A stretch of 64,000 nucleotides of DNA from assembly GCF_013128195.2 (NCBI RefSeq), contig NZ_CP053452.2, positions 8,618,001 through 8,682,000 on the forward strand. The letters are read 5' to 3'. This document shows, one piece after another, positions 1 through 64,000 of the stretch. Made by a program: the position numbers and the translations under genes. Numbering within the stretch: position 1 is the stretch's first letter; the number at the start of each line of letters is the position of its first letter. The DNA comes from Frigoriglobus tundricola. Its GTDB lineage: Bacteria > Planctomycetota > Planctomycetia > Gemmatales > Gemmataceae. The notes under the pieces were generated by a model. That model was not told the origin of the DNA. It did no database searches and saw only the letters and a list, made by a program, of their open reading frames with translations.

Positions 1-2042
1 CACCTGTTGGGCGACCTTCGCCCGGACCTCCAGCAGGTCCGCCTCGCACCTGAGCACCTGCTCGGCGTCCGTGGCCCCGACCCGGAAGCGGGCCAGGGCC
101 GCCCGCGCTCTTCGGTGGCCCGGAGGGCGTCGTCCGGGCGGTGCCGCTTCGTGTACTCGTTGGCGCGGAGCAGCGCGATATCGAACGCCACGATGTGGGC
201 CCCCGAAGCGGTCGGGTCGAGGCGGGCGGCCTCGGCCGCGTTCCCGGCCGCTTCGCCCGCGACGGTCAGGACCTCGGCCTGGTCCTCGGTCCTGCCGAGG
301 GTGAGCGCCCGGCACCACAACAGCTGGGCCAGGTGCTCCCGCGCGGCGGCGTCGGCGGGCCGGTCCCGGAGCCGGGCGTCGAGGACGACCCGCGCCCGGT
401 CGAACGTCGCGAGCGCGCCCGGGTAGTCGCTCAGGGCGTCCTGATCGATCCCCTTGCGGACCAGCACTTCGGCCGCCAGTTGCCACTCCGCCGCGGGGCC
501 CCCGGACCGGGTGAGCAGGGCGTCCGCCTCGGTCAGCGCGGCCAGGCCGTCGTCCTTCCGGCCCAGCGCGTCCCGCAGCTTGCCGAGTTGGAGCAGGACC
601 CGGGCGAGCCGCACAGCCGGGCCCGCGGCCGCTCCCGAGTCGGTCCGGAGGTCGGCCCGGAGCCGCTGGCAGAACTCGTCCGGGGCGCGCAGCAGCGCGC
701 CCCGGAGGTCCGCGAACTGCGGGTCGTCCTTCACCGCGCGGTTGTCGGCCACCGCCCGACAGAACGCGCCGATCGCGTCCACGGCCAGCCGCTCCCGCTC
801 GTCGGCCCGCCCCAGCGCCGCGCCGGTCCGGGCCCCGGCCGCGACCAGTTCGTCATTCGTCCGCGCGAGTTCGGCGTTCTTGGCTCCCAGATCGGCGGCC
901 GCCCGGCGCTGCACGGCGAGGACCACACCGAGCCCGGCGGTGACGGCGACGGCCAGGACCGCGGCCCCGCCGAGCCACACCCGCCGCCGCTTCCGCTGCT
1001 CGCGCGCCTCGGCGGCGCTGACCGCGCGGTCCCGTTCGGCCCGCCGCAACCGGTCGTCCACGGCCGCCCGGTACGCGGCCACCGCCCGGGCCACCGCCCG
1101 GCCGTCCGCCGGCCGGTCCCAGGGCCGGGTGTGGAGGCACCGCTTCGCCAGGTCGATGAGGTCGGGGTCCGCCCCGCACCCGTCGAGGGCCGACCGGACC
1201 CCGTCCAGGTCGGCGCGGGCGGCCCGCACGATCGTGTCCGCGACGCTGTTGCCCACGAAGGGCGGCCGGCCGGTGAGGACCACTGCCAGGACCCCGCCAA
1301 GGGCGAACACGTCGGCGCGGGCGTCCACGGGCTCGCTCCGGGCCTGTTCCGGGGCCATGTAGGACGGCGTCCCCTTGACCAGGCCCGCGAGGGTCGCGAC
1401 GGGGTCCTCGGGTGCCGGCCCGCCCTCGGTACCCCCCGGCGCGTCCGGGTCGGCCCCGATCACCTTGGCGAGCCCCCAGTCCATCACCTGGACCTCGCCG
1501 AACGCACCCACCATCACGTTCGCCGGCTTGAGGTCGCGGTGGACCACGCCCCGGGCGTGGGCGTACCCGATGGCCTGACAGACTTGCTCGAACACCGCCA
1601 GGAACCGCTCGCGGTCGGCGGGGCCGTCCGTGCGGCCGCGGAGCAGTGTCTCGAGGGTCTCGCCCTCGACCAGTTTCATCGCCAGGAACGGGCGCCCGTC
1701 GCCCAGCACGCCCAGCGCGTGGACCGGTGGGACGCCGGGGTGCGGTAACCGGGCGGCGATCCGGGCCTCGCGCACGAACTCCGCGTCGAGCATGTTGGGG
1801 AGCATCACCTTGATCGCGACCGGGCGGTCGAGCGCGAGCTCGCGTGCGGCGTACACGACGCCCATGCCGCCGCGGGCGATCTCGCGCCCCAGCTCGTACC
1901 CCGGAACGGTCAGGGGGCCGTCGGGCCGTAGCCGCACGGGCGGCTCCGCCGGCCCGACTTGCGTTCGCTCCTCGGGTCCGCCCGCCGCGTGCCCGTGCGG
2001 GGTCAGGAGGGTCTGATCGTCGTCCGGTTCGGCGGCAGTCAT
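1..2042 (-). CDS. Serine/threonine protein kinase, 3' end outside the window
   Basis: Hanks-type (PknB-like) receptor kinase; targets unknown. Reading leftward from the ATG at 2042 gives a glycine loop (EIARGGMGVVY), the VAIK lysine, HRDLKPAN, DWG in place of DFG, and SYMAPEQ. A basic stretch and one membrane segment follow at about 940-1000 (VWLGGAAVLAVAVTAGLG), then Ala/Leu-rich TPR-like helices outside the kinase domain. DWG is common in planctomycete kinases of this type. From 2042 to about 115 one frame is coherent. Beyond that it turns into RGRPWPASGS, while a neighbouring frame resumes sensible helical protein (ARAALARFRV...) to the edge, so a base appears to be missing near 105-115. 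The gene is either frameshifted or affected by a sequence error. Confidence 0.88.
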   Translation of the reverse strand, partial: MTAAEPDDDQTLLTPHGHAAGGPEERTQVGPAEPPVRLRPDGPLTVPGYELGREIARGGMGVVYAARELALDRPVAIKVMLPNMLDAEFVREARIAARLPHPGVPPVHALGVLGDGRPFLAMKLVEGETLETLLRGRTDGPADRERFLAVFEQVCQAIGYAHARGVVHRDLKPANVMVGAFGEVQVMDWGLAKVIGADPDAPGGTEGGPAPEDPVATLAGLVKGTPSYMAPEQARSEPVDARADVFALGGVLAVVLTGRPPFVGNSVADTIVRAARADLDGVRSALDGCGADPDLIDLAKRCLHTRPWDRPADGRAVARAVAAYRAAVDDRLRRAERDRAVSAAEAREQRKRRRVWLGGAAVLAVAVTAGLGVVLAVQRRAAADLGAKNAELARTNDELVAAGARTGAALGRADERERLAVDAIGAFCRAVADNRAVKDDPQFADLRGALLRAPDEFCQRLRADLRTDSGAAAGPAVRLARVLLQLGKLRDALGRKDDGLAALTEADALLTRSGGPAAEWQLAAEVLVRKGIDQDALSDYPGALATFDRARVVLDARLRDRPADAAAREHLAQLLWCRALTLGRTEDQAEVLTVAGEAAGNAAEAARLDPTASGAHIVAFDIALLRANEYTKRHRPDDALRATEERGRPWPASGSGPRTPSRCSGARRTCWRSGRRSPNR

Positions 2043-2149
2043 AGGTGGCTCCGGGGCGGCAGACGGATCGATGATAGCCCGGGCCGTCCGGCCCGCCAAC
2101 GGCTTGACGTCATTCCGCGGTCCCGAGTGGTCCGCTCCGGGGCCTGAGA

Positions 2150-2240
2150 TCGGCTCCGACGCCGGACGCAAGCCCTTCCAAAAGCGAACCCGCCGGGGAA
2201 TTATCCCCCGGCCCGTGTCGATGAGCGGTGCCGGCCGGTT
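2150..2240. repeat. Intergenic repeat unit with terminator-like hairpin, copy A
   Basis: Contains GCCGGACGCAAGCCC, a CCAAAAGCGAAC stretch, an imperfect GC-rich hairpin centred near 2202, and GTGTCGATGAGCGGTGCCGG. The same order recurs at 3275-3360. It lies just downstream of the minus-strand gene ending at 2288, where a transcription terminator would be expected. Confidence 0.65.
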
Positions 2241-2287
2241 TTTGCCTTGTGCCCGGCCGTCGCGGGCAGTGGTCGCAGCGAATCCGC

Positions 2288-2521
2288 TTACCGCTCCAGG
2301 TATCCGAATTGAACCGCCCACACCGTTAGCAGCGCCAACACAAACACAAGCGCCCGCGCCCTCCACTTCGGCGGTAATCCGCACGCGGCCACTACACCCG
2401 TCATTGTGAACCAACAGACCTCACCGCCCGGTGTGAACGTGGCGAACAGCCCGAACAGAGCGAGACACAGAGCAAAGCCTAAAGCGAGTCGGCGGTTCGC
2501 ATCTCGCGATCCTTGTGCCAT
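2288..2521 (-). CDS. Small membrane protein, 77 aa
   Basis: Unrecognised. The ATG at 2521 follows an AGAGG ribosome site about 9 bases upstream. After a short polar head (MAQGSRDANRR) there are three hydrophobic stretches: residues 12-29, 37-48 and 57-71, with a short C-terminal tail FGYLER. It probably sits in the inner membrane. It is the last of a run of leftward small genes (2578-2742, 2906-3229) of similar character, and a hairpin repeat follows its stop. No catalytic motif is visible. Confidence 0.6.
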   Translation of the reverse strand: MAQGSRDANRRLALGFALCLALFGLFATFTPGGEVCWFTMTGVVAACGLPPKWRARALVFVLALLTVWAVQFGYLER

Positions 2522-2543
2522 GGGCGGCCCTCTGGAGGCGCCC

Positions 2544-2577
2544 CAGCATGACCGATCCGGCGCCGGACGCAAGCGCC
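2544..2577. repeat. 34-bp intergenic repeat, copy 1
   Basis: CAGCATGACCGATCCGGCGC and the following 14 bases recur at 4381-4414 with two mismatches. The GCCGGACGCAAGC core also occurs at 2160-2172, and a variant at 3285-3297. It lies between two co-directional small membrane-protein genes. Confidence 0.7.
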
Positions 2578-2742
2578 CTACTTCGCCGAATCCCGGCCGC
2601 CGATGAGCGCACACACGGCCATCAGCACTGCCCCGAAGAACACGACGCGGGCGTAGGATCTCAAATCGGGATCGAGTCCCCCGAAGCCGACCGGAGCGGC
2701 CACGAGGGCGACCAACAGGAATATCAACGTCCAGCGCCGCAT
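2578..2742 (-). CDS. Very small membrane protein, 54 aa
   Basis: Unrecognised. The longer open frame upstream of the ATG at 2742 (through 2865) is polar and unlike protein. From MRRWTLIFLLVALVAAPVGF the product has two membrane segments (residues 4-21 and 31-47) joined by a short loop with LDPDLRSY, and ends GGRDSAK. It resembles its neighbour at 2288-2521 in size and layout, not in sequence. The start is inferred from the hydrophobic N-terminus; no strong ribosome site is seen. Confidence 0.5.
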   Translation of the reverse strand: MRRWTLIFLLVALVAAPVGFGGLDPDLRSYARVVFFGAVLMAVCALIGGRDSAK

Positions 2743-2905
2743 GGGACGACTCCGGTGTGATGTTCGGGCACCAGTGCCGGCCAACCACCAGCAGGTATCG
2801 AGCCGTTTCGCCCGCCCACCGGATATAGGGCAGCGTTCCGGAAGCTGCTCCCGTTTCGCAAGCACTCGCAGGCGGTAAGAGGTCGGCGCCGGCTCCTCGT
2901 GCCTA

Positions 2906-3229
2906 CTAGCCAGTGGCTTTGACCAGAATCGCGAGAAATATCGGCCCGTTGCAGATCAGGAGTATGGAGGCCGACGTGAGCAACATCACCCTGCCGGCGG
3001 CGCGGCGCCCGCGGCCCCTTGCTATGAGTCCGAGGAGCAGGCCGAGCACGGGGAAAAGGACACACAGCACCAGCTCGGAGGTCGATGGCCACTCAAGCGA
3101 GGCGGTTCCCGCCGCTCCCAGATAAGACCGCTCGACAGTTTGCGTCGTAAAGTCGTAGCCGCAATCGCACCGTTGTGCCGAAGGTGGGTTCACCAGCCCA
3201 CACCTGCGACAGTCCTTCACTCCCGCCAT
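2906..3229 (-). CDS. Zinc-ribbon membrane protein, 107 aa
   Basis: The N-terminus MAGVKDCRRCGLVNPPSAQR followed by CDCGYDF carries four cysteines (CxxC ... CxC), typical of a small zinc ribbon. Two membrane segments follow, at about residues 53-69 and 81-103, separated by a basic RGRGRRAAGR loop. This is a common planctomycete architecture: zinc ribbon on the cytoplasmic side plus a membrane anchor, function unknown. Start is the ATG at 3229. It lies in the same leftward cluster as the two smaller membrane proteins. Confidence 0.7.
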   Translation of the reverse strand: MAGVKDCRRCGLVNPPSAQRCDCGYDFTTQTVERSYLGAAGTASLEWPSTSELVLCVLFPVLGLLLGLIARGRGRRAAGRVMLLTSASILLICNGPIFLAILVKATG

Positions 3230-3274
3230 GCCGCCAACTCCGTGTGTGGTTCACCTGTGCCGGCCCCGGCATAA

Positions 3275-3360
3275 CGATTCGTCGCCGAACGCAAGCCCCT
3301 CCAAAAGCGAACGGGCCGGGGAATCATTCCCCGGCCCGTGTCGATGAGCGGTGCCGGCCG
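3275..3360. terminator. Terminator-like hairpin repeat, copy B
   Basis: Positions 3311-3324 and 3326-3339 form a perfect 14-bp stem around one base (core GGGGAATCATTCCCC). The unit repeats the one at 2150-2240, including the flanking CCAAAAGCGAAC and GTGTCGATGAGCGGTGCCGG. It lies downstream of the leftward gene ending at 3528. There is no U-tract, so rho-independent function is inferred only from position and symmetry. Confidence 0.65.
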
Positions 3361-3527
3361 CGGTCGCCCGCTTGTGGCCGCCCAGATTCGCCAGCGCGGT
3401 TCGATCCGGCAGCCCGCGGGCTGGTCCTTGCCCTTCGGTGTCAGCGACCACACGGCGCGCTTATGGGCCGGCGCACAAGTGGGCCGGGGGGCCGTCAGTT
3501 CGTGCTGCGGCGAGCTGCAGGGTAGCT

Positions 3528-4166
3528 TTATTCGGGTGCCCGCACGACCACGTCGTAGACCGTAAACGTCTCGCCATTCTTCACGAAGAAGTTCATGACG
3601 TGGAGTTCGCCGTCCTTCCACTTGGCATCGAGGTGGGGCATGGTTCCCGCGAGGTGGCCTTCGATCCAACATTTGTCGCCACCTTCGAACATGGTGCTTC
3701 CCTTCTCCTGCATTCCGAACCGTAACTTGTAACGACCGGGATCATTGGGCCTTCGCTTCTGGAGTTCATCGAGATCGATAATTTGGATGCACAGAATGAC
3801 CTCCTGAGCGAGCGGTGGATCATCGTCCGCCAGGCGAACGCTACGTCCGAGTTCAAACGCGGTCTTGCTTTCTTTTTGCGCGAGCCTTCTTGATCCAATC
3901 ACCGGCGGTGCATCCTTGTCCACTTTTTCTTGAATGGTGCGAATGACCGCCGTGGCCCCCTTCGTCTTCCCCTCTGGATTCGGCAGCCTCACTGATAGCA
4001 ACCGCGTGTTGTTGTGTGGCCAGAGTAAACCGTCCGTCGGCCCCTTCGGGTATAACTGCACGATCATCGGTGCCGGGGGGTTCGGGTCCGGGGCGGCGCT
4101 CCGCAGCGCGGCCCAACCGGCGGTGCCGAGGGTAAGCAGAGTCACGGCGAGCACGGTTCGTCGCAT
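3528..4166 (-). CDS. Secreted protein of unknown function, 212 aa
   Basis: The ATG at 4166 follows a GGAGGA ribosome site five bases away, which favours it over the longer open frame from 4193. The N-terminus MRRTVLAVTLLTLGTAGWAA is a clear signal peptide. The mature part is soluble and polar, with no recognised motif. It contains a Pro-rich start (DPNPPAPM), a stretch like an extracellular carbohydrate-binding or lipid-transfer fold in hydrophobicity, and ends in alternating strands (FTVYDVVVRAPE). A hairpin repeat lies about 190 bp after its stop. Confidence 0.7.
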   Translation of the reverse strand: MRRTVLAVTLLTLGTAGWAALRSAAPDPNPPAPMIVQLYPKGPTDGLLWPHNNTRLLSVRLPNPEGKTKGATAVIRTIQEKVDKDAPPVIGSRRLAQKESKTAFELGRSVRLADDDPPLAQEVILCIQIIDLDELQKRRPNDPGRYKLRFGMQEKGSTMFEGGDKCWIEGHLAGTMPHLDAKWKDGELHVMNFFVKNGETFTVYDVVVRAPE

Positions 4167-4810
4167 ATCGTCCTCCGTAATCGGATGTCCCACAAGGTAA
4201 CGCGCGGGCTACGCGACGCGGCTGCCGATTCCGCGAGCCGGTGTTGATTGCCGAGAGCATCAGTCCGGTGATAAGACTGAACAGGGTGCTGAACTCGCGA
4301 TGTTGCTTCGTACGGACCCTCTCTGCCAAATCGTGTGTGACGGACAACCCCGCTTCGGTCATCGATCGCCCTCCCATCGACAGCATGACCGATCCGCCGC
4401 CGGACGCAAGCCCCCACCACCGCGCCGTTTTTGAATCAGGTCGAAGGCGAGAATTCTCGCCTTCAGGGCACGCTCGAGGGGGAGAATTATCCTCTTCGAA
4501 GTGGAGCGAACCGGAGTTTACCCCGGTTCGCGGAACTGCGTCTTCGCAGTTCTGAAATGCAATCACCCCGCCAAGCGGGCGGGGTGTGGAAGTGGGGAAG
4601 GGTGCGCAGGGATCGGGACCAAAGACGATCTTTTACCGCAGCCCAGATATCAATCGCCCCGTCCACGAGCCCGCTCGCGACATCTTTGTTGTAGTGCATC
4701 TGGTGGAACTCGGTCGTCGAAAGATCCAGGTTTTATAGGATTGCACATCTGTAAGTGTGTCCTATGTTCTAGCGTCCGCTCCGGCCCCATCCCTCCCATC
4801 GAGTCCGCCG
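4167..4810. other. Gene-poor stretch with hairpin cluster and repeats
   Basis: No convincing complete gene. Leftward fragments with some protein character exist: MTEAGLSVTHDLAERVRTKQ from about 4359, and MHYNKDVASGLVDGAIDIWA from 4699. Both run into non-coding-looking sequence and may be gene scraps. The 34-bp repeat copy 2 is at 4381-4414. Five consecutive hairpins fill 4443-4586. Confidence 0.5.
4443..4586. repeat. Array of five tandem hairpins
   Basis: Perfect 22-bp palindrome at 4443-4464 (core GGCGAGAATTCTCGCC); imperfect hairpin 4474-4499; 9-bp stem 4506-4514/4523-4531 (GCGAACCGG); 8-bp stem 4533-4540/4545-4552 (GAACTGCG, loop TCTT); 9-bp stem 4564-4572/4578-4586 (CACCCCGCC). The last is followed by GGGGTGTGGAAGTGGGGA, repeated at 5218-5235. 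Confidence 0.75.
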
Positions 4811-5122
4811 ATGCGAATCCGCGTTCTGTTATTGTGTTCCGCACTGCTCGTCTTCGGCGGCGCACTGTTGGGCTACGAGGAGGATACCGAATCGTGGGGT
4901 TACGGCGAGACGTACCAGCGGCGGGGCCTCGTCCCCATCTGGAACGCGGTCTCGGCGGACGGTGACACCGCGCTGGACTGGCACTCCTCACCCAAGTGGC
5001 AGCCCCGCTGCGGGTCCAAATACGTCCGACAACACTTCTTGTTCGGGCTCCACACCCGCGAGCACACGGTCTTGTTCAGGCATTTTTGTTTTCGGCCGCC
5101 TAGTGCCACACCTCTCAAGTAG
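4811..5122 (+). CDS. Small secreted or membrane-anchored protein, 103 aa
   Basis: Unrecognised. From the ATG at 4811 the product begins MRIRVLLLCSALLVFGGALL, a signal peptide or single anchor, then an acidic/aromatic stretch (EEDTESWGYGETYQRR) and a Cys/His-containing C-terminal half. No strong ribosome site precedes it. The last 20 residues have lower-quality composition, so the natural C-terminus may have been altered. Confidence 0.45.
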   Translation: MRIRVLLLCSALLVFGGALLGYEEDTESWGYGETYQRRGLVPIWNAVSADGDTALDWHSSPKWQPRCGSKYVRQHFLFGLHTREHTVLFRHFCFRPPSATPLK

Positions 5123-5217
5123 CCACGCGTGGGGCGGCTCATTCCGTACAGACGGAAACCGATCCAGTAACTCGTGCTGAAGCGCATCGGACGCGTCGAA
5201 CCGCCCCCGCAAACGCC

Positions 5218-5235
5218 GGGGTGTGGAAGTGGGGA
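5218..5235. repeat. 18-bp direct repeat, second copy
   Basis: GGGGTGTGGAAGTGGGGA, identical to 4581-4598. Both copies follow a C-rich run and both precede a change of gene content, so they may be paralogous intergenic elements. Confidence 0.6.
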
Positions 5236-5246
5236 GCAGAGATCAA

Positions 5247-5699
5247 CTACTCTTTCGGCTGGGCCTCGTGAAGCGCGACGGCGGCGGCGCCGGCCCGTTT
5301 CATGGCGTCCCCGGCGCACGTCAGGCCGAACGCGAGCCGCGGGAAGTGGAACGGCTCGGCGTCGTTGGTCAGCAGGTCGTCGAGCATGCCCTCCAATTCG
5401 TACACGGCCTGGATGAACTTGGCGACCGCGTCGTCATCGAAGACCATCCACAGTTGACACTGCACGTGTCGCTGGTCCGGGTGGGACCGAATGTGATCGA
5501 GGGTGCCGGCCTGGTGGGCCAGCTTCTTGATGGTCAGCCGCGCCATCGTCACCCACGCCAGCGCCGTGGTGTGGATGTTGTCGTAGTGCATGCTGTACGC
5601 GTTGTCGGCTTCGGCCTTGGCCGCCTCGAGAGCCTTCAGATCCTTCGCCGTCGCCCGCTTCCCGTTCGCCGAAAGCTTCTTCTTCTTGGTCGTGGACAT
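5247..5699 (-). CDS. Helical protein of unknown function, 150 aa
   Basis: Unrecognised. ATG at 5699 with an AAGGAAG ribosome site; an upstream TTG is less likely. A lysine-rich head (MSTTKKKKLSANGKR) is followed by an Ala-rich helix (LKALEAAKAEADNAYSMHYD) and a soluble helical body with FDDDAVAKFIQAVYELEGML. There is no signal peptide or membrane segment. It is the third gene of a leftward set (5938-6282, 5809-5874, 5247-5699) probably transcribed from the operator-rich region at 6312-6368. Confidence 0.65.
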   Translation of the reverse strand: MSTTKKKKLSANGKRATAKDLKALEAAKAEADNAYSMHYDNIHTTALAWVTMARLTIKKLAHQAGTLDHIRSHPDQRHVQCQLWMVFDDDAVAKFIQAVYELEGMLDDLLTNDAEPFHFPRLAFGLTCAGDAMKRAGAAAVALHEAQPKE

Positions 5700-5808
5700 G
5701 GTCAACTTCCTTTAGTTGGGCAGCGTGCGAGCGCTGCCGGAATGGGAATGAGTGCGTCCGTCGTCGTGGCGGGCCGTGCGTGGCCCGCCCTGGTGCGTCT
5801 GGGGGAAC

Positions 5809-5874
5809 TCAGAGGTACTCGCGGCCGAACCAGATGGCGGCCGCTATCGCCGCGTACTGAGCGAGCACAATCAT
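5809..5874 (-). CDS. Single-span microprotein, 21 aa
   Basis: Very short ORF with ATG at 5874, a GGAG ribosome site about 8 bases upstream and TGA at 5809-5811. The product starts MIVLAQYAAIAAAI and ends WFGREYL: one hydrophobic helix with a charged C-terminal cap. It lies between two leftward genes of the same apparent operon. Small single-span proteins often regulate a membrane partner or are toxins, but nothing here identifies a role. Support is the ribosome site, spacing and hydrophobic pattern. Confidence 0.4.
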   Translation of the reverse strand: MIVLAQYAAIAAAIWFGREYL

Positions 5875-5937
5875 CGGGGACTCCCGTAGGGACGTGAGGA
5901 ACGGGCCGCCCGACGTGAGCGGCCCGGGTGAAGCCGC

Positions 5938-6282
5938 TCAGAGTTGGCCCGCCTCGATGAGCGTGACCAGCGAAGCCAGGTGCCGGCAGTGGCCGGTGAA
6001 GTGGTAGCCCTTGCACTCGCACTGCAACTGCCCGTTCGTGCCCACGAAGCACCCGTACTGCCGCTCGGTCGCGTCGGAGCCGGCGTCGAGCTTGAACAGC
6101 ATGAACCCGCGCCCCTCGTCGCACCCGAACTCCTCCACCCGGTAGCGGCAGTGGCTCCGCGTGCCGGTGATGGTCAGCGTGCCGGCCACGTGCGACGTCG
6201 CGTTGTTCTTCGCGCGGTCCCAGATCACCGCACCCTTCTTCTCGCTCCTCGTGGCGTTCAGCAGCTCGGTGAAGGCGGCCAT
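5938..6282 (-). CDS. SWIM-type zinc-finger protein, 114 aa
   Basis: The C-terminal CECKGYHFTGHCRHLASL fits the SWIM zinc-finger pattern CxCx(n)CxH with n=8, a fold that binds DNA or protein partners. The N-terminal part (FTELLNATRSEKKGAVIWDR) is a small mixed domain. Start chosen at the ATG at 6282, which has GGAG 8 bases upstream; an upstream GTG at 6315 lies inside an operator-like repeat and is less likely. It is divergent from the ribbon-helix-helix gene at 6408, and both face the palindrome array, so co-repression is likely (inference). Confidence 0.7.
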   Translation of the reverse strand: MAAFTELLNATRSEKKGAVIWDRAKNNATSHVAGTLTITGTRSHCRYRVEEFGCDEGRGFMLFKLDAGSDATERQYGCFVGTNGQLQCECKGYHFTGHCRHLASLVTLIEAGQL

Positions 6283-6311
6283 GTCCGGTTCTCCGTTCGC
6301 GTCTCGTTTCC

Positions 6312-6368
6312 TCACTAGTGAAATATTAGTGTTTCACTAGTGAGTTGTCAATAGTAATTCACTAGTGA
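6312..6368. promoter_or_regulatory. Five-box palindromic operator array
   Basis: TCACTAGTGA, a perfect 10-bp palindrome, occurs at 6312-6321, 6334-6343 and 6359-6368. Degenerate boxes lie between: 6323-6332 (6/10 match) and 6348-6357 (8/10). Box centres are 11, 11, 14 and 11 bp apart. The array sits between divergent genes at 6282(-) and 6408(+), the latter encoding a ribbon-helix-helix protein. Such proteins characteristically bind tandem short palindromes. Confidence 0.8.
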
Positions 6369-6407
6369 ATTTCCGCAGGGCTGATATGATGGCTTTGGAG
6401 GTGCCGA

Positions 6408-6656
6408 ATGGCGCGACGTGACGTGAAGGGTGCGAAGCAGTTCAACTACGAGATCGACGCCGCGCTTGTGGACGCCTTCAGGGCGTTTTGCAAGGGGCGT
6501 AATGAAGCAGTGAAGGAACACTTAGAAATGGCGCTGCAGCGGCACATGGAGAACCCGCCGCCACCGTTCAAGCCGGCTGCCCCGCCGCTCCCGCCGATCC
6601 CGGCGCCCGCGGAACCGACAGCCGAAGAGAAGCCGGCCAAGAAGGGGAAGAAGTGA
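6408..6656 (+). CDS. Ribbon-helix-helix DNA-binding protein, 82 aa
   Basis: Residues about 10-46 fit an RHH domain: strand KQFNYEID, helix A ALVDAFRAFCKG, turn RNE, helix B AVKEHLEMALQRHM. RHH proteins (Arc/MetJ/CopG type) are dimeric repressors that insert the strand into the major groove. The C-terminal third is a Pro/Ala linker ending in a lysine-rich tail (EKPAKKGKK). ATG at 6408 has GGAGG six bases upstream. The 3' end overlaps the next gene by four bases (GTGA). The operator array 40-95 bp upstream suggests autoregulation plus control of the divergent SWIM gene (inference). Confidence 0.75.
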   Translation: MARRDVKGAKQFNYEIDAALVDAFRAFCKGRNEAVKEHLEMALQRHMENPPPPFKPAAPPLPPIPAPAEPTAEEKPAKKGKK

Positions 6657-6898
6657 GCCACAACCCAGAGAAGCAGCCCCGGCGCCTGTCGGCCCAAGAG
6701 AAGCGCAGAAAGGATCTCCGCGACCTCCTGCGGACCGCAAACGGCCCACAGGTTCTCGAGGCTCTGCGTAAGTGGGAGGTAGGGAAGTGGGCACTCCGCT
6801 TCGTCGCGGTCACGGTGCTGGCCTTCTGCGCGGTCTTCTGCGCGCTCTTTATGTGGTTTGCGGTACTGGCCTTTAACGACATGTCCTCGCTGGATTGA
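6653..6898 (+). CDS. Single-span membrane protein, 81 aa
   Basis: Starts at GTG 6653, overlapping the stop of the RHH gene (GTGA), so it is translationally coupled. The first 45 residues are strongly charged and helical (QEKRRKDLRDLLR, EALRKWEVGKW). One long hydrophobic segment follows (FVAVTVLAFCAVFCALFMWF) and the protein ends shortly afterwards with NDMSSLD. Function unknown; coupling to a repressor suggests an operon partner. Confidence 0.65.
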   Translation: MSHNPEKQPRRLSAQEKRRKDLRDLLRTANGPQVLEALRKWEVGKWALRFVAVTVLAFCAVFCALFMWFAVLAFNDMSSLD

Positions 6899-7057
6899 CC
6901 TCCGCTCACGCCCTTCCATCGGCCGGGTGGGGTTGGGATGGTACACTGTGGGTACGGCCAGCGGAGTAGCTACCGCTGATGAAGCCGCGGTTGCGGGGCG
7001 CCTGTCACCTGGGTCGCTGCCGCGACCGCGGCCCGCCGTGCAACCCACAGGTGAAGC

Positions 7058-7303
7058 ATGTCAGACGAGCAAGCCGCGCCGTCTCCGGTGCCGACCTGGA
7101 CGAAGGTATACCCCACTGTTGAAGGCTATTACTGGTGCCACAATGCTGGGCGGTTCTACATTGCCTGGTTCTACCGAAATGGGCCTTCTCACATGCCGCT
7201 GGTCCCACACTGGTGCGCAGTAGGTTCCAAGGGTGAAGCACCTTCTGGCGTGACCGGCCCAAGCGATTACTTTGGTCCGATACCTCCACCGCCACTCTCG
7301 TAA
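7058..7303 (+). CDS. Small aromatic-rich protein, 81 aa
   Basis: Unrecognised by family, but the aromatic core GYYWCHNAGRFYIAWFYRNG is reminiscent of short phage or accessory proteins with a W/Y-rich beta sheet. ATG at 7058; the upstream AGGTG is a weak ribosome site. It has no signal peptide, ends in a Pro-rich tail, and is co-directional with the genes at 6408-7936. Confidence 0.55.
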   Translation: MSDEQAAPSPVPTWTKVYPTVEGYYWCHNAGRFYIAWFYRNGPSHMPLVPHWCAVGSKGEAPSGVTGPSDYFGPIPPPPLS

Positions 7304-7340
7304 CCCGGTGGCCCCGGGGCAACAAGGTGAACGCACCGGC

Positions 7341-7682
7341 ATGGAGCCCGTGAAGTTCCGGGCGTACCTGGAGGCCGAGTTGGGCAAACGGGCGGCGGAG
7401 CTGGTGACGGTGGCGCCGGGCAACGACAAGGGCGGGAGGCCGAGCAAGGGCGAAACCGGGGACACTGTGTCCCCGGTTAACAGTGATGCAGACGACAAGA
7501 AAGCCAAGCGCCTTCGCGCCTTCCTCCGCGCTCCGGATCTGATCCAGGACCTGTACCGCGACGGCCTGGTCTCGCAGACGGTGGCTGCTCCCGTTCGGCT
7601 CACGAGGGCCTGCCCGTGCGCGTGCTGCTCCTTCTCAACTACCTGGCGGCCGTCGGCATTATCGCGGGGCCCTTCGCCGTAG
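7341..7682 (+). CDS. HTH/ParB-like protein, C-terminus apparently disrupted
   Basis: From the ATG at 7341, MEPVKFRAYLEAELGKRAAE leads to a polar linker and then LRAFLRAPDLIQDLYRDGLV followed by SQTVAA. That motif resembles the helix-turn-helix end of ParB-like accessory proteins, in which a KLG-type continuation is usual. Instead the frame turns into PVRLTRACPCACC and overlaps the next gene in another frame, so the C-terminus looks truncated or frameshifted. A perfect palindrome lies in its linker (7454-7478). Family assignment is tentative. Confidence 0.5.
   Translation: MEPVKFRAYLEAELGKRAAELVTVAPGNDKGGRPSKGETGDTVSPVNSDADDKKAKRLRAFLRAPDLIQDLYRDGLVSQTVAAPVRLTRACPCACCSFSTTWRPSALSRGPSP
7454..7478. 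repeat. Perfect 25-bp palindrome inside a coding linker
   Basis: AACCGGGGACAC at 7454-7465, one central T, and its exact reverse complement at 7467-7478. It encodes ETGDTVSPV in the linker of the HTH-like ORF. The symmetry is too long to be chance and suggests a binding site or inserted repeat. Confidence 0.8.
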
Positions 7683-7936
7683 TGTTCGCGTTCCTCGGGA
7701 TGTGCGTTCAGGTGTTCGCGCGCGCCTGGCTTCCCGCGCCCGCCCAGCCGGCCGACCCGTTCGGGAAGCCCCTCGGGGAGTTCATCGATGCCATCACCCG
7801 GAGCGTCTGCTTCGGCGGGGTGATGGGGCTGGCAGTCGGTTTTCTACAGGCCGGTCGACTGTGCCGACTCCTGAGCACCGACGAGACGCCGAGCCCGACC
7901 GGGGGTGATGAATCGCCCCCGACACCCCCGGCGTGA
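7616..7936 (+). CDS. Two-span membrane protein, 106 aa
   Basis: Unrecognised. Starts at GTG 7616 inside the end of the preceding ORF. Membrane segments lie at about residues 3-32 (LLLLNYLAAVGIIAGPFAVV) and 65-79 (VCFGGVMGLAVGFLQ). The loop between contains PAQPADPFGKPLGEF, and the C-terminal tail is Thr/Pro-rich and probably disordered. It belongs to the accessory segment. Confidence 0.55.
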   Translation: MRVLLLLNYLAAVGIIAGPFAVVFAFLGMCVQVFARAWLPAPAQPADPFGKPLGEFIDAITRSVCFGGVMGLAVGFLQAGRLCRLLSTDETPSPTGGDESPPTPPA

Positions 7937-8275
7937 CAGTTGTCCCCAGGCGCCTACTCGGCAGCCTTCTGCCCAACTCGATGAACTCAGACGGGGCGAG
8001 CGGACGCCCAATACGCGGGACCGCGTTTAAGCCCCCTGGCGTGCGTCAGGAGCGCAAAACGCCCCAGGCGGCTACCCCGAGCCCTCCGGGGCACGTTCTC
8101 GCGTCCTGAGTGATGCCAGCGCGCCAGGAACGAGCGTGGCGACTTTCCACCTACACCCCTGCCCAAACGAACGTTGACCGGGTATGCTCGTCCCGTTGCT
8201 CGCCCAAGTGGCGGGACGCGAGGAGTGGTCCCGCCGCGGTGCCGCTCACTACTTGCCCGCTCGGGAGGGCGTGCT
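7937..8275. other. Intergenic stretch without a recognisable gene
   Basis: No ORF with protein-like composition and a ribosome site on either strand. Several short GC-rich inverted repeats (for example near 8037-8075) are present, and the ribosome site of the next gene is at 8262-8269. Confidence 0.5.
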
Positions 8276-8794
8276 GTGCGAGACGAACCGCTCAGCCTGG
8301 ACGACGACGGGGACGACTACCGGCACCGGCGAGCGCACCGCTTGCCCGCTTGGGTCTGGATCGGAGCGGCAATTGCGATTGCGATGGTGGCAATCGCAAT
8401 TGCCATCCTTTTGTTAAGGCGGAGTACCGAAAGAGGCGGCGAGAGTGCGGACCGAAATGCCGCTCCCTTCAAACGATCCGAAGCATCGGGCACGGACGTT
8501 ACCGGGGCGGAGATTGAAACGTTCGGCGCAGAACTCGTCGGCAAGCCGTGCGTGATGACGTGCCGGTTCCACTCCGTGTCTGACATCTGGGTTCGGCTAT
8601 TGCTAAGGGACGAGAGCTACGTTGGGTTTTTCGTCACCGACAGCAAGGGTGACTTGTTCCAGTGGGTGTTTGCGAGCAAAGAGAGACACGGGCGAAAACT
8701 TATTGCAATGCGGAGGGGCAACGGCCTCAAGCTCGTCGGAAGAGTTAAACGGTCGAGTCGGAGGTGCGGACCAAGTATTACGCATTCATGGTAG
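8276..8794 (+). CDS. Membrane-anchored protein with an OB-like C-terminal domain; frameshift near 8750
   Basis: Start GTG 8276 with GGGAGGG upstream. Layout: acidic/basic head (VRDEPLSLDDDGDD), one membrane span (AWVWIGAAIAIAMVAIAIAI), then a soluble domain with VGKPCVMTCRFHSVSDIWVR and GDLFQWVFASKERHG, a pattern seen in uncharacterised planctomycete proteins. The frame used here ends poorly (RSSRRCGPSITHSW). Inserting one base near 8750 gives EVRTKYYAFMVDEIRD and a stop at 8809-8811, a much better end. So the gene is probably frameshifted, or the sequence lacks a base. Confidence 0.6.
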   Translation: MRDEPLSLDDDGDDYRHRRAHRLPAWVWIGAAIAIAMVAIAIAILLLRRSTERGGESADRNAAPFKRSEASGTDVTGAEIETFGAELVGKPCVMTCRFHSVSDIWVRLLLRDESYVGFFVTDSKGDLFQWVFASKERHGRKLIAMRRGNGLKLVGRVKRSSRRCGPSITHSW

Positions 8795-8864
8795 ATGAAA
8801 TTCGGGATTGATTGCCGCCGGCAACGTTCGGGCGACCGCGGCAATCGCTCCTTGCTTCCTACTC

Positions 8865-9923
8865 CTACCGCGGCACCCCGGCCGGAATCGTCCCGGTCGC
8901 GCTCGTCGGCCCCGGCGCCGCCTCAAAGGACACGCCCGCGAGCTTCGCCAACAGCTTGATGATGTCGCCTATCCCGTCGATGATCGGCTTGAGCGGGTTG
9001 TTCTCTTCCGCGCCCGCCCCGGCCGTGGCGCGGATGACGCTCTCCTGGATCTTGAAGTAGCTCTCCCCGGCCCCGACCATCGCCGGGTTGTACGGGGTCA
9101 CGGTCCGGGGCTCGGGCGGCTTGGCGCGGCTCTTCTCGTACTCGGCGCGGCTCGCCGGTTTTCCCACATCGGAGTCGAACCCGACCGTCCGGGCCGCCGA
9201 CCCGCCGATGGCGGACAACTCGGCCCCGAACGTGTTCCACGCCGCGCCCAGGCGGCTCGACCCGGTCTCTCTCTCGCGCTTGTAGTAATCCGAGGGCTTT
9301 TCGCCCTCGACGCACTTTCGAGCTGCCGGCGGCCGAACCCACGGTGGCACCGACCCCCGCGCCGACCCAGCCGAAACGGGCGCCGATGGCCGCGGCCCGG
9401 CGGCGGCGCCCCCGAGGGCGTCGTTCTCGAACCGGCTGCTGAGCGAGCCCCCGACCGCCCCGCCGATGGCGCCGCCGGCCAGGAGGCCCGGCAGGCCGCC
9501 CAGCTTGTACCCGAGCCCGGCGCCCAGGACGCCGCCCATGACGCGGTTCTGCTCGGTGCCGTTCCACCCCCGCATCCGCATTTCGAACTGCTGCGCGGCG
9601 TAGGTCATCCCGTTGAGGACGGGGGACATGACGGCCGCGAACTGGCGGCCGAGTTGCTCCATCGCGAAGTCGTACCGGGCCTGCTCGACGGTCCCGGCGA
9701 ACCCCTTGGTGGCGAGCGCGTTGGCCTGCCCGAGCCCGCGGGCGGCGATGGTGGTGGTGAAGGTCTCAAACTTCTTCGCGAGCTTGTCCACCCAGGCCGG
9801 CTCGGCGTCCTGCTTCTTCTGGCGCTCGCCCTGAACCTGGAACGCCTCCTTCGTCTCCCGCGTGTGCTGGGTGATGGCGATGAGCCAGGATTCGAGATCG
9901 GACGGGAACGCACTTGGGGGCAT
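8865..9923 (-). CDS. Glycine-zipper, tape-measure-like protein, 352 aa
   Basis: ATG at 9923 with AGAGGTG upstream. The N-terminal half is an amphipathic helix-rich region (QVQGERQKKQDAEP...FETFTTTIAARGL). The middle has Gly-rich segments (VMGGVLGAGLGYKLGGLPGL, AGGAIGGAVGGSL) like glycine zippers of membrane-inserting or phage tape-measure proteins. The C-terminal half is soluble with a hydrophobic helix near the end (GIGDIIKLLAKLAGVSF). Between about 9400 and 9320 the neighbouring frame reads AAIGARFGWVGAGVGATVGS, continuing the zipper, so two compensating indels are possible. An IS ends 15 bases before the start codon. Confidence 0.6.
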   Translation of the reverse strand: MPPSAFPSDLESWLIAITQHTRETKEAFQVQGERQKKQDAEPAWVDKLAKKFETFTTTIAARGLGQANALATKGFAGTVEQARYDFAMEQLGRQFAAVMSPVLNGMTYAAQQFEMRMRGWNGTEQNRVMGGVLGAGLGYKLGGLPGLLAGGAIGGAVGGSLSSRFENDALGGAAAGPRPSAPVSAGSARGSVPPWVRPPAARKCVEGEKPSDYYKRERETGSSRLGAAWNTFGAELSAIGGSAARTVGFDSDVGKPASRAEYEKSRAKPPEPRTVTPYNPAMVGAGESYFKIQESVIRATAGAGAEENNPLKPIIDGIGDIIKLLAKLAGVSFEAAPGPTSATGTIPAGVPR

Positions 9924-9937
9924 GTGAGCACCTCTTA

Positions 9938-10816
9938 GAGCCTGTTATGAACCTAAGTGCCTAATTGGGCCCCACGATGGAGCAGAAGGGCCACGAAGGC
10001 GACCCAATGCCACCCGGCCAACGTTTCGGTCAAGCGCTCATAGTCCCTTGCCAGTCGGCGGAACCGGCCCATCCAGGCGAACGAGCGCTCGACCACCCAG
10101 CGCCGGGGCAGCAACACGAACCCCTTCTTCTTCCGCGTCGCCTTCCTCGTACGGTCCGGCCTGACCACCTGCAAGGTGATCCCATGAGCCGCCGCACCGG
10201 CGACCGGTTGGTCCCCGGTGTACCCCTGGTCCGCGTAGGCCAAGGTGACCGTCTGACCCGTCGCCTGTTGAACGTCCGCCGACAGATCCGCGACGTGGTT
10301 CCGCTCCGGCTCCTTGCCGCTCGTCACCCGCAACGCCAGCAGGTGCCCCAGGGTGTCCACCGCGATATGCACCTTGGACCCGTTGCGCATCTTGTGTCCA
10401 TCGAACTCGGCTCAGCCCCCGCTCTCCGGGGTCGATTGGAGGGTGCGCCCGTCGAGGATCACGGCGGACGGGCACGGGTTGCGCCCGGCCGCGACCCGCA
10501 GGGGTTCCCGCCGGTCGCCGGCCAGGGCCTCGAAGCACCCGTGGGCCAACCACCGCCGGCCCTGCTGGTACACCGCCGGCCACGGCGGGAAGTCGTGAGG
10601 CCGATACCGCCATTGGGCACCGGTCTTCACGACCCAACGCAGCGCGTCGAATACATCTCGCAACGCGTAATCTCGTTGGTCCGCGTCCTCGCGGAGCAGG
10701 GTCAGATACGGAGCAACGAAGCTCCACTCGTCATCCGTTACGTCGCTCGGGTACGATTTTCGGGTTTCCATACCCCATTAGATTCCCCAGCAACGAGTTA
10801 GGTTCATAACAGGCTC
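9938..10816. mobile_element. IS5-type insertion sequence, 879 bp
   Basis: Bounded by perfect inverted repeats: the 22-bp arms 9935-9956 and 10798-10819 are exact reverse complements, including the flanking TA that is the likely target duplication (9936-9937 and 10817-10818). The single transposase frame lies leftward inside. It separates two leftward accessory genes and interrupts the end of the one at 11345. Confidence 0.85.
9953..10771 (-). pseudogene. IS5-family DDE transposase with an in-frame TGA
   Basis: ATG at 10771. The N-terminal part (YPSDVTDDEWSFVAPYL) is the DUF4096-like helix-turn-helix domain of IS5-family transposases. The DDE core follows: first Asp in SAVILDGRTLQS, second in LAYADQGYTGDQ, Glu in VVERSFAWMGRFRRLARD. 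The frame is continuous, but codon 10414-10412 is TGA, between SGG and AEFDGHKM. The usual residue there is Arg (GGRRG/GGRG), and CGA to TGA is one transition. The likely reading is a nonsense-killed transposase. IS5-family two-ORF arrangements by frameshift exist, but here both halves share one frame. Confidence 0.8.
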
Positions 10817-11345
10817 TAACCGTCGAGGGAGGGCCGGCAGTGATTGACTCCACCACGAGGGCGGGCGCCGCTGATTCGGTGGGGGCGACATGATGCTCGG
10901 GTTCCGAGCCGACCCGAATACGGTGGCAGAAGGCGGTGTGGATGTCCCACAGTGTTGGCCGCACCCCCGCCCGGTAGCCATCGGGTTGACAGAGGGCTGC
11001 GGCGGCTTCTGTGGCCCCGACGGCCCCCGTCGCCACGTCGCGGAGAGCAGCACGAACCAAGCGGACCGACGCGGGCATGCCCGCGTCGTCCTGCAGCAGC
11101 TCAGACAGGCCCGCATCAATTATGGCCTGTACGGCGCCCGTCAGTGCATCGGCGGCCACCTCCGCGAAGGTGCGACCCGCGGGCACGTCCGAGAGCTGCA
11201 CGTCCGCGAGAGCGAACACCGGAGCGGCGCGTTCCGCCCGCTCGCGCGCGTCTCGTGCCGCGCGGTCGTCGCGGTCGCGTTGTTGCGCGGCGCTGTTCTC
11301 GATGTCGGCGCGGATGTCCTTGAAAGACGGAGCGGTCTTCGACAT
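10731..11345 (-). CDS. Accessory protein truncated by the IS insertion
   Basis: ATG at 11345 with AAGGG upstream. Host-derived part: MSKTAPSFKDIRADIENSAA, a charged coiled-coil-like stretch (QQRDRDDRAARDARERAERA), then a soluble helical domain with AVQAIIDAGLSELLQDDAGM. At 10819 the frame enters the IS and continues RACYEPNSLLGNLMGYGN to a stop at 10731, so the last 30 residues are IS-encoded. Unrecognised family. Its position between the tape-measure-like gene and the integrase suggests part of an integrated element. Confidence 0.55.
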   Translation of the reverse strand: MSKTAPSFKDIRADIENSAAQQRDRDDRAARDARERAERAAPVFALADVQLSDVPAGRTFAEVAADALTGAVQAIIDAGLSELLQDDAGMPASVRLVRAALRDVATGAVGATEAAAALCQPDGYRAGVRPTLWDIHTAFCHRIRVGSEPEHHVAPTESAAPALVVESITAGPPSTVRACYEPNSLLGNLMGYGNPKIVPERRNG

Positions 11346-11478
11346 GCGGGTGCCCTTGAAGTACATCCGGCGCACCGGTCGCGGGTCCGCCCTTCAAGGT
11401 AGCGGAACACGCGCGGCCGGGCACCCGCGGGGGCCAACCGCGGGCTCTGCCGGATGCTGTACGCATGATAACGCTGGG

Positions 11479-12693
11479 TCAGGCGAAGAGCCAAGCTCGG
11501 ACGTGATCGGTGACGGCGCGCAGGCGGTCATCACTAATCCGCTCGCGGTACTGGCCGGCTATGCTCGGGTCGGTGTGGCCCATGATGTGATCCACCGCGA
11601 CCTGGTCCTTCGCCTCGCCCGCGATCGTCTCGAAGACGTGCCGCAGCGTGTAAAAGCCCACGCCCTTGCGGTGCAGCCCTTTCGCCTTCAACAGTGCGGT
11701 GAAGGGGGCGCCAAGAAGATCAACCGTGTGCCCGGCCGCCGTGCGCGTCACGAGCATCGTGCCGGTACTGGACAGGAACACCCGCCCCACGTCGCGCGGC
11801 TTCTCCGCCTTCGGCCGCACCGCGACCGCGGCTCGGATCGCCGCCACCGTTTCCGGCCAGAGCGGGCAGCGCCGCGCGATCCCCGTTTTCGGCCGCGGGA
11901 AGTCGATGACGCCGGTATCGAGGTTCTGGTTGCTGTGGGACAGCTCGGCGCAGTCGTGGTTGCCGAACCCGCAATTGATCCCGACGAGGATCACCGCCCG
12001 CATCTGCTCCGAAGCACCGTCCAGGAGCGTGTGAATCTCCGCCGGCTCGAGCATCTTGGCCGGCTGCTTCGCCTTGTGCCGGCGGAGCGTGCTCGCGCTG
12101 GGCTTGTCGAACTCCGACCCGAACCGCACGGGGCGCTCCATGTGCCCGTTCTCGAACCCGAACTTGAAGACGCTCCGCACGCGGGTGATGCAGTTCGCCA
12201 GGCGCACCGGCCCCCACTTCTTCGCCATTGCGGCGCGGAGCGCGCCGAAGTCCTCGGCCGCCAGGTCGTCGACCAGACGCTTCGCGCCGAACTGTTTCAC
12301 CAGAAAGTCGGTCGCGAACTTGTAGTCGTACCACATCATCGACGTGAGTTCGCCCGCGTCCATCTTCCGCTTCTTGGCGGTGAGGAACGCGTTGCACAGG
12401 TCCGCGACGGTGAGCTTGTCCTTGTCCGCTTCACCGCGGGGCGTGCGGCCGGCGTGCAGATCGTCGGCGACCTTCTTGTACTCCTCGAGCGCCGGCTTCC
12501 ACCCGTCTTCGCCCGCGATCGGCACGAGGACGCCTTCGAGCCGCCGCGCCCACTGTCCGAAGTAGTGGAGCTTGCCGCGGATCTTCTTCGCCCACTTCCC
12601 GCACGCGTGCGGCGTCAGTGGAAAGTCGAGGTAGGGCTTCTTGGGTTTGAGAACAGCTTTCCCGGACGCGCGCGAGCCACTAGACTGTGACAT
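11479..12693 (-). CDS. Tyrosine recombinase (integrase), 404 aa
   Basis: Phage-type site-specific integrase that excises or integrates the element next to tRNA-Leu. ATG at 12693 with AAGGTG upstream. It has an N-terminal SAM-like domain (about 90-200, DLCNAFLTAKKRK) and a catalytic domain from about 212: beta-hairpin Lys in RPKTG (270), Arg in TLRHVF (351), His in IMGH (373), nucleophile Tyr382 in AGQYRER. The first catalytic Arg, normally in a GLRxxE-like motif, is replaced by GFGNHDCAE at 242-250. Similar GFGN motifs are, as I recall, seen in planctomycete integrases. Whether Arg is supplied elsewhere is unclear. Confidence 0.9.
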   Translation of the reverse strand: MSQSSGSRASGKAVLKPKKPYLDFPLTPHACGKWAKKIRGKLHYFGQWARRLEGVLVPIAGEDGWKPALEEYKKVADDLHAGRTPRGEADKDKLTVADLCNAFLTAKKRKMDAGELTSMMWYDYKFATDFLVKQFGAKRLVDDLAAEDFGALRAAMAKKWGPVRLANCITRVRSVFKFGFENGHMERPVRFGSEFDKPSASTLRRHKAKQPAKMLEPAEIHTLLDGASEQMRAVILVGINCGFGNHDCAELSHSNQNLDTGVIDFPRPKTGIARRCPLWPETVAAIRAAVAVRPKAEKPRDVGRVFLSSTGTMLVTRTAAGHTVDLLGAPFTALLKAKGLHRKGVGFYTLRHVFETIAGEAKDQVAVDHIMGHTDPSIAGQYRERISDDRLRAVTDHVRAWLFA

Positions 12694-12765
12694 GCGTCAC
12701 CTTTCTGCGTTAACGGTGGTCAGGTGGCGTAGCTCCCGGTGGCCGCGAACCGCCGGGAGCAACCC

Positions 12766-12810
12766 TTTACAACCGAAGGAAAGTGTATCGGTTGTGAAAA
12801 TGGTTGTAAA
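12766..12810. promoter_or_regulatory. Iterated GGTTGTAAA sites between integrase and tRNA-Leu
   Basis: TTTACAACC at 12766-12774, GGTTGTGAA at 12790-12798 and GGTTGTAAA at 12802-12810; the first is the exact inverse of the third. They sit 70-120 bp upstream of the integrase start and next to tRNA-Leu, where recombinase arm sites or an integrase operator would be expected (inference). Confidence 0.5.
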
Positions 12811-12865
12811 TGCGTTAGGGGCGAAAGGGGAGAATCGCTCGAAACGCCCGGAAAGTCAGGCTAAT

Positions 12866-12949
12866 GGCTCGGTGATGGAATTGGCAGACATGCAGGTCTT
12901 AGAAGCCTGTGCCCGAAAGGGCGTGCGGGTTCAAGTCCCGCCCGAGCCA
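12866..12949 (+). tRNA. trnL: tRNA-Leu (UAG)
   Basis: Acceptor GGCTCGG (12866-12872) pairs with CCGAGCC (12942-12948); discriminator A at 12949; CCA is not encoded. Anticodon loop CTTAGAA gives anticodon TAG. The long variable arm (TGCCCGAAAGGGCGT) is the leucine class II feature. T arm GCGGG TTCAAGT CCCGC. Adjacent to the integrase, so a candidate attachment site. Confidence 0.95.
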
Positions 12950-13326
12950 CTGCCTTGAGGCACGAAACGTCGCTCGCGCAATCACTCCAACCGTAACACC
13001 CGGCCTCCCATCCGCACCGCTCCGCAGCCTCTCGCGAGGGCACATAAAGGGGAGCGAACCGGTGCCCTCGGGTTAGGGAGAACATCGCACAGGTGCCTCG
13101 AATTCCCAGACATTTCGTTATTTCATAAACTGCCCGAATTCATGTCACGGTTCTCTCGGCTTACATCCCGGTTGCGTGCAAAACCTACCCAACTCCTTTT
13201 CCGCGAAAGATGATGATTCAAATTGCGCCGGAGCTGGGCGGTTGGGTAGAATAACACCAGCACCCAGGTCATGCTGCACGGACGCTCGCTTCCCACTGGG
13301 GTGATTCTCATACGCGAGGGTCTCTG
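12950..13326. other. Intergenic stretch upstream of the Gly-rich gene
   Basis: No gene seen. The region is less GC-rich than its surroundings around 13110-13215. It ends with a GAGGG ribosome site just before the ATG at 13327 and presumably carries that gene's promoter, which I cannot place exactly. Confidence 0.45.
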
Positions 13327-14100
13327 ATGTCTCTCCTCAACTTCAGTCGATTCGGTGCTGTTTTGACGTCCGCCGCGTTAGCAGCCGGCGCAGCATCCGC
13401 TGGACACGGGGGCGGTGGCGGTGGCGGCGGCGGACACGGTGGTGGCGGCGGCCACGCCGGCGGTGGCCACGCCGGTGGCGGACACGTCGGAGGCTACGGC
13501 GGGCACTACGCTGGCGGCCACTACGGCGGCGGTCACTATGGCGGCTATTACGGGGGCCGTACGGCCGTCATCGGCTACGGTGGCCTCGGTTACGGCTACG
13601 GTCTCGGCGGCTACTACGGCGGTTACGGCTACAGCGGACTGGGTTACGGCTATGGTGGCTACGGCGGCTACGGTTACGGGAGTGGTGGTTACGGGTACAG
13701 CGGCAGCTACCCGAGCTATTCGCCCCTCGGCGTGCCCGCCATCCCCGGTACCACGTACCCGCAATACCAGTCCATTCCCGCGAACCCGAACACCGACCCG
13801 AACGTTGATCCGATGCCCCTCCCGCTGCCCGGCGGACAATCCGGTTCAACGACCGGGGCGGCTCCCGGCGCCGCAGCTCCGGCGGGTGAAGTGACGACCG
13901 CCAAGATCACGGTCATCACGAACGAAGGGGCGAAGGTTTCGTTCGAAGGCATCGAGTCCGATCAGAACGGCACCCGGCACTCTTTCACCACGAAACCGCT
14001 CGGGACGGGAGAGACCCGCGTGAAGATTCAGGTGGACGGCGCCACGATGTCGATGAGCGTGCGTGGGGGCGAGAAGGCCACCATCGACATGCGGAAGTAA
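13327..14100 (+). CDS. Gly/Tyr/His-rich secreted protein with TIGR03000-like end, 257 aa
   Basis: Signal peptide (FGAVLTSAALAAGAASAG), then about 120 residues of Gly-rich repeats with His early and Tyr later (GGGHAGG, GYGGYGGYGYG), a Pro-rich spacer, and a C-terminal beta domain from about 190 (TAKITVITNEGAKVSFEGIE to ATIDMRK) that resembles the small planctomycete TIGR03000 domain. Probably an exported envelope or cell-surface protein. ATG at 13327 with GAGGG upstream. The repeats make unrelated long ORFs appear in the other frames. Confidence 0.8.
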   Translation: MSLLNFSRFGAVLTSAALAAGAASAGHGGGGGGGGGHGGGGGHAGGGHAGGGHVGGYGGHYAGGHYGGGHYGGYYGGRTAVIGYGGLGYGYGLGGYYGGYGYSGLGYGYGGYGGYGYGSGGYGYSGSYPSYSPLGVPAIPGTTYPQYQSIPANPNTDPNVDPMPLPLPGGQSGSTTGAAPGAAAPAGEVTTAKITVITNEGAKVSFEGIESDQNGTRHSFTTKPLGTGETRVKIQVDGATMSMSVRGGEKATIDMRK

Positions 14101-14115
14101 CCCTCGCGCCGGCGA

Positions 14116-14940
14116 TTATTCTGCACCGTGACACTCGAATCCGGCCGCGAGGTGACCCGTTGTGATGGTCACCGCGCGGCCGATCAGTTTTACCCGACCG
14201 TTCGACCGCACGACACGCACCACGCCGCCCCGCTCGCTCGCCTGAAAGCCCGTCATCTCGGTTTTTCCCAATCGCTCCCCCCACCATTCCGACAAACAGC
14301 AGTGCGCCGATCCGGTCACCGGGTCCTCGTTGATGCCGGCCGCGGGCGCGAAGAACCGCGACACGAAATCGTATCTTGCGTCCGCGGATCGGGCGGTCAC
14401 GATCACCCCACGGGACTCGGTCCGTGCCAGCCGAGCGAGGTCCGGTGCGAGGGTCCGGACCTCGGCGTCGGTCGCCACCTCGACGAGGTAATCGTCCGAA
14501 TTGCGGCCCACCGCGAGCGCGTGCGCGCCGAGCGCCTCGAGCAGCTCCGGCGGTGCTGCGCAGGGCGCCGCCCCGCGCGCCGGGAAGTCCAATTCGATCT
14601 CACCCGACGCCAGTCGCCGGGCGGTGAGAGTGCCGCTCTTGCGCGTTTGGAAGGTGAGGGGCTCCTGGGTCGTTGTGCCGGACGACCAGAGGAAGTGTGC
14701 CGAGGCGAGTGTCGCGTGACCGCAGAGCGCGACTTCGACCTTCGGCGTGAACCACCGGAGTTCCCAACCGGAACCGATCGTTCCGTGGGGCACGAGGAAC
14801 GCGGTTTCGGACAGGTTCATTTCTCGGCCGATGAGTTGCAGCCAGGTATCTACCGGCCAGTGATCGAGGAGACACACGGCCGCGGGGTTGCCCGCGAACG
14901 GGGTGTCCGTAAACGCATCGACGACGGATAACGGAACCAT
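14116..14940 (-). CDS. PhzF-family isomerase, 274 aa
   Basis: Member of the PhzF/diaminopimelate-epimerase-like fold. Diagnostic motifs: VDAFTDTPFAGNPAAVCLL at the N-terminus, the catalytic-acid motif NLSETAF with Glu45, the CGHATLASAH loop (about 73-82), and EDPVTGSAHCCLSEWWGER in the second lobe. PhzF enzymes catalyse proton-transfer isomerisation of small metabolites; the substrate cannot be told. Length is as expected (about 260-290). It has its own promoter region shared with the divergent gene at 15005. Confidence 0.88.
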   Translation of the reverse strand: MVPLSVVDAFTDTPFAGNPAAVCLLDHWPVDTWLQLIGREMNLSETAFLVPHGTIGSGWELRWFTPKVEVALCGHATLASAHFLWSSGTTTQEPLTFQTRKSGTLTARRLASGEIELDFPARGAAPCAAPPELLEALGAHALAVGRNSDDYLVEVATDAEVRTLAPDLARLARTESRGVIVTARSADARYDFVSRFFAPAAGINEDPVTGSAHCCLSEWWGERLGKTEMTGFQASERGGVVRVVRSNGRVKLIGRAVTITTGHLAAGFECHGAE

Positions 14941-15004
14941 GTTAACGCCTTTCAGGTGTGGTATACTCGCCGCCCACGGTACCGCCGCTCACGAGGCTTC
15001 CGCC

Positions 15005-18000
15005 ATGTCACCGCTCCTCTACACCCGGACGGCCGCTGCGGCGGTCGGGTTCGCGGTCATCGGTCTCGCACTCGCCTGGCCTCTGAAGGCCCGCGACGAG
15101 AAGCCCCCGCTGAAGGACAAGGGCGATGCTAACAAGCGGCAGCCGTGGACGACCTCGAAGGTCGTCGGCTCGCCGGAACCGCCCCCGAAGTACAAGTCCG
15201 CCCGCGTGTTCCCGAACGCGAAGTTCAATCACCCGCTCCTGATTGCCCGCTGTCCGGGTACCGAGCGGCTCTTCGTAGGCGAACAAGAGGGGTTACTGTA
15301 TTCGCTCGCAAACAAGCCCGATGCGAAGCCCGACGTGTTCCTCGACCTGCGGAAGGAATACCCGGCGCTCGTTCCGAACGCCGCTGCGAAGGGGATCGGC
15401 GAGCTGTACGGACTCGTGTTCCACCCACAGTTCGAGAAGAACCGGTTCTGTTACGTCTGTTACACGCTGGAGAAGAAGGACGGCACGCCCGGCCGCATCG
15501 CCGACGGGTCGCGGGTGTCGCGGTTCAAGGTAACGGACACCGATCCGCCCCGGATCGATGCCGCCAGCGAGGAGATCGTGATCACGTTCCAGGGCGGCGG
15601 GCACAACGGCGGCGACCTCCATTTCGGCCGCGACGGCTTCCTCTACATCTCCACCGGCGACGGGAGCGGTCCCAACCCGCCGGACCCGCTCAACACCGGG
15701 CAGGACTGTTCAGACCTCCTCTCGTCGATCCTCCGCATCGACGTGGACAAGAAGGAGACCGCCAGGAACTATGCGGTCCCGAAGGACAACCCGTTCCTCG
15801 GAATCAAGGACGTGCGGCCCGAAATCTGGGCGTTCGGGTTCCGCAACCCGTGGCGGATGAGCATCGACCGCATGACCGGCGACCTGTGGGTCGGGGACGT
15901 CGGCTGGGAACTGTGGGAGATGGTTCACCGGGTCGAAAAGGGGGGGAACTACGGGTGGAGCATCGTGGAGGGCCGCCAACCGGTGAAGCCGGACCAGAAG
16001 ATCGGCCCGGCGCCGATCCGGCCGCCGCTCCTCGAACTGCCGCACACGATCGCGTGCAGCGTGACCGGCGGGTACGTCTACCGCGGGAAGAAGTTCCCCG
16101 AACTGGTGGGTGCCTACATCTTCGGGGACTGGGAAACGCGGCGCATCTGGGCCGCGCGCTTCGAGGAGGAGAAGGCGGGCGGGAGTTCGGGGGAACGCGC
16201 GGGGACTTCTCTGAAACTGAAGGAGATGCCAGAGATCGTGAAGCCGAACATCCGTGTTTCGGCCTTCGGCGAAGATAACGCCGGCGAGCTTTACTTCCTC
16301 GAGTACGACACCGGCGTCATGTACACGCTGGAGAAGAACGACGCCGGTGCCGCGAACGCGCAGTTCCCGACGAAACTGAGCGAAACCGGCATCTTCGCTG
16401 ATGTCGCCAGGCACACCCCCGCCTTGGGGGTGATCCCCTTCTACCCCAACGCGCGCCAGTGGCAGGACGGGGCGACCGCGGACTACCTCCTCGCGCTCCC
16501 CGACCTCTCGACCGTCACGTTCTTCAGCAAGCCGCGGCCGCTGCCGGGACAGGTGTTCTGGCACGACTTCAAGATGGCGTTCCCGAAGGACACGGTTCTG
16601 GTGAAGACCCTTTCCCTCGACGTGCTGAACGGCAACCGCCAGATCGAAAAGCGGATCGAAACACAACTGCTCCATTTCGACGGCGACGACTGGCGCGGGT
16701 ACTCCTACGCGTGGCGCGACGACCAGACCGACGCCGACCTGGTGCCCATCGACGGGGCGGAGAAGGCGTTCCCCGTAGCGGCTGGAGGAAGGGCCGAGAA
16801 AGGCACCTGGGCACCCACCGGTACGCGAGAGCAAGTGTGGACCTACCACAGCCGGACGCAGTGCATCACGTGTCACAACTCCTGGTCCGAGTACGCGCTC
16901 GCCTTCACCGCGAGCCAGTTGAACCGCGCGCCGCTGTTCGCGGGCGGCGGGGTACCCAACCAACTCGTGCGGCTGACGACGCAGGGCTACGCGCGCCGGG
17001 TTGCGGCCGACGACAAGGAGCTGCCGCCGTTCGACCCGAAGGCGGTGAAGAACGAGCCGGCCCTCGCACCGCTGCACGGCGCCGACTCGCTCGACGCGCG
17101 AGCGCGGAGCTATCTCCACGTGAACTGTGCCCACTGTCACCGCTTCGGCGGCGGGGGCGGGCAGGTGGTCCTCGAACTGGACGTTGCGAAACCACTGAAC
17201 GAGACCGCCATCTTCGACGTGCGGCCGAAGCAGGGCGACTTCGGCCTACCGGACGCCCGTATCCTCGCGCCGGGCGACCCGTATCGGAGCGTGCTGTTCT
17301 ACCGCATGGCAAAGTTCGGCCGCGGCCGGATGCCGCACCTGGGATCGGTGCGCCCACACACACAGGGGCTCGATGTGATGGCGGAGTGGATCGCGTCGCT
17401 CGGGAAGCCGGCGAAGTCCTGGGAACTGCCGCCAGCGAGCGCCGAAGGGGCCGGCAAGGCGCTAACGACATTCCAAAATGGGTGGCCGTACGCCCGCGCG
17501 CTCGCGCTCGGGAAGTTGGAAGGACCGTCGGCCGAGGCGCTTCTCACCGACGCGGCGAAGCTCCCGGCCGGTCCGACGCGCGACCTGTTCGAGGGGCACC
17601 TGCCCGTCGGGCCCGGCGGCCGGAAACTCGGTGCGAACCCCCGGCCGGCAACGATTCTCGCGCTGACCGGCGACGCCAAGAGCGGTGAGGTGCTGTTCTT
17701 CAACAAAGAGATGAAGTGCGCGAACTGTCACAAAATCGGCGACCGGGGAACCGCGCTCGGCCCCGACCTGTCCCTGATCGGTAAGACGCGCACCCGGGCC
17801 GAACTGCTCGACAGCCTGCTCAACCCGTCGGCGCGGGTGGAACCGCAGTTCGCCGCGTACAACGTCCGCACCCTTGACGAGAAATCGTACACGGGGATCG
17901 TGGTCAAACGCGATGAGAAGCAGCTCACGCTCCGCGACGCCGAGAACCGGGAAGTGGTGATCGCCGGCGACACCGTGGAGAGCGTCCGGCCGTCGCGCCT

Positions 18001-18085
18001 GTCGCTGATGCCCGACGGCCAAATGGCCGGGCTGACGCCGCAGCAGGCCGCCGATCTGCTCGAGTATCTGGTGCAACGGAAATAG
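15005..18085 (+). CDS. PQQ-type sugar dehydrogenase fused to cytochrome c domains, 1026 aa
   Basis: Exported oxidoreductase. The ATG at 15005 starts a signal/anchor peptide (AAAAVGFAVIGLALAWPLK). Residues about 60-450 form a glucose/sorbosone dehydrogenase-like beta-propeller (TERLFVGEQEGLLYSL, FQGGGHNGGDLHFGRDGFLY, AFGFRNPWRMSID, GGNYGWSIVEG). A middle region follows with one heme motif CITCH (about 620), then CAHCH (about 707) and a terminal cytochrome domain with CANCH (about 905) and a GTALGPDLSLIG distal region, like TIGR03806/TIGR02603. Such proteins oxidise sugars or alcohols in the periplasm and pass electrons to the hemes. Divergent from the PhzF gene. Confidence 0.88.
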   Translation: MSPLLYTRTAAAAVGFAVIGLALAWPLKARDEKPPLKDKGDANKRQPWTTSKVVGSPEPPPKYKSARVFPNAKFNHPLLIARCPGTERLFVGEQEGLLYSLANKPDAKPDVFLDLRKEYPALVPNAAAKGIGELYGLVFHPQFEKNRFCYVCYTLEKKDGTPGRIADGSRVSRFKVTDTDPPRIDAASEEIVITFQGGGHNGGDLHFGRDGFLYISTGDGSGPNPPDPLNTGQDCSDLLSSILRIDVDKKETARNYAVPKDNPFLGIKDVRPEIWAFGFRNPWRMSIDRMTGDLWVGDVGWELWEMVHRVEKGGNYGWSIVEGRQPVKPDQKIGPAPIRPPLLELPHTIACSVTGGYVYRGKKFPELVGAYIFGDWETRRIWAARFEEEKAGGSSGERAGTSLKLKEMPEIVKPNIRVSAFGEDNAGELYFLEYDTGVMYTLEKNDAGAANAQFPTKLSETGIFADVARHTPALGVIPFYPNARQWQDGATADYLLALPDLSTVTFFSKPRPLPGQVFWHDFKMAFPKDTVLVKTLSLDVLNGNRQIEKRIETQLLHFDGDDWRGYSYAWRDDQTDADLVPIDGAEKAFPVAAGGRAEKGTWAPTGTREQVWTYHSRTQCITCHNSWSEYALAFTASQLNRAPLFAGGGVPNQLVRLTTQGYARRVAADDKELPPFDPKAVKNEPALAPLHGADSLDARARSYLHVNCAHCHRFGGGGGQVVLELDVAKPLNETAIFDVRPKQGDFGLPDARILAPGDPYRSVLFYRMAKFGRGRMPHLGSVRPHTQGLDVMAEWIASLGKPAKSWELPPASAEGAGKALTTFQNGWPYARALALGKLEGPSAEALLTDAAKLPAGPTRDLFEGHLPVGPGGRKLGANPRPATILALTGDAKSGEVLFFNKEMKCANCHKIGDRGTALGPDLSLIGKTRTRAELLDSLLNPSARVEPQFAAYNVRTLDEKSYTGIVVKRDEKQLTLRDAENREVVIAGDTVESVRPSRLSLMPDGQMAGLTPQQAADLLEYLVQRK

Positions 18086-18187
18086 TCGCCCTCGGGTGCA
18101 GTTCTGGCCCCCGACCGGTCCGTCGAATTCCGTCGCTGGAAAAAATCGCGCATGCGCCGGACCGGAGCGCGGCACTACTCTGGCACC

Positions 18188-20641
18188 ATGACGCCGACGC
18201 TTTCGGTTCTCGCCGATTTGTCTCTCGGTCACGTCCCGGACGCGGACCTCCTGCTCCGATTCGTGCGGGACGGCGATTGCGCGGCGTTCGAGCTACTCGT
18301 GCGGCGCCACTGGCGGCTGGTGTTCGGCGTGTGCCGGCGGGTCGCCGGCGACGCGCACGACGCCGAGGACGCCGCCCAGGCGGCGTTCCTCGTGCTGGTT
18401 CGCCGTGCCGAGGTCGTCCGCGGAACACACCTCGCCCCCTGGCTGGTGCGGGTGGCGTACCGCTGTGCGGTCCGTGTCCGCACGCGGCGCCGGGACCATT
18501 CCCCGATCGACCTCGCGACCGTTTCCGCCCCCGAGCCCGTCGATTCTGATTCACTTCTCTGTGCCGTCCTCGACGCCGAGTTGAACCGTTTGCCGGCCAA
18601 ATACCGTATTCCCGTGGTGCTCTGTTACCTCCAAGGGAAGACGTACGAACAGGCGGCGGCGGAACTGAACTGTCCGCTCGGAACGTTGTCCGGGCGGCTG
18701 ACCCGCGCAAAGACCCTTCTGCGGACCCGGCTCGTGCGCCGGGGCGTGACGATGAGCGCCGGGGGGCTGATGGCGTTCCTGGTCGGACTGGGATCGGGTG
18801 CGTCGGCCACGGACCACGCGGTTCGATCCATCACTGCAACGGCCGCGTCGCTCGCGCGCGGGGAAGCGATTCCCTGGCGGGCGCAGGTCGTCGCCAACGG
18901 AGTGATTCAAATGATGACATGGAAGTCGAAACTGGTGCCCGTGCTGGGGGCGGTCGCCGCGCTCCTGGGACTGGCCGCGGCGTCGGCCTCGCTCGAGCCG
19001 CCAAAACCACCCGAGCCGCCGAGAATCCCGGTTCTCGCGCTACCAACGGAAGTGAAGAAAACCGATGCCGTCGCCCTTCAGGGGGTGTGGGTGTTCGACG
19101 CCGCCCGCCGCGGAAAGGTCGACGCGCTCGGCATGGTCTGGGCGTCCCGTGTCGTCATCCACGGCGACGCGGTTTCCGTGGAGCCGTTTCTCGACGAGAA
19201 GCTCGTATTGAGGGGGAAAATCAAACTCGATGCGTCGGTCGAGCCGAAGCGGTTGGACCTGATCCTCGAAGAGCTCGACTTTGCCCCGACCGGTGACCCG
19301 TTCAAGATCGCGGCCGGGACGTATCCGGGCGTGTATAAGCTGGACGGCACGCGACTGAGCCTGTGCCTCGCGCTCGAGAAGGACGGCCCGCGCCCGGCCG
19401 CGATCGACGCACCGGGAGAGCGGGTACTCCGGGCGACGCTGGTCAAGGCGCCGGCGGGGTTCAAGGAGTTCCCGAAGGAGGTGACGGTGAAGGCGGTGGG
19501 CGCCGACGGTAAACCGGTGAGCGGGGCCGTGGTGGCCGGATTCATGAACCACCAGCCGCCGGTCGTGGAACGGACGCCCGACGGCCGCACGATCCCGCCC
19601 GAGAAGTTGACCGACGAACAGCGGAAGAAACTCGAACAGCTCAACAAGGTGCCCGCCGGCGCCATCCGAGACGAGGGGACCGGGTGGACATTCACAAGCA
19701 GCAAGACGACCGCGGCCGACGGCACGGTGAAAATCCCCTTCGAGGACCTGCCCTTCCATTCGCTCGTGGTTCGAGACCCGGCGAGCAAGCGGATGGGCCT
19801 CGCCCGCGTGTCCCCGGCTTCGCTTTTGACGGACACCGTGGTTATGGTCAAGCTCCAGCCGGAGTGCCGGGTACACGTGACGGGCGAGTGTAAGGAACTG
19901 ACGAAATCGGGCCTGACCGACGTATTCCACGCATACGTTGAAACACCGGACGGGCGCCGATTCGCGTTCAACGCCAGCGAATCCGGCAAACTGGAGTACG
20001 TGCTCGCGCCGGGCGAGTACGCCCTGCACATGTACGGTAGCAGCCTGATGGGGTCAAAGCGGGTGACGTTCACGGTGCCGAAGGACCGGAGCGAGTACGC
20101 GGTCGAACCGGTGACGCTCCCGCCGACGGGGTTCTTGACGCTCATCGGGAAGCCGGCTCCGGAACTGACCGACGTGGTCGCCTGGAAGGGAGCGGCGGTG
20201 AAACTGGCCGACCTGAAAGGCAAGTACGTGCTGGTGGAGTTCTGGGGGTACTGGTGCGGACCGTGCGTCGCTTCGATGCCGGTACTCATGGAGTTACACG
20301 ACCGCTTCAAAGATAAGGGCGTGGTAATTGTCGGCGTCCACGTCGATGCGGACGGCGAGGTGGACACTGTGCGTGCCCTCGACGACAAACTCGCCCTGTA
20401 CAAGAAGGATCTGTGGAAGGGGAGGGACATCCCGTTCCCGGTGGCCCTCACGTCCGGCAAGCGGGCGCAGGACGATGAGAACGCGGGCCGTGGGGTGCTG
20501 GCCACGAGGTACGGCGTCCGCGGCTACCCGAGTACCGTTCTGATCGACGCCGCCGGCAAGGTGGTGGGCAAGTTCCACGCTCGGGATGTCAAGGCCGCCG
20601 CCGAGCGCCTCGAAGAGTTGCTGAAGGAGGCGAAGAAATGA
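18188..20641 (+). CDS. ECF sigma factor fused to membrane span and thioredoxin domain, 817 aa
   Basis: ATG at 18188. Residues 1-180 are a complete ECF sigma-70: region 2 (FGVCRRVAGDAHDAEDAAQA) and region 4 (YLQGKTYEQAAAELNCPLGT). A membrane span follows at about 250-265 (VPVLGAVAALLGLAAASAS), then a TIGR03067-like domain (about 290-430, LQGVWVFDAARRG), a carboxypeptidase-regulatory-like beta region, and a C-terminal TlpA-like thioredoxin (about 650-815) with active site WCGPC (Cys690, Cys693) and cis-Pro YPSTV. Membrane-anchored sigma factors are known in Gemmata-type planctomycetes; a redox-active thioredoxin tail is unusual. The reading frame is continuous. Confidence 0.85.
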   Translation: MTPTLSVLADLSLGHVPDADLLLRFVRDGDCAAFELLVRRHWRLVFGVCRRVAGDAHDAEDAAQAAFLVLVRRAEVVRGTHLAPWLVRVAYRCAVRVRTRRRDHSPIDLATVSAPEPVDSDSLLCAVLDAELNRLPAKYRIPVVLCYLQGKTYEQAAAELNCPLGTLSGRLTRAKTLLRTRLVRRGVTMSAGGLMAFLVGLGSGASATDHAVRSITATAASLARGEAIPWRAQVVANGVIQMMTWKSKLVPVLGAVAALLGLAAASASLEPPKPPEPPRIPVLALPTEVKKTDAVALQGVWVFDAARRGKVDALGMVWASRVVIHGDAVSVEPFLDEKLVLRGKIKLDASVEPKRLDLILEELDFAPTGDPFKIAAGTYPGVYKLDGTRLSLCLALEKDGPRPAAIDAPGERVLRATLVKAPAGFKEFPKEVTVKAVGADGKPVSGAVVAGFMNHQPPVVERTPDGRTIPPEKLTDEQRKKLEQLNKVPAGAIRDEGTGWTFTSSKTTAADGTVKIPFEDLPFHSLVVRDPASKRMGLARVSPASLLTDTVVMVKLQPECRVHVTGECKELTKSGLTDVFHAYVETPDGRRFAFNASESGKLEYVLAPGEYALHMYGSSLMGSKRVTFTVPKDRSEYAVEPVTLPPTGFLTLIGKPAPELTDVVAWKGAAVKLADLKGKYVLVEFWGYWCGPCVASMPVLMELHDRFKDKGVVIVGVHVDADGEVDTVRALDDKLALYKKDLWKGRDIPFPVALTSGKRAQDDENAGRGVLATRYGVRGYPSTVLIDAAGKVVGKFHARDVKAAAERLEELLKEAKK

Positions 20642-20764
20642 CGGTTCGCGGACCTACGTCATAAAGCCGAGCGGCGTGGCACGATCCTCCGGATACACGA
20701 ACCGACGCTTCAGTGCTATTCGTGTACTTGGTGGGTCGATGCCACGCCCCGTACCGGAGACGCC

Positions 20765-21241
20765 ATGATCCGCCCCGCGACGCCTGCTGACGTACCCGTG
20801 ATTGCACAGCTCATCCGCGACCTCGCGGAGTACGAGCGCCTCTTGCACGCGGTCGTATTGACGGAGACCGACCTCCGGACCCACCTGTTCGGCCCACGCC
20901 CCTACGCGGAAGTTCTGCTGGCGGAAGACGACGGGGCGGTGGTCGGCTTCGCGCTGTTCTTCCACAACTACTCGACGTTCCGCGCCAAGCCCGGCATCTA
21001 TCTCGAAGACCTCTTCGTGGTTCCGGAGGCACGAGGGAAGGGCTTCGGCAAAGCGCTGCTCGCGGCGCTGGCGAAGCTCGCCGTCGATCGCGATTGTTGT
21101 CGCGTGGAGTGGTCGGTCCTTAACTGGAACGCGCCCTCGATCGCGTTCTACCAGTCGCTCGGCGCGACACCCATGAACGAGTGGACCGTCTACCGACTGA
21201 CGGACGGGGCGCTGAGGAAATTGGCCGCGGCTTCTTCGTAG
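20765..21241 (+). CDS. GNAT-family N-acetyltransferase, 158 aa
   Basis: Complete GNAT fold: MIRPATPADVPVIAQLIRDL start, central beta strands with GFALFFHNYSTFRAKPGIYL, motif A EARGKGFGKALLAAL binding acetyl-CoA, and SVLNWNAPSIAFYQSLGATP. The FHNYSTF...LEDLFV pattern is close to the spermidine/diamine acetyltransferase-like (SAT) subgroup; the substrate is not determined. ATG at 20765 follows the sigma-thioredoxin gene by about 120 bp in the same direction. Confidence 0.88.
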   Translation: MIRPATPADVPVIAQLIRDLAEYERLLHAVVLTETDLRTHLFGPRPYAEVLLAEDDGAVVGFALFFHNYSTFRAKPGIYLEDLFVVPEARGKGFGKALLAALAKLAVDRDCCRVEWSVLNWNAPSIAFYQSLGATPMNEWTVYRLTDGALRKLAAASS

Positions 21242-21345
21242 ATGAGTTGCGTCACATGCTCAGACAGAAGTGGCCGCCGATCGAGTCCGCTGCGCAATCG
21301 GTGCCCTTTTTTCTTTGTTGATTCGTCTGCTGAGGAGATACCGAT

Positions 21346-21720
21346 TTACGGTTTTTTGGGCTCGGGGCTGCAAAACACCCCGAGCTTGCCGTTGACAGTG
21401 GAGATGGAGAACGACTGGGTCGCCGCCTTGCAGTTCAGGTTGCCGTTCCACAGTGTCATCGGTTGGGCGCCGGCGTCCAGCACCTCGTAGCTCTTGATGC
21501 CGGGTGTGTTTTGGAACTCGCGAAACGATTCGCCCGCGAGCAACTTGGTCGGCTTTCCGCGCACCTGCTTGCCGTTGACCACGACGACTTCCTGGACCGT
21601 GACGGCTTTGTTGGTGTCGTTCTTGATCGTGACCCAGCCCGCATCGGCCGCGCCGGCGCCAACGACCGCACAGAGTGCGGCGAAAGCAAAGGCGAGCAGT
21701 CTGGACCGGCGGGGGAACAT
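21346..21720 (-). CDS. Small secreted protein, 124 aa
   Basis: ATG at 21720 with GAGGTG 7 bases upstream. Signal peptide MFPRRSRLLAFAFAALCAVV and AADAG. The mature domain is an all-beta fold (WVTIKNDTNKAVTVQEVVVV, KLLAGESFREFQ, MTLWNGNLNCKAATQSFSI), about 95 residues. No family recognised; the strand pattern resembles small ligand-binding Ig-like proteins common in planctomycete secretomes. Confidence 0.7.
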   Translation of the reverse strand: MFPRRSRLLAFAFAALCAVVGAGAADAGWVTIKNDTNKAVTVQEVVVVNGKQVRGKPTKLLAGESFREFQNTPGIKSYEVLDAGAQPMTLWNGNLNCKAATQSFSISTVNGKLGVFCSPEPKKP

Positions 21721-21842
21721 GCGGGCACCTCGCAAGTGAGCGCAGTCGCATACTGCCCCAGAGACGCCGGTCCGCGCGAGTCTTGCGCGCGAAATCCGCC
21801 AAGTTTAATTTTTCCGTCGCGGATCGTGAAAAATGTCACAAG

Positions 21843-22805
21843 TCATGCGGCAGTGCGAGGTTCCGGTTTTGCCTGTCGTGCGGCTTGCTCGAACTCCTTG
21901 ACGGCATCGACCGCGAACGGGATGGCCGGACCAGCCCATTCGAGCATGTTCGCTGTAAAGCCCGCTTTCACCCCCGCCTGCGTCACGTGCGCTAACAGCG
22001 CCCCCCGTGAGCAAACTTTCTGCGCGGCGAGTTTCGCGTCGTACTCCTGGAGCCGCCGGTGCAATTCCTGTCCGTTTGAGGGTAATCCCGACTTGGGCGC
22101 TTCGGGCTTCGAGGTATCAGCCTTCGGTTCTACCTTCGCGGCTTCGACCTTGGGTTCCGGTTTTGGTGCGGGCTTGGGAGCTTCCGCGTTCGGTTGTGGT
22201 GGCGAAGTGGGCACGGCGACGGGCTTCGGTGCTTGTATCGGTGGGGTGGGTGCGGCAGCGGCTTTCGGCGCTTCCGATTTCGAAAGGTTAACGGACGGAT
22301 TGGGAGCGCTGGGGGAGGGGGCTTTGGGTTTCGGAATCCCGATCGCCGGCATCTGGGGAACCTGGACGATCTGCTTCTTCACCGGGTCGTAGTCCACCCA
22401 TTGCGCCGGCAAACGGTAGAGGTACCGCCCGACACCGAACTTCACGGCCGCGCGCTTCAGGGCGTCGCTGAACGCGGCCTTGAGACGATCACCGCCGTCG
22501 GGTTGTTCGCTCGGGCTGCCGACGTCCGTTTTGGTGATCCACCGATCGCCGAGTTTGCACCGGAGCCGACACATCACGGAACCGTCGGGGAGGATCTTGT
22601 AGCCGTCTTCCCAGTTCTCGACACCCAGAACCTCGTCGAGCCGGTCTTGGATCAGTCGCGCGTCGATGTAGGCCATTGCGAGACAGCGGTTGTTCTTCAC
22701 CATCTGGGGTTTGTACTTTACGTCACGCGGTTCGAACGGGGCGGCGAGGCTGGCGGTGAGTGCCTTCACCTCGGGGTCGCGCTGGGTCAGCGATGCTGCG
22801 GACAT
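21843..22805 (-). CDS. Rad52-family single-strand annealing protein, 320 aa
   Basis: DNA repair/recombination protein. Residues 20-165 match the Rad52/Rad22 core: AYIDARLIQDRLDEVLGVEN, WEDGYKI, and the Ser/Lys-rich AFSDALKRAAVKFGVGRYLY, the typical DNA-binding helix. A long Pro/Ala/Lys-rich linker (about 170-265) follows, then a short helical C-terminal domain (LQEYDAKLAAQKVC to end). ATG at 22805 has GAGGTG upstream. Rad52-like proteins usually ride on phages or mobile elements, but no phage genes adjoin it here. Annealing activity is inferred from family. Confidence 0.75.
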   Translation of the reverse strand: MSAASLTQRDPEVKALTASLAAPFEPRDVKYKPQMVKNNRCLAMAYIDARLIQDRLDEVLGVENWEDGYKILPDGSVMCRLRCKLGDRWITKTDVGSPSEQPDGGDRLKAAFSDALKRAAVKFGVGRYLYRLPAQWVDYDPVKKQIVQVPQMPAIGIPKPKAPSPSAPNPSVNLSKSEAPKAAAAPTPPIQAPKPVAVPTSPPQPNAEAPKPAPKPEPKVEAAKVEPKADTSKPEAPKSGLPSNGQELHRRLQEYDAKLAAQKVCSRGALLAHVTQAGVKAGFTANMLEWAGPAIPFAVDAVKEFEQAARQAKPEPRTAA

Positions 22806-23170
22806 GGGACACCTCAACCGGGGAGCGGATTTTGATGAGGTATAGTGTACAAATGTGATTGTGGCTAGTGCGATGTCCGTTGTCGTCTCGGGCCGACCCG
22901 CGCGTGCGGATGTGAGCGCACAACCGGTACTGACCGATACCGCGGATGGTGGGAACGAAAGCCGATCGGAAGGATGGGGCAGGGGGCGCACGCGGCGGGC
23001 GGGGATCGGCGCGCCATTCCGGATTATGGTGCTTTTTTCTTGCGGACGGGTTGGCCCCTGGTTATGTGGTTCGCCCACTTTCGAAGATCACACAATCGTC
23101 GGCCTTCTGGGCTCAGGTGCCTGAGTCTGGTGGGCGGTGCCTGCCTGGTGACCAGAGCCGGAGGGTTCGG
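22806..23170. other. Promoter region between Rad52-like gene and efflux operon
   Basis: No gene seen. Divergent promoters are expected here. An A/T-rich stretch GTATAGTGTACAAATGTG lies at about 22843-22860, near the Rad52-like start; the long open frame from 22946 into the operon is polar and unlikely to be translated. The ribosome site of the outer-membrane gene (GGAGGG) is at 23160. Confidence 0.45.
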
Positions 23171-24898
23171 ATGCGCTCCTGCGAAAGTGACCGGACCGAC
23201 GTTCCAACCCGGAGCGGTCGGCTCCTGGCCGGTGCCTCTCTCTTGCTCCTGATGACCGGCTGCACCACGTTTCGAGAATGGGTCGATAACGGGTTCAAAG
23301 TTGGGCCGAACTATCGGCCGCCACAAGCGGCCGTTTCGGCCCAATGGATCGACTCGGGTGACGGTCGGTTCGCCTCCGCCGCACCGGACCCCGCATGGTG
23401 GGGCGTGTTCGCGGACCCGACGCTTTCCGAACTCATCGCCACCGCCGCCCGCGAGAACCTGGACCTGAAGGCCGCGGGCACGCGCATCCTTCAGGCCCAG
23501 GCCCAAAGGAACATCGCGGCCGGGAACTTGTTTCCGCAGACCCAGCAACTCCAAGGTGCTTATGCCCACGCCCAGCTCGGCTCGAACGGGAGCTTCCTGA
23601 ACCAACTCGTCGGGTCATCGGGAGCGAACGGGAGCGGGGCGAATTTCGTGAACCTGTGGACGACCGGTTTCAACGCGTCCTGGGAACTCGATTTCTGGGG
23701 CCGCTACCGGCGAGCGATCGAGTCCGCCAACGCCGAAGTCGGCGTCTCCGTCGAGGAGCTGCGCGATTCGCTCGTCATGCTCACCGCCGCCGTGGCGACC
23801 GCCTACGTTCAGGCACGGACGTACCAGCAGCGCCTGGTCTACGCCCGCCAAAATGTGGAGGCCCAACAGGGTGCCCTGAAGATCGCCGAGGTCCGGCTCG
23901 CGGAGGGGCGGGCAACTGGGCTCGACGTGGCTCAGGCCCAGGCCAACCTGGCCCAGACGGAGGCCACGATTCCGGCCCTGGAGATCGGCTTGCGGCAGGC
24001 GAACAATCAGCTCTGTGTCCTCCTCGCGCGGCCGGCCAGGGATCTGCTCCCGGAACTGGATCGTGGTCCGATTCCGTCGGCCCCGCCGACCGCGGCCGTC
24101 GGAATCCCGGCGGACCTGTTGGAGCGCCGCCCGGACGTCCGGCGCGCGCGGCGCGCGGTGGCGGCCCAGTCCGCGCAGATCGGAGTTGCCGAGGCCGATT
24201 TCTACCCGAGCGTCGGCGTGACCGGGTTCATTGGCTACGCGTCCACCGACATTCGGCGCCTGTTCGACGAGAACAGTTTTACCGGCTACATCCTGCCAAA
24301 TTTCCAGTGGAAGATTCTGAACTACGGCCGAATCGTGAACAACGTTCGCACCCAGGACGCCAAGCTCCAGGAGCGCGTGTTGAGCTACCAACAAACGGTC
24401 CTCACGGCCGGGCGAGAAGTGGAAGACGCGCTGGTCAGTTACGTTCAGTACCAGTCGCAGGTGAAAGCGCTCGAGCGGAGCGTTCGCGCGGCCGAAAAGT
24501 CGGTGGAGTTGGTCCTGGAGCAATATCGTGAGGGGCGGACCGACTTCAATCGGGTGTTCACCACGCAGGCCCAACTCGCCACGCAGCAGGACCAGTTAGC
24601 TGCGGCCCGGGGCAACGTCGTGCTCGGGCTCATTAACGTTTACCGGGCACTCGGGGGCGCCTGGCAGGTGTTTGATCCGGAAGTGGTCCCCGTGAACCCG
24701 CTCGAACGTTACTGTCCTCCGGTCGCTCCGGGAATTGGTTATCCGCCACTGCGGACATCATCCCCTACGGCTCCGAACCAGCCAGCGCCCACCGTGCCGC
24801 TGCCACGGCCGATTACAGCGGACCCGAACAGCGATGCCCAGTCCGGGGCCGTTAGCCCGACAATCAAAGGGGGAAGGGTCTTGCCCCGTGGCTGGTGA
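23171..24898 (+). CDS. Outer-membrane efflux factor (RND/NodT-type lipoprotein), 575 aa
   Basis: TolC-like outer-membrane channel of a tripartite exporter. ATG at 23171 with GGAGGG upstream. Signal and lipobox ASLLLLMTGC (Cys acylation site). Two OEP repeats follow: an N-terminal NYRPP/WWGVFADPTLSELIATA motif typical of NodT, long coiled-coil helices (DLKAAGTRILQAQAQRN, DVAQAQANLAQTEATIP), and a second copy with LLERRPDVRRARRAVAAQSA and EADFYPSVGVTGFIGYAS. The last 90 residues are a Pro-rich tail. First gene of the operon 23171-28677. Confidence 0.9.
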   Translation: MRSCESDRTDVPTRSGRLLAGASLLLLMTGCTTFREWVDNGFKVGPNYRPPQAAVSAQWIDSGDGRFASAAPDPAWWGVFADPTLSELIATAARENLDLKAAGTRILQAQAQRNIAAGNLFPQTQQLQGAYAHAQLGSNGSFLNQLVGSSGANGSGANFVNLWTTGFNASWELDFWGRYRRAIESANAEVGVSVEELRDSLVMLTAAVATAYVQARTYQQRLVYARQNVEAQQGALKIAEVRLAEGRATGLDVAQAQANLAQTEATIPALEIGLRQANNQLCVLLARPARDLLPELDRGPIPSAPPTAAVGIPADLLERRPDVRRARRAVAAQSAQIGVAEADFYPSVGVTGFIGYASTDIRRLFDENSFTGYILPNFQWKILNYGRIVNNVRTQDAKLQERVLSYQQTVLTAGREVEDALVSYVQYQSQVKALERSVRAAEKSVELVLEQYREGRTDFNRVFTTQAQLATQQDQLAAARGNVVLGLINVYRALGGAWQVFDPEVVPVNPLERYCPPVAPGIGYPPLRTSSPTAPNQPAPTVPLPRPITADPNSDAQSGAVSPTIKGGRVLPRGW

Positions 24899-25146
24899 TT
24901 CGCACGGGGGACCGCCCGCGCGGCGCGGACCCATTCGAGCTTGTTTGCGGGTCCGCATGGGTCGATGTGGCCGGATGAGAATCGTACTTCCCAAGACACT
25001 TGAATGGGCACGTCGTTCCGTTCGATACGTCCGAAACATCACGGAAACGAAGCCAGAGCCGAGCCGGCCTGGAGTCGGCCGCTAATCGGTATCAAAGTTG
25101 CATTTAATGCGATCCGGCGCTACGTGATCCGCCGGAGTGGCTTTCG

Positions 25147-26751
25147 ATGAGCAGTGGGGTGGGGTCCGCGACCACGAACCGACCCGCGGTCAATCCGTGG
25201 TTGGTCGCGGTCGCGGTCGTGATCCCGACCTTCATGGAGATCCTGGACACGACCATCGCCAATGTCGCGTTGCGCTACATTGCCGGGGGCCTCTCGGCAG
25301 CGAATATCGACTCCGAGTGGGTCATCACGAGCTATCTGGCCGCCAACGCGACGATCCTCCCCATCTCCGGCTGGATCTCGGCTCACATCGGGCGCAAAAA
25401 CTACTTCCTCCTCTCGATTCTCGTTTTCTCGATCAGCTCGGCCCTGTGCGGGCTGGCAACGAACCTGGGTCAGTTGATCCTGTTCCGGGTCGTACAGGGG
25501 CTGGCGGGCGGCGGGTTGCAGCCGAGCAGTCAGTCCATCTTGCTCGACAGCTTCCCGCCCGAAAAACAGGGCGCGGCCCAGACCCTGTTTGGTATCGCGG
25601 CTCTCGTCGGGCCGATCGTGGGGCCGACGCTCGGTGGCTACCTGACGGACAATTACAGTTGGCGGTGGATCTTCTACATCAACGCGCCGGTGGGTGTCGC
25701 GGCGCTGGTCGCGTGTTACTTCTTGCTCGACGATCCGCCGTACCTCAGGGCCGAACGGGAGCAGCTGAAAAAGAAGCCCCTGAACTTCGACTTCATCGGT
25801 CTCGGCCTGCTCGTGGTGGTCATGTCGGCGTGGGAAATCATGCTGAGCAAGGGCCAGGAATGGAACTGGTGGGAGGACCCGTTTGGCCGCGTGCAGACCC
25901 TCCAGATCCTCTTCGGCGTGTGCCTGCTGGCCCTCGTGGTGCGTGAACTCCGGTCTGCCAACCCGGTCGTCAACTTTCGGCCGCTGACGGATCGCAACTT
26001 TGTGGTCTGCTGCCTGACCATCTTCTGCCTGTACGGCACCCTTTACGCCAGCTCCACGATCCTCCCGGCGCTGCTCCAGACGCTGTTCCGGTACGACGCG
26101 TTCCACTCCGGTCTGGTGATGTCCCCGTCCGGGGTGTTCGCGATCCTCACCATGATCGTGGTGAGCCTCCTGATGACGCGCGGGCTCGACACCCGCTGGC
26201 TGATCGGGGTGGGGCTCGTCGTCTCGGCGGCCGGGCAGTACTGGATGTCGGTCGCCACGCTGGACATCAGCCCGTGGTTCGTCGCCTTGCCCCGCGTGGT
26301 CATGATTATCGGCCTGTCGATGACGTTCTCACCGCTTCAGGTGACCGCGTTCAAGTACATCCCTCAGCATTTGCGGGGGGCGGCGGTCGGCCTGTTCAGC
26401 TTGCTGCGGAACGAGGGGGGCAGTGCGGGGACCTCGATCGCCCAAACCGTGCAGGAGCGCCGGCTCCAGTTTCACCTGTCCCGTCTGGACGACCACCTGA
26501 CGGCCTACGACAAGCCGGTCCGCACGTTCCTCTCACAGATGGAGGCGTACTTTTTCCAGATGACCGGTGACCCGGCGCTGGCGCACCAGCGGGCGGTCAA
26601 AGCGCTCGACACGCTCCGGCAACAGCAGGCGGGCTCACTCGCGTATTTCGACGTCTTTTTTCTGTCGGCGGTCATCACGGCCGCGCTGGTGGTTTTTGTG
26701 TTCCTGTTGAAGCCCTCGAAAGCGGAAGCGGGTGCCCCGGTCGGTGAGTGA
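25147..26751 (+). CDS. DHA2-family MFS multidrug exporter, 534 aa
   Basis: Fourteen-span drug/proton antiporter of EmrB/QacA type. Evidence: FMEILDTTIANVALRYIAGG start of TM1, motif A-like GWISAHIGRKNYF, motif C in GPIVGPTLGGYLTDNYSWRW followed by FYINAPVG, and many hydrophobic segments over the full length. ATG at 25147, with GGAG upstream. It sits between the outer-membrane factor and the HlyD adaptor, so it is the inner-membrane pump of the complex. Confidence 0.9.
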   Translation: MSSGVGSATTNRPAVNPWLVAVAVVIPTFMEILDTTIANVALRYIAGGLSAANIDSEWVITSYLAANATILPISGWISAHIGRKNYFLLSILVFSISSALCGLATNLGQLILFRVVQGLAGGGLQPSSQSILLDSFPPEKQGAAQTLFGIAALVGPIVGPTLGGYLTDNYSWRWIFYINAPVGVAALVACYFLLDDPPYLRAEREQLKKKPLNFDFIGLGLLVVVMSAWEIMLSKGQEWNWWEDPFGRVQTLQILFGVCLLALVVRELRSANPVVNFRPLTDRNFVVCCLTIFCLYGTLYASSTILPALLQTLFRYDAFHSGLVMSPSGVFAILTMIVVSLLMTRGLDTRWLIGVGLVVSAAGQYWMSVATLDISPWFVALPRVVMIIGLSMTFSPLQVTAFKYIPQHLRGAAVGLFSLLRNEGGSAGTSIAQTVQERRLQFHLSRLDDHLTAYDKPVRTFLSQMEAYFFQMTGDPALAHQRAVKALDTLRQQQAGSLAYFDVFFLSAVITAALVVFVFLLKPSKAEAGAPVGE

Positions 26752-26779
26752 GCCGGTCCGAACCGTGGGGAGGAATTGC

Positions 26780-27097
26780 ATGGACATCCGTGTCAACGCC
26801 GACGAGTTCGCGGTCATGGAGTGGCTGCACCGGAAACGGGAGCGGGCGGCCCCGGACGTGAAAGACTTTCTCGCGTCCGTGCTGCGTGAGCAACTGAAGA
26901 TGGAAGAGGTTCGGTACAACCGGGCGCGGGACTACTTGCAACATTTCAAGATCATCGAACTCCGCCAGGCCGAGCTGGAGTCCGGGACAACTGTAGAGGC
27001 GATTCAGTTGACCCCGGACGGCGAGAACCTCTACCGCCACGCGGTTCGTGACCCCGACCGGTACCGTTTCGAACCGGCCCCAGCCGCTGCACGGTGA
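26780..27097 (+). CDS. Small winged-helix-like protein, 105 aa
   Basis: ATG at 26780 preceded by GGGGAGGAATTGC. The sequence VNADEFAVMEWLHRKRERAA and a later LTPDGENLYRHAVRDPDRYR resemble the helix and wing of small winged-helix regulators (as in MarR/PadR-like proteins), although it is short. It lies between pump and adaptor genes in the same operon, so a role as local regulator of export is plausible (inference from context, not from a specific motif). Confidence 0.55.
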   Translation: MDIRVNADEFAVMEWLHRKRERAAPDVKDFLASVLREQLKMEEVRYNRARDYLQHFKIIELRQAELESGTTVEAIQLTPDGENLYRHAVRDPDRYRFEPAPAAAR

Positions 27098-27162
27098 CGA
27101 TTACGACTCGAACGCGAGCGGTGCGGCGTCTGGGACGACCGCACGCCCTGGAGGTCTGACAT

Positions 27163-28677
27163 ATGGCAAGCGAACCGCCGCGATCGGCCGACACAGAACC
27201 GAAGGCCGATAGTCACGACGCGGCGGCGCCGACGAAACCGCCCCGCCGGCGGCGGTGGCGCAAGCGTCTGATCATGATGGGAGTCGCGCTCGCAGTGGTC
27301 GGCTGCGGGCTGTACTTCGGGCGACACTGGATCCACCGGCAACTGACGACCGAGTCCACGGACGACGCCTATGTGAACAGCCACGTCACTTCCGTGAGCG
27401 GCCGCGTCGCGGGCCATGTGATCGCGATTAACTTCGACGACAACGACCGCGTGCGCCAGGGCGACCTGCTACTCGAGATCGATCACGAACCGTATCAGGT
27501 GGCCGTGAGTCAGCGCCGCGCCGCCCTCGACGTAGCCGAGGGCAACTTGACGACGGCCATTGCCCAGGTCCGGGCGCAAGAGGCGAAGGCACGATCGAGC
27601 TGGTACAACCTGATTCACGCGCAAGAACAGGTGCGGTACCAGCTCGCCACGATCCGCTCGTACGTGTCCAACCTGCGGCTCCAGGAGGCCCAGTTCAAGC
27701 TGGCGGAAACGGAAGTCGCGCGCGCCCGCCGGCTGGTCGATAAGCAGGCGGCCTCGAAGGAAGAACTGGACCAGCGTGCGGCCGATCTGGAGGTCGCGCG
27801 GCAGCGGGTGATCGATGCGACCGAAACAATCCGGCGGACCCGGGCCAACCTCGGCCTGCCGCCGAACGATGCGGACCCGACCGCGGCGCCGGCCGATCTG
27901 GAAGAGACCTATTCGGCCGTGCAGACCGCTCTATCGGACACGGCCCAGGCACTCGCACAGGCCGGCGTGCCGATCCGCCTCCGGGGGCTGACGCCCAAGA
28001 GCCTGCGCGAGCAAGTCGAACGGTTGGACCCGTCGGGCGATCTGAACGAGGCACTGGACCGGATCGTGGAGCAGGCGCCGACCGTCCGACAGGCCCGTGC
28101 GTCGGTCGATCAGGCCCGCGAGGACCTTCGCAACGCCGAACTGAATCTCCGGTACACCTACGTTTATGCTCCCATTGATGGTCAAGTGACGCGTCGATCG
28201 GTGAACCCCGGCGATAACGTCGCGGTGGGGCAGGGGCTGATGGCCGTCCGGTCCCTGACCGACCTATGGATCGATGCCAACTTCAAGGAAACCCAGCTCG
28301 ATCAAATTCAGATCGGTCACCCGGTCGAGGTGACGGTCGATGCGTATCCGAACAAAGTGTTCCACGGACGCGTCGAGGGATTCAGTAGCGGGACGGGACA
28401 ATCACTCGCGCTGTTGCCGCCGGAAAACGCGACCGGGAACTTCGTCAAGATCGTACAACGGCTCCCGGTTCGTATCCGGATCGACCCGGCGGACATGACG
28501 CCGGACACGCCGCTGTTCGTCGGCCTGTCGGTCATTCCGGCCGTGAAATACAAGGAACAACCGAGCGGTCCCGATGCCGGCAAGCGCCTCCTCGAACCCG
28601 GCCCGCGCCGCGAACCGAGTCGGACGGTCGTGCCGCCGCTGCCGAGCGCCCAGCCCACCGCACCGACCCGGCCGTAA
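27163..28677 (+). CDS. HlyD/EmrA-type membrane fusion protein, 504 aa
   Basis: Periplasmic adaptor of the tripartite exporter. It has a cytoplasmic Arg-rich head, one membrane span (LIMMGVALAVVGCGLYFG, about 37-55), then the lipoyl half-motif TDDAYVNSHVTSVSGRVAGH characteristic of EmrA, long coiled-coil helices with about 200 residues (AALDVAEGNLTTAIAQVRAQ ... VDQAREDLRNAELNLRY), and a second lipoyl/beta-barrel part (VYAPIDGQVTRRSVNPGDNV, LTDLWIDANFKETQL). The coiled coil is longer than in typical EmrA. GGAGG precedes the ATG at 27163. Confidence 0.9.
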   Translation: MASEPPRSADTEPKADSHDAAAPTKPPRRRRWRKRLIMMGVALAVVGCGLYFGRHWIHRQLTTESTDDAYVNSHVTSVSGRVAGHVIAINFDDNDRVRQGDLLLEIDHEPYQVAVSQRRAALDVAEGNLTTAIAQVRAQEAKARSSWYNLIHAQEQVRYQLATIRSYVSNLRLQEAQFKLAETEVARARRLVDKQAASKEELDQRAADLEVARQRVIDATETIRRTRANLGLPPNDADPTAAPADLEETYSAVQTALSDTAQALAQAGVPIRLRGLTPKSLREQVERLDPSGDLNEALDRIVEQAPTVRQARASVDQAREDLRNAELNLRYTYVYAPIDGQVTRRSVNPGDNVAVGQGLMAVRSLTDLWIDANFKETQLDQIQIGHPVEVTVDAYPNKVFHGRVEGFSSGTGQSLALLPPENATGNFVKIVQRLPVRIRIDPADMTPDTPLFVGLSVIPAVKYKEQPSGPDAGKRLLEPGPRREPSRTVVPPLPSAQPTAPTRP

Positions 28678-28688
28678 GTGTGGGGGAT

Positions 28689-29132
28689 TCACTTCTTGCG
28701 TAGCAACTTCATCACGACCACATCCTTGCCTTCGCCCTTGAAGTCCTTTGGCCGTTTTCCGTTGCCGTCGTCGCCACCATGAATGAACGCGATAGTCAGT
28801 TCCAAGCCCTTGTCAGTTTCCTTGGTTTGGCAGATGCCCAGAACGGTCGAATTGCCGCCTTTTAAAGTCAAGTCGATTTCCATCGGCGTTTTGGACGGGT
28901 TGAGTTTGAATTTCGCGTCTTCGACTTTGTCGCCGTCATTGACACTGATGACGCCGTCCTTGATTTCCACCGACTTGACCTTGTCGGCTTTCGCGTTCGG
29001 CTTCCCATCGAGTAAGAATTCGGTCATTGTGTAAGTGCCTTCGAGCTTCTTTGCGGCCTCGTCTGCCTTCTCATCCGCAACTGCGAACGCGCACAGCGCA
29101 CAGGTCAGCGCGATCCCCAAGATGTAACGCAC
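28689..29132 (-). CDS. Secreted TIGR03067-domain protein, 147 aa
   Basis: Start at GTG 29132 with GGGAG upstream; the longer frame from 29246 is polar and unlikely. Signal peptide VRYILGIALTCALCAFAVAD. The rest is a planctomycete TIGR03067-like domain (LEGTYTMTEFLLDGKP, VKSVEIKDGVISVNDGDKVE, PMEIDLT, VVVMKLLRKK), usually one or two copies in extracytoplasmic proteins with unknown role. The same domain is part of the sigma-thioredoxin fusion at 18188. It converges with the efflux operon. Confidence 0.75.
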   Translation of the reverse strand: MRYILGIALTCALCAFAVADEKADEAAKKLEGTYTMTEFLLDGKPNAKADKVKSVEIKDGVISVNDGDKVEDAKFKLNPSKTPMEIDLTLKGGNSTVLGICQTKETDKGLELTIAFIHGGDDGNGKRPKDFKGEGKDVVVMKLLRKK

Positions 29133-29523
29133 GGTTGTCTCCCAGAGCGGAAGGTGTGAGGCGCCCGATGACCGACTCCGGGCACCCGTGCCCGAGTCGT
29201 TCGCGTCACCTGCGGTCAGTTTCCGTTCGCTCGCCATTCGTGTCAAAGGTTTATTTTTTCCAAGGACGAGCGAGTCACGTAAGGACTTTCGGGTCTCCGC
29301 CCGGGACGGGGCACCTGCACCCGCGGACAGCCGATGGACTCGAACGAGCAGGATCAGACTCGTGTGAAAACGTGAGCGAGGCAGCGGACAGGGTTGTCAG
29401 CACAGCCCGTGGCTTAATAATCTGCCAGCATCGAGATTCGAAAAGAGATTACTGTGCCGACCAGCCGCGGGCGAAATCGGCCTGACGGCGTGTCGCCTGA
29501 GGCATTGTTTAAGTGAGTTCGAC
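29133..29523. other. Intergenic stretch without a recognisable gene
   Basis: Divergent promoters for 29132(-) and 29524(+) are expected. No ORF with protein-like composition or a ribosome site; no clear repeat or stem except short GC-rich ones. Confidence 0.4.
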
Positions 29524-30417
29524 ATGACGATGCGCCCCAAAAACCGTTGCCAGCGGTGCAACCGGACCTGGCACCCGCGGGGCAACAACCTCTCGCTGAA
29601 GTGCCCCGCGTGTGGCTCGCCAGAAGTGGAGATTGCTCCCAACCCGCTGGCTGCGTTGAGTAAATTGGGTCTGATGGGTTGTATCGCATTCGGATTGGTA
29701 TCTGTTTTGTGTGGCGGCGTCATTGCTCTCGTCGGTGGCGGGCTGCGACCCAAAAACCCGCCGACACAAGATCAATCGACGGTCGCCAAGTCCGATTCAG
29801 ACGCATCGAAGCGCACTGAGAAGCGTGTCCCGGATGTCGCCAGGTCCGATTCCGTCATTGCGAAACGTACCGAGAAACCGGCGCCCAATGCAGTTGAGAC
29901 AGTGCGGCCGAGTGTCGCGCTCGCGCCGGCTCCGCGGCGTGTCTACAACTCAGTGCCAGCCGGTTACTCGTCCGCGTGGGTGCGTCTCGGCGACACGGAG
30001 ACGCGCGTTATTGGTGCCGCCGTGCGCCGGCCCGTTCTGTTCGGCCCGAAGGGTGATGAACGGACCAGTGCCGAACTGGTCCTACTGGTGTGGGTTGAGA
30101 CGCGCAGAATCGGCCCCGGCACGGTCGAGCTGAGGCGCTGGATCGGGGCGCTGGACGCAGACGCGCGTCTCGCGGGAGCCTCCGGTGTGTTAACGCCAGT
30201 GCGCTTTTCTGGGGCCACACTCGGGGGACAGCTGGATCGCGGGGTGGCGCTGGTTAAAGACGGGCCACCGGTTCGCGACCTGTTGGCTTTTGCAGTGCCC
30301 GATCCAAATGTTCAAACCCTTTCACTGCGCCTGGCCGGATCGCACGTTGGGGAGTTCGGGTTCTTCGACCACGAGATTCCGCCGGAGGCCTGGAAGGGTG
30401 GCGCGGCAAAAGATTAG
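29524..30417 (+). CDS. Zinc-ribbon membrane protein, 297 aa
   Basis: The N-terminus has a CxxC ... CxxC ribbon (NRCQRCNRTWHPRGNNLSLK, CPACGS), then one membrane span (MGCIAFGLVSVLCGGVIALV), a Ser/Lys/Pro-rich spacer, and an extracytoplasmic beta domain (WVRLGDTETRVIGAAVRRPV to EIPPEAWKG) of about 150 residues. This layout, ribbon plus span plus globular domain, recurs in planctomycete proteins of unknown function. ATG at 29524, with no obvious ribosome site. Confidence 0.65.
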   Translation: MTMRPKNRCQRCNRTWHPRGNNLSLKCPACGSPEVEIAPNPLAALSKLGLMGCIAFGLVSVLCGGVIALVGGGLRPKNPPTQDQSTVAKSDSDASKRTEKRVPDVARSDSVIAKRTEKPAPNAVETVRPSVALAPAPRRVYNSVPAGYSSAWVRLGDTETRVIGAAVRRPVLFGPKGDERTSAELVLLVWVETRRIGPGTVELRRWIGALDADARLAGASGVLTPVRFSGATLGGQLDRGVALVKDGPPVRDLLAFAVPDPNVQTLSLRLAGSHVGEFGFFDHEIPPEAWKGGAAKD

Positions 30418-30474
30418 CCGAACAGTCGCTTGCTCTTGTGCGGGTAATCGTCCCGCCACACATCCCGTCGCTCG

Positions 30475-31866
30475 TTATGCCCAGAGCGGCTTGATCGGCG
30501 TACCGCGACTCACCTCGATCGGGCGGCCCTGCTGGTCGGTCATCTGGCCGCGCGGGTCGATGCCGAGGCTGTGGTAGATCGTCGCGGCGAGGTCCGCGGG
30601 GCTCACGGGGTTGGTCGAAGGGTACGCGGCCGCACGGTCCGACGAGCCGTAAACCCGTCCGCCCCGTATCCCCGCACCGGCCAGTACCACCGAGTAACAG
30701 AACGACCAGTGATCGCGGCCGGCGTCCCGGTTCACTTTCGGAGTGCGGCCCATGTCGCCCATCCACACCACCAGCGTTTCGTCCAAGAGCCCGCGCGCGT
30801 CCAGATCGCTCAACAGCGCCGAGAACCCACGGTCCATTTGTGGCGCAAGGGTGCCTTTCAGGTCACGGAAGTTGCCGCCGTGGGTGTCCCAGTCGCGGTT
30901 GCCGACCGAGTAGAGCGTGGTGAGTGGAACGCCCGCTTCGACCAGTCGGCGTGCGAGCAGACAGTTCCGCGCAAACGGATCGGACCCGTACGCATCGCGC
31001 ACCTTCTGCGGTTCACGCGCTACATCGAACGCCTCCCGCGTGGCGCTCGTGGAGAGCAGTTCGTAGGCGCGCCGAGACGCGTCTTCCAGGGTTCGGGCTT
31101 CCGCAGCGGTGTGGAGCCCTCGCGCGGACCGGTTCATGTGTTCGAGCAACGTGCGGCGGCCCGTGAGGTCGGTGCCCGTCGTGTCGGCCATCACCGCGGT
31201 TACCGAACGGGTATCGACCACGCGATTCGTCCGCGTCTCGAACGGGAGTGTAAACGGTTCGTAAGTCGCGCCGAGGCAACCGGCGGTCGCGCCGAGGCTG
31301 TCGTTGTTGCCGAAGTGCCGGAGGTCACCGAGCGCGACGTAGGGGAACACCGGCCGCGTGGCGGGGCGGAGTTTCGCGACCACCGAGCCGAGGGAGGGCA
31401 TGTCCTGGGGCGTCGCGGGCGGTTCGATGCCGAGCGTGAGGTGCTTCGGGTGCGAGTAACCCGTGAGCGCGAGGTACGCGCCGATGGCGTGGTCGTTATC
31501 GTTGTGCGTCACGGAACGCACAATCGCGAAGCGATCCGCAAGCCGCGCGAGGCGGGGCAGGTGTTCGCTGATCGCGACGCCGGGCACATTGGTCGCGGCG
31601 GGTTTGAACTCGCCGCGGATCTCGGCCGGCGCGTCCGGCTTCAGGTCCCACAGGTCGAGGTGGCTCGGGCCGCCGTAGTTGAAAACGACGATACACGCCT
31701 TCGCCCGGCCGAACGTTCCGTTTGCAGTTCGCGAGGGTTCCCCGGCCCGCGCGCGGAACAGGTCGGGAAGAGCGAGACCCGTAAAGCCCAACCCACCGAC
31801 GCGCAAAGCTTCCCGACGGGAGATGCCGTCACAGAGGCGGACGTTCCGACCCAGGATGGAGAGCAT
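30475..31866 (-). CDS. DUF1501 (sulfatase-like) exported protein, 463 aa
   Basis: Tat-type N-terminus (GISRREALRVGGLGFTGLAL) for export of a folded protein. The body has the alkaline-phosphatase-superfamily-like core of DUF1501: IVVFNYGGPSHLDLWDLKPD, ADRFAIVRSVTHNDNDHAIG, SVGNRDWDTHGGNFRDL, LVVWMGDMGRTPKVN. In planctomycetes these usually pair with a DUF1549/DUF1553 cytochrome gene; none is next to it here, although a wrecked cytochrome gene lies at 33800-34378. Full length, ATG at 31866. Confidence 0.9.
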   Translation of the reverse strand: MLSILGRNVRLCDGISRREALRVGGLGFTGLALPDLFRARAGEPSRTANGTFGRAKACIVVFNYGGPSHLDLWDLKPDAPAEIRGEFKPAATNVPGVAISEHLPRLARLADRFAIVRSVTHNDNDHAIGAYLALTGYSHPKHLTLGIEPPATPQDMPSLGSVVAKLRPATRPVFPYVALGDLRHFGNNDSLGATAGCLGATYEPFTLPFETRTNRVVDTRSVTAVMADTTGTDLTGRRTLLEHMNRSARGLHTAAEARTLEDASRRAYELLSTSATREAFDVAREPQKVRDAYGSDPFARNCLLARRLVEAGVPLTTLYSVGNRDWDTHGGNFRDLKGTLAPQMDRGFSALLSDLDARGLLDETLVVWMGDMGRTPKVNRDAGRDHWSFCYSVVLAGAGIRGGRVYGSSDRAAAYPSTNPVSPADLAATIYHSLGIDPRGQMTDQQGRPIEVSRGTPIKPLWA

Positions 31867-31988
31867 GGCAGGCTTCCGGGTGAGATGGGATCAAGGGCGG
31901 GGTGGGGTGAGAAAGATCATACCCGCAGGAAACGTCCGGGAGCCAGCACGAAGTGCCTCAGGTCGGGAAGTAAACACTACGAAACCAA

Positions 31989-32024
31989 CGACAGGGGTCG
32001 GGGAATGATCCCCGACCCCTGTCG
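31989..32024. terminator. 16-bp perfect hairpin terminator
   Basis: Arms 31989-32004 and 32009-32024 are exact reverse complements (CGACAGGGGTCGGGGA) around ATGA. It follows the leftward gene ending at 32132 by about 110 bp. The GGGGAAT-ATCCCC core matches the hairpins at 2200 and 3311-3339, suggesting one genomic terminator family. Confidence 0.7.
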
Positions 32025-32131
32025 CGTCGTGCACACCGGCGCACCCGGTTCGCGGGTGCGCGGCAGTTGCCCGCTCGCCGCGGACGTCACGCGTAATGCG
32101 ATGTCTGCGGCCAGCGCGCGCACGATTCCAC

Positions 32132-33394
32132 TCACTTCTGCGGTGCGCTGGCGGTCTTCGTGTCGAGGCGCTTCGCGGCGAGTTCTTGGGCCTGGACGTT
32201 GAACCGCCCGAGCTTCTGCAACTGCGCGTACGCCGCGCTCAGTTCGTTTTGCGCCGTGCGGACCCGCTGGAGTTCCTTCTCCGCAGTCGCCTCGGCCTCC
32301 GGCGTGAGGAAGTCGTGTCGCCCGACCAGTACGCGAACCACTTCCGTCGGCTTCGGCTCCATCGTGAGCGGGAGCAGCTCGTCCGTCTTCGCTCGGGGCA
32401 CGAGGTACAAGAGACGGGTGCCCTCCTCACCGAACCATGCCGCGTCCCACGTCTTCACCATCGCCTTCGCCTCCTTCGCGTAGAGGCCCGCTGCGGTCAG
32501 TTCCTTCACCAAGAACGCACCCAGCTCGGCGCGGGTGCCGTCGCTGGGGAGTTGCGTGTCCAGAGTGGCGCCGGACTCCAGTTCGCCCACGGGGCGGAAG
32601 CCGGTCTTCCCGGCGCGGACGGTCACGAGTACCAGACCGGTCACCTTTCCGCCGGCGCCGTTCACCACGCGAACCTTGTCACCGCCGAGCGCACGAACCG
32701 TGACCGGCGGCGGGAACGTGCCCACGCCGCGGTAGAAGAGGAACTTCTCGCGCTGGAGGACGGTGCCGCCGCGGAGCCCGCGCTCGTCGTAGTTGGCGTC
32801 CTCGGCCGCGTTGCCGCCTGCGACCTCCGTCTGGATGCCCACCGCATCCGTTTCGCGGGCGTGGTAGTAATGGTTTTCGCGGTCATTGCGGTCGCGTGGG
32901 AAGTGAGCCGGTTCGTCCGGCGTGAGCTTCACGTCCCACCGGATGTTCTGCCCCCCCGCCTTGTCGTTCTTCTCGGTGCGGACCGGTGCGCCGTGAGCGA
33001 ACGGGTACCACTCGGTGATCCACCCCTTCGGGAAGTCCACCTTCACCGACACCCTCGTATCCCTGTCCGCGTAGAAGTAGATCACCGGCGTCTCCATGCT
33101 CACCAGCCCGCCGTGCTTCAACCGTGCGCCCTTGGAGAAGCGGGGGGTAGAATCGTAGACGAAGTTCGGCAGGTCGGTGTTGTTCGGGGTGAACCCGACC
33201 GGAACGCCGTCGGCGCCGGAGAAGCTGGTGAACGTGCCCCATTCGTGCGCGACCAGTCGCGGCGGTGCCGCGGGCGGAACGGGTGCCGCGCCCAGCGGGT
33301 CGGGTGTACCGGCGTCGGCCGCGGTACGGGGAGCGAGTGCGAAGCCGAGCGCGACTGCGGCGCCGGCAACCGTCGCGAGCAACAAGGTTCTCAC
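32132..33394 (-). CDS. Secreted protein of unknown function, 420 aa
   Basis: The GTG at 33394 has a strong AAAGGAGAGG ribosome site 6 bases upstream, so I prefer it over the open frame from 33616. Signal peptide VRTLLLATVAGAAVALGFAL. The mature part starts with a Pro-rich spacer, then LVAHEWGTFTSFSGADGVPV, VIYFYADRDTRVSVKVDFPK and later VRALGGDKVRVVNGAGG, alternating strands, then a helical C-terminus (EATAEKELQRVRTAQNELSA). No family named; it could be a metal- or polymer-binding secreted protein. Confidence 0.75.
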   Translation of the reverse strand: MRTLLLATVAGAAVALGFALAPRTAADAGTPDPLGAAPVPPAAPPRLVAHEWGTFTSFSGADGVPVGFTPNNTDLPNFVYDSTPRFSKGARLKHGGLVSMETPVIYFYADRDTRVSVKVDFPKGWITEWYPFAHGAPVRTEKNDKAGGQNIRWDVKLTPDEPAHFPRDRNDRENHYYHARETDAVGIQTEVAGGNAAEDANYDERGLRGGTVLQREKFLFYRGVGTFPPPVTVRALGGDKVRVVNGAGGKVTGLVLVTVRAGKTGFRPVGELESGATLDTQLPSDGTRAELGAFLVKELTAAGLYAKEAKAMVKTWDAAWFGEEGTRLLYLVPRAKTDELLPLTMEPKPTEVVRVLVGRHDFLTPEAEATAEKELQRVRTAQNELSAAYAQLQKLGRFNVQAQELAAKRLDTKTASAPQK

Positions 33395-33799
33395 GAGCCC
33401 TCTCCTTTGGGGAACGACGGCCGCCGATGGGGCGGCCGTCTCCAGCCACTCTACCCAAAGGAACTCGATTACAGAATTTGTTGATACATCACCGTTACAC
33501 CCGCATATCCGCTTTATGACCGTCAGCGTGTAGTTGGGTTTTCGGAATGCTGCTATGTGCACACACCACCCTGGTATCCCGTCACACGGGCTAAACGAAG
33601 AGGCCGAATTGATCAATGTGTTTTAGGTAAAAAGTGACAGATGGTCGTGTGTTGAGACGAGCTGCGCGGCGCAAACTCTGTGGTTGCGCTGTGCGCGTGG
33701 CACGGGGGTGGAATACCTGATCGACCCGCCACCCAGCACGAACTCGTGCCCATTCTTCACACGGCCCTCTTTCCGCTTCTCCTTCTCGTCATTTGCCCA
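33395..33799. other. Intergenic stretch without a recognisable gene
   Basis: AT-richer part around 33465-33640 holds the likely promoter for the leftward gene. A short hydrophobic peptide (ILHTALFPLLLLVICPKG, about 33750-33803) looks like the signal peptide of the decayed gene that follows. Confidence 0.45.
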
Positions 33800-34378
33800 A
33801 AGGGCGACCCCCGCCGGCTCCGGTCGAGTTCGCCGCTGTCCGCACCTTCGCCGGTAACGTCTGTGCGGAGTGCCACGGTGAGAAGAAATAGAAAGCCGGG
33901 CTAAACTTCGCGACCTTCACCACCGAAAGAGCGTTCTCAGGCACCGCAGGGCGTGGCGGTCGATCGCGGAACAGATCCGAAGTGGCGAGATGCCGCCCGA
34001 GGCCGCGACACAGATCACAAAGGCCGAACGCGACCACGTGGTGAAATGGATCACCGCCACCCTCGACGCGGCTGACGAACTCGACCGTACGCGCCCCGAC
34101 CCCGGGCGCCCGGTGTGCGCCGCTCACGCCGGGTGAGGACACCGCACCGTGCGTGATCTGCTCGGCGTGGACTTCGACGCCGCCGGCGCCGTCGGGATGC
34201 CGGAGTGATCCTGGGAGAACCGTTCGACAACGTCGCCGCCGCGCTCAACATCTCGGACGCGCTCAACGAGAAATACTTCGCCCCGGTCGACCTTATCATT
34301 ATCATTGAGTGCCTGTACGCGGTTCCACAAAAACCGGCGCAGCCGAACCCCGACGCGCTGGCCGGTTCGGTCGGGTGA
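33800..34378 (+). pseudogene. Decayed planctomycete cytochrome (PSCyt1/DUF1587-1592 type)
   Basis: Read across frames it is a degraded exported c-type cytochrome: the heme motif NVCAECHGEKK, then an in-frame TAG, KAGLNFATFTTER, a frame change into AWRSIAEQIRSGEMPPEAAT and VVKWITATLDAADELDRTRP, another into HRTVRDLLGVDFDAAGAVGM, a stop, and GEPFDNVAAALNISDALNEK. These are the usual successive motifs of the family, in order, with at least two stops and three frame changes in about 580 bp. Intact relatives are 700-1000 aa. It ends just before gluconokinase. Confidence 0.75.
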
Positions 34379-34396
34379 GCACTCCAGGGAGCGGCA

Positions 34397-34885
34397 ATGA
34401 TACTCGTGCTCATGGGCGTGACCGGGACGGGAAAGACGACGATCGGCAAGCTTCTGGCCGGGAAGCTCGGCTGGACGTTTGTGGAGGGTGACGACTTCCA
34501 CCCGGCCGCGAACGTCGCGAAGATGCACGCGGGGGTTCCGCTCACCGATGCCGACCGCGCCCCGTGGCTGGCGGCGCTGCGTGAGCGGATCGACGCGGCG
34601 AGTGCGCAAGGCGAGAACGTGGTGTTGGCCTGCTCGGCGCTAAAGCACGCGTACCAGGAGTACCTGCGCCAACACGAACCGGACAACGTACGGTACGTCT
34701 ACCTGCACGCCGCCGAGGAACTGATCCGGGACCGGCTGGCGGCACGGAAGGGGCACTTCATGAACCCCGGCCTGCTGCACAGTCAGTTCGAAACGCTCGA
34801 ACCTCCGGACCACGCGATTCGGGTCGAGGTGGGCGGAACGCCCGAGGCCGTCACGAACCAGATCCTCCAGAAACTCCAGTTTTGA
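34397..34885 (+). CDS. gntK: Gluconokinase, 162 aa
   Basis: Phosphorylates gluconate to 6-phosphogluconate. Walker A GVTGTGKTTIG (residues 7-17), then FVEGDDFHPAANVAKMHAGV, which is the gluconate-binding signature, TDADRAPWLAALRERI, and VVLACSALKHAYQEYLR. Length 162 is normal for the GntK family. ATG at 34397. It follows a dead cytochrome gene and precedes the ABC exporter. Cytosolic. Confidence 0.9.
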   Translation: MILVLMGVTGTGKTTIGKLLAGKLGWTFVEGDDFHPAANVAKMHAGVPLTDADRAPWLAALRERIDAASAQGENVVLACSALKHAYQEYLRQHEPDNVRYVYLHAAEELIRDRLAARKGHFMNPGLLHSQFETLEPPDHAIRVEVGGTPEAVTNQILQKLQF

Positions 34886-34933
34886 AGGCTTCGACTCGCG
34901 GAGCCAGCGGACCACACCCCGGAGGCCACCGCT

Positions 34934-35089
34934 TCAAGTGCCGGGCCAAGTGTCGCACGCGTCGCACCGGCGCACCCACACGGCGCCGAAGACGGTGTCG
35001 AGGTCGGTCGGCCGCACGTACGCGTTGATCGCGCCGGTCCGCACGCGGGTCAGAAATTCGTGCCGTGTGCGGGTACGAACGGGCACCAC
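34934..35089 (-). CDS. Possible small CxxC protein, 50 aa
   Basis: Short frame on the minus strand from a GTG at 35089. The C-terminal half (TGAINAYVRPTDLDTVFGAV, then WVRRCDACDTWPGT) has protein-like composition and a CxxC, as in ribbon-type proteins. No ribosome site is evident, and the adjacent frames overlap the promoter of the ABC operon. It may be a remnant. Confidence 0.25.
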   Translation of the reverse strand: MVPVRTRTRHEFLTRVRTGAINAYVRPTDLDTVFGAVWVRRCDACDTWPGT

Positions 35090-35155
35090 GAACCGAGACC
35101 TGATAGGATGGGACGGAACCGATCTGTGCCTCTCCAATCAACTCACGGGAGCCGC

Positions 35156-35923
35156 ATGAGTCTGGCGATCGAAACGCGCCGACTGACCCGAGACTTCGGT
35201 GATTTTCGCGCCGTTGACGGAATCGATCTGCGGGTCGAGCGCGGCACCTTCTACGGCTTCCTCGGCCCGAACGGCGCCGGCAAGTCCACAACCATCAAGA
35301 TGCTCACCGGCCTGCTCGCGCCGAGCCGGGGCGAGGTGCGCGTCCTCGACCGCGACATGCTCGACCCCGCCCATGCGCTCGACGCCAAGCGCCGCATCGG
35401 CGTCATCGCCGAGAACATGTCGCTGTTCGACAACCTGACCGCCCGCGAGTACCTGACGTTCGTCGGGCGGATGTACCTCATGCCCCGCGACACGATCCGC
35501 GAGCGGTCCGCCGAACTGCTCGCCGTGCTCGGGCTCGCCGACGAGGAGCAGAAGCTCAGCATGGAGTACTCGCACGGGATGAAGAAGAAGCTCGCCCTGG
35601 CCGCGGCGCTCCTGCCCAACCCGGACCTGCTGTTCCTCGACGAGCCGTTCGAGGGCGTGGACGCGATCACCTCGCGGGTCATCCGCGACCTGCTGGCCGG
35701 GTTCGTGGCCCGCGGGTCCACGGTGTTCCTCACGTCGCACGTGCTGGAGATCGTCGAGCGGCTCTGCACGCACGTTGGGATCATCGCCGGGGGCAAACTA
35801 ATCGAACAGACGTCGCTGGAGGCGATTCGGCACGGCGACACGCTGGAAAACCGCTTCATCCAGTTGGCCGGCGCGGACGCCGTTGCGGCGCCGAAACTGG
35901 CCTGGCTGGAGGCCGCCCAGTGA
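35156..35923 (+). CDS. ABC-2 type exporter ATPase, 255 aa
   Basis: Walker A GPNGAGKSTT, Q-loop region replaced by GVIAENMSLFDNLTA, signature LSMEYSHGMKKKLALAAALL (LSxEYSHGM in place of the usual LSGGQ), Walker B DLLFLDEPFEGVD and the switch His in SHVLEIVERL. The protein energises efflux through the permease encoded next, which overlaps by four bases (GTGA). ATG at 35156 with GGGAG upstream. Substrate unknown. Confidence 0.9.
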   Translation: MSLAIETRRLTRDFGDFRAVDGIDLRVERGTFYGFLGPNGAGKSTTIKMLTGLLAPSRGEVRVLDRDMLDPAHALDAKRRIGVIAENMSLFDNLTAREYLTFVGRMYLMPRDTIRERSAELLAVLGLADEEQKLSMEYSHGMKKKLALAAALLPNPDLLFLDEPFEGVDAITSRVIRDLLAGFVARGSTVFLTSHVLEIVERLCTHVGIIAGGKLIEQTSLEAIRHGDTLENRFIQLAGADAVAAPKLAWLEAAQ

Positions 35924-37761
35924 ACCGCGAACACTTCCGCGCGTTTCTGTGGCTCCGCTGGCGGCTGCGGGTCAACGCGTTCCGCAAGGCGGGGCCGCTC
36001 AACCTCGCCCTGTTCGTGGCGTTCGTCGCGGTCGCGCTGGGCGCCGCGGTGGCCCTCCTCGTCATCGGGTTCGTGGTCGGGCTGCTGGTTCTGCCCGGCA
36101 CCGCGCCCGCGGTCCACTTGTTCATTTGGGACGGTGTGACCCTCGCCTTTCTGTTCTTCTGGATGATCGGCCTGCTGACCGAGCTCCAGCGGTCCGAAGC
36201 CCTCGCGCTCGACAAGGTGCTGCACCTGCCCGTGTCACCGTCCGGGGCGTTCGTCATCAACTATTTGAGTTCGCTGTTCAGTCTCAGCCTCCTGGCGTTC
36301 CTGTCGGCGACGGTCGGGCTGATCCTCGGGCAGGCGTGCGCAGGTTCGGTGCGCGTCCTGCTGCTCGTTCCGCTCTTGGTCGCGTTCGTATTGGCGGTGA
36401 CCGCGGTCACGTACCAGTTCCAGGGGTGGGTAGCGTCCCTCATGGCCAACCCCCGACGGCGGCGGGCCGTGGTCGCGGGCGTGACCGTTGGGTTCATTGT
36501 ACTGGTGCAGGTGCCGAACCTGGTCAACGTGGCACACTTGAGGAGCGCCCGGACCGTCCCCGACCCACCGACCGTGTTACAGGAGCCGGCCCCGACGGCC
36601 GGTGCTGGTAACATCGAGCAGGCGATCACGCCCGAAGAGTTCAACCGGCGGGCGAGCGCGAACCAGAAGGCGTTCGACGATCGCGTCGCCGCGGAGCGGC
36701 AGCACGCGATGGACCGGGCCGAACGGATCGCGCGGATCGGGAGCCTGGCGTTCCCACCCGGCTGGCTGGCGCTCGGCGCCCACGAACTCGCCGCCGGGGC
36801 CGCGTGGCCCGCGCTCCTCGGCACGCTCGGACTGGGTCTGGTGGCCGCCGTGAGCTTACGGGGTTCGTACCGGACAACGCTCCGGTTGTACACCGGCTCG
36901 TTTACCGGTCCGCGCGGCCGTCCCGCACCTGCTCCGGCCGCGCCGATCGACCCGAGTCGCGTCCGGTTGTTGGAGCGGCGGCTGCCGTGGGTGTCGGAAC
37001 AGGCGTCGGCCGTGGCTCTGGCCGCGTTCCGGTCGCTGACGCGGGCGCCCGAAGCAAAAATCAACCTGCTGGCGCCCCTCATCATGCCGATCGTGTTCGC
37101 CGGCGTGTACCTGTCCGCGGGTATGGAGGTGCCGTCGGCCGCTGTGCGCCCGGTTGTGGCCTTTGCCGCCGGGATGATGGTGATGGTCATGACCGGGATG
37201 CAGCTCACGGGTAACCAGTTCGGCTACGACCGGGCGGGGTTCCGGACCTACGTTCTGTCCCCGGTTCCGCGCCGCGAGATCCTCCTCGGCAAGAACCTCG
37301 CGGTCGCGCCGATCGGTCTCGGGGTGGGGCTCGTTTTGGCCCTCCTGCTGGGTACCGTTTATCCCATGCGGATCGACCACTATCCGGCGGTCGCGGCGCA
37401 GCTCGTGTCCGCGTTCATGCTGTTCTGCATGTTGGCGAACGCGCTCTCGATTATGGCCCCGATCCCGATGGCCTCCGGCTCGATGCAGCCCGCGCGGGTG
37501 AGTGTGGTCCCGGCCCTGCTCCAGATGGTGTTCTGCGCGGTCCTTCCGGTCGCCCTGGTCCCCGTCATGCTTCCCATCGGCGCCGAGTACCTTCTGGCCG
37601 AACAGGCGAACGTCCGCGGGTGGCCGGTCTCGCTCGCCCTGTCGCTGCTTGTGCTGGGCGGCACGCTGGCACTGTACCGGGGCGTGTTAACAATCGAGGG
37701 TCGGTGGCTGGCGGACCGGGAGCGCGCGGTTCTGGAAGTCGTGACCCGTGCGGGCGAATAG
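35920..37761 (+). CDS. ABC-2 type exporter permease, 613 aa
   Basis: GTG start overlapping the ATPase stop (GTGA), so coupled. Many hydrophobic spans: four or five in the first 200 residues (VAVALGAAVALLVIGFVVGL, LLVPLLVAFVLAVTAVTYQF) and a second set after about 390 (LGVGLVLALLLGTVYPMRID, VVPALLQMVFCAVLPVALVP). A central soluble loop (about 215-265) is helical and charged. Long permeases of this class are typical of ABC exporters with a fused or duplicated domain. Partner of 35156-35923. Confidence 0.85.
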   Translation: MNREHFRAFLWLRWRLRVNAFRKAGPLNLALFVAFVAVALGAAVALLVIGFVVGLLVLPGTAPAVHLFIWDGVTLAFLFFWMIGLLTELQRSEALALDKVLHLPVSPSGAFVINYLSSLFSLSLLAFLSATVGLILGQACAGSVRVLLLVPLLVAFVLAVTAVTYQFQGWVASLMANPRRRRAVVAGVTVGFIVLVQVPNLVNVAHLRSARTVPDPPTVLQEPAPTAGAGNIEQAITPEEFNRRASANQKAFDDRVAAERQHAMDRAERIARIGSLAFPPGWLALGAHELAAGAAWPALLGTLGLGLVAAVSLRGSYRTTLRLYTGSFTGPRGRPAPAPAAPIDPSRVRLLERRLPWVSEQASAVALAAFRSLTRAPEAKINLLAPLIMPIVFAGVYLSAGMEVPSAAVRPVVAFAAGMMVMVMTGMQLTGNQFGYDRAGFRTYVLSPVPRREILLGKNLAVAPIGLGVGLVLALLLGTVYPMRIDHYPAVAAQLVSAFMLFCMLANALSIMAPIPMASGSMQPARVSVVPALLQMVFCAVLPVALVPVMLPIGAEYLLAEQANVRGWPVSLALSLLVLGGTLALYRGVLTIEGRWLADRERAVLEVVTRAGE

Positions 37762-37781
37762 TTCCGATGTGAGGGGCAACG

Positions 37782-38243
37782 GTGTCTGACATTCCGCTCT
37801 CGAACGCCGCAGCCGATCCACACGATCTCGCGCGCTTCGTTTCGGCCCAGGTGGGCGACTACGAACGGGCGGTCTCGGAGATCCGGAGCGGGCGGAAGAG
37901 GTCGCACTGGATGTGGTACATCTTTCCGCAGTACGACGGATTGGGTTTCAGCGACATGTCCCGGCGGTACGCCATCAAGAGCGTGGCCGAAGCCGAAGCG
38001 TACCTCCGGCACCCGGTCCTCGGGCCGCGGTTGGTCGCGTGTGTCAAAGCGGCCCTTCAGATCGAAGGGCGGTCGGCGCTCGAGATCTTCGGTTCGCCCG
38101 ACGACCTGAAACTCAAATCGTGCGCGACCTTGTTCGCGCAGGTCACCCCGCCGGGGTCGGTGTTCGATCAGCTCCTCGCCAAATACTTCCAGGGCACGCG
38201 CGACGACAAGACGCTGCGGCTTCTCCGCACGACCGCGCCGTGA
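37782..38243 (+). CDS. DUF1810 family protein, 153 aa
   Basis: GTG start with GAGGGG upstream. Hallmarks of DUF1810: RSGRKRSHWMWYIFPQYDGL, followed by SRRYAIKSVAEAEAYLRHPV and GSPDDLKLKSCATLFAQ. About 140-160 aa in the family, so complete. Cytosolic; function unknown. Confidence 0.9.
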   Translation: MSDIPLSNAAADPHDLARFVSAQVGDYERAVSEIRSGRKRSHWMWYIFPQYDGLGFSDMSRRYAIKSVAEAEAYLRHPVLGPRLVACVKAALQIEGRSALEIFGSPDDLKLKSCATLFAQVTPPGSVFDQLLAKYFQGTRDDKTLRLLRTTAP

Positions 38244-38610
38244 GAGTCGTCGGCGGACCGAGCGCCGATCCAGGAAATGCTCGTCTCCCCTTATAGGCGG
38301 GTTCGTATTTCCTGCCTGCTAATCTACCTACTCGTCAGCTCGATACGCTCCGGTTGCGGCATGCTGCACGGCAGAATACCCGATTGCTGCCCCAGCGATC
38401 AGCCGGTTGTTGCCACGATACTGGACGGCGAGTGTTGCACACGCGGTTTTGCAGGTCGAGTTCCAAACCCCGAGTGACGTTTTTTTCTGGGCGAGTCCGG
38501 CCCCCGTGGACTGCTCGCTGGACACCAGCATTGTGCCCTAGCGTGGCCCGAACAGCACGGAATTCGTCCTTTCTTGCAAGATATTGGCCGGGTCGTGACA
38601 TGATCCGGGT
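38244..38610. other. Intergenic stretch upstream of the second sigma factor
   Basis: No gene seen. T-rich tract at about 38479-38487 after a GC-rich part. Presumed promoter of the ECF gene at 38611; no -35/-10 pair I can place with confidence. Confidence 0.4.
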
Positions 38611-40026
38611 ATGAGCCGTCTCACGCACCTGTTCCACCGCCGTCTGTCGGCCCGCGACGAGCGGGCCGACGGGCACCTGCTGACCGCGTTCCTGGACGAA
38701 CAGGACGAACGGGCCTTCGCCGAACTGCTCCGCCGGCACGGCCCGCTGGTCTGGGGCGTGTGCCGGCGGTTCTTGGTCGAACCGGCCGACGCCGAGGACG
38801 CATTCCAAGCCACGTTCCTGGTTCTCGTCCGCCGGGCGGATCGGTTGACGGGGGCAATCACCGTCGGCCCCTGGTTGTTCAAAGTCGCGGGCTGGACGGC
38901 CCGCGCGCTCCGGCGGAAAGACGCCCGCCGTCGCGCTCGACGGGAACCTCTCCCACTGGCCGTTCCGGACCGGGGGGCCGGTCCGGAGGCGTTCGACCAG
39001 TCGGCCGATCTGGAGGCGGCCCTCCTCCGGTTGCCGGAGAAGTACCGCGTCCCGATCGTCCTCTGCTATCTACAAGGCTGGTCGCAGCGGGACGCGGCGG
39101 CGCACCTGGGGTGCCCGGAGGGGACGCTGGCCGCGCGACTCTCCCGCGGGTTGGCAAAATTGCGTACCCGGGGCGACGGGCAGAACCCGGTGCCGGCCCT
39201 CGCGCTCCTTGCCGTCGCCGTTCCCGACGCTTTGATCGCCCGGACCACCCGTGTCGCCCTGGCGGTGCGGGCGGCGTCACTCTCGATCGCCGCAGTCTCC
39301 CCGACCGCGGCCGACCTCGCACACGGAGTCCTCCGCATGATGTGGGTGAGAACGCTGGCCTCAGGCGGCCTGGCCGCGGTGATCGTCTTAGCTCTCGGTG
39401 TCGGCCTCTGGGCCGGGACTCGCCCGGCCACTGACACACCGGTCGAAACGCGCCTGCCCCCGCCGGGGGCCGGGACTCCGCAACTCCCGGCCGGCGGAAT
39501 CGAACCGCCGTTGCCCCCGCAGCCGGTGCCTCCGCCGGGGGTGGTGACTCCGCCTCCCGCGTCCTACGGATTCGAACCGCTGACGCCGCTCGTGCAAGAT
39601 CGGAAAGAAGTTCCTCCGGCCCTCAAGGCCCTGGCCGACCGTCTGAAGGGGGTGCTCAAAACCGACTGCCCGGATGCGACCGTGGACATCGACGGGAACG
39701 AGCTGACGATCCGCTATCGGGTCCGGAAGTACGTCGTCCACGGTTCGCTCAAGAACGGCGAGTTCACCGAGCAAACCTTCGAAAAGGAAGGCCCGCGGGT
39801 CAAGGGGTTCCGGCTTCAGGTGAGCTTCCACCGGGAGAAGCAGCTCAGCGCGCTCGTCATACCGCAGACCCTCGCGGAGCCGTACTGGCTGGTGTACGTC
39901 AACCAGTACCCGGTGGGGTCCGGGGCGGATGCCGGGTACGTCTGGGTGAACCTGTGGTACAACAGGCAGGTTTCAGCGGAGTTGCTCAACAAAATTAAGG
40001 AGTGTCTGGGCGCTCAGGAGAGGTGA
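38611..40026 (+). CDS. Membrane-tethered ECF sigma factor, 471 aa
   Basis: ATG at 38611. Sigma region 2 (FAELLRRHGPLVWGVCRRFL, EPADAEDAFQATFLVLVRRA) and region 4 (YLQGWSQRDAAAHLGCPEGT) occupy residues 1-185. A membrane span follows at about 252-270 (GLAAVIVLALGVGLWAGT), then a Pro-rich linker and a C-terminal soluble domain of about 150 residues (LKALADRLKGVLKTDCPDAT to end). ECF proteins with C-terminal extensions are a planctomycete hallmark; this tail differs from the thioredoxin one at 18188. Possible role: sensing through the extracytoplasmic domain. Confidence 0.85.
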   Translation: MSRLTHLFHRRLSARDERADGHLLTAFLDEQDERAFAELLRRHGPLVWGVCRRFLVEPADAEDAFQATFLVLVRRADRLTGAITVGPWLFKVAGWTARALRRKDARRRARREPLPLAVPDRGAGPEAFDQSADLEAALLRLPEKYRVPIVLCYLQGWSQRDAAAHLGCPEGTLAARLSRGLAKLRTRGDGQNPVPALALLAVAVPDALIARTTRVALAVRAASLSIAAVSPTAADLAHGVLRMMWVRTLASGGLAAVIVLALGVGLWAGTRPATDTPVETRLPPPGAGTPQLPAGGIEPPLPPQPVPPPGVVTPPPASYGFEPLTPLVQDRKEVPPALKALADRLKGVLKTDCPDATVDIDGNELTIRYRVRKYVVHGSLKNGEFTEQTFEKEGPRVKGFRLQVSFHREKQLSALVIPQTLAEPYWLVYVNQYPVGSGADAGYVWVNLWYNRQVSAELLNKIKECLGAQER

Positions 40027-40312
40027 CGAACGACCCGAGTTACGCGATCGAGACGGTATTCACGTCCCGGTTGACCAAACCCGCGGTGGTGCGGTGCGGG
40101 ATCTCGAGACCGGACCCAAACAGAGGAACGACGAGGAGTACACGAAGGAGGTCAAGAGCGGAAGGGGCGATCAGCAGCCCGTTAGTTCCGGTTGTGTTCC
40201 TGGTCGGCGGCCCTCGCGTCTTGCTCTCGGTTTTCTTTCTGACCCGTTGTGCGGAACTTCGTGTCTTATGGTAAATCCTCGGTGCAGCGCGCCCTCTCGG
40301 GTCTGAAGCGAA

Positions 40313-40457
40313 AAGAGGAACCGGATTCCCCACAGAGACACAGAGAGCACAAAGAGAAGAGCAAGTCCTAAGCCGAAAATGCCGTTGAAAGAGAACGCTA
40401 TTAGCCTCGGCTACTCATTGTACTCTCTGTGTCTCTGTGGTGAATCCAGTTCCTCTT
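40313..40457. repeat. Inverted repeat with CACAGAGACACAGAG motif
   Basis: Arms 40313-40347 and 40423-40457 are reverse complements with two mismatches in 35 positions (core CACAGAGACACAGAG). The gap of 75 bp contains no gene. This motif is a dispersed intergenic repeat in many environmental bacteria. It lies between convergent genes ending at 40026 and 40513, in a gene-free stretch from 40027 to 40512. Confidence 0.8.
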
Positions 40458-40512
40458 TCCAATTCCGAGGCGAGCTGGACCGTTTACACCCAATTGAATA
40501 CGCCGTGGTGAA

Positions 40513-41853
40513 TCACTCGATCCGAATCACGCGGCGGATATCGATGCTCGACTTGGCCTTCTCGGCATCGGCCGTTTCGGTGAGGAGCTTCCGCACCGCC
40601 TCCAAGCCTTTCACCACGCGGCCGAACGGGACCACGTCCCCCGCAGTTTCGGGCGGTGTACCCACGAAAATCACGAATCCGCCGGGAGCCGGGCCGCCGC
40701 GGACCAGTGCGATCGTACCGTCTACGGGTCGGTTTTTCGTGACCGGGGCGTCTTCGAGTTTCAACCGCTCGGCGCGTTTCAGCCAGGCCGGATTTGGTGC
40801 CGCACTCACGTATCCGATCACGGGATCCTTGGCGTTGCGGACGGCCTTATCGAACCGGCCGCTGTGGTAGCCCCCGTCCAGAGCGATCTTGAGAAAGAGG
40901 GCCGTTGCCTCCGGCGCCCCCTTCGCATCGAGTTCGACGTCGAAATCACCCGCCGGGGTTTGGATCGTCGCACGCGGATTGGCACCGAGCGGGGCCGCCC
41001 GCCACTCGAACCGGGGTAGTTTCTTCGCGTCGTATCCGGCGAGGTGGCGCCGGTCTTCCGGCTTGCGTTCGGCGGGGCGCTTGTACCGCCATTCGCCGTC
41101 GCCGAACACCTCCTGGCAGAGTTTCGCGAGCGCGGGGTCGTAGTCCTTGAGCTTCACGCGGGTGCGGACCTCGTTGTGCAGGGCGTCCGGCGGGGCGTTG
41201 TCGTCGAACCAGGACTGTACGCCTTCCGCCCAGTACTCGGAATGGTTCGTTGCGGCGTAGGTGTTTTTCCAGAGTTTGCGTTCGATCGCCGCCTCATAGG
41301 CGGCCCGGAGGCGCTTGTCGAAGGTCGGGTCGGTGGTACTCAGGCCCGTGCCGTGGATGGCGTGAGCGAACTCGTGGACGAATATGTTTTCGTTCGGATA
41401 GGGGTCGCCGGGGAAACCGAGCAGGTTCTCCTCGCCGCAACTAACGACCGGGTTGGTGAGCGTCGCCCCCAACCCGCGCGCCCGCCGGTCCCAGTACAGT
41501 TTCGGCTTCAGTCGGCCGTGTTCGGGCAGGTCGGTCGTGTACTCGCTCGCGGCCATCACGCCGACGCGGACCCGGTTGTCCCGCATCGCTTTGAGCAGAT
41601 CCTTCCGCCCGTCGAGCATCCGACCGACGATCCACGCGGCTTCGGCGAGCGCGTTGTCGGACACCTTGGCGGAGCCGACGACGAGGACCCCCGCGTCCAC
41701 CTGCTTCTGGTAGAACGCGTCGAGCTTCCACTCGTCACGCAGCCGGTCCGAGATCGGTCCCGGTTCGGCGGCGCCACCGACCGGCGCCGCGAAGAACATG
41801 AGGCCCAGAGCGACCAGCGGGGGCGCGCCCCGCGGTCCGGTTCGGTATAGCAT
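40513..41853 (-). CDS. Exported metallopeptidase fused to cyclophilin-type domain, 446 aa
   Basis: Signal peptide MLYRTGPRGAPPLVALGLMF. Residues 35-250 contain FVHEFAHAIHG (HEFAH at 160-164) with a further Glu in NHSEYWAEGVQ at about 206-210, as in gluzincin-type zinc peptidases. Residues about 294-446 read as a cyclophilin-type peptidyl-prolyl isomerase, somewhat divergent (ATIQTPAGDFDVELDAKGAP, GGYHSGRFDKAVRN, GFVIFVGTPPETAGDVVPFG, VVKGLEAVRKLL). Start ATG 41853 is inferred; GTG 41871 is also possible. The combination would cut and refold substrates in the envelope (inference). Confidence 0.7.
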   Translation of the reverse strand: MLYRTGPRGAPPLVALGLMFFAAPVGGAAEPGPISDRLRDEWKLDAFYQKQVDAGVLVVGSAKVSDNALAEAAWIVGRMLDGRKDLLKAMRDNRVRVGVMAASEYTTDLPEHGRLKPKLYWDRRARGLGATLTNPVVSCGEENLLGFPGDPYPNENIFVHEFAHAIHGTGLSTTDPTFDKRLRAAYEAAIERKLWKNTYAATNHSEYWAEGVQSWFDDNAPPDALHNEVRTRVKLKDYDPALAKLCQEVFGDGEWRYKRPAERKPEDRRHLAGYDAKKLPRFEWRAAPLGANPRATIQTPAGDFDVELDAKGAPEATALFLKIALDGGYHSGRFDKAVRNAKDPVIGYVSAAPNPAWLKRAERLKLEDAPVTKNRPVDGTIALVRGGPAPGGFVIFVGTPPETAGDVVPFGRVVKGLEAVRKLLTETADAEKAKSSIDIRRVIRIE

Positions 41854-42002
41854 CGCGGGAACTCGCGTCACGAGAAAAGCGGACCGGAGTACAGGGTACC
41901 ACTCCCGGGGGTGTGTACCAACTCCGAGCTTTTTTCTACGGTCCGCGGGCGCCCGGCGGGCCGCATCTCTCTGTCGAGTTCGGTTCCCGATCGGCGCGTC
42001 GG

Positions 42003-43859
42003 TCAGGCGATGTATACGCCGTTCACCGTGGTGGCCCCGAGCGGGTAGGAGTATGCCGAGCCGGCTCCGCCGGCCTGGGCCTGAGCGAAGGTGAATAGGC
42101 GGACGAGCGAGTTGGACGGGTCGCCGCTGCCGACGATCAGTTGATCGACGCCGGAGCCGTAGACGTCGGCGGTGGCGACGCGGGCGCCGCTGTTTCCCGG
42201 TGCGGCGACAAACAGGGCCGCGAGCGGGAGCTGGCTGGCCGGGGTGTTGGGGTTCTGGGAGAGCACCTTACCGGACCAGATCGCGACCACGCCCGGGCCG
42301 CCCGTCTCGAACGACACGATCAGGTCGTCGTACCCGTTGTTTTCCAGGTTGCCGACCGCGACGTTGAGCCCGACGGCGCTGCCGGGCGCCGGGAAGAACA
42401 CGGGGAACAGCTCGCTCGCGACCCCATGAGCCAGCGCGGCCCCACTGTACGTGGCGATGGCCCCGACCTGGGACGCGGTGCTGACCACCACGTCGGCGTA
42501 CCCGTCGCCGTTCAGGTCGCCCGCCGCCACCCGGATGCCGCCGCTGAACCACGGCGCATCAAACGCCATGAAGCTCGTTTGGAGCTGGAGCCCGCCGTTG
42601 GCCACCTGGTAGATCAGCACGATCGGCGGGGCGTTCTCGCCGGCGACGACGAGCTGGTCGCGACCGTTGTGGTCGATGTCGCCCGCGGCCAGGTACAGCC
42701 CGCCGCTGTAGTTCCCGAACAGGGCCGTCGGGGGCACCAGGTACCCGCCGGTGCGACCGTCGATGACCTCGATCACCGAGGTGGTACCGGCCCCGGTGGT
42801 GAACGCGTAGTCGGTCACCCCGTCGCCGGTGAAGTCCCCGGCGGTCATCCGGATCTCGCCCGTGTAACCGGGGAACGGGGTGAACGCTTGGCCGTTCTGG
42901 TACAGCGCCCCGTTGACCACGGAGAACAGGGTCACGGTGCCGTTCGTGCTCCCGCTGAGCGCGACCGTCGGGGGCGGGAGGGCCGGTGTTGATGCGGTGC
43001 TGGCGGCCGAAGAAGTGGAGGCGGGGGACGAACTCGTACCCGAGTTCCACCCCAGATCGGTCAGGGCGGCGGCGTCGAGTGCGGTCCAGTTCACGCGCTG
43101 GCCGGGTGCGATCGCCGGGTCCATTGACGCCTGCGCGCCGTTCACCGTCACACCGGAGGCCCACCCGCTGTACGTCGACGTTTCGGGCACCGGTCCGCCG
43201 TACACGGCTTCGGCGCTGGTGCCGTGGAACGAGCCGCCCGACGAGAGGGAGAACCACTGGTTCGAGGTTCCGATACCCAGCACGCGCCCGAGTTCGTGCA
43301 GCGCCACAGAGTAGAAGTCGTACTGCGTCGATCCCAGCCCGCTCGTCGTCTGACCGAAGTACCAGTTCTGGTTTTTGTCGAACTCGATGTCCCCGCCCCA
43401 GGTCGAGAACCCGCTCGAGCCGCGCGTCTGGGTCGTGTTCACCCAGTCCGAAGTGCCGGCGGCGCTCATGCCGCCCGACGTCCCGAACCCGATCTTGCCC
43501 CCGGTCAGGGTGCCGGCACCGACGTACACCACGAGCGTGTTGGCAGCAACGTTCAGGTTCGCGACGGAGACCGAGTTCCCGGTGGACGGGTTGTTGAAGG
43601 TGGCGGACCAGGTGTTTCCGCCGCTCGGGGTGATGGCCGAGAGATTGGCGCTGAGGGAGTTGCCCAGTTGGGTCGCCGCCTGCTGCATGACCGCTTGGGC
43701 GGCCGGGTTGTTGGTGAAAAACCCGCTGGTGTCGTAGGAGTAATCGATCTGGATGGTAATAGCTGGTAGTTCCCGCGCCTCGAGGGTCTCGAACCGCAGT
43801 TCGGGCCGTTGAGCTTTCGAGACGGCCGTGCGGCGAGCGCGGGTCAACCAGTTCAACAT
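42003..43859 (-). CDS. Surface protein with matrixin-like domain and FG-GAP repeats, 618 aa
   Basis: The start MLNWLTRARRTAVSKAQRPE leads to LRFETLEARELPA, a LEPR-XLL-like motif found at N-termini of giant planctomycete surface proteins. Residues 35-290 resemble a metallopeptidase (matrixin) fold with SVALHELGRVLGIG at 185-198, but the second zinc His is Arg192 (HELGR instead of HELGH) and no third His follows, so it is probably inactive. Residues 300-618 hold FG-GAP/VCBS units (MTAGDFTGDGVTDYAF, AAGDIDHNGRDQLVVAGE, AAGDLNGDGYADVVVS). ATG at 43859 with AGGTGA upstream. Confidence 0.8.
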   Translation of the reverse strand: MLNWLTRARRTAVSKAQRPELRFETLEARELPAITIQIDYSYDTSGFFTNNPAAQAVMQQAATQLGNSLSANLSAITPSGGNTWSATFNNPSTGNSVSVANLNVAANTLVVYVGAGTLTGGKIGFGTSGGMSAAGTSDWVNTTQTRGSSGFSTWGGDIEFDKNQNWYFGQTTSGLGSTQYDFYSVALHELGRVLGIGTSNQWFSLSSGGSFHGTSAEAVYGGPVPETSTYSGWASGVTVNGAQASMDPAIAPGQRVNWTALDAAALTDLGWNSGTSSSPASTSSAASTASTPALPPPTVALSGSTNGTVTLFSVVNGALYQNGQAFTPFPGYTGEIRMTAGDFTGDGVTDYAFTTGAGTTSVIEVIDGRTGGYLVPPTALFGNYSGGLYLAAGDIDHNGRDQLVVAGENAPPIVLIYQVANGGLQLQTSFMAFDAPWFSGGIRVAAGDLNGDGYADVVVSTASQVGAIATYSGAALAHGVASELFPVFFPAPGSAVGLNVAVGNLENNGYDDLIVSFETGGPGVVAIWSGKVLSQNPNTPASQLPLAALFVAAPGNSGARVATADVYGSGVDQLIVGSGDPSNSLVRLFTFAQAQAGGAGSAYSYPLGATTVNGVYIA

Positions 43860-44346
43860 GCGGGTCACCTGGTCCAGAGGGTGAGGCGGTGTCGTCCTGC
43901 CGTTCGGTCCCGGGCGGTCACCGGAATCGAATTTGTCCGCGCAAGTTTCAGACCGAGGGGCGCTCGGCTGTCGAGAGCGGTGTTGAGGTGCTGGGTGGTT
44001 GTCGTTGTATGCGAGAGGCAAAGCAGTTGCCGTGCCGGAGTCGGTTTGACCCGGCAATAACTGCTTAACTCATTGAGAATAGTCGAGATATGCGCCGATT
44101 TTCGTTCGCCGTGTTTTGAGAGGGTGCCGGGAAATACCTGTCGGAATCCCTTTTTTCCCCCTTGTACTGTAAGTCTTGCCGGTAAGGGTTACAGAGCGCG
44201 GAATAAACGTCCGATGGCGGGCGGACCACCGAGAGATACCGCCCAGGAGCCGCGTTTTTTTCACACCGCGCCAAGTACCGAGATAGAGGGCTGAGCGGGT
44301 GTTGTTTCTTCCCCTCTTCCGATTTTGGGTTAAAGTTCCTTACTCA
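43860..44346. other. Intergenic stretch between two leftward surface-protein genes
   Basis: No gene seen. Contains the promoter of the FG-GAP gene and the 3' region of the PEP-CTERM-like gene. Short T-rich tracts near 44151-44162 and 44253-44260. Confidence 0.4.
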
Positions 44347-45465
44347 TCACTTCGACCCGAGAAGTTTCGCACCGATACGCCACGATCCGATGGTGCCCAA
44401 GGCAATAAGTCCGAGCCATACACCCGCGGGGCCGGGGACCGGTGACGTCGGTCCTCCCGGGTCGCCGCCCCCTCCCGTTACCGGTCCGCCTCCCGGCGGA
44501 GAAGATACTGAGCCCGTGTTGCCGGAACTGGACCCGGATGATGAGGTTGTGCCGGACGGCGAGCTCGGAGTTGTTTGAGGGCTTCCACTGCCATTGTTTC
44601 CGCCCGCATACACCCCCCCGCCACCTCCCCCGCCGCTTCCCAATCCGCTGCCGAGACCGGGGGCGCCGAACCCGCCGGCTCCGATCCCGCCCCCGGCCGT
44701 CAGCGCCCGGCTGAGGCCGCCCGCGCCGACGGCGCCCCCGCCGACGTACCGGAGTGCGAACTGGGACTGGGCCACGACGTTCTGTGCGTTGGGGAGGCCC
44801 TGCAACCGGATCAGCTCGCGTCCCTTGAGGTCCGGGTTCTCGTAGTACAGGGCGTCGTTGCCGGTGAGTGCGTTGAGGTACTGCTGGGCCTGTGTCACGG
44901 ACGCGGGAGCCTGTTCGGGCGGGTAGTTGGCGCGGAAGTCGCCGGCGAACAGGTCGAGCTTGGGTGCTCCGTCGGCGGGCTCGGTCTCCTGGATGATCTC
45001 CCAGAGCGCGACCTGGAACGCGACGGCGTCGGGGGCGGGTACGTCCTTGTTGGTGGGGTCCCGGTAGAAGCGTCCGAACAGTTCCTGGACGTACTTGGCG
45101 CGTCGCTCGGCGGCGCGGTCGGCGTTGGGTGCGGCGGCGAGTCCGAAGTTGCCGGGCGCGTAGATGCTGTTGACCTTGAACCGGTACAGTTGGTCGGCGG
45201 TGATGGGTACGAGGACCTCGGAGCAGTAGCCGGTGAAGTTGCGATCGAGCCCGTTGGTGCCGAATTCAGTTTTGGGCACTTCCCATCGGAACACGCCGGC
45301 GGAGCAGGCGCCCTCTTTGCCCTTCCAGGTGTACTTGAAGGGCTCTTTGGGGTCGAGCTTCGTGTAAAATACCTCGAGCGCCGGCTCCTGGGCGAGGGCG
45401 CGGCTGGAGAAATTGAGTGCGATTGGGGTGATCGCGAGTAGGGCACGAACAAGGGCATTTCCCAT
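44347..45465 (-). CDS. Secreted protein with PEP-CTERM-like sorting tail, 372 aa
   Basis: ATG at 45465, GGAG upstream. Signal peptide (ALVRALLAITPIALNFSSRA). A soluble domain of about 200 residues (ALEVFYTKLDPKEPFKYTWK, VKYVQELFGRFYRDP-like region, VAFQVALWEIIQETEPADGA) precedes a Gly/Ser/Pro-rich linker. It ends with VPGPAGVWLGLIALGTIGSW and RIGAKLLGSK: the pattern of PEP-CTERM tails, in which a Pro-rich motif, a hydrophobic span and a basic end direct sorting by exosortase. VPGP replaces the usual VPEP. The domain may be a thioester/Cys-containing adhesin. Confidence 0.7.
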   Translation of the reverse strand: MGNALVRALLAITPIALNFSSRALAQEPALEVFYTKLDPKEPFKYTWKGKEGACSAGVFRWEVPKTEFGTNGLDRNFTGYCSEVLVPITADQLYRFKVNSIYAPGNFGLAAAPNADRAAERRAKYVQELFGRFYRDPTNKDVPAPDAVAFQVALWEIIQETEPADGAPKLDLFAGDFRANYPPEQAPASVTQAQQYLNALTGNDALYYENPDLKGRELIRLQGLPNAQNVVAQSQFALRYVGGGAVGAGGLSRALTAGGGIGAGGFGAPGLGSGLGSGGGGGGGVYAGGNNGSGSPQTTPSSPSGTTSSSGSSSGNTGSVSSPPGGGPVTGGGGDPGGPTSPVPGPAGVWLGLIALGTIGSWRIGAKLLGSK

Positions 45466-45664
45466 TACAGACGATCTCCAGCGAGGGGCGTCAGGATGGG
45501 TAAATTAAGCAACACCGACACACGACGCAACGCCAACTGCGGGTTTCCTTCTAAAAAACCTGCGAACGTTCAATTTGAATCAGTTACCATTCCGACAGCT
45601 TTCGATGGCATGGAAGGTGCAAAATCATCTTGCTCGTGAACGACACCACATGAGGAGGCATGAC

Positions 45665-46015
45665 ATGCGTGGTTTCATTCGTCCCGTCGCGGCGGCGGCG
45701 GTACTCGTAATGGTTGGTGCCAGCGCCAGTTCGGCGAACGCACAAATCATGGGTGGCGGCGGTTCGTCGCCGTATTACTCCGGCGTGTACCCGTCCTACC
45801 CCTCAACCGGAGCCGCCCTCGGCACGGGTGGGCTCGGCTTCAACGCGTCACCGCTTTATGGCGGGTTCCGGGGCGGTTACGGCGGGGTCGCGGGTTACGG
45901 CGGGTCTTCGTACTACAGCTCACAGCCGTATTCCAGCGGCGGGTATCGATCAAACTATGCCGGGTCCGGCTCCGGCTCGCGCGGTCTCTTCGGCGGATGG
46001 CGGCGCAACCGTTGA
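45665..46015 (+). CDS. Gly/Ser/Tyr-rich secreted protein, 116 aa
   Basis: ATG at 45665 follows GGAGG directly (GAGGAGGCATGACATG), which decides this start over ATGs at 45575 and 45650. Signal peptide MRGFIRPVAAAAVLVMVGAS. The mature protein is almost entirely Gly/Ser/Tyr (GGFRGGYGGVAGYGGSSYY), like the protein at 13327, and ends GLFGGWRRNR. Probably an envelope component. Confidence 0.7.
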   Translation: MRGFIRPVAAAAVLVMVGASASSANAQIMGGGGSSPYYSGVYPSYPSTGAALGTGGLGFNASPLYGGFRGGYGGVAGYGGSSYYSSQPYSSGGYRSNYAGSGSGSRGLFGGWRRNR

Positions 46016-46050
46016 TCCGCTCCCGGGCAGCGTTCAACTTGGCCTCCACA

Positions 46051-46641
46051 TTACTTCAGGTATTCCAATACGAACTGCGACCACGTTTCGAACTGCTCCG
46101 CAGCGCGGAGTAGTTCCGTCCGTTCCGCAAACCCCGCCTGGGCGAGTGCGTCTTCGCGCGAATGGGCCGTGGGGCCGTCCAATTCGAAGATGTGAACCAC
46201 GCCCAGATGCACGCTGCCCACCGGGGTCCGGTCGTCGTTGATGAAGCCGACGCAGCGTTCGTGAAAGCCGCAACCGAGTTCCACTTCTTCCGCTAGCTCG
46301 CGCATCATGCCGGCGTGGTACGGGTCTGCTCCGCCGGCCGCGTCGGCCTCGCTGATGTGTCCGCCGATGCCCACAGATCGCTGTGCGTCTAATCGCTTCT
46401 CCGTACCGGACGATCCCCGTCGGTAGTGGAACAGGAGGTCGCCGCACTTGAGCACAATGTAAGGGATCAGTTGCTTGAACGCAGGGTCCGTTTCAACCTC
46501 GTACCGCGGGCGAAACTGGTACGCGGCCGGGTCCAGGATTGCGGTCCGGTACGTGTCGTCGGCCGTGCGCAATCCGTGGAAGTATCCCGCGGTTCGGAAC
46601 CGCTCGGTCGGAATGACGAGCACCTTTTCGTCGAGGGGCAC
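46051..46641 (-). CDS. NUDIX hydrolase, 196 aa
   Basis: Hydrolyses nucleoside-diphosphate-linked or related phosphates. NUDIX box fits GHISEADAAGGADPYHAGMM followed by RELAEEVELGCG (RELxEEx(2)G; the insertion between Gly and Arg is longer than usual). Before it, LFHYRRGSSGTEKRLDAQRS; after it, VGFINDDRTPVGSVHLGVVH. Start ATG 46641. Close to phosphoesterase-like NUDIX proteins of about 200 residues. Substrate not determined. Confidence 0.8.
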   Translation of the reverse strand: MPLDEKVLVIPTERFRTAGYFHGLRTADDTYRTAILDPAAYQFRPRYEVETDPAFKQLIPYIVLKCGDLLFHYRRGSSGTEKRLDAQRSVGIGGHISEADAAGGADPYHAGMMRELAEEVELGCGFHERCVGFINDDRTPVGSVHLGVVHIFELDGPTAHSREDALAQAGFAERTELLRAAEQFETWSQFVLEYLK

Positions 46642-46785
46642 GACGGCCTCCGGGGTGGAACTTCGGCGGCCGGTTCGTGGTGCGTTACCGGTCCCGTCGG
46701 GCGCCTTCCTTGCTCCTCTACGTTTAGGAGTTCCGGGAGTGAGGTCGAGGTGCCGCCGCGATGTTCCCAGCGGCGGCGGTCGCCG

Positions 46786-47100
46786 TCACCCTGTGGGGGA
46801 CCAGTACCGCCGCTGGATCGGCGGCTCGGAGCGGAGGATGGTGCCCCGCTCGTCGGCGGTCACGAAATAGCTATCGGGGATCGTGGCGACTCCGGCGCTC
46901 GTCCACACGTTGACCCGGAAGTGGTCGTCCCACAGCGGCAGAACGGCAACCGTGACCAGATCCGCCGGACGACCCAGTGCCGCGAGGACTCGGGCGCGGA
47001 TCGTTTCTTCGCGCCAGCCGTCACTTTTCGGCGCCTGTGTTTGGGCCTGAATCTCTTCAACCACTTCCATCAGAGACGCGACCTTCGGCGCATGAGACAT
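46786..47100 (-). CDS. Soluble protein of unknown function, 104 aa
   Basis: ATG at 47100 with GAGGG upstream; an earlier start at 47220 is less likely. MSHAPKVASLMEVVEEIQAQ is helical, then RVLAALGRPADLVTVAVLPL and beta strands VNVWTSAGVATIPDSYFVTA, ending in Ile/Arg-rich EPPIQRRYWSPTG. It has no signal peptide and no recognised family. Confidence 0.65.
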   Translation of the reverse strand: MSHAPKVASLMEVVEEIQAQTQAPKSDGWREETIRARVLAALGRPADLVTVAVLPLWDDHFRVNVWTSAGVATIPDSYFVTADERGTILRSEPPIQRRYWSPTG

Positions 47101-47523
47101 GAGAACCCTCGTGGTGGGGCAAAGGGGTATGACCGCACGAGTCAGGGAAGCGAGGGCGCATGGGGCGGCCTCAACCCGACCCGAGCGGGGTTCCGAGTGG
47201 CGAACCGAAACGTATTTCAAACGGGCTTCCGAACAGATGTCCGGTTGTGGCGGTTGGGCAACTTGGGGGTGACGTCGGAATCGTAGCAGACGATTCGGCT
47301 TCGTGTTGAGTTTTTACCTGATTATTTCCAGGCGAGAAAGTCTTGACTCAGGCCAGAAATCTGGTTGAAGCTTTTAAGGTTCTGCATGTCTCTGTGTCGG
47401 AACTCGCTTGTCCGGTCGCTGGCGAGTTGCCATGAGCCGAATGGAAGCCGCCACCCGACGGCAACACTACGATCACCGGTGCCCCGCTCTTATAACAACT
47501 GCAGAGGAACATGGGGGCTGGTC
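47101..47523. other. Intergenic stretch without a recognisable gene
   Basis: Divergent promoters expected for 47100(-) and 47524(+). Relatively AT-rich around 47300-47350. No repeat or ORF seen. Confidence 0.4.
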
Positions 47524-47859
47524 ATGAAGCGCCGCACGCTAGCTTTTCTGGTCGTTATGCTGCTCGCCTGGGGCGGCTACCAGTTGTGGGCCGACCAACA
47601 AAAACGTCCGGTGGACCCGAATCAACCGCTGAGCCGGAGGCAGTTGGAGGGGACATTGCGGCAGAAGTACGAGCTGGAAACCGTTTCACTCGAAGAGGCG
47701 GCGCCCGGACGGTTCACCGGGACCGGTCGGAGCCGTCAGGGAAAAACGTATCGCTTCGACATTACACAGGGCGAGAAAACCCGAGAGGTGGTAGCCAAGT
47801 GGGACGAGCCGAACGCACCGGGCGGCGTCGGCGAGTCGCACTGGGGCATGCGCTGGTAA
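47524..47859 (+). CDS. Membrane-anchored small protein, 111 aa
   Basis: ATG at 47524, with GGGG upstream. An N-terminal anchor MKRRTLAFLVVMLLAWGGYQ is followed by a soluble beta domain (ELETVSLEEAAPGRFTGTGR, YRFDITQGEKTREVVAKWD) of about 75 residues. Probably an inner-membrane or periplasmic protein. Unrecognised family. Confidence 0.55.
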   Translation: MKRRTLAFLVVMLLAWGGYQLWADQQKRPVDPNQPLSRRQLEGTLRQKYELETVSLEEAAPGRFTGTGRSRQGKTYRFDITQGEKTREVVAKWDEPNAPGGVGESHWGMRW

Positions 47860-47943
47860 AAACGAGCAGACCCGAGCGGCTACGGCCAAAATGAAAAGCC
47901 CGTCTGTTCGATCGTACTCGTCATCAACTGCCTGCGTCTGAAA

Positions 47944-48771
47944 TCAAAACGCGAACTTCATCACCGCGGCCACGATCAGCGCGAACCCGAGGATGTACAG
48001 GCCGAGGCGGATCGTGTCGTCGGTGGTGCGCCGTGCGAGCAGTTTGCGCAACGCGGCGCGGTCGCCGGACTCGATCGCGAGCTGAAGGTTCAACTCGTAG
48101 TGGCTCTGCGGGTAGTCGCGGATCGCCTCTTCGGACAGCACCTGCATGCCGTGGCGCGGGGTCGGGAGCGCCGGGCCGACGGCCGCGTGGAAGCCGAGTT
48201 CGTCGGAGAACGCGAACGTTGCTGGCCACAGATCGCACCGCGTCCGGTCCGGGAGCAGTTGCCACAGGCCGCGGACGAACGGTTCTGCGGCTTCGGTGCG
48301 GTTCAACAGCACGCGGTTGCCGTCCACGAGGGCCTGCGCGGAGCCGAGCAGGAGCGACACGTCGCCGCGTTTCAGCACCGCATCGAGTTGTTCCAGGGTG
48401 CGCTCCGGGAGCACTTCCATGGGCCATTCGAGATCGGCGAGTCGGCCGGTCGCGTTCCAGTCCGGCGGGTAGCGGTCGGCTATGGCGAACGGGTCGCCCA
48501 GATGTACGTACAGATTACGGGCCAAAACGAGGAAGCGAAAGCCGAGCCGTCCGTCGGGTCGGTCTTCGGCGCGGACCACCGCAACGTTCTTGGCGCCGAA
48601 CGGGCACGCGAAGAGCGCCAGCGGACACGCCACGCCGGTCGGCCGCGGGCCGAAGAGGACGGCGATCCGTTCGGCCTCCGGCGCGTCGAAGTCGTCGGTC
48701 TGTGCCACGACGCGCACGCCGCGTGCGCTGCCGATGACGACCGCTTGCTGGATGCGGAGGTCGGGTGTCAT
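47944..48771 (-). CDS. Tail-anchored protein of unknown function, 275 aa
   Basis: ATG at 48771. Soluble alpha/beta body (AERIAVLFGPRPTGVACPLA, FRFLVLARNLYVHLGDPFAI, LEWPMEVLPERTLEQLDAVL) and a C-terminal hydrophobic segment LGLYILGFALIVAAVMKFAF that would anchor it. The pattern of VLFGPRP and PDWNATGRLADLEW resembles domains of bacterial GTPase-associated proteins (weak). It is preceded by the 73-bp hairpin. Confidence 0.55.
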   Translation of the reverse strand: MTPDLRIQQAVVIGSARGVRVVAQTDDFDAPEAERIAVLFGPRPTGVACPLALFACPFGAKNVAVVRAEDRPDGRLGFRFLVLARNLYVHLGDPFAIADRYPPDWNATGRLADLEWPMEVLPERTLEQLDAVLKRGDVSLLLGSAQALVDGNRVLLNRTEAAEPFVRGLWQLLPDRTRCDLWPATFAFSDELGFHAAVGPALPTPRHGMQVLSEEAIRDYPQSHYELNLQLAIESGDRAALRKLLARRTTDDTIRLGLYILGFALIVAAVMKFAF

Positions 48772-48824
48772 ACGCAATTGTGTGAATTCGTCATGGTGTC
48801 GGTCCGTCGGTACGGGTGCTTCTT

Positions 48825-48897
48825 ACTGTAGCCGGCCACGGTGAGGCCGGAGCGAGAGAAGTTCTGTCGCTCCGGCCTCACCGTGGCCGGCTACAGT
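48825..48897. repeat. Perfect 31-bp inverted repeat hairpin
   Basis: Arms 48825-48855 and 48867-48897 are exact reverse complements (core GTAGCCGGCCACGGTGAGGC) with an 11-base loop. It lies between the leftward genes ending at 48920 and starting at 48771, so it could be a terminator of the former or a repetitive palindromic element. There is no U-tract. The symmetry is unusually long and perfect. Confidence 0.85.
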
Positions 48898-48919
48898 GAG
48901 AAATTACGACGAGTCCGTG

Positions 48920-50059
48920 TCACGCCTGGCCCAGCAGGTCCGAAACCCGAACGACGCGGTGCTCGGTTGCAGCGGCGAGCACGGCTTCGCAGAGCGCGAC
49001 GGTTTCAACATTGTCGCGGCCACTGATTTCCGGCTCGGTTCCGGATTCGACTGCGGTCAAGAGTTGCGCCATTGTGCCAACAAACGCGTCCGGGAACCAC
49101 ACGTCGTCCCATTGCGGCTTCAGCCAACAACTCGGGTGCTGTCGGGTGCTGAGTTCCAGTGTACTCGGTTCGCGGGCGGGGTATTTGGGCCACCCGATCG
49201 TCCCGCGCATGAGTCCGTCGGTGCCCTCGATGCGCCACCGGATGCCGATGTCGCCGGCGACGCCCTCTTTGCTCGGCCCGGTCCAGACGTCGTCCCATGA
49301 CGCGGCCCGCGCACCGGTTTCGTATTCGAGGATGTACAGGTTGATGCCGTCTCGGTGGGGGAATTTCGTGCGCGGGTCGGGCCGCGTGGACGCCAGCACG
49401 CGGTCGGGTGTGCCCAGCCAGTAGCGGAAGGTGTCGAGGTGGTGAATGCTCATCACGAACGTGGAGAGCGACGGCAGCCCCTCGGCCCACGGCATCCAGT
49501 GCGGGACGGCCCGCATGTCGATTGTCGCCAGCACCACTTCACCGAGCCAGCCCCGATTGAGGACGTCTTTCGCCGCCCGCACCGACTGGTCGTACCGCAT
49601 GTTCTGGTTCACGGCCAGCGTGATACCGGCGTCCGCGCACAGCGCCACGAGTTCCTTCGCCACACCGACCGAGAGGGCGAGCGGCTTCTGGGCGAGGACG
49701 CCCCGGAGCCGCCCCTTTCCGGCTTCGACCGCCCGGCGAATGAGGTCCGGTTGTGCGTCCGGGGGCACCGCCACATCCAGGATTTCGACATCGGTGTTGG
49801 CGAGCAGGGCCTCGACGCTCTGAACAGTGGGGATGCTGTGCCGCGTCGCCACTTCCTTTGCGGTCGCCTCGTTCCGTGAGGCGATGGCGATCGGATTGAA
49901 CCCGGCGTTTCGGTACGCGACGAGGTGACAGTCCCGCATGATGAACCCGGCCCCGACGCAGCCGATGCGCCAGTCCGTCCGACGGGGCAGGGCGGGGCGG
50001 TAGTTCAATGCGAGATCGGCCGGGTCGTTCATACCGCTTTTGTAGTGGCTGAACTTCAT
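48920..50059 (-). CDS. Gfo/Idh/MocA family oxidoreductase, 379 aa
   Basis: NAD(P)-dependent dehydrogenase, likely acting on a sugar or inositol. Rossmann motif IGCVGAGFIMRDCHLVAYRN, then VAVPPDAQ, the LAQKPLALSV motif (EKP-like, with AQKP replacing the usual EKP), and the C-terminal fold with NQNMRYDQSVRAAKDVLNRG. Substrate pocket unclear. The upstream extension MKFSHYKSGMNDPADLALNY has no strong ribosome site; MNDPADL at 50032 could be the start. Confidence 0.85.
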   Translation of the reverse strand: MKFSHYKSGMNDPADLALNYRPALPRRTDWRIGCVGAGFIMRDCHLVAYRNAGFNPIAIASRNEATAKEVATRHSIPTVQSVEALLANTDVEILDVAVPPDAQPDLIRRAVEAGKGRLRGVLAQKPLALSVGVAKELVALCADAGITLAVNQNMRYDQSVRAAKDVLNRGWLGEVVLATIDMRAVPHWMPWAEGLPSLSTFVMSIHHLDTFRYWLGTPDRVLASTRPDPRTKFPHRDGINLYILEYETGARAASWDDVWTGPSKEGVAGDIGIRWRIEGTDGLMRGTIGWPKYPAREPSTLELSTRQHPSCWLKPQWDDVWFPDAFVGTMAQLLTAVESGTEPEISGRDNVETVALCEAVLAAATEHRVVRVSDLLGQA

Positions 50060-50131
50060 GCGACACTGGCGGTGTTCCGATACCGCCGCACGGATTAAAA
50101 TCAGATTACCGGCATACGGTCGGGGTTAACG

Positions 50132-50881
50132 ATGTCTGTGGACCGAGCCAGACGTGATGCCGTCGCCGACGCGCTGGCGTCGTTCCTGCGGGGCGAGACC
50201 CGTCGTAATGAACTTGTGGCAGTGCTGCGTCGTTTCGTGCGACCGGACGCGGCGAAAGGGCGACCGCAGGCCGACAGAGACGCCTACCTGGACGAGCTGC
50301 TGGCGTCGTCGTGTCTGGAGGGGAAGTACCGACCGACCTCTCTTTCCGAGGAGGCGTGGGAGGGCACGTGCCGCCACTTGGCGTTCCTCAATAGCGACCT
50401 CGAAGAGCGCCGGTGGCACGAACCCGGCGGTGATGACGAGGATCGGCCGCGGATGATCCTGTTGGCCCGGTGGCACACCCTCGGTCAGCTCGTCGCCTCC
50501 GGGGTGGCGTACCTGACGAGTTGGTGGGTGTTCGCCGCCTCCACGCTGGTCTCGTTCCTGTTGTACCAGGCCGCGATGCGGAAGTTCGACTCGGCCGCGG
50601 AGAGGCGGCGGCGACAGAGGCAACGATGGGAGTGCCACCCGTTCGCGGACCGGGAGGAATGGCTGGCCCACAAGCACCTGCTCGACGCGTACCATCTGCC
50701 GGCCTACGACCCGGCCAAGTTCCACGAACCGCCGGATGCGAGGAAATGCCCCTCCTACCTCACCGTTCCGGCCCGGGTTGCCCTTTACGTCAACGTCGCG
50801 GCCTTCCTCGCCTACGTGTTCATCGGGTCGGTGCTCATCTGGCCGCTGTGGTTGGCGATGATGTCGCTCTGTAGGCGGTAA
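50132..50881 (+). CDS. Membrane protein of unknown function, 249 aa
   Basis: ATG at 50132. The first 110 residues are soluble, charged helices (AVADALASFLRGETRRNELV). Three hydrophobic segments follow (LARWHTLGQLVASGVAYLTS, WWVFAASTLVSFLLYQAAM, and VPARVALYVNVAAFLAYVF to the end). A Cys-containing loop lies near PPDARKCPS. No family recognised. Divergent from the oxidoreductase gene. Confidence 0.6.
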   Translation: MSVDRARRDAVADALASFLRGETRRNELVAVLRRFVRPDAAKGRPQADRDAYLDELLASSCLEGKYRPTSLSEEAWEGTCRHLAFLNSDLEERRWHEPGGDDEDRPRMILLARWHTLGQLVASGVAYLTSWWVFAASTLVSFLLYQAAMRKFDSAAERRRRQRQRWECHPFADREEWLAHKHLLDAYHLPAYDPAKFHEPPDARKCPSYLTVPARVALYVNVAAFLAYVFIGSVLIWPLWLAMMSLCRR

Positions 50882-51069
50882 GCCGGGCGAACACGCGAGA
50901 GGGTGTTGGGGCGTGAACCTCGTGCCCTGCACGGCTGACCGGCGACTAATCGGAGTAACGGTTCTGTGATCGAGACGCGACAGACATCAACGCGCTAAAC
51001 AAGTACCTCTGACGCGGGACCAGTACGACATCAATTGTGAGAAGATAGAATGTCAGTATATTCAATAAC
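50882..51069. other. Intergenic stretch, relatively AT-rich
   Basis: No gene; GC content falls clearly from about 51000 on, unlike the flanking genes, suggesting foreign or decayed DNA. Confidence 0.4.
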
Positions 51070-51267
51070 ATGAATCAACAACAAAAAACGCGCTGGCTGC
51101 TGTTACTATTGCTGTGGGCGTGAACCGTTTTAGCCTACGCATACAGGCGCGCGGCGGATGAAAATACGTTCAACACTTATATTAACTACGCCAAGACGAC
51201 CGGTCACCGCGGAATCTGTCAATCGAGATATGATGTCCCACACCAACAGAACTTTGGGGACTCAGGT
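51070..51267 (+). pseudogene. Possible gene scrap with in-frame stop, 66 codons
   Basis: MNQQQKTRWLLLLLLWA is followed by TGA (51121-51123). Read through, the frame continues TVLAYAYRRAADENTFNTYI and stays open in frame with the gene at 51268. A hydrophobic N-terminus broken by one TGA, in AT-richer DNA, fits a dying lipoprotein or membrane-protein gene. It could equally be an unrelated leader. Confidence 0.3.
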
Positions 51268-51702
51268 ATGTCACACGTCACTGCCCTCCTGGTGGCGCTG
51301 AACACGAACTTCGCCGTACCCGTTGGGACCCCACTCACCCCTGACCAAGAGCGGACGGTTCGCACCATTGCTTACAGCGTCACGCCCAAACTGGTGTCGC
51401 CGAACCGGGATTTTCAGAGCGAAGTTGAGATGCCCGAAGCTCTGGTGAAAATCTACTCGGATCACCCGGCCGAGGTCATCGGCCTGCTGATTCGAATTGG
51501 CGATGGTGCGGCTCCCAAAGAGGCCGTAACCGCCCTCACTTACGCCCTTTCGCTGACCCTGGGACCGAAAGGGGGCGCCGTGTGCGTGGAACACTTTGAC
51601 GCAGATGCCTTTGACCGAGTTGATAAAGATTGGCAAAAGTCCCCCCGCCAACACTGGATCGGGAAAGTGCGAGAGCAGTTGAAGAGACTGAACATGAAGT
51701 GA
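51268..51702 (+). CDS. Soluble protein of unknown function, 144 aa
   Basis: ATG at 51268 preceded by TTTGGGGACTCAGGT. It begins [20 protein letters not shown], then a helical-beta mix ([40 protein letters not shown]) and ends in a basic helix ([15 protein letters not shown]). No signal, span or motif recognised. The codon use is less GC-rich than its neighbours, consistent with acquired DNA. Confidence 0.55.
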
Positions 51703-51949
51703 ACCACAACGACCGGGGGGAAGATGTACGTCTTCCCCCCTTTTCACGAATGGCTCGGGTCCGCAACTCGGCGAACTGATCGAGAAGCCCCGCGGCCGTC
51801 CTCCCGAGCCGGTCCGGACACCAGTCGGCCAGCCTCCGCACCTCCCCGGCCCTGATGTCTGCCGGCCGGACCTTCGCGGTTGTAACGTCCTTGCTTTCCC
51901 CTGCCGCGAACCGATAATCACCTCATCGGATTTTCCAGTGGAGACCATC

Positions 51950-52639
51950 ATGACTCACCGGCCCGCGCTCTTCCTTCCCAGTGTCTTTGTTTTGGCCTGC
52001 CTTACTGTTCTGCCCGCGTGCTCAATGAACCGGCCGGAAGCCGAAAACGGTCAACCTTTAACAAGCGAGCGAGTGATGCCAGCCGCAGACGAGTACAAGC
52101 CCTTCTACGACGTGAACCCCAAGAACCCCAAGGTGTTCTTCGACATCACGATTGACGGCAAGGCGGCGGGACGGATCGAGATGGAACTGTTCGCCGACAC
52201 GTGCCCCAAGACCGCCGAGAACTTCCTGCAACTGTGCGTCGGCACCAAGAACGCGGCGGGCAAGGCGCTGGCGTTCAAAGGCTCGTCGTTCCACCGCGTG
52301 ATCCCGGATTTCATGTGCCAGGGGGGCGACTTCACCCTCGGTGACGGCCGGGGCGGCGAGTCGATCTACGGCGGCAAGTTCGACGACGAAACCTTCAAAG
52401 GCAAGGCCGGCAAACACTTCGGCCCCGGTACCCTGTCGATGGCGAATGCGGGACCGAACACGAACGGCTCTCAGTTCTTCCTCTGCACCGCTGCAACACC
52501 GCATCTCGATGGCAAGCACGTCGTTTTCGGACAGGTCGTGAAGGGCTACGACGTGGTCAAGAAGATTGAAGCCGTCGGTTCGCGCAGCGGAAAGACGTCG
52601 GCCAAGGTCACCATCAGCGATTGCGGCAAGGTCGAATAG
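51950..52639 (+). CDS. Lipoprotein cyclophilin-type PPIase, 229 aa
   Basis: Peptidyl-prolyl cis-trans isomerase exported as a lipoprotein: signal and lipobox [13 protein letters not shown], Cys about 24. The cyclophilin fold covers about 55-229: [53 protein letters not shown] (active-site FHRxIPxFMxQGGDF), [20 protein letters not shown], and [20 protein letters not shown]. Full length. ATG 51950 is chosen with GGAG upstream. Confidence 0.9.
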
Positions 52640-52960
52640 TACGGCTCTGTCCGGCGGGCCTGAGCGATCGCGTTCTTGTCCCGCCGTATTCTCCCGCACG
52701 GAGTTCGATGTTAGGCGGTACCTCCACTACTCAGCGGACGTACTCGGTCGTGCGGTCCACTCGCTCGCCTTCATCGTAGACGCACCCACGCTCTGCCGCA
52801 TAGGACGGAGGACTCGTCCCTGAACGCGAAGACGCGGCTGAACTTGTAGGGCGTGAAAAGCTTGCTCAGTCTGGTCGGCTATAATGACCGGCCGAATGAA
52901 AAGTCACGTGGAAAAAACGACATGGGTCGCAATCCGAAAAAGATTGCGACCCATGTGTCG
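52640..52960. other. Stretch without a gene upstream of the tRNA cluster
   Basis: No ORF with protein-like composition. A TATAAT-like hexamer (GGCTATAATGACC) at about 52878-52890 and the tRNA-Val terminator hairpin at 52921-52955 are the only features. Confidence 0.4.
52912..52955 (-). terminator. Rho-independent terminator of tRNA-Val
   Basis: Hairpin 52921-52934/52942-52955 (14-bp stem, loop CGAAAAA). On the minus strand it is followed by TCGTTTTTTCC. It begins 8 bp past the 3' end of tRNA-Val: a textbook intrinsic terminator. Confidence 0.85.
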
Positions 52961-52962
52961 AG

Positions 52963-53036
52963 TGCGCGTTACTGGACTTGAACCAGTGACCCCCACAATG
53001 TCAATGTGGTACTCTAGCCAACTGAGCTAAACGCGC
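52963..53036 (-). tRNA. trnV: tRNA-Val (GAC)
   Basis: Acceptor GCGCGTT (from 53036) pairs with AACGCGC; discriminator A at 52963; CCA not encoded. Anticodon stem-loop CCACA TTGACAT TGTGG gives GAC. D arm and T arm (GGTTCAAGTCC) are canonical. Followed by an intrinsic terminator. Confidence 0.95.
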
Positions 53037-53241
53037 ATAATTGCGAGATTGAGTAAACTTGTCTGAGTTCGACTCCTCCACCCTCTCTTTGACCGAACTC
53101 CATCCTTCAGCCACCGCAACTCCGATTTTACATCGGTACCCGGTGCTGGCAAGCCGAGATCTTCAAAGCTGGTTGCCAACCTCATTCACCAAAACATAGT
53201 AATTTGATTCGAATGTAGGGGTTTTACCATCTTTAGCTCAG

Positions 53242-53316
<75 letters not shown>

Positions 53317-53531
53317 AAATCGATAACAGTCTCAAAAACCAGCAGCGGAGCGTCGATTGCGCTTCCACCTCATGGGTTATCGTACAGACTTCTCCCGCCG
53401 TGTCGAGGTTCGTTTCCCCCGGCCTTTTTTCCGGGTGTAGGACCGCATTTGCGTGCAGTTGGGGTTGGGCTACAACGGTGGGTGGCAAATCCCACTCTGA
53501 AGTTCGCCCCAAGTGCAAGGCAGGACGGCCG

Positions 53532-53909
53532 ATGGCGAAACGCAAACTGACGCCTGAGCAATTGGCGGCTGTGGAAGAACTCGCCAAGCAGTGGGGTAAA
53601 ATCGTTGCCAAGAACGCCTACGGCGAGGGCGGTCCGGCGCGCGATGTGGACTTCGACGAGATGGAGCAGATCGCCGCTGCGGCCACGCGGGGGCTGGCCC
53701 GAGGGACGCTCGAACACCTCACACAGCAACAAGCCCAACAACTCCCCACCGAGCTCTCGTGTCCCACGTGCCAGAAGCTCTGTTCGGTCCGAAGCCGATC
53801 CCGCGAGGTCGTCGCACGCGGGGCAACGATCACCCTTCACGAACCCGTCGCACACTGTCCCGCCTGCCGCCGGGACTTTTTCCCCCCAACGAACCAACCT
53901 CAAACTTGA
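53532..53909 (+). CDS. Transposase N-terminal part (ISKra4-like), 125 aa
   Basis: ATG at 53532. MAKRKLTPEQLAAVEELAKQ is a charged helix, then AAATRGLARGTLEHLTQQQ and a CxxC zinc ribbon (CPTCQKLC ... CPACRRDFF). The frame leaves the coding sequence at TTTTTCCCCCC (53877-53887) and stops at 53909. Removing one base there gives continuation into TNLKLDAHGYSPSVLAKIVH, the second part. So it is either a slippage-dependent fusion or a frameshifted gene. Confidence 0.8.
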   Translation: MAKRKLTPEQLAAVEELAKQWGKIVAKNAYGEGGPARDVDFDEMEQIAAAATRGLARGTLEHLTQQQAQQLPTELSCPTCQKLCSVRSRSREVVARGATITLHEPVAHCPACRRDFFPPTNQPQT

Positions 53910-55089
53910 TGCCCACGGGTACAGCCCCTCGGTACTTGCCAAGATCGTCCACGTCGGGGCCGTACTCCCGTCGTTCGAGTTGGCCGCCAAGACGCTCCGA
54001 CTGCTGGCCGAGGTGTCGATCAGTGGTCGGCACGTCGGGCGATTGACCGAAACCATTGGTGCCGAGTTGGCCGCCCGACGCGACGAACACGCCGAAGCCC
54101 ACCGGCGGCGTCAACTCGACGCGCAGGTTCCGAACGTGCCGAGCGTGGTGGCCGTTGAGGTCGATGGCGGTCGCTACCAGCGCCGCGCCGAGGGGCAAGG
54201 GTGTGGGGCGCGAGATCCGCATTGGCGCGAGGACAAGGTCGCGTGCCTGGTCACGTTGGAGGGTCCGACGTGCGAGACCGACCCACAACCCGAACCGCCC
54301 GAGTGCTTCCTCGACCGCAAGCACGTCGGGAACATGACGCAGTGCTCAGCCACTTGCGAGCCCACAATAGGAAGCGCATCCGCTGAATCGAAGGCCGTAG
54401 CCCAACCCGATGCGCACGCCTGGCAACCGGAGCGGTTGGTGCGCACGTGCGTGGCGACGACGCGCGACAGCGAAGCGTTCGGTCGATTGGTGGGTGCGGA
54501 AGCGCAGGCGCGGAACTTCGGGGCGGCGAGTCGTCGTGCGTTCGTGGGCGACGGCCAGGCGTACAACTGGGCGATCCAGACGCGCTGGTTCGCGGAGTAC
54601 GTGCCGGTGGTCGACTTCATCCACGTGCTGAGCTACGCGCGGCAAGCGGCGCGTGCGACCGGTGGAAGCGATGCCGAGCAGTGGGACCGATACGCGCGCT
54701 GGATGCGGGGGTGCTGGCAGGGTCGGGTGTCCGAGGTACTCGGGGAGATGGATCGTGAGCAAGAACGGATCGGCGAGCCACCGGAGGGCGCCGAGGACAC
54801 GGACGGACGCGTGGTGCTGGCACGTGCGCGTGGGTACTTGAGGAATAACGCGGAGCGCATGAAGTACCCGGAGTACCGCAAGGCCGGTCTGCCGGTAACG
54901 AGTTCGTGGGTGGAGTCGTTGATCAAGGAGATCAACTACCGAGTCAAGGGCACCGAGAAATTCTGGAACGAGGACGGGGCCGAAGCGGTGCTGCAAGTGC
55001 GCGCCGCCGCGCTAAGCGACGATGAACGGCTCGATAAGTACCTCGCCGCTCGTCCCGGGTCCCCATTCCAGCGGCGAGCGGCGGCCTGA
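53888..55089 (+). CDS. Transposase catalytic part (ISKra4-like), about 400 aa
   Basis: Frame used downstream of the T5C6 run. ISKra4-type core: VVAVEVDGGRYQRRAEGQG with the first Asp, DPHWREDKVACLVTLEGPTC, FVGDGQAYNWAIQTRWFAEY with the second acidic site, VPVVDFIHVLSYARQAARAT, and LPVTSSWVESLIKEINYRVK followed by GTEKFWNEDGAEAVLQVRAA. No ATG-based start in this frame fits; expression probably requires frameshifting or slippage at 53877-53887. Confidence 0.8.
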
Positions 55090-55261
55090 TACATACCCGG
55101 TCTTACACCCCTTTTTTCCAAGCGTTCCAGGGATCGCACGGCGTTCCGTGGCGGGTTCCGTGTTATTCCGTGTCTCAATTTCGGTCGCGACGCGAGCGGA
55201 TACCCGGATGTGCCACCGCAGGATAAACTTCCTGGGTCGTCAATCCCGTTGGACTATTGGC

Positions 55262-55795
55262 TCATGAGGCCGTCGGGGTGGACAGGGGCAGGCCCAGTAG
55301 TGTGCGGACCATGCCCGCAACGCCGACCTTGTTGTATGCCCATTGGAAGACGGCAACGTACTGGTGGAGGTAGTGCTTGCTGATCCCGCGGAACGGTCGC
55401 AGGAACGTGCGGAGGGCCGCCCACAGGCCCTCGAGCGTGTTATCGTGGACCTCGCGGATCCCGTCCCCGTCGTCATCCCGAGCCCACTCCCGTTGGCCCG
55501 GGGTGTGGTTCACCGTGGCATGCCCGCGGCCCTCCGCGGACAGCCGCGCGTACCCCGACCACTCATCCGTGTATACGGTCGCGCCATCATCGGTATGTTC
55601 GGTCACGAACGCGATCAGGGTCTCCTGGTCCGTTCGTTCGACGACCTCCAGGACGATGGCCCCGGTGTCCCGGCTCACCACCCCGACCACCGGCGGGCGG
55701 TCGTTGGCGAAGTTCCCGTGCCCGCGCCGCTTGTTGGCCCGGCGTCGGGGCGGGTCGTCCGGGTTCGGGTGCCGGACCCCTTTTTTCCCCCGCAT
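55262..55795 (-). CDS. IS1595-like transposase, C-terminal (catalytic) part
   Basis: DDE-type ISXO2-like core: RRRANKRRGHGNFANDRPPV and VGVVSRDTGAIVLEVVERTD, TVYTDEWSGYARLSAEGRGH with the second Asp, HATVNHTPGQREWARDDDGD and NTLEGLWAALRTFLRPFRGI with the catalytic Glu. ATG at 55795 overlaps the first part; the natural product is probably a fusion formed by slippage on GGGGGAAAAAAGGGG (minus strand, near 55781-55792). Confidence 0.85.
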   Translation of the reverse strand: MRGKKGVRHPNPDDPPRRRANKRRGHGNFANDRPPVVGVVSRDTGAIVLEVVERTDQETLIAFVTEHTDDGATVYTDEWSGYARLSAEGRGHATVNHTPGQREWARDDDGDGIREVHDNTLEGLWAALRTFLRPFRGISKHYLHQYVAVFQWAYNKVGVAGMVRTLLGLPLSTPTAS

Positions 55796-56210
55796 TCTGG
55801 AACATCTCGTCCGCTTCGGTCTCCGAGCCGGGGATCGCGCCGACCTGCGTGGCGGCTCCCGCGGCGCGTTCCTGGAACCGGTGCCGCAGATCCAGCAGGT
55901 GCATCCGATCGCACCCCAGTTCTCGCGCCAGTTGAGCGGTCGGGGTTCCTTGCGCGAACCCGCGGAAGATCAGAACCCACTGGGCCGGGGGCCGACGGGT
56001 GCCGTGGAGCGGGGTTCCGGTGTACGCATTGAACACCCGACCGCAATGGGTGCATCGGTAGTCCAGGACCGGTGCCCGATGCCGGGCCTGAACCCCCATC
56101 CCATCGGACCGGTGGCACCGCGGGCACGACAGACCGTCGGGGTGCAGCAAATCGACCAGATACCGGTAGCACGCGCCTGGGTCCATCAGGTCCACGATCG
56201 GGAAGTCCAT
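55587..56210 (-). CDS. IS1595-like transposase, N-terminal part
   Basis: ATG at 56210 with GGGAG upstream. MDFPIVDLMDPGACYRYLVD, then a zinc ribbon with CPRCHRSDGMG and CTHCGRVFNAYTGT, LARELGCDRMHLLDLRHRFQ, and TEADEMFQNAGEK before the frame leaves the gene. TEADEMF carries the first catalytic Asp. The rest of this frame (RGPAPEPGRPAPTPGQQAAR) is non-coding in character, supporting a frameshift or slippage to the second part. Confidence 0.85.
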   Translation of the reverse strand: MDFPIVDLMDPGACYRYLVDLLHPDGLSCPRCHRSDGMGVQARHRAPVLDYRCTHCGRVFNAYTGTPLHGTRRPPAQWVLIFRGFAQGTPTAQLARELGCDRMHLLDLRHRFQERAAGAATQVGAIPGSETEADEMFQNAGEKRGPAPEPGRPAPTPGQQAARARELRQRPPAGGRGGEPGHRGHRPGGRRTNGPGDPDRVRDRTYR

Positions 56211-56331
56211 CTCCCGGCCTCCAAAACCACGGCTACCGAACACCGGCGTACTCTAACGCTCGACCGGGGAATGGGAAAAGACCAGTTCCACCCCGACGGC
56301 CTCATGAGCCGGACTATTTTGTCGGCATCCC

Positions 56332-56514
56332 GTGGCCGGGGAAAACCTAATACCGCGCCGCCCTGTGATCTACGTCAAAACGGCGCGCTTGTGTGGCTGG
56401 GTGGCGAAGGCACGTGAGAGCGTCGAAGCGATTCGTGCCTGTGGCGGGACCGACACCTTATTGAAGCGATTAGAACTGGTGGTCGAGATCATCGGTTCCG
56501 ATCCAGGATTGTAA
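56332..56514 (+). pseudogene. C-terminal fragment of an unknown protein, 60 codons
   Basis: KTARLCGWVAKARESVEAIR followed by ACGGTDTLLKRLELVVEIIG has protein-like helical composition, but the start lies in IS-adjacent sequence and no promoter or full gene is seen. It is probably the remnant of a gene cut by the IS1595-like insertion, or of the older IS target region. Confidence 0.3.
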
Positions 56515-56894
56515 TTGTAAGCCGGGGTGGTCCCGACGGGTCGCGGCGCGTCGCGGATGGGGCCGAGTGTGGGCGAGACTACGAGTTCGTCCGGGGGGAA
56601 CAGGACCGGGTGGCGCGGAGCAACATGCGAGTCTCCCGTGCGAGTGTGCTCGACGGAGGGTGACGCGCAACCGTTCCCCGCACCGGTGGGGTAATAAAGC
56701 CGAAAAAAGTCGCGCCCGGCGTGGGGAAACCGCCGGGCACCCGAGACGATCGGGGTAACGATTTTCGGCCACCCGCGCCAGTTCCAACAAATCCCGCCAC
56801 GATAGAAACGCGCACGCGCTGCGCGGAATCGTCGGGGCCGTTTCCCCGGTTGGAGACTTCGGGTAAACTCGGCTCATCCAGCCGGAGAGTGCCG
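56515..56894. other. Intergenic stretch upstream of the WD40 kinase
   Basis: No gene seen. Open frames on both strands are GC-rich shadows. The kinase ribosome site GGAGAGT is at about 56884. Confidence 0.4.
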
Positions 56895-59800
56895 ATGCAC
56901 GCCAACGAGTCCGGTCCGCGCGGCAATCCTGATGTCCCCGACACACCCGTGCCGGACCCGGCCACCCTCGCACAGAGTTCAACGATCGCGCGCGAACTGA
57001 TCCAGCGCATCGGCCCGCGGGGGCTCCCGGGCGTGCCCGGGTACGTACTCGAAGCCGAAATCGGCGCGGGCGGTATGGGCGTCGTGTACCGCGCCCAGGA
57101 ACTCGCGTTCGATCGCGCCGTGGCCATTAAACTGCTCCGGGAGCGCTATGCCGCGGACCCCGTGGCGGTGCGCCGGTTCCTCGAAGAGGCCCGGATCACT
57201 GGTCAGTTGCAGCACCCGGCCATTCCCCCCGTGCACCACATCGGCACGCTCGCCGATGGCCGGCCGTTCCTGGCCATGAAGCTGATCAAGGGCGAAACGC
57301 TCGACGCCCTGATCGAGCGCACGCCCGACGACCGCGGGCGGTTCGTCACGTCGTTCGTGCGGGTGTGTCAGGCGGTCGCCTACGCCCACGACCGCAAGGT
57401 CATTCACCGAGATTTGAAGCCGCAGAACGTGATGATCGGTGCGTTCGGCGAAGTGCAGGTGATGGACTGGGGGCTGGCCAAGGTGCTCACCGGGCAGCCC
57501 GAAGAAGTCGAGCCGAGCGGGGACCAGATATTCCGAACGGAAATCCGCCCGGACCGCGACTCCGACTCGGAGACGCAGGCCGGGAGCGTGCTGGGGACCC
57601 CGGCGTACATGTCCCCGGAGCAGGCCCGCGGCGAGGTGGCGCGGATCGACGAGCGCTCCGACGTGTTCGGCCTCGGCGCCGTCCTGTGCGCGATCCTCAC
57701 CGGCCAGCCGCCGTATTCGGGCCCGAACCCGATGGCCGTGCGTGTGATGGTGGTCCTCGGCGACACGTCCGCGTGCTTCGCGCGGTTGGACGCCTGCGAC
57801 GCCGACCCGGACCTCGTCATGCTCTGTAAGTGGTGCCTCGCTCAGGACCCCGAGGATCGGCCCCGCGACGCCGGCGCGGTGGCCCGAGCCGTGTCGTCGC
57901 ACCTGGCCGCCGCCGAGGAGCGCGCCCGGCAGGCGGAACTGACCCGCGTGCGCGGCGCGGAGGTGCGAAAACGCCGGCGCGTTCAGTTCGCCCTCGTCGG
58001 AACGTTGTCGCTGCTGGTGGCGGCCGGCGGGGTGGGGGCCGCGTTCGCCTCGCTCTGGCGCGCGTCGGAACGCGCCAAAGAGACGGCCGAACGCGCGACG
58101 GACGAGGCGCTCCGAGCAAAGGGAGAGGCCGTTCGGACACGGGACGAAGCCGAAGCCGCGCGGGACCGGCTGGCCACCGAGCAGAAGCTCACCGAAGCCG
58201 CCCGCGCCGACGCGGTTCTGCAGAAAGCGCTCGCGGACCGGGCACGCGAGGACGCGGTCCGGCAGAAGACGGACGCGGACAAGTTGCGTGAGGACGCGGT
58301 TCAGCAGAAGGCGACCGCAGAGGAGCTGCGCGAGGACGCGGTCCGGCAGAAGATGGCCGCAGACAAGGCCCGCGACGAATCCGTTCGGCAGAAGACGGCC
58401 GCAGACAAGCTGCGCGAGGAAGCGGTTCAGCAGAAGGTGGCCGCGGACAAGGCCCGCGACGACGCGCTCACACAAAAGCGCAACGCCGAGCGGGCCCGTG
58501 CGGGCGAAGCCGAGGCCCACGCCGCCGCCGAGGCGGAGCGCGCGAAGCTGGCGGTGGTCGAGTACGGGCGCACGCTCCAGGTCGCCGATCAGGAGTGGCG
58601 CGACAACAACGTGACCGCGGCCGTGGCGCTCCTGGCGGGAACCAAAGACGAGCACCGCGGCTGGGAGTGGCACTACGTCAACCGCCTGTGCCATTCCGAA
58701 CTCCTCGCCTTTTCGGGGCACGGCGACAAGGTCAGCGCGGCGGCGTTCAGCCCGGACGGCACGCGGATCGTCACGGCCGGCCACGACAAGACGGCGAAGG
58801 TCTGGGACGCGAAGACCGGGGCCGAACTCTTCACCCTCGCGGGCCACACGAAGGAGATCAGTTCCGTGGCGTACAGCGCGGACGGCGCGCGGATCGTCAC
58901 CGGGAGCTGGGACCACACGGCCAAGGTCTGGGACGCGCACCCGCGGACCGTGCCCCGCAAGGACGTCAAGGAACTGTTCACGCTCACGGGCCACACCGGG
59001 GAGGTGCTGTCCGTGGCGTTCAACCGCGACGGGACGCGCATCGTCACCGGGAGCCGGGACTTGACGGCCCGGGTCTGGGACGCGGGCCCCCGCACGCCCG
59101 GTAAAGAAGTCCTCACCCTGGAGGGGCGGCGCGTCGTCGTGTTCACCGCCGCCTTCAGCCCGGACGGCGCCCGGATCGTAACGGGCGGGGCGGACGCGGC
59201 GGCGCAGCTCTGGGACGCGACCACCGGCAAGAAGGGGCTCACGCTGATCGGGCACACGAACAGCGTATTTTCCGCGTCATTTAATGCGGACGGGACCCGC
59301 ATCGTCACCGGGAGCGCCGACCACACGGCGAAAGTGTGGGACGCGGCGACCGGTAAGGAGGCCCTCACCCTGGAGGGGCACACGAACTTCGTGACGTTCG
59401 CGGCGTTCAGCCCGGACGGGACCCGCATCGCGACCGCGAGCCTCGACACCACGGCGCGGGTGTGGGACGCGGCGGGGCTCGGCGGGCTCGGGCGCCCGCC
59501 CCACACGCCGGGGAAAGAGCGGCTCGTCCTCCGGGGGCACACGGAGCGCGTGTTCGCCGCGGCCTTCAGCCCGGACGCGAAGCGCATCGTGACGTGCAGC
59601 TACGACCGGACGGCCCGGGTGTGGGACGCGACCGCGGGGAAGGAACGGCTCACCCTCCGGCACCCGCACGTCGCGGTCTCCGCGTCGTTCAACGCGACCG
59701 GGTCGCGGGTGCTGACCGGCCACAGCGACAAGTCGGCGAAGGTGTGGGACACGGCCACCGGTGCGGAGCTGTTCACCTTCAAAGCGCCCGCGAGCACCGT

Positions 59801-60572
59801 GTTTTCCGCGTTCAGCGCGGACGGCGCGTGGGTCGTGACCGGCGGTTCGGACTCCGTCGCGCGGGTGTGGGACGTAGGGAGCCCGCCGCGTGTGCCCGAG
59901 AAGGAGGCACTCGCCCTCAGCGGCCACAAGGGCGAGGTGGTGTTCGCGGGGTTCAGTCCGGACGGCACGCGGATCGTCACCGGGAGCGCGGATCGGACCG
60001 CGAAGCTCTGGGACGCCAGGACCGGCGCCGAACTGCTCACCCTCGTCGGACACACGAGCGCCGTCCGGTCCGCGGGGTTCAGTCCGGACGGGTCGCTCGT
60101 CCTCACGAACGAGCAGAACCGGACGAACAAGCTGTGGGACGCAAAAACCGGGAAGCTGCGGCTCGCCCTGCCCGGCCAACCGGGGCGGGTGAGCGCGGCG
60201 TCGTTCAGCCCGGACGGGACGCGGGTCGTCACCGGCGCCGGGGACCGGGCCGCGAAGGTATGGGACACAAGGACCGGCAAAGAGGTGCTCGCGCTCCGCG
60301 GGCACGTGAGTAGCGTGTGGTCGGCGTCGTTCAGCGCGGACGGCACGCGGATCGTGACCGGCAGCTCCGACCAAACGGCGAAGGTGTGGGACGCCAGGAC
60401 CGGCGCCGAGCTGCTCACCCTTAAGGGGTACGTCACCGGGATGTTCGTCACGTTCAGTCCCGACGGGTCGCACGTCTTGACGAGCAGTTCGAACGCGACC
60501 CTGGTGTGGGACGGGCGCCCGGTGAGCCCGCTCCCCGCGCCGAAGGGACCGGCGCAGGTGCCCGAGAAGTAA
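56895..60572 (+). CDS. Receptor Ser/Thr kinase with coiled coil and 14 WD40 repeats, 1225 aa
   Basis: ATG at 56895, GGAGAGTGCCG upstream. Kinase domain: IGAGGMGVVY loop, AIK Lys79, HRDLKPQN (171-178), DWG (191-193), AYMSPEQ. A membrane span follows at about 355-375 (LVGTLSLLVAAGGVGAAFAS) and then about 150 residues of coiled coil built of near-identical units like KLREDAVQQKATAEE. The rest is 14 WD40 repeats (for example SPDGTRIVTGSADRTAKLWD), i.e. two seven-bladed propellers. Planctomycete receptor kinase; the propellers probably bind ligands or partners outside. Confidence 0.92.
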   Translation: MHANESGPRGNPDVPDTPVPDPATLAQSSTIARELIQRIGPRGLPGVPGYVLEAEIGAGGMGVVYRAQELAFDRAVAIKLLRERYAADPVAVRRFLEEARITGQLQHPAIPPVHHIGTLADGRPFLAMKLIKGETLDALIERTPDDRGRFVTSFVRVCQAVAYAHDRKVIHRDLKPQNVMIGAFGEVQVMDWGLAKVLTGQPEEVEPSGDQIFRTEIRPDRDSDSETQAGSVLGTPAYMSPEQARGEVARIDERSDVFGLGAVLCAILTGQPPYSGPNPMAVRVMVVLGDTSACFARLDACDADPDLVMLCKWCLAQDPEDRPRDAGAVARAVSSHLAAAEERARQAELTRVRGAEVRKRRRVQFALVGTLSLLVAAGGVGAAFASLWRASERAKETAERATDEALRAKGEAVRTRDEAEAARDRLATEQKLTEAARADAVLQKALADRAREDAVRQKTDADKLREDAVQQKATAEELREDAVRQKMAADKARDESVRQKTAADKLREEAVQQKVAADKARDDALTQKRNAERARAGEAEAHAAAEAERAKLAVVEYGRTLQVADQEWRDNNVTAAVALLAGTKDEHRGWEWHYVNRLCHSELLAFSGHGDKVSAAAFSPDGTRIVTAGHDKTAKVWDAKTGAELFTLAGHTKEISSVAYSADGARIVTGSWDHTAKVWDAHPRTVPRKDVKELFTLTGHTGEVLSVAFNRDGTRIVTGSRDLTARVWDAGPRTPGKEVLTLEGRRVVVFTAAFSPDGARIVTGGADAAAQLWDATTGKKGLTLIGHTNSVFSASFNADGTRIVTGSADHTAKVWDAATGKEALTLEGHTNFVTFAAFSPDGTRIATASLDTTARVWDAAGLGGLGRPPHTPGKERLVLRGHTERVFAAAFSPDAKRIVTCSYDRTARVWDATAGKERLTLRHPHVAVSASFNATGSRVLTGHSDKSAKVWDTATGAELFTFKAPASTVFSAFSADGAWVVTGGSDSVARVWDVGSPPRVPEKEALALSGHKGEVVFAGFSPDGTRIVTGSADRTAKLWDARTGAELLTLVGHTSAVRSAGFSPDGSLVLTNEQNRTNKLWDAKTGKLRLALPGQPGRVSAASFSPDGTRVVTGAGDRAAKVWDTRTGKEVLALRGHVSSVWSASFSADGTRIVTGSSDQTAKVWDARTGAELLTLKGYVTGMFVTFSPDGSHVLTSSSNATLVWDGRPVSPLPAPKGPAQVPEK

Positions 60573-60685
60573 AGGGTTGGTAGGACACGGGTTGGGATAA
60601 CTTCAATCCAACAGCCGCTGTCGAACGCCCCTGGTGGCACGCGCCGCACGTCACGGATGGACGCCGGCATGGGCTACTCAATAGT

Positions 60686-60790
60686 ATGAGCGGCGGGCGC
60701 ATCGACCTGCGTACCATCACCGAAAACTGGGAAGAAGTGCTGCGCATGGCGGCGCCCATCCGTGACGTGCGACACCATCGGGGGAAGTGA
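60686..60790 (+). pseudogene. Tn3-family transposase scrap, 34 aa
   Basis: MSGGRIDLRTITENWEEVLR and MAAPIRD match the GRIDxRxIxENWxEILRLAAxIR motif of Tn3 TnpA, then the frame ends. Too short to be functional. It marks former Tn3-type transposition beside the kinase. Confidence 0.55.
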
Positions 60791-60797
60791 CGAGTCC

Positions 60798-61400
60798 GTG
60801 TGCGCCACCCGGACTGAAGCAGCAGTTGCGGCGCGGGAGGTGGTCGGGAAGCAGTATGCAAAGAACGCCTGGCTCCTTCCCTTGGCTACCGTGCGGATAC
60901 CCCCGCTCCTGACCATCCACATGTGCCCCGTCTACGTCGTCATTGCGATGGGCGGCTTCGTTCTGTTCACCCGCCACGCGATCCTGGGGTGGCTCGCCGG
61001 CGAGGTGTGGTTCGACGATCGGTTTCGGCAGGTGCTGATGCGGAATTCTGGCGGCGATGCGACGGCCGTAATCATCACTCTCTTTCGTGCGGCACGAGCG
61101 GTCGAGGCCGCTGACCACCATCCCCGCTGGGTGCGCACTCTTCTTCTACATCGCCTCTTGAAGCCTGGCCCTTCGGCGGGAAGGATGACGGCCCCGTTCA
61201 ACGGTGGCCCCGACAGGCTGCGGTGGTCGCATCCGGTCCGCCGCGGCGTCCCCCCACCGCCTTTTCTCCTCTCCCACCCCAGTCGCCGCCTCGCGAGGGT
61301 AGCGGAGGCCCCCGAAAGCGAACAAACCGGCGGTCAGGGGCCGCCGGCGTTGCGGCAGGCTGCGGGCTTAGACGCCGCGCACCCTTGGCCGCCGCGTTAG
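60798..61400 (+). CDS. Possible membrane protein, 200 aa
   Basis: Frame from GTG 60798. The first half reads as protein (LLTIHMCPVYVVIAMGGFVL, EVWFDDRFRQVLMRNSGGDA, AVIITLFRAARAVEAADHHP) with one membrane segment. From about 61150 on, composition becomes Pro/Arg-rich and less protein-like, so the true end may be earlier or the gene decayed. No ribosome site seen. Confidence 0.35.
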   Translation: MCATRTEAAVAAREVVGKQYAKNAWLLPLATVRIPPLLTIHMCPVYVVIAMGGFVLFTRHAILGWLAGEVWFDDRFRQVLMRNSGGDATAVIITLFRAARAVEAADHHPRWVRTLLLHRLLKPGPSAGRMTAPFNGGPDRLRWSHPVRRGVPPPPFLLSHPSRRLARVAEAPESEQTGGQGPPALRQAAGLDAAHPWPPR

Positions 61401-61760
61401 TTTGGAGCCAAGGGGCCGAAGCGAAGCGAGCAACCGTACAGTGTCTTTCCCGCACGAGCGTCACTTCCGGACACATCGGGCTTATCAATCTTGTGAGCCG
61501 CGTCTAATGCGTCTGGTGGGTCGCTCATGTCGCAAGTCACGCCCGCGATCGTCGCATGCTTTCTTCCGGCCGCTGCCCACCCTGCGTCTCGGGGGAGGGT
61601 GGAATCGGGCTCGTCGCGGACGGACATGAGCCAGTGAACCTCTTTCACAGCAGCCGGGCGGTTGTGTTCGCCCTTGGCGAGTGAAACCCTGGGTGCCGTC
61701 GATAGTGACGCACCGGTCATTGCGGCGCTTGCGATACCAGAGTTTACGGGGACGGGCCAT
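61397..61760 (-). pseudogene. N-terminal remnant of a tyrosine integrase
   Basis: ATG at 61760: MARPRKLWYRKRRNDRCVTI and DGTQ, then a frame change into VSLAKGEHNRPAAVKEVHWL and MSVRDEP. This pair is the typical N-terminus of planctomycete integrases (DNA-arm-binding part). No catalytic domain follows. It lies 150 bp from a truncated tRNA-Pro. Confidence 0.6.
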
Positions 61761-61910
61761 GTGCGGGTTCCTCGGGGTGCGAGGTGGGAACCGCTGGCGA
61801 TTTCGAGGAGTTCCGTGTCAAATGCTACGCAGACGGGGTGGCCGATCGGCAGAAAGTGCTAGGATTTCAGGGTTTTTCAGTGCTGTCTTTGGGAGGGCAA
61901 ACTTGTCCAC

Positions 61911-61957
61911 CCCTTGTACCCCAACCAAGCGCGCTAGCCAGACTGCGCTACGGCCCG
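61911..61957 (-). tRNA. 3'-truncated tRNA-Pro fragment
   Basis: On the minus strand from 61957: acceptor CGGGCCG, D arm AGCGCAGTCTGGCTAGCGC, and anticodon arm with GGG, followed by ACAAGGGG and then unrelated sequence. Compared with the intact tRNA-Pro (53242-53316) it differs at several bases and lacks the T arm and 3' acceptor. Not functional; likely an integration scar. Confidence 0.75.
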
Positions 61958-62190
61958 ATACTTCGACACGAGCGCTGTAACCCTTCCGGCCCCGAACGGC
62001 AGCCGCGATTCAGTTACAGCCCCGTTCCGGTGGCGCCGGGGACGGCGCCGGTCGCACCCCCGAACGCTCCGTCAATCCCTTGCAACTCCCCACGGGCACG
62101 GTTAGCCTAACCTCAATCGCACCAACGAAACGACACTCGCCACCGTTCTCGTGTTATAGCCCCTCACTCACCCACGGTTCGGGGGAACCG
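61958..62190. other. Intergenic stretch upstream of the secreted protein gene
   Basis: No gene seen. Promoter region of the 62191 gene; ribosome site GGGGGAACCG. Confidence 0.4.
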
Positions 62191-63621
62191 ATGCCTCGTA
62201 CTCGCTTCATCACCTGGACGCTTCTCGCCGTCGGCGGGTTCGCGCTCCTCCCCGCGGCGGCCTCCGGACAGGCACCTCTGCCCAAGAAGCCGGACACCGC
62301 GCGAATCATCGAGCTCCGCGAACTGCCCCGCGGCGGCATCCAAAAAGCGGAGCTGAAGGAGGCCCGCGAACACTTCGCGAAGCTCGCCAAGTACTACGCC
62401 GACACGATCGCCCACCCGGACGTGTGGAAGGCGTCTCAAGACTTCAAGATCGAAACGCCCGGCGCGCTGCGCCCGCCCACGATCGACGGGCCGGAGGGCC
62501 TGCTCCGCGATCTGGACCGGTACCTCCTCGAATTCGTTCCCGGCACCAAGACGCCCAACTTGGAGCCGCTCGACTACATTCGCGAATTCGGCGCCGCGCT
62601 CGATGCGGCCCTAAAGAACCTGATCGAAACCCACCCCGAACCGATCGTCCAGATCAACGCCGCCCGCGTACTGGCGCACGTGGCCCGTACCGGCGCGCCG
62701 GCCCACTACACCACCATCACCGCCCTGCTGTCCAACGCCAATACCCCCACGGGGGTGAGGAACTATCTCTTCCACGCGGCGGGCGCGGTCCTCTCGGCCT
62801 ACGACCCGAACGACCCGGTCCTGCGTAAGCACTCGGGGGACCCGGCCGCCGTCGGGGCACTGATCAAAGTCCTCGACGACGCTATTACCACCCCCTCCAT
62901 GTTGCTCACCGGGCTGCCCGCAGACGCCAAGGTGGACGACATCGCTCAGGATCAGCTTCTCGTCATCGGTTACGTTCGTCGTCAGGCGGTCAAGGCGCTC
63001 GCGCAGTGCAAATTCGCCTCGTTCCCCGGCCCCGGCGGGAAGACGATCTACCCGGCGTTCACTCTCACCCGTGTCGCGCGCGGAGATTCGGCGCTCGCCC
63101 CGCTGCCCGGCCCCGCGGAGGCCGCCGAGGCCATCATCGGCATCTGCGGAATGGCCCCGGTTTTCGAGCAGAATAAGGGCGGCTTTGCTGCTGTGAAAGG
63201 CTACAACCCGGACGTCGCGGTCGAAGCGATCCTGGCGGGCCTCATCACCTTCGCCAAACCGCGTGCCGGTGACGCCTTTAATCGGTCCCTCCCGTGGCGG
63301 ACGTACGCGCTGCGTATCGCCGGGGGGATGCGGGACTGGCGCCCGCTGTTCGATCCCGACTTCAACCCGAATCAGCCGAACCGGTTCGCGCCGCAATTGG
63401 TGCCCGCGTCGGTGGAGGAGCTTCTCAAAGAGGTGGTGCCGAAGGTTCTGGCCCCGATGGACAAAGTGGATGCCAATGGGAAGCCGGACATCGCGGCGAA
63501 AGTGGACATCGAAGGCTTGCAGCGGCGCCTGGTCGAACTACGTGCCCGGCCGAACCGCAAGACCGAACTCTTCACCGGCGTGCCGCAGACCCGGATCGAC
63601 TTCGCCGAACTGAAGAAGTGA
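62191..63621 (+). CDS. Secreted helical-repeat protein, 476 aa
   Basis: ATG at 62191 with GGGGGAACCG upstream. Signal peptide (ITWTLLAVGGFALLPAAASG). The mature protein is helix-rich with HEAT-like segments (LDAALKNLIETHPEPIVQIN, ARVLAHVARTGAPAHYTTIT, QLLVIGYVRRQAVKALAQCK, GLITFAKPRA). Likely a periplasmic scaffold; no catalytic motif. Same layout as other planctomycete exported repeat proteins. Family not named. Confidence 0.75.
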   Translation: MPRTRFITWTLLAVGGFALLPAAASGQAPLPKKPDTARIIELRELPRGGIQKAELKEAREHFAKLAKYYADTIAHPDVWKASQDFKIETPGALRPPTIDGPEGLLRDLDRYLLEFVPGTKTPNLEPLDYIREFGAALDAALKNLIETHPEPIVQINAARVLAHVARTGAPAHYTTITALLSNANTPTGVRNYLFHAAGAVLSAYDPNDPVLRKHSGDPAAVGALIKVLDDAITTPSMLLTGLPADAKVDDIAQDQLLVIGYVRRQAVKALAQCKFASFPGPGGKTIYPAFTLTRVARGDSALAPLPGPAEAAEAIIGICGMAPVFEQNKGGFAAVKGYNPDVAVEAILAGLITFAKPRAGDAFNRSLPWRTYALRIAGGMRDWRPLFDPDFNPNQPNRFAPQLVPASVEELLKEVVPKVLAPMDKVDANGKPDIAAKVDIEGLQRRLVELRARPNRKTELFTGVPQTRIDFAELKK

Positions 63622-63718
63622 CCCGCCCGGCGGTTTTACCGTTGCAGCCGACCGAGACTGCGTAAACAATAATACCACTGTCGTACTCCGGGTCGTTCGG
63701 CCCGCGCTGGAGGTCTCC

Positions 63719-64000
63719 ATGAGGCGCGTCTTGCTCGCGGTCGCGGTGCTGCTCACCGTGACCGCCTCGCCCACCTTCGCCGGATACATCATTATCCGCG
63801 TCCTGCTCGAAGGGAACGGCGGGGGCGGCACCACCACCCCCGGCGGGCCACCGGGGCCGGGAATGCTGCCGGGAGGAAAGCCCGGGCTGCAGCCGGGTGG
63901 ACCGAGCGGCTTTCCGGGTGGTCCGCCGGGCGGCCTTCCGGGGCGCCCCATGGGTCCGCCCGGCGGCCGACCGGGCATGTCGCCGCCGGTGCCAGGCGGG
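63719..64000 (+). CDS. Gly/Pro-rich secreted protein, 3' end outside window
   Basis: ATG at 63719 with GGAGG upstream. Signal peptide MRRVLLAVAVLLTVTASPTF, then a short beta stretch (AGYIIIRVLLEGNGGG) and a collagen-like G/P repeat (GGPPGPGMLPGGKPGLQPGG) still running at the right edge. Resembles the Gly-rich proteins at 13327 and 45665 in composition. Complete end unknown. Confidence 0.7.
   Translation, partial: MRRVLLAVAVLLTVTASPTFAGYIIIRVLLEGNGGGGTTTPGGPPGPGMLPGGKPGLQPGGPSGFPGGPPGGLPGRPMGPPGGRPGMSPPVPGG

Follow-up and report, generated by a model that had tools for sequence, protein, structure and literature searches.

A planctomycete ECF sigma factor gene with a ResA-type thioredoxin tail and a candidate internal start for the tail

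A gene encoding an ECF sigma factor with a thioredoxin-containing tail, found in the window analysed here (a 64,000-nucleotide stretch of the Frigoriglobus tundricola genome), probably carries two nested products: a membrane-tethered sigma factor and, from an internal start, its separately exported tail. Codon statistics across the wider gene family and the seven copies in which sigma factor and thioredoxin tail are fused show selection at synonymous sites for a predicted ribosome-binding site and in-frame start codon, and from this pattern we infer that both products are made. Translation from 18188 would yield a membrane-tethered ECF sigma factor, with TIGR03067, CnaB-like and ResA-type thioredoxin domains making up a C-terminal half outside the cytoplasm. 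Translation from the internal Shine-Dalgarno core and ATG at 18899/18911 would yield the tail alone, the first 26 residues of which would serve as a signal peptide for export as a free thioredoxin-like envelope protein. If free and tethered tails shared a ligand or paired with one another, the state or amount of the tail outside would set sigma activity inside.

Gemmataceae are rich in ECF sigma factors that bear long C-terminal extensions of varied kinds. Should the internal start be real, dozens of exported proteins per genome would have been missed by annotation, the extensions would not be merely sensors, and each such gene would link the envelope protein that it carries with a transcription factor. 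The available sections of the papers on non-canonical ECFs (PMC8999054, PMC8103513) and on the Tuwongella immobilis proteome (PMC8567305), together with an open-access search, mention no internal start giving an exported ECF tail; an earlier report in print is possible.

Domains and predicted topology of the encoded protein

No stop interrupts the frame between 18188 and its end at 20641; it has an alternative in-frame ATG at 18152 and joins the sigma factor to the thioredoxin continuously, as the first-pass annotation had read it. Profile searches recover the parts named there, namely sigma regions 2 and 4 (Pfam Sigma70_r2 and Sigma70_r4_2; NCBIfam TIGR02937 at E 2.3e-17), TIGR03067 and, across residues 654–801, Redoxin (Pfam, E 4.6e-16), all above cut-off, and the WCGPC motif with Cys690 and Cys693 is where it was said to be. 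No match to sigma70 region 3 is listed from Pfam or NCBIfam, and by these profile matches the protein, with regions 2 and 4 and without region 3, fits the definition of an ECF sigma factor.

Table 1. Features of the ECF-thioredoxin gene and of a second tailed ECF gene, in window coordinates
Feature	Position	Strand	Details and basis
Full-length product, 817 aa	18188..20641	+	ECF sigma, membrane span, TIGR03067, CnaB/TTR-like, ResA-type thioredoxin; open frame, Pfam, NCBIfam, AlphaFold, Foldseek
Sigma70 region 2 (Sigma70_r2, residues 37-102)	18296..18493	+	Pfam E 1.1e-9, above cut-off
Sigma70 region 4 (Sigma70_r4_2, residues 128-177)	18569..18718	+	Pfam E 2e-11, above cut-off
Internal Shine-Dalgarno core GGAG	18899..18902	+	8 nt before ATG 18911; kept in 7 of 7 fused copies
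Predicted nested coding sequence, 576 aa	18911..20641	+	signal peptide and whole tail, without sigma; start ATG 18911, second ATG 18914
Predicted membrane span (long product) or signal-peptide-like start (short product), residues 242-267, MMTWKSK...AAASA	18911..18988	+	hydropathy; cleavage after ASA guessed by eye
TIGR03067 domain, residues 292-405	19061..19402	+	NCBIfam E 9.3e-13, above cut-off
CnaB/transthyretin-like beta-sandwiches, residues 425-645	19460..20122	+	model pLDDT 92.8 (folded alone), Foldseek matches
Conserved Cys568 in the CnaB/TTR-like part	19889-19891	+	alignment
ResA/TlpA-type thioredoxin, residues 653-801	20144..20590	+	Redoxin match, structure comparison, alignment
WCGPC Cys690	20255-20257	+	sequence
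WCGPC Cys693	20264-20266	+	sequence
cis-Pro781	20528-20530	+	alignment
Second tailed ECF gene, same device	38599..40026	+	GGAG 39325-39328, in-frame ATG 39337

The thioredoxin part is of the ResA/TlpA type, with fold, CxxC motif and cis-Pro all present. Foldseek matches it to ResA-type structures at E 2.7e-10, and a structure comparison run on the whole model, which covered almost only the thioredoxin, gives Z of about 16–17 against ResA and ResA-like structures (rmsd 2.1–2.6 across 134–138 residues). Scores stay below the NCBIfam cut-offs for ResA (NF002854, 68.4 bits against 170) and rhizobial TlpA (NF047696, 48.5 bits against 230), and at profile level this part is related to both and filed as neither. 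The region described earlier as carboxypeptidase-regulatory-like has zero Pfam match of that kind, and what survives of the description is a broad beta-sandwich fold class: as modelled, residues 425–645 share only that class with the CnaB pilin and transthyretin-type sandwiches found among their Foldseek matches (E 3e-7 to 5e-3, with TM-scores low over the whole). The AlphaFold model of the whole protein, built on eight sequences, reaches a pLDDT of mostly 80–94 in TIGR03067 and the middle part (in blocks of ten residues) and about 50–87 in the thioredoxin, and is poor in the sigma half and the span. The sigma half suffers from the shallow alignment, and for that reason the sigma/tail interface was not read off the model.

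The membrane span proposed after region 4 is also predicted by hydropathy, in which a single window there (residues 249–267) exceeds the cut-off; basic residues precede it, by eye, and AlphaFold places a helix at residues 230–266 with pLDDT below 50. A weaker hydrophobic stretch, at residues 190–207, also follows region 4. The cut-off is passed at the equivalent place in 9 of the 77 ECF tails of the host genome, and two spans would leave the tail inside the cytoplasm. Both the thioredoxin and the CnaB/TTR-like folds are of types common outside the cytoplasm, and the predicted topology puts the tail of the long product there. The earlier reading of an extracytoplasmic thioredoxin is supported as far as a predicted span and the kind of fold go, and the position of the tail outside is a prediction. 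That planctomycete ECFs are membrane-tethered, as had been assumed, is consistent with at least one span after region 4 in 75 of the 77 host tails longer than 80 residues (by hydropathy, mostly 35–68 residues beyond region 4) and with the related T. immobilis, from which, in the accessible part of the report, detergent-soluble fractions yielded five ECF sigma factors, three of the five in a single experiment (PMC8567305).

The 9.86-Mb host genome contains 135 frames that match the sigma part of the 817-residue protein, on which the census rests and for which 150 of 207 first-look candidates were scored. Full sigma matches number 100 once 35 partial ones are excluded, and 77 of these carry tails longer than 80 residues, about 23 of WD40 type, 9 with TIGR03067 and 3 of ResA type; Redoxin is matched 28 times in the genome, three times within ECF frames. 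A survey for thioredoxin tails thus returns 3 of 77 ECF tails in this genome and seven copies fused as in the gene studied here, in this and five other genomes. The three ResA-type tails sit on sigma parts that are not neighbours in the tree, and they weaken the earlier view of the redox tail as the unusual part.

Several other tails and frames were recorded along the way. The ECF gene E031 (locus L143, G000:C1 9749586-9751646, + strand, G000 being the host genome) has a TIGR03067-like and CIPC thioredoxin-like tail, by eye, and a strong internal Shine-Dalgarno sequence, GAAGGAG...ATG. Locus L136 (584-2047, − strand; G000:C1 8841416-8843686) encodes an ECF tail with the heme-c-like motif CISCHT, which must be extracytoplasmic if heme is attached, and two host ECF tails match the GspD type II secretin model (best E 1e-17). 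Thirteen host ECF genes are split over two frames (loci L050, L057, L061, L077, L084, L104, L106, L109, L114, L121, L124, L126 and L128; examples on G000:C1 are 6160130/6160455, 7722405/7721864, 357729/358027, 5657177/5657433, 846638/846930 and 8171117/8171446), and 11 of the 13 first halves end between regions 2 and 4, at query residues 98–110. The splits could reflect programmed frameshifting, decay to pseudogenes or indels introduced by assembly of a GC-rich stretch; in G012 there are 2 short sigma matches among 77, under a stricter cut-off that could hide some. A tRNA-Sec called by ARAGORN at 59784-59867 was discarded as spurious, the sequence reading by eye as WD40-like repeats.

The candidate internal start and its recurrence

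The residues just before the span are of an EGVLKAM-FLTKLK type (NGVIQMMTWKSK in this copy) and their codons, which are rare otherwise, make up a Shine-Dalgarno sequence. GGAGTG stands at the equivalent place in 6 of 6 other fused copies, and CCTCC is present in both 16S rRNA 3′ ends found by pattern, which read GGATCACCTCCTTT. Four of the six sigma-free relatives of the tail (that of the host and those of the closely related G009, G010 and G012, representing two lineages) have GGAG 9 nt before the likely ATG, and the spacing is therefore one that Gemmata genes appear to use. Against plain dinucleotide shuffles, the RNA fold at 18911 is ordinary (z 0.56).

For the gene family, a site was scored where a Shine-Dalgarno sequence and an in-frame ATG, GTG or TTG fell between −16 and +3 codons of the span, in 76 of the 77 tailed ECF genes (E061, with no span, was excluded; E022, below the hydropathy cut, was retained). 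Such a site occurs in 45 of the 76, compared with 16.2 expected from 200 synonymous resamplings (sd 3.0, maximum 25) and 17.1 when codons are drawn within the same gene (sd 3.2, maximum 27, 200 resamplings). A paralogue at 60% identity or more exists for only 11 of the 76. Among the 55 genes with a Met near the span, the mean Shine-Dalgarno score is higher than in all 500 synonymous resamplings, and at least four contiguous matches are found in 35 (10.2 expected). The stricter motifs AGGAG and GGAGG give 25 against 7.5 expected, two decoy motifs are not enriched (8 against 17.6 and 18 against 20.6), and GTG and TTG starts taken alone are not enriched either (8 against 6.2 expected, 76 genes). 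Many sites have an 11-nt spacing; with 5–9 nt only, the count is 23 against 11.2. By a lax criterion, a small-x-small site lies 20–36 residues into every one of the 45 predicted short products, and their n-regions carry a mean net charge of +1.6.

The excess is local and in phase. It is concentrated at −10 to −1 codons, where 48 such sites compare with 15.3 expected and a further 2 lie out of frame, and the other 5-codon bins listed along the genes hold at most 6 sites each. Gly ahead of the start is encoded by GGA in 23 of 29 cases, compared with 78 of 961 where similar motifs occur at other places in these genes, and no excess is seen at 403 other internal Mets. An in-frame start follows 4–11 nt past the core for 57 of 70 linker cores and for 195 of 1526 elsewhere, overlapping cores being counted apart. 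Around the start, the mRNA has less structure than its synonymous versions (z +1.54, se 0.14, n = 45), and a control place 90 codons on gives −0.26 (se 0.14). This dip is visible only against synonymous variants, and part of it comes from the choice of sites with a Shine-Dalgarno sequence; with the Shine-Dalgarno codons held fixed the value is +1.15 (se 0.16). Among the 30 best-scoring of 155 host kinase matches, 23 have a span beyond the kinase domain; of these, 1 has the site (2.1 expected), and their fold z is −0.34 (se 0.21).

The host genome had already shown the effect when the Shine-Dalgarno rule was set, so that only other genomes offer a true repeat, with orthologues common to both. 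In G012, 18 of 28 genes have the site (3.8 expected; 30 of 77 matches used, less those without a span over the cut-off), with Gly as GGA in 16 of 17. A repeat begun on ten further Gemmataceae genomes, with 30 loci of a longer list, leaves 27 of 29 genes after the span cut, from eight genomes (G074 gave no match and G059 no usable gene); 19 of these 27 have the site (5.3 expected; GGA 18 of 19) in a set that includes four copies of the same fused family and two look-alike genes of G071. Other planctomycete families give 5 of 15, not significant against 2.9 expected (16 genes from 17 loci, 15 after the span cut; GGA 4 of 5). Codon conservation over 16 G000/G012 orthologue pairs, with Gly kept in 9 of 13 against 153 of 287, offers too few sites. 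The internal-start site is missing in 31 of the 76 host genes, including the ResA-type E002 and E053, and by a crude motif classifier WD40-like tails have it in 5 of 16, against 40 of 60 others.

The fused family, its redox site and alternative readings

The tail family is present in 14 of the 102 genomes of the order, as 17 copies, and the 95 genomes of the family likewise yield 17 copies. Seven are fused to an ECF sigma factor (the host's, two in G044, and one each in G012, G088, G006 and G047; G044 copy a starts at a contig end within the sigma part), with identities to the host copy as low as about 35%. Six intact copies are sigma-free and begin, by eye, like a signal peptide; the host genome has one of the six, 50% identical across the thioredoxin half. 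The remaining four have in-frame stops. Because the join recurs in six further copies from five other genomes, it is unlikely to be an assembly accident. In the tail tree the sigma-free forms are nested among the fused ones, a pattern suggesting that the ancestor was fused and that the sigma half was lost more than once; a single clade for four fused rows is not rejected, however (p-AU 0.08), and the tree does not decide between fused and solo histories. A functional link to the upstream gene at 14888-18085 (sorbosone-dehydrogenase-like with CxxCH motifs, by eye) was dropped after upstream gene order had been compared around the six other fused copies (G088, G006, G047, G044 twice, G012): the order is kept in G012 only, where the gene is about 1.5 kb from the ECF, and is absent from the stretches fetched around the other five, one of which begins at a contig end.

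The redox site varies within the family. The host fused copy has WCGPC and, at GYPST, an intact cis-Pro; G044a has WCGPC and G088 WCGGC. The nearest copy, that of G012 (65% tail identity), reads GCGDC and has an altered cis-Pro region, SSLRT, and G006, G044b and G047 have lost both active-site Cys. WCGPC is found in 6 of 6 intact sigma-free forms, and set against the losses in fused copies this pattern indicates that the free proteins have retained the thiol chemistry and that it has decayed in several of the fused proteins. Cys568 is kept in 12 of 13 aligned rows. Some relatives have in-frame TGA codons: the sigma-free L043 (G038, 121520-122224, − strand) reads WGYW-TGA-GPC, with selenocysteine a likely replacement for the first active-site Cys, one TGA was also counted in the G039 relative, and L039 (G059, 6311-7252, − strand) has a TGA, either selenocysteine or a nonsense change, at the Cys568-equivalent site and an intact thioredoxin site.

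These patterns bear on the first-pass proposal of a single product acting as a tethered redox sensor, in which the thioredoxin would read the envelope redox state and the sigma part would be freed or activated by cleavage. The intact WCGPC and cis-Pro of the host copy and the extracytoplasmic-type folds accord with it, as do the regulated proteolysis of the sigma factor IutY, described in the section consulted of PMC8999054, and the detergent-soluble ECFs of T. immobilis (PMC8567305). Loss of the active-site Cys in three of seven fused copies, and of the cis-Pro in the nearest, leaves redox sensing unsupported as a shared function, and it was rejected as the conserved role of the fused family, four of the seven having lost one or the other; such a sensor would also leave the selected ribosome-binding site unexplained. 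The proposal is judged unlikely; thiol chemistry may be part of the mechanism in the host copy, where the one DsbD_TM protein of the genome could reduce, or feed electrons to, such thioredoxins.

About equally improbable is a passenger tail, secreted domains having been shuffled onto ECFs and the thioredoxin performing an envelope task unrelated to sigma control. The 77 host tails are indeed of varied kinds, WD40-type and TIGR03067 tails among them, and the intact sigma-free forms keep WCGPC throughout. Against a passenger tail, the seven fused copies group with E001 in a single clade of the sigma tree (8 of 83 rows, SH-aLRT 99), as if sigma and this tail had been kept joined since what looks like one event; E001, inside this clade, has a tail of another kind. 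By their sigma parts, E002, E053 and E031 fall next to other rows of the tree, without strong support.

Least probable, and quite doubtful, is a Shine-Dalgarno-like element that serves as a programmed translation pause aiding span insertion, with the full-length protein as sole product: although such pauses reportedly help membrane-protein targeting in E. coli (PMC4359368, in the portion available), the idea is weakened by the kinase control, in which the element occurs in 1 of 23 proteins whose span follows a long cytoplasmic stretch, by the coupling of most linker cores to an in-frame start and by the GGAG before the likely start of most sigma-free relatives.

Comparison with known systems

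The nested two-product gene, tethered sigma factor and exported tail, remains the preferred reading. A wider form of it, in which Gemmataceae carry dozens of nested ECF genes per genome and each free exported tail controls, from outside, the tethered sigma factor of its own gene, much as an intragenic extracytoplasmic anti-sigma factor would, is put forward as speculation and would not be the expected outcome. By analogy with RpnL/RpnS and SctQ/SctQC, the short product might attach to the long one or adjust its activity.

Among ECFs with C-terminal extensions, ECF52 SCO4117 and the planctomycete WD40 ECFs likewise combine regions 2 and 4 and an extension on one polypeptide, and several are membrane-bound. 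Extensions and WD40 ECFs are described for non-canonical ECFs, and detergent-fraction ECFs for T. immobilis, in the sections available of the respective reports (PMC8999054, PMC8103513, PMC8567305). The 817-residue protein differs from these in its thioredoxin tail and in the probable internal start for a separate exported tail. With the extracytoplasmic thioredoxins of ResA/TlpA type the tail shares fold and CxxC motif; unlike them it is fused to a sigma factor, and some of its fused relatives have lost catalytic residues.

The closest parallels for the nested arrangement are genes-within-genes, in which one frame yields a long protein and, from an internal start, its C-terminal part as a separate product described as able to bind or control the long form: rpn (RpnL/RpnS; PMC10327210), sctQ (SctQ/SctQC; PMC4295842) and Cas11 (PMC11899642). 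In contrast to all three, export would take the short product here out of the cytoplasm, where the sigma part would remain, and the arrangement, predicted from sequence, recurs in many paralogues of one genome.
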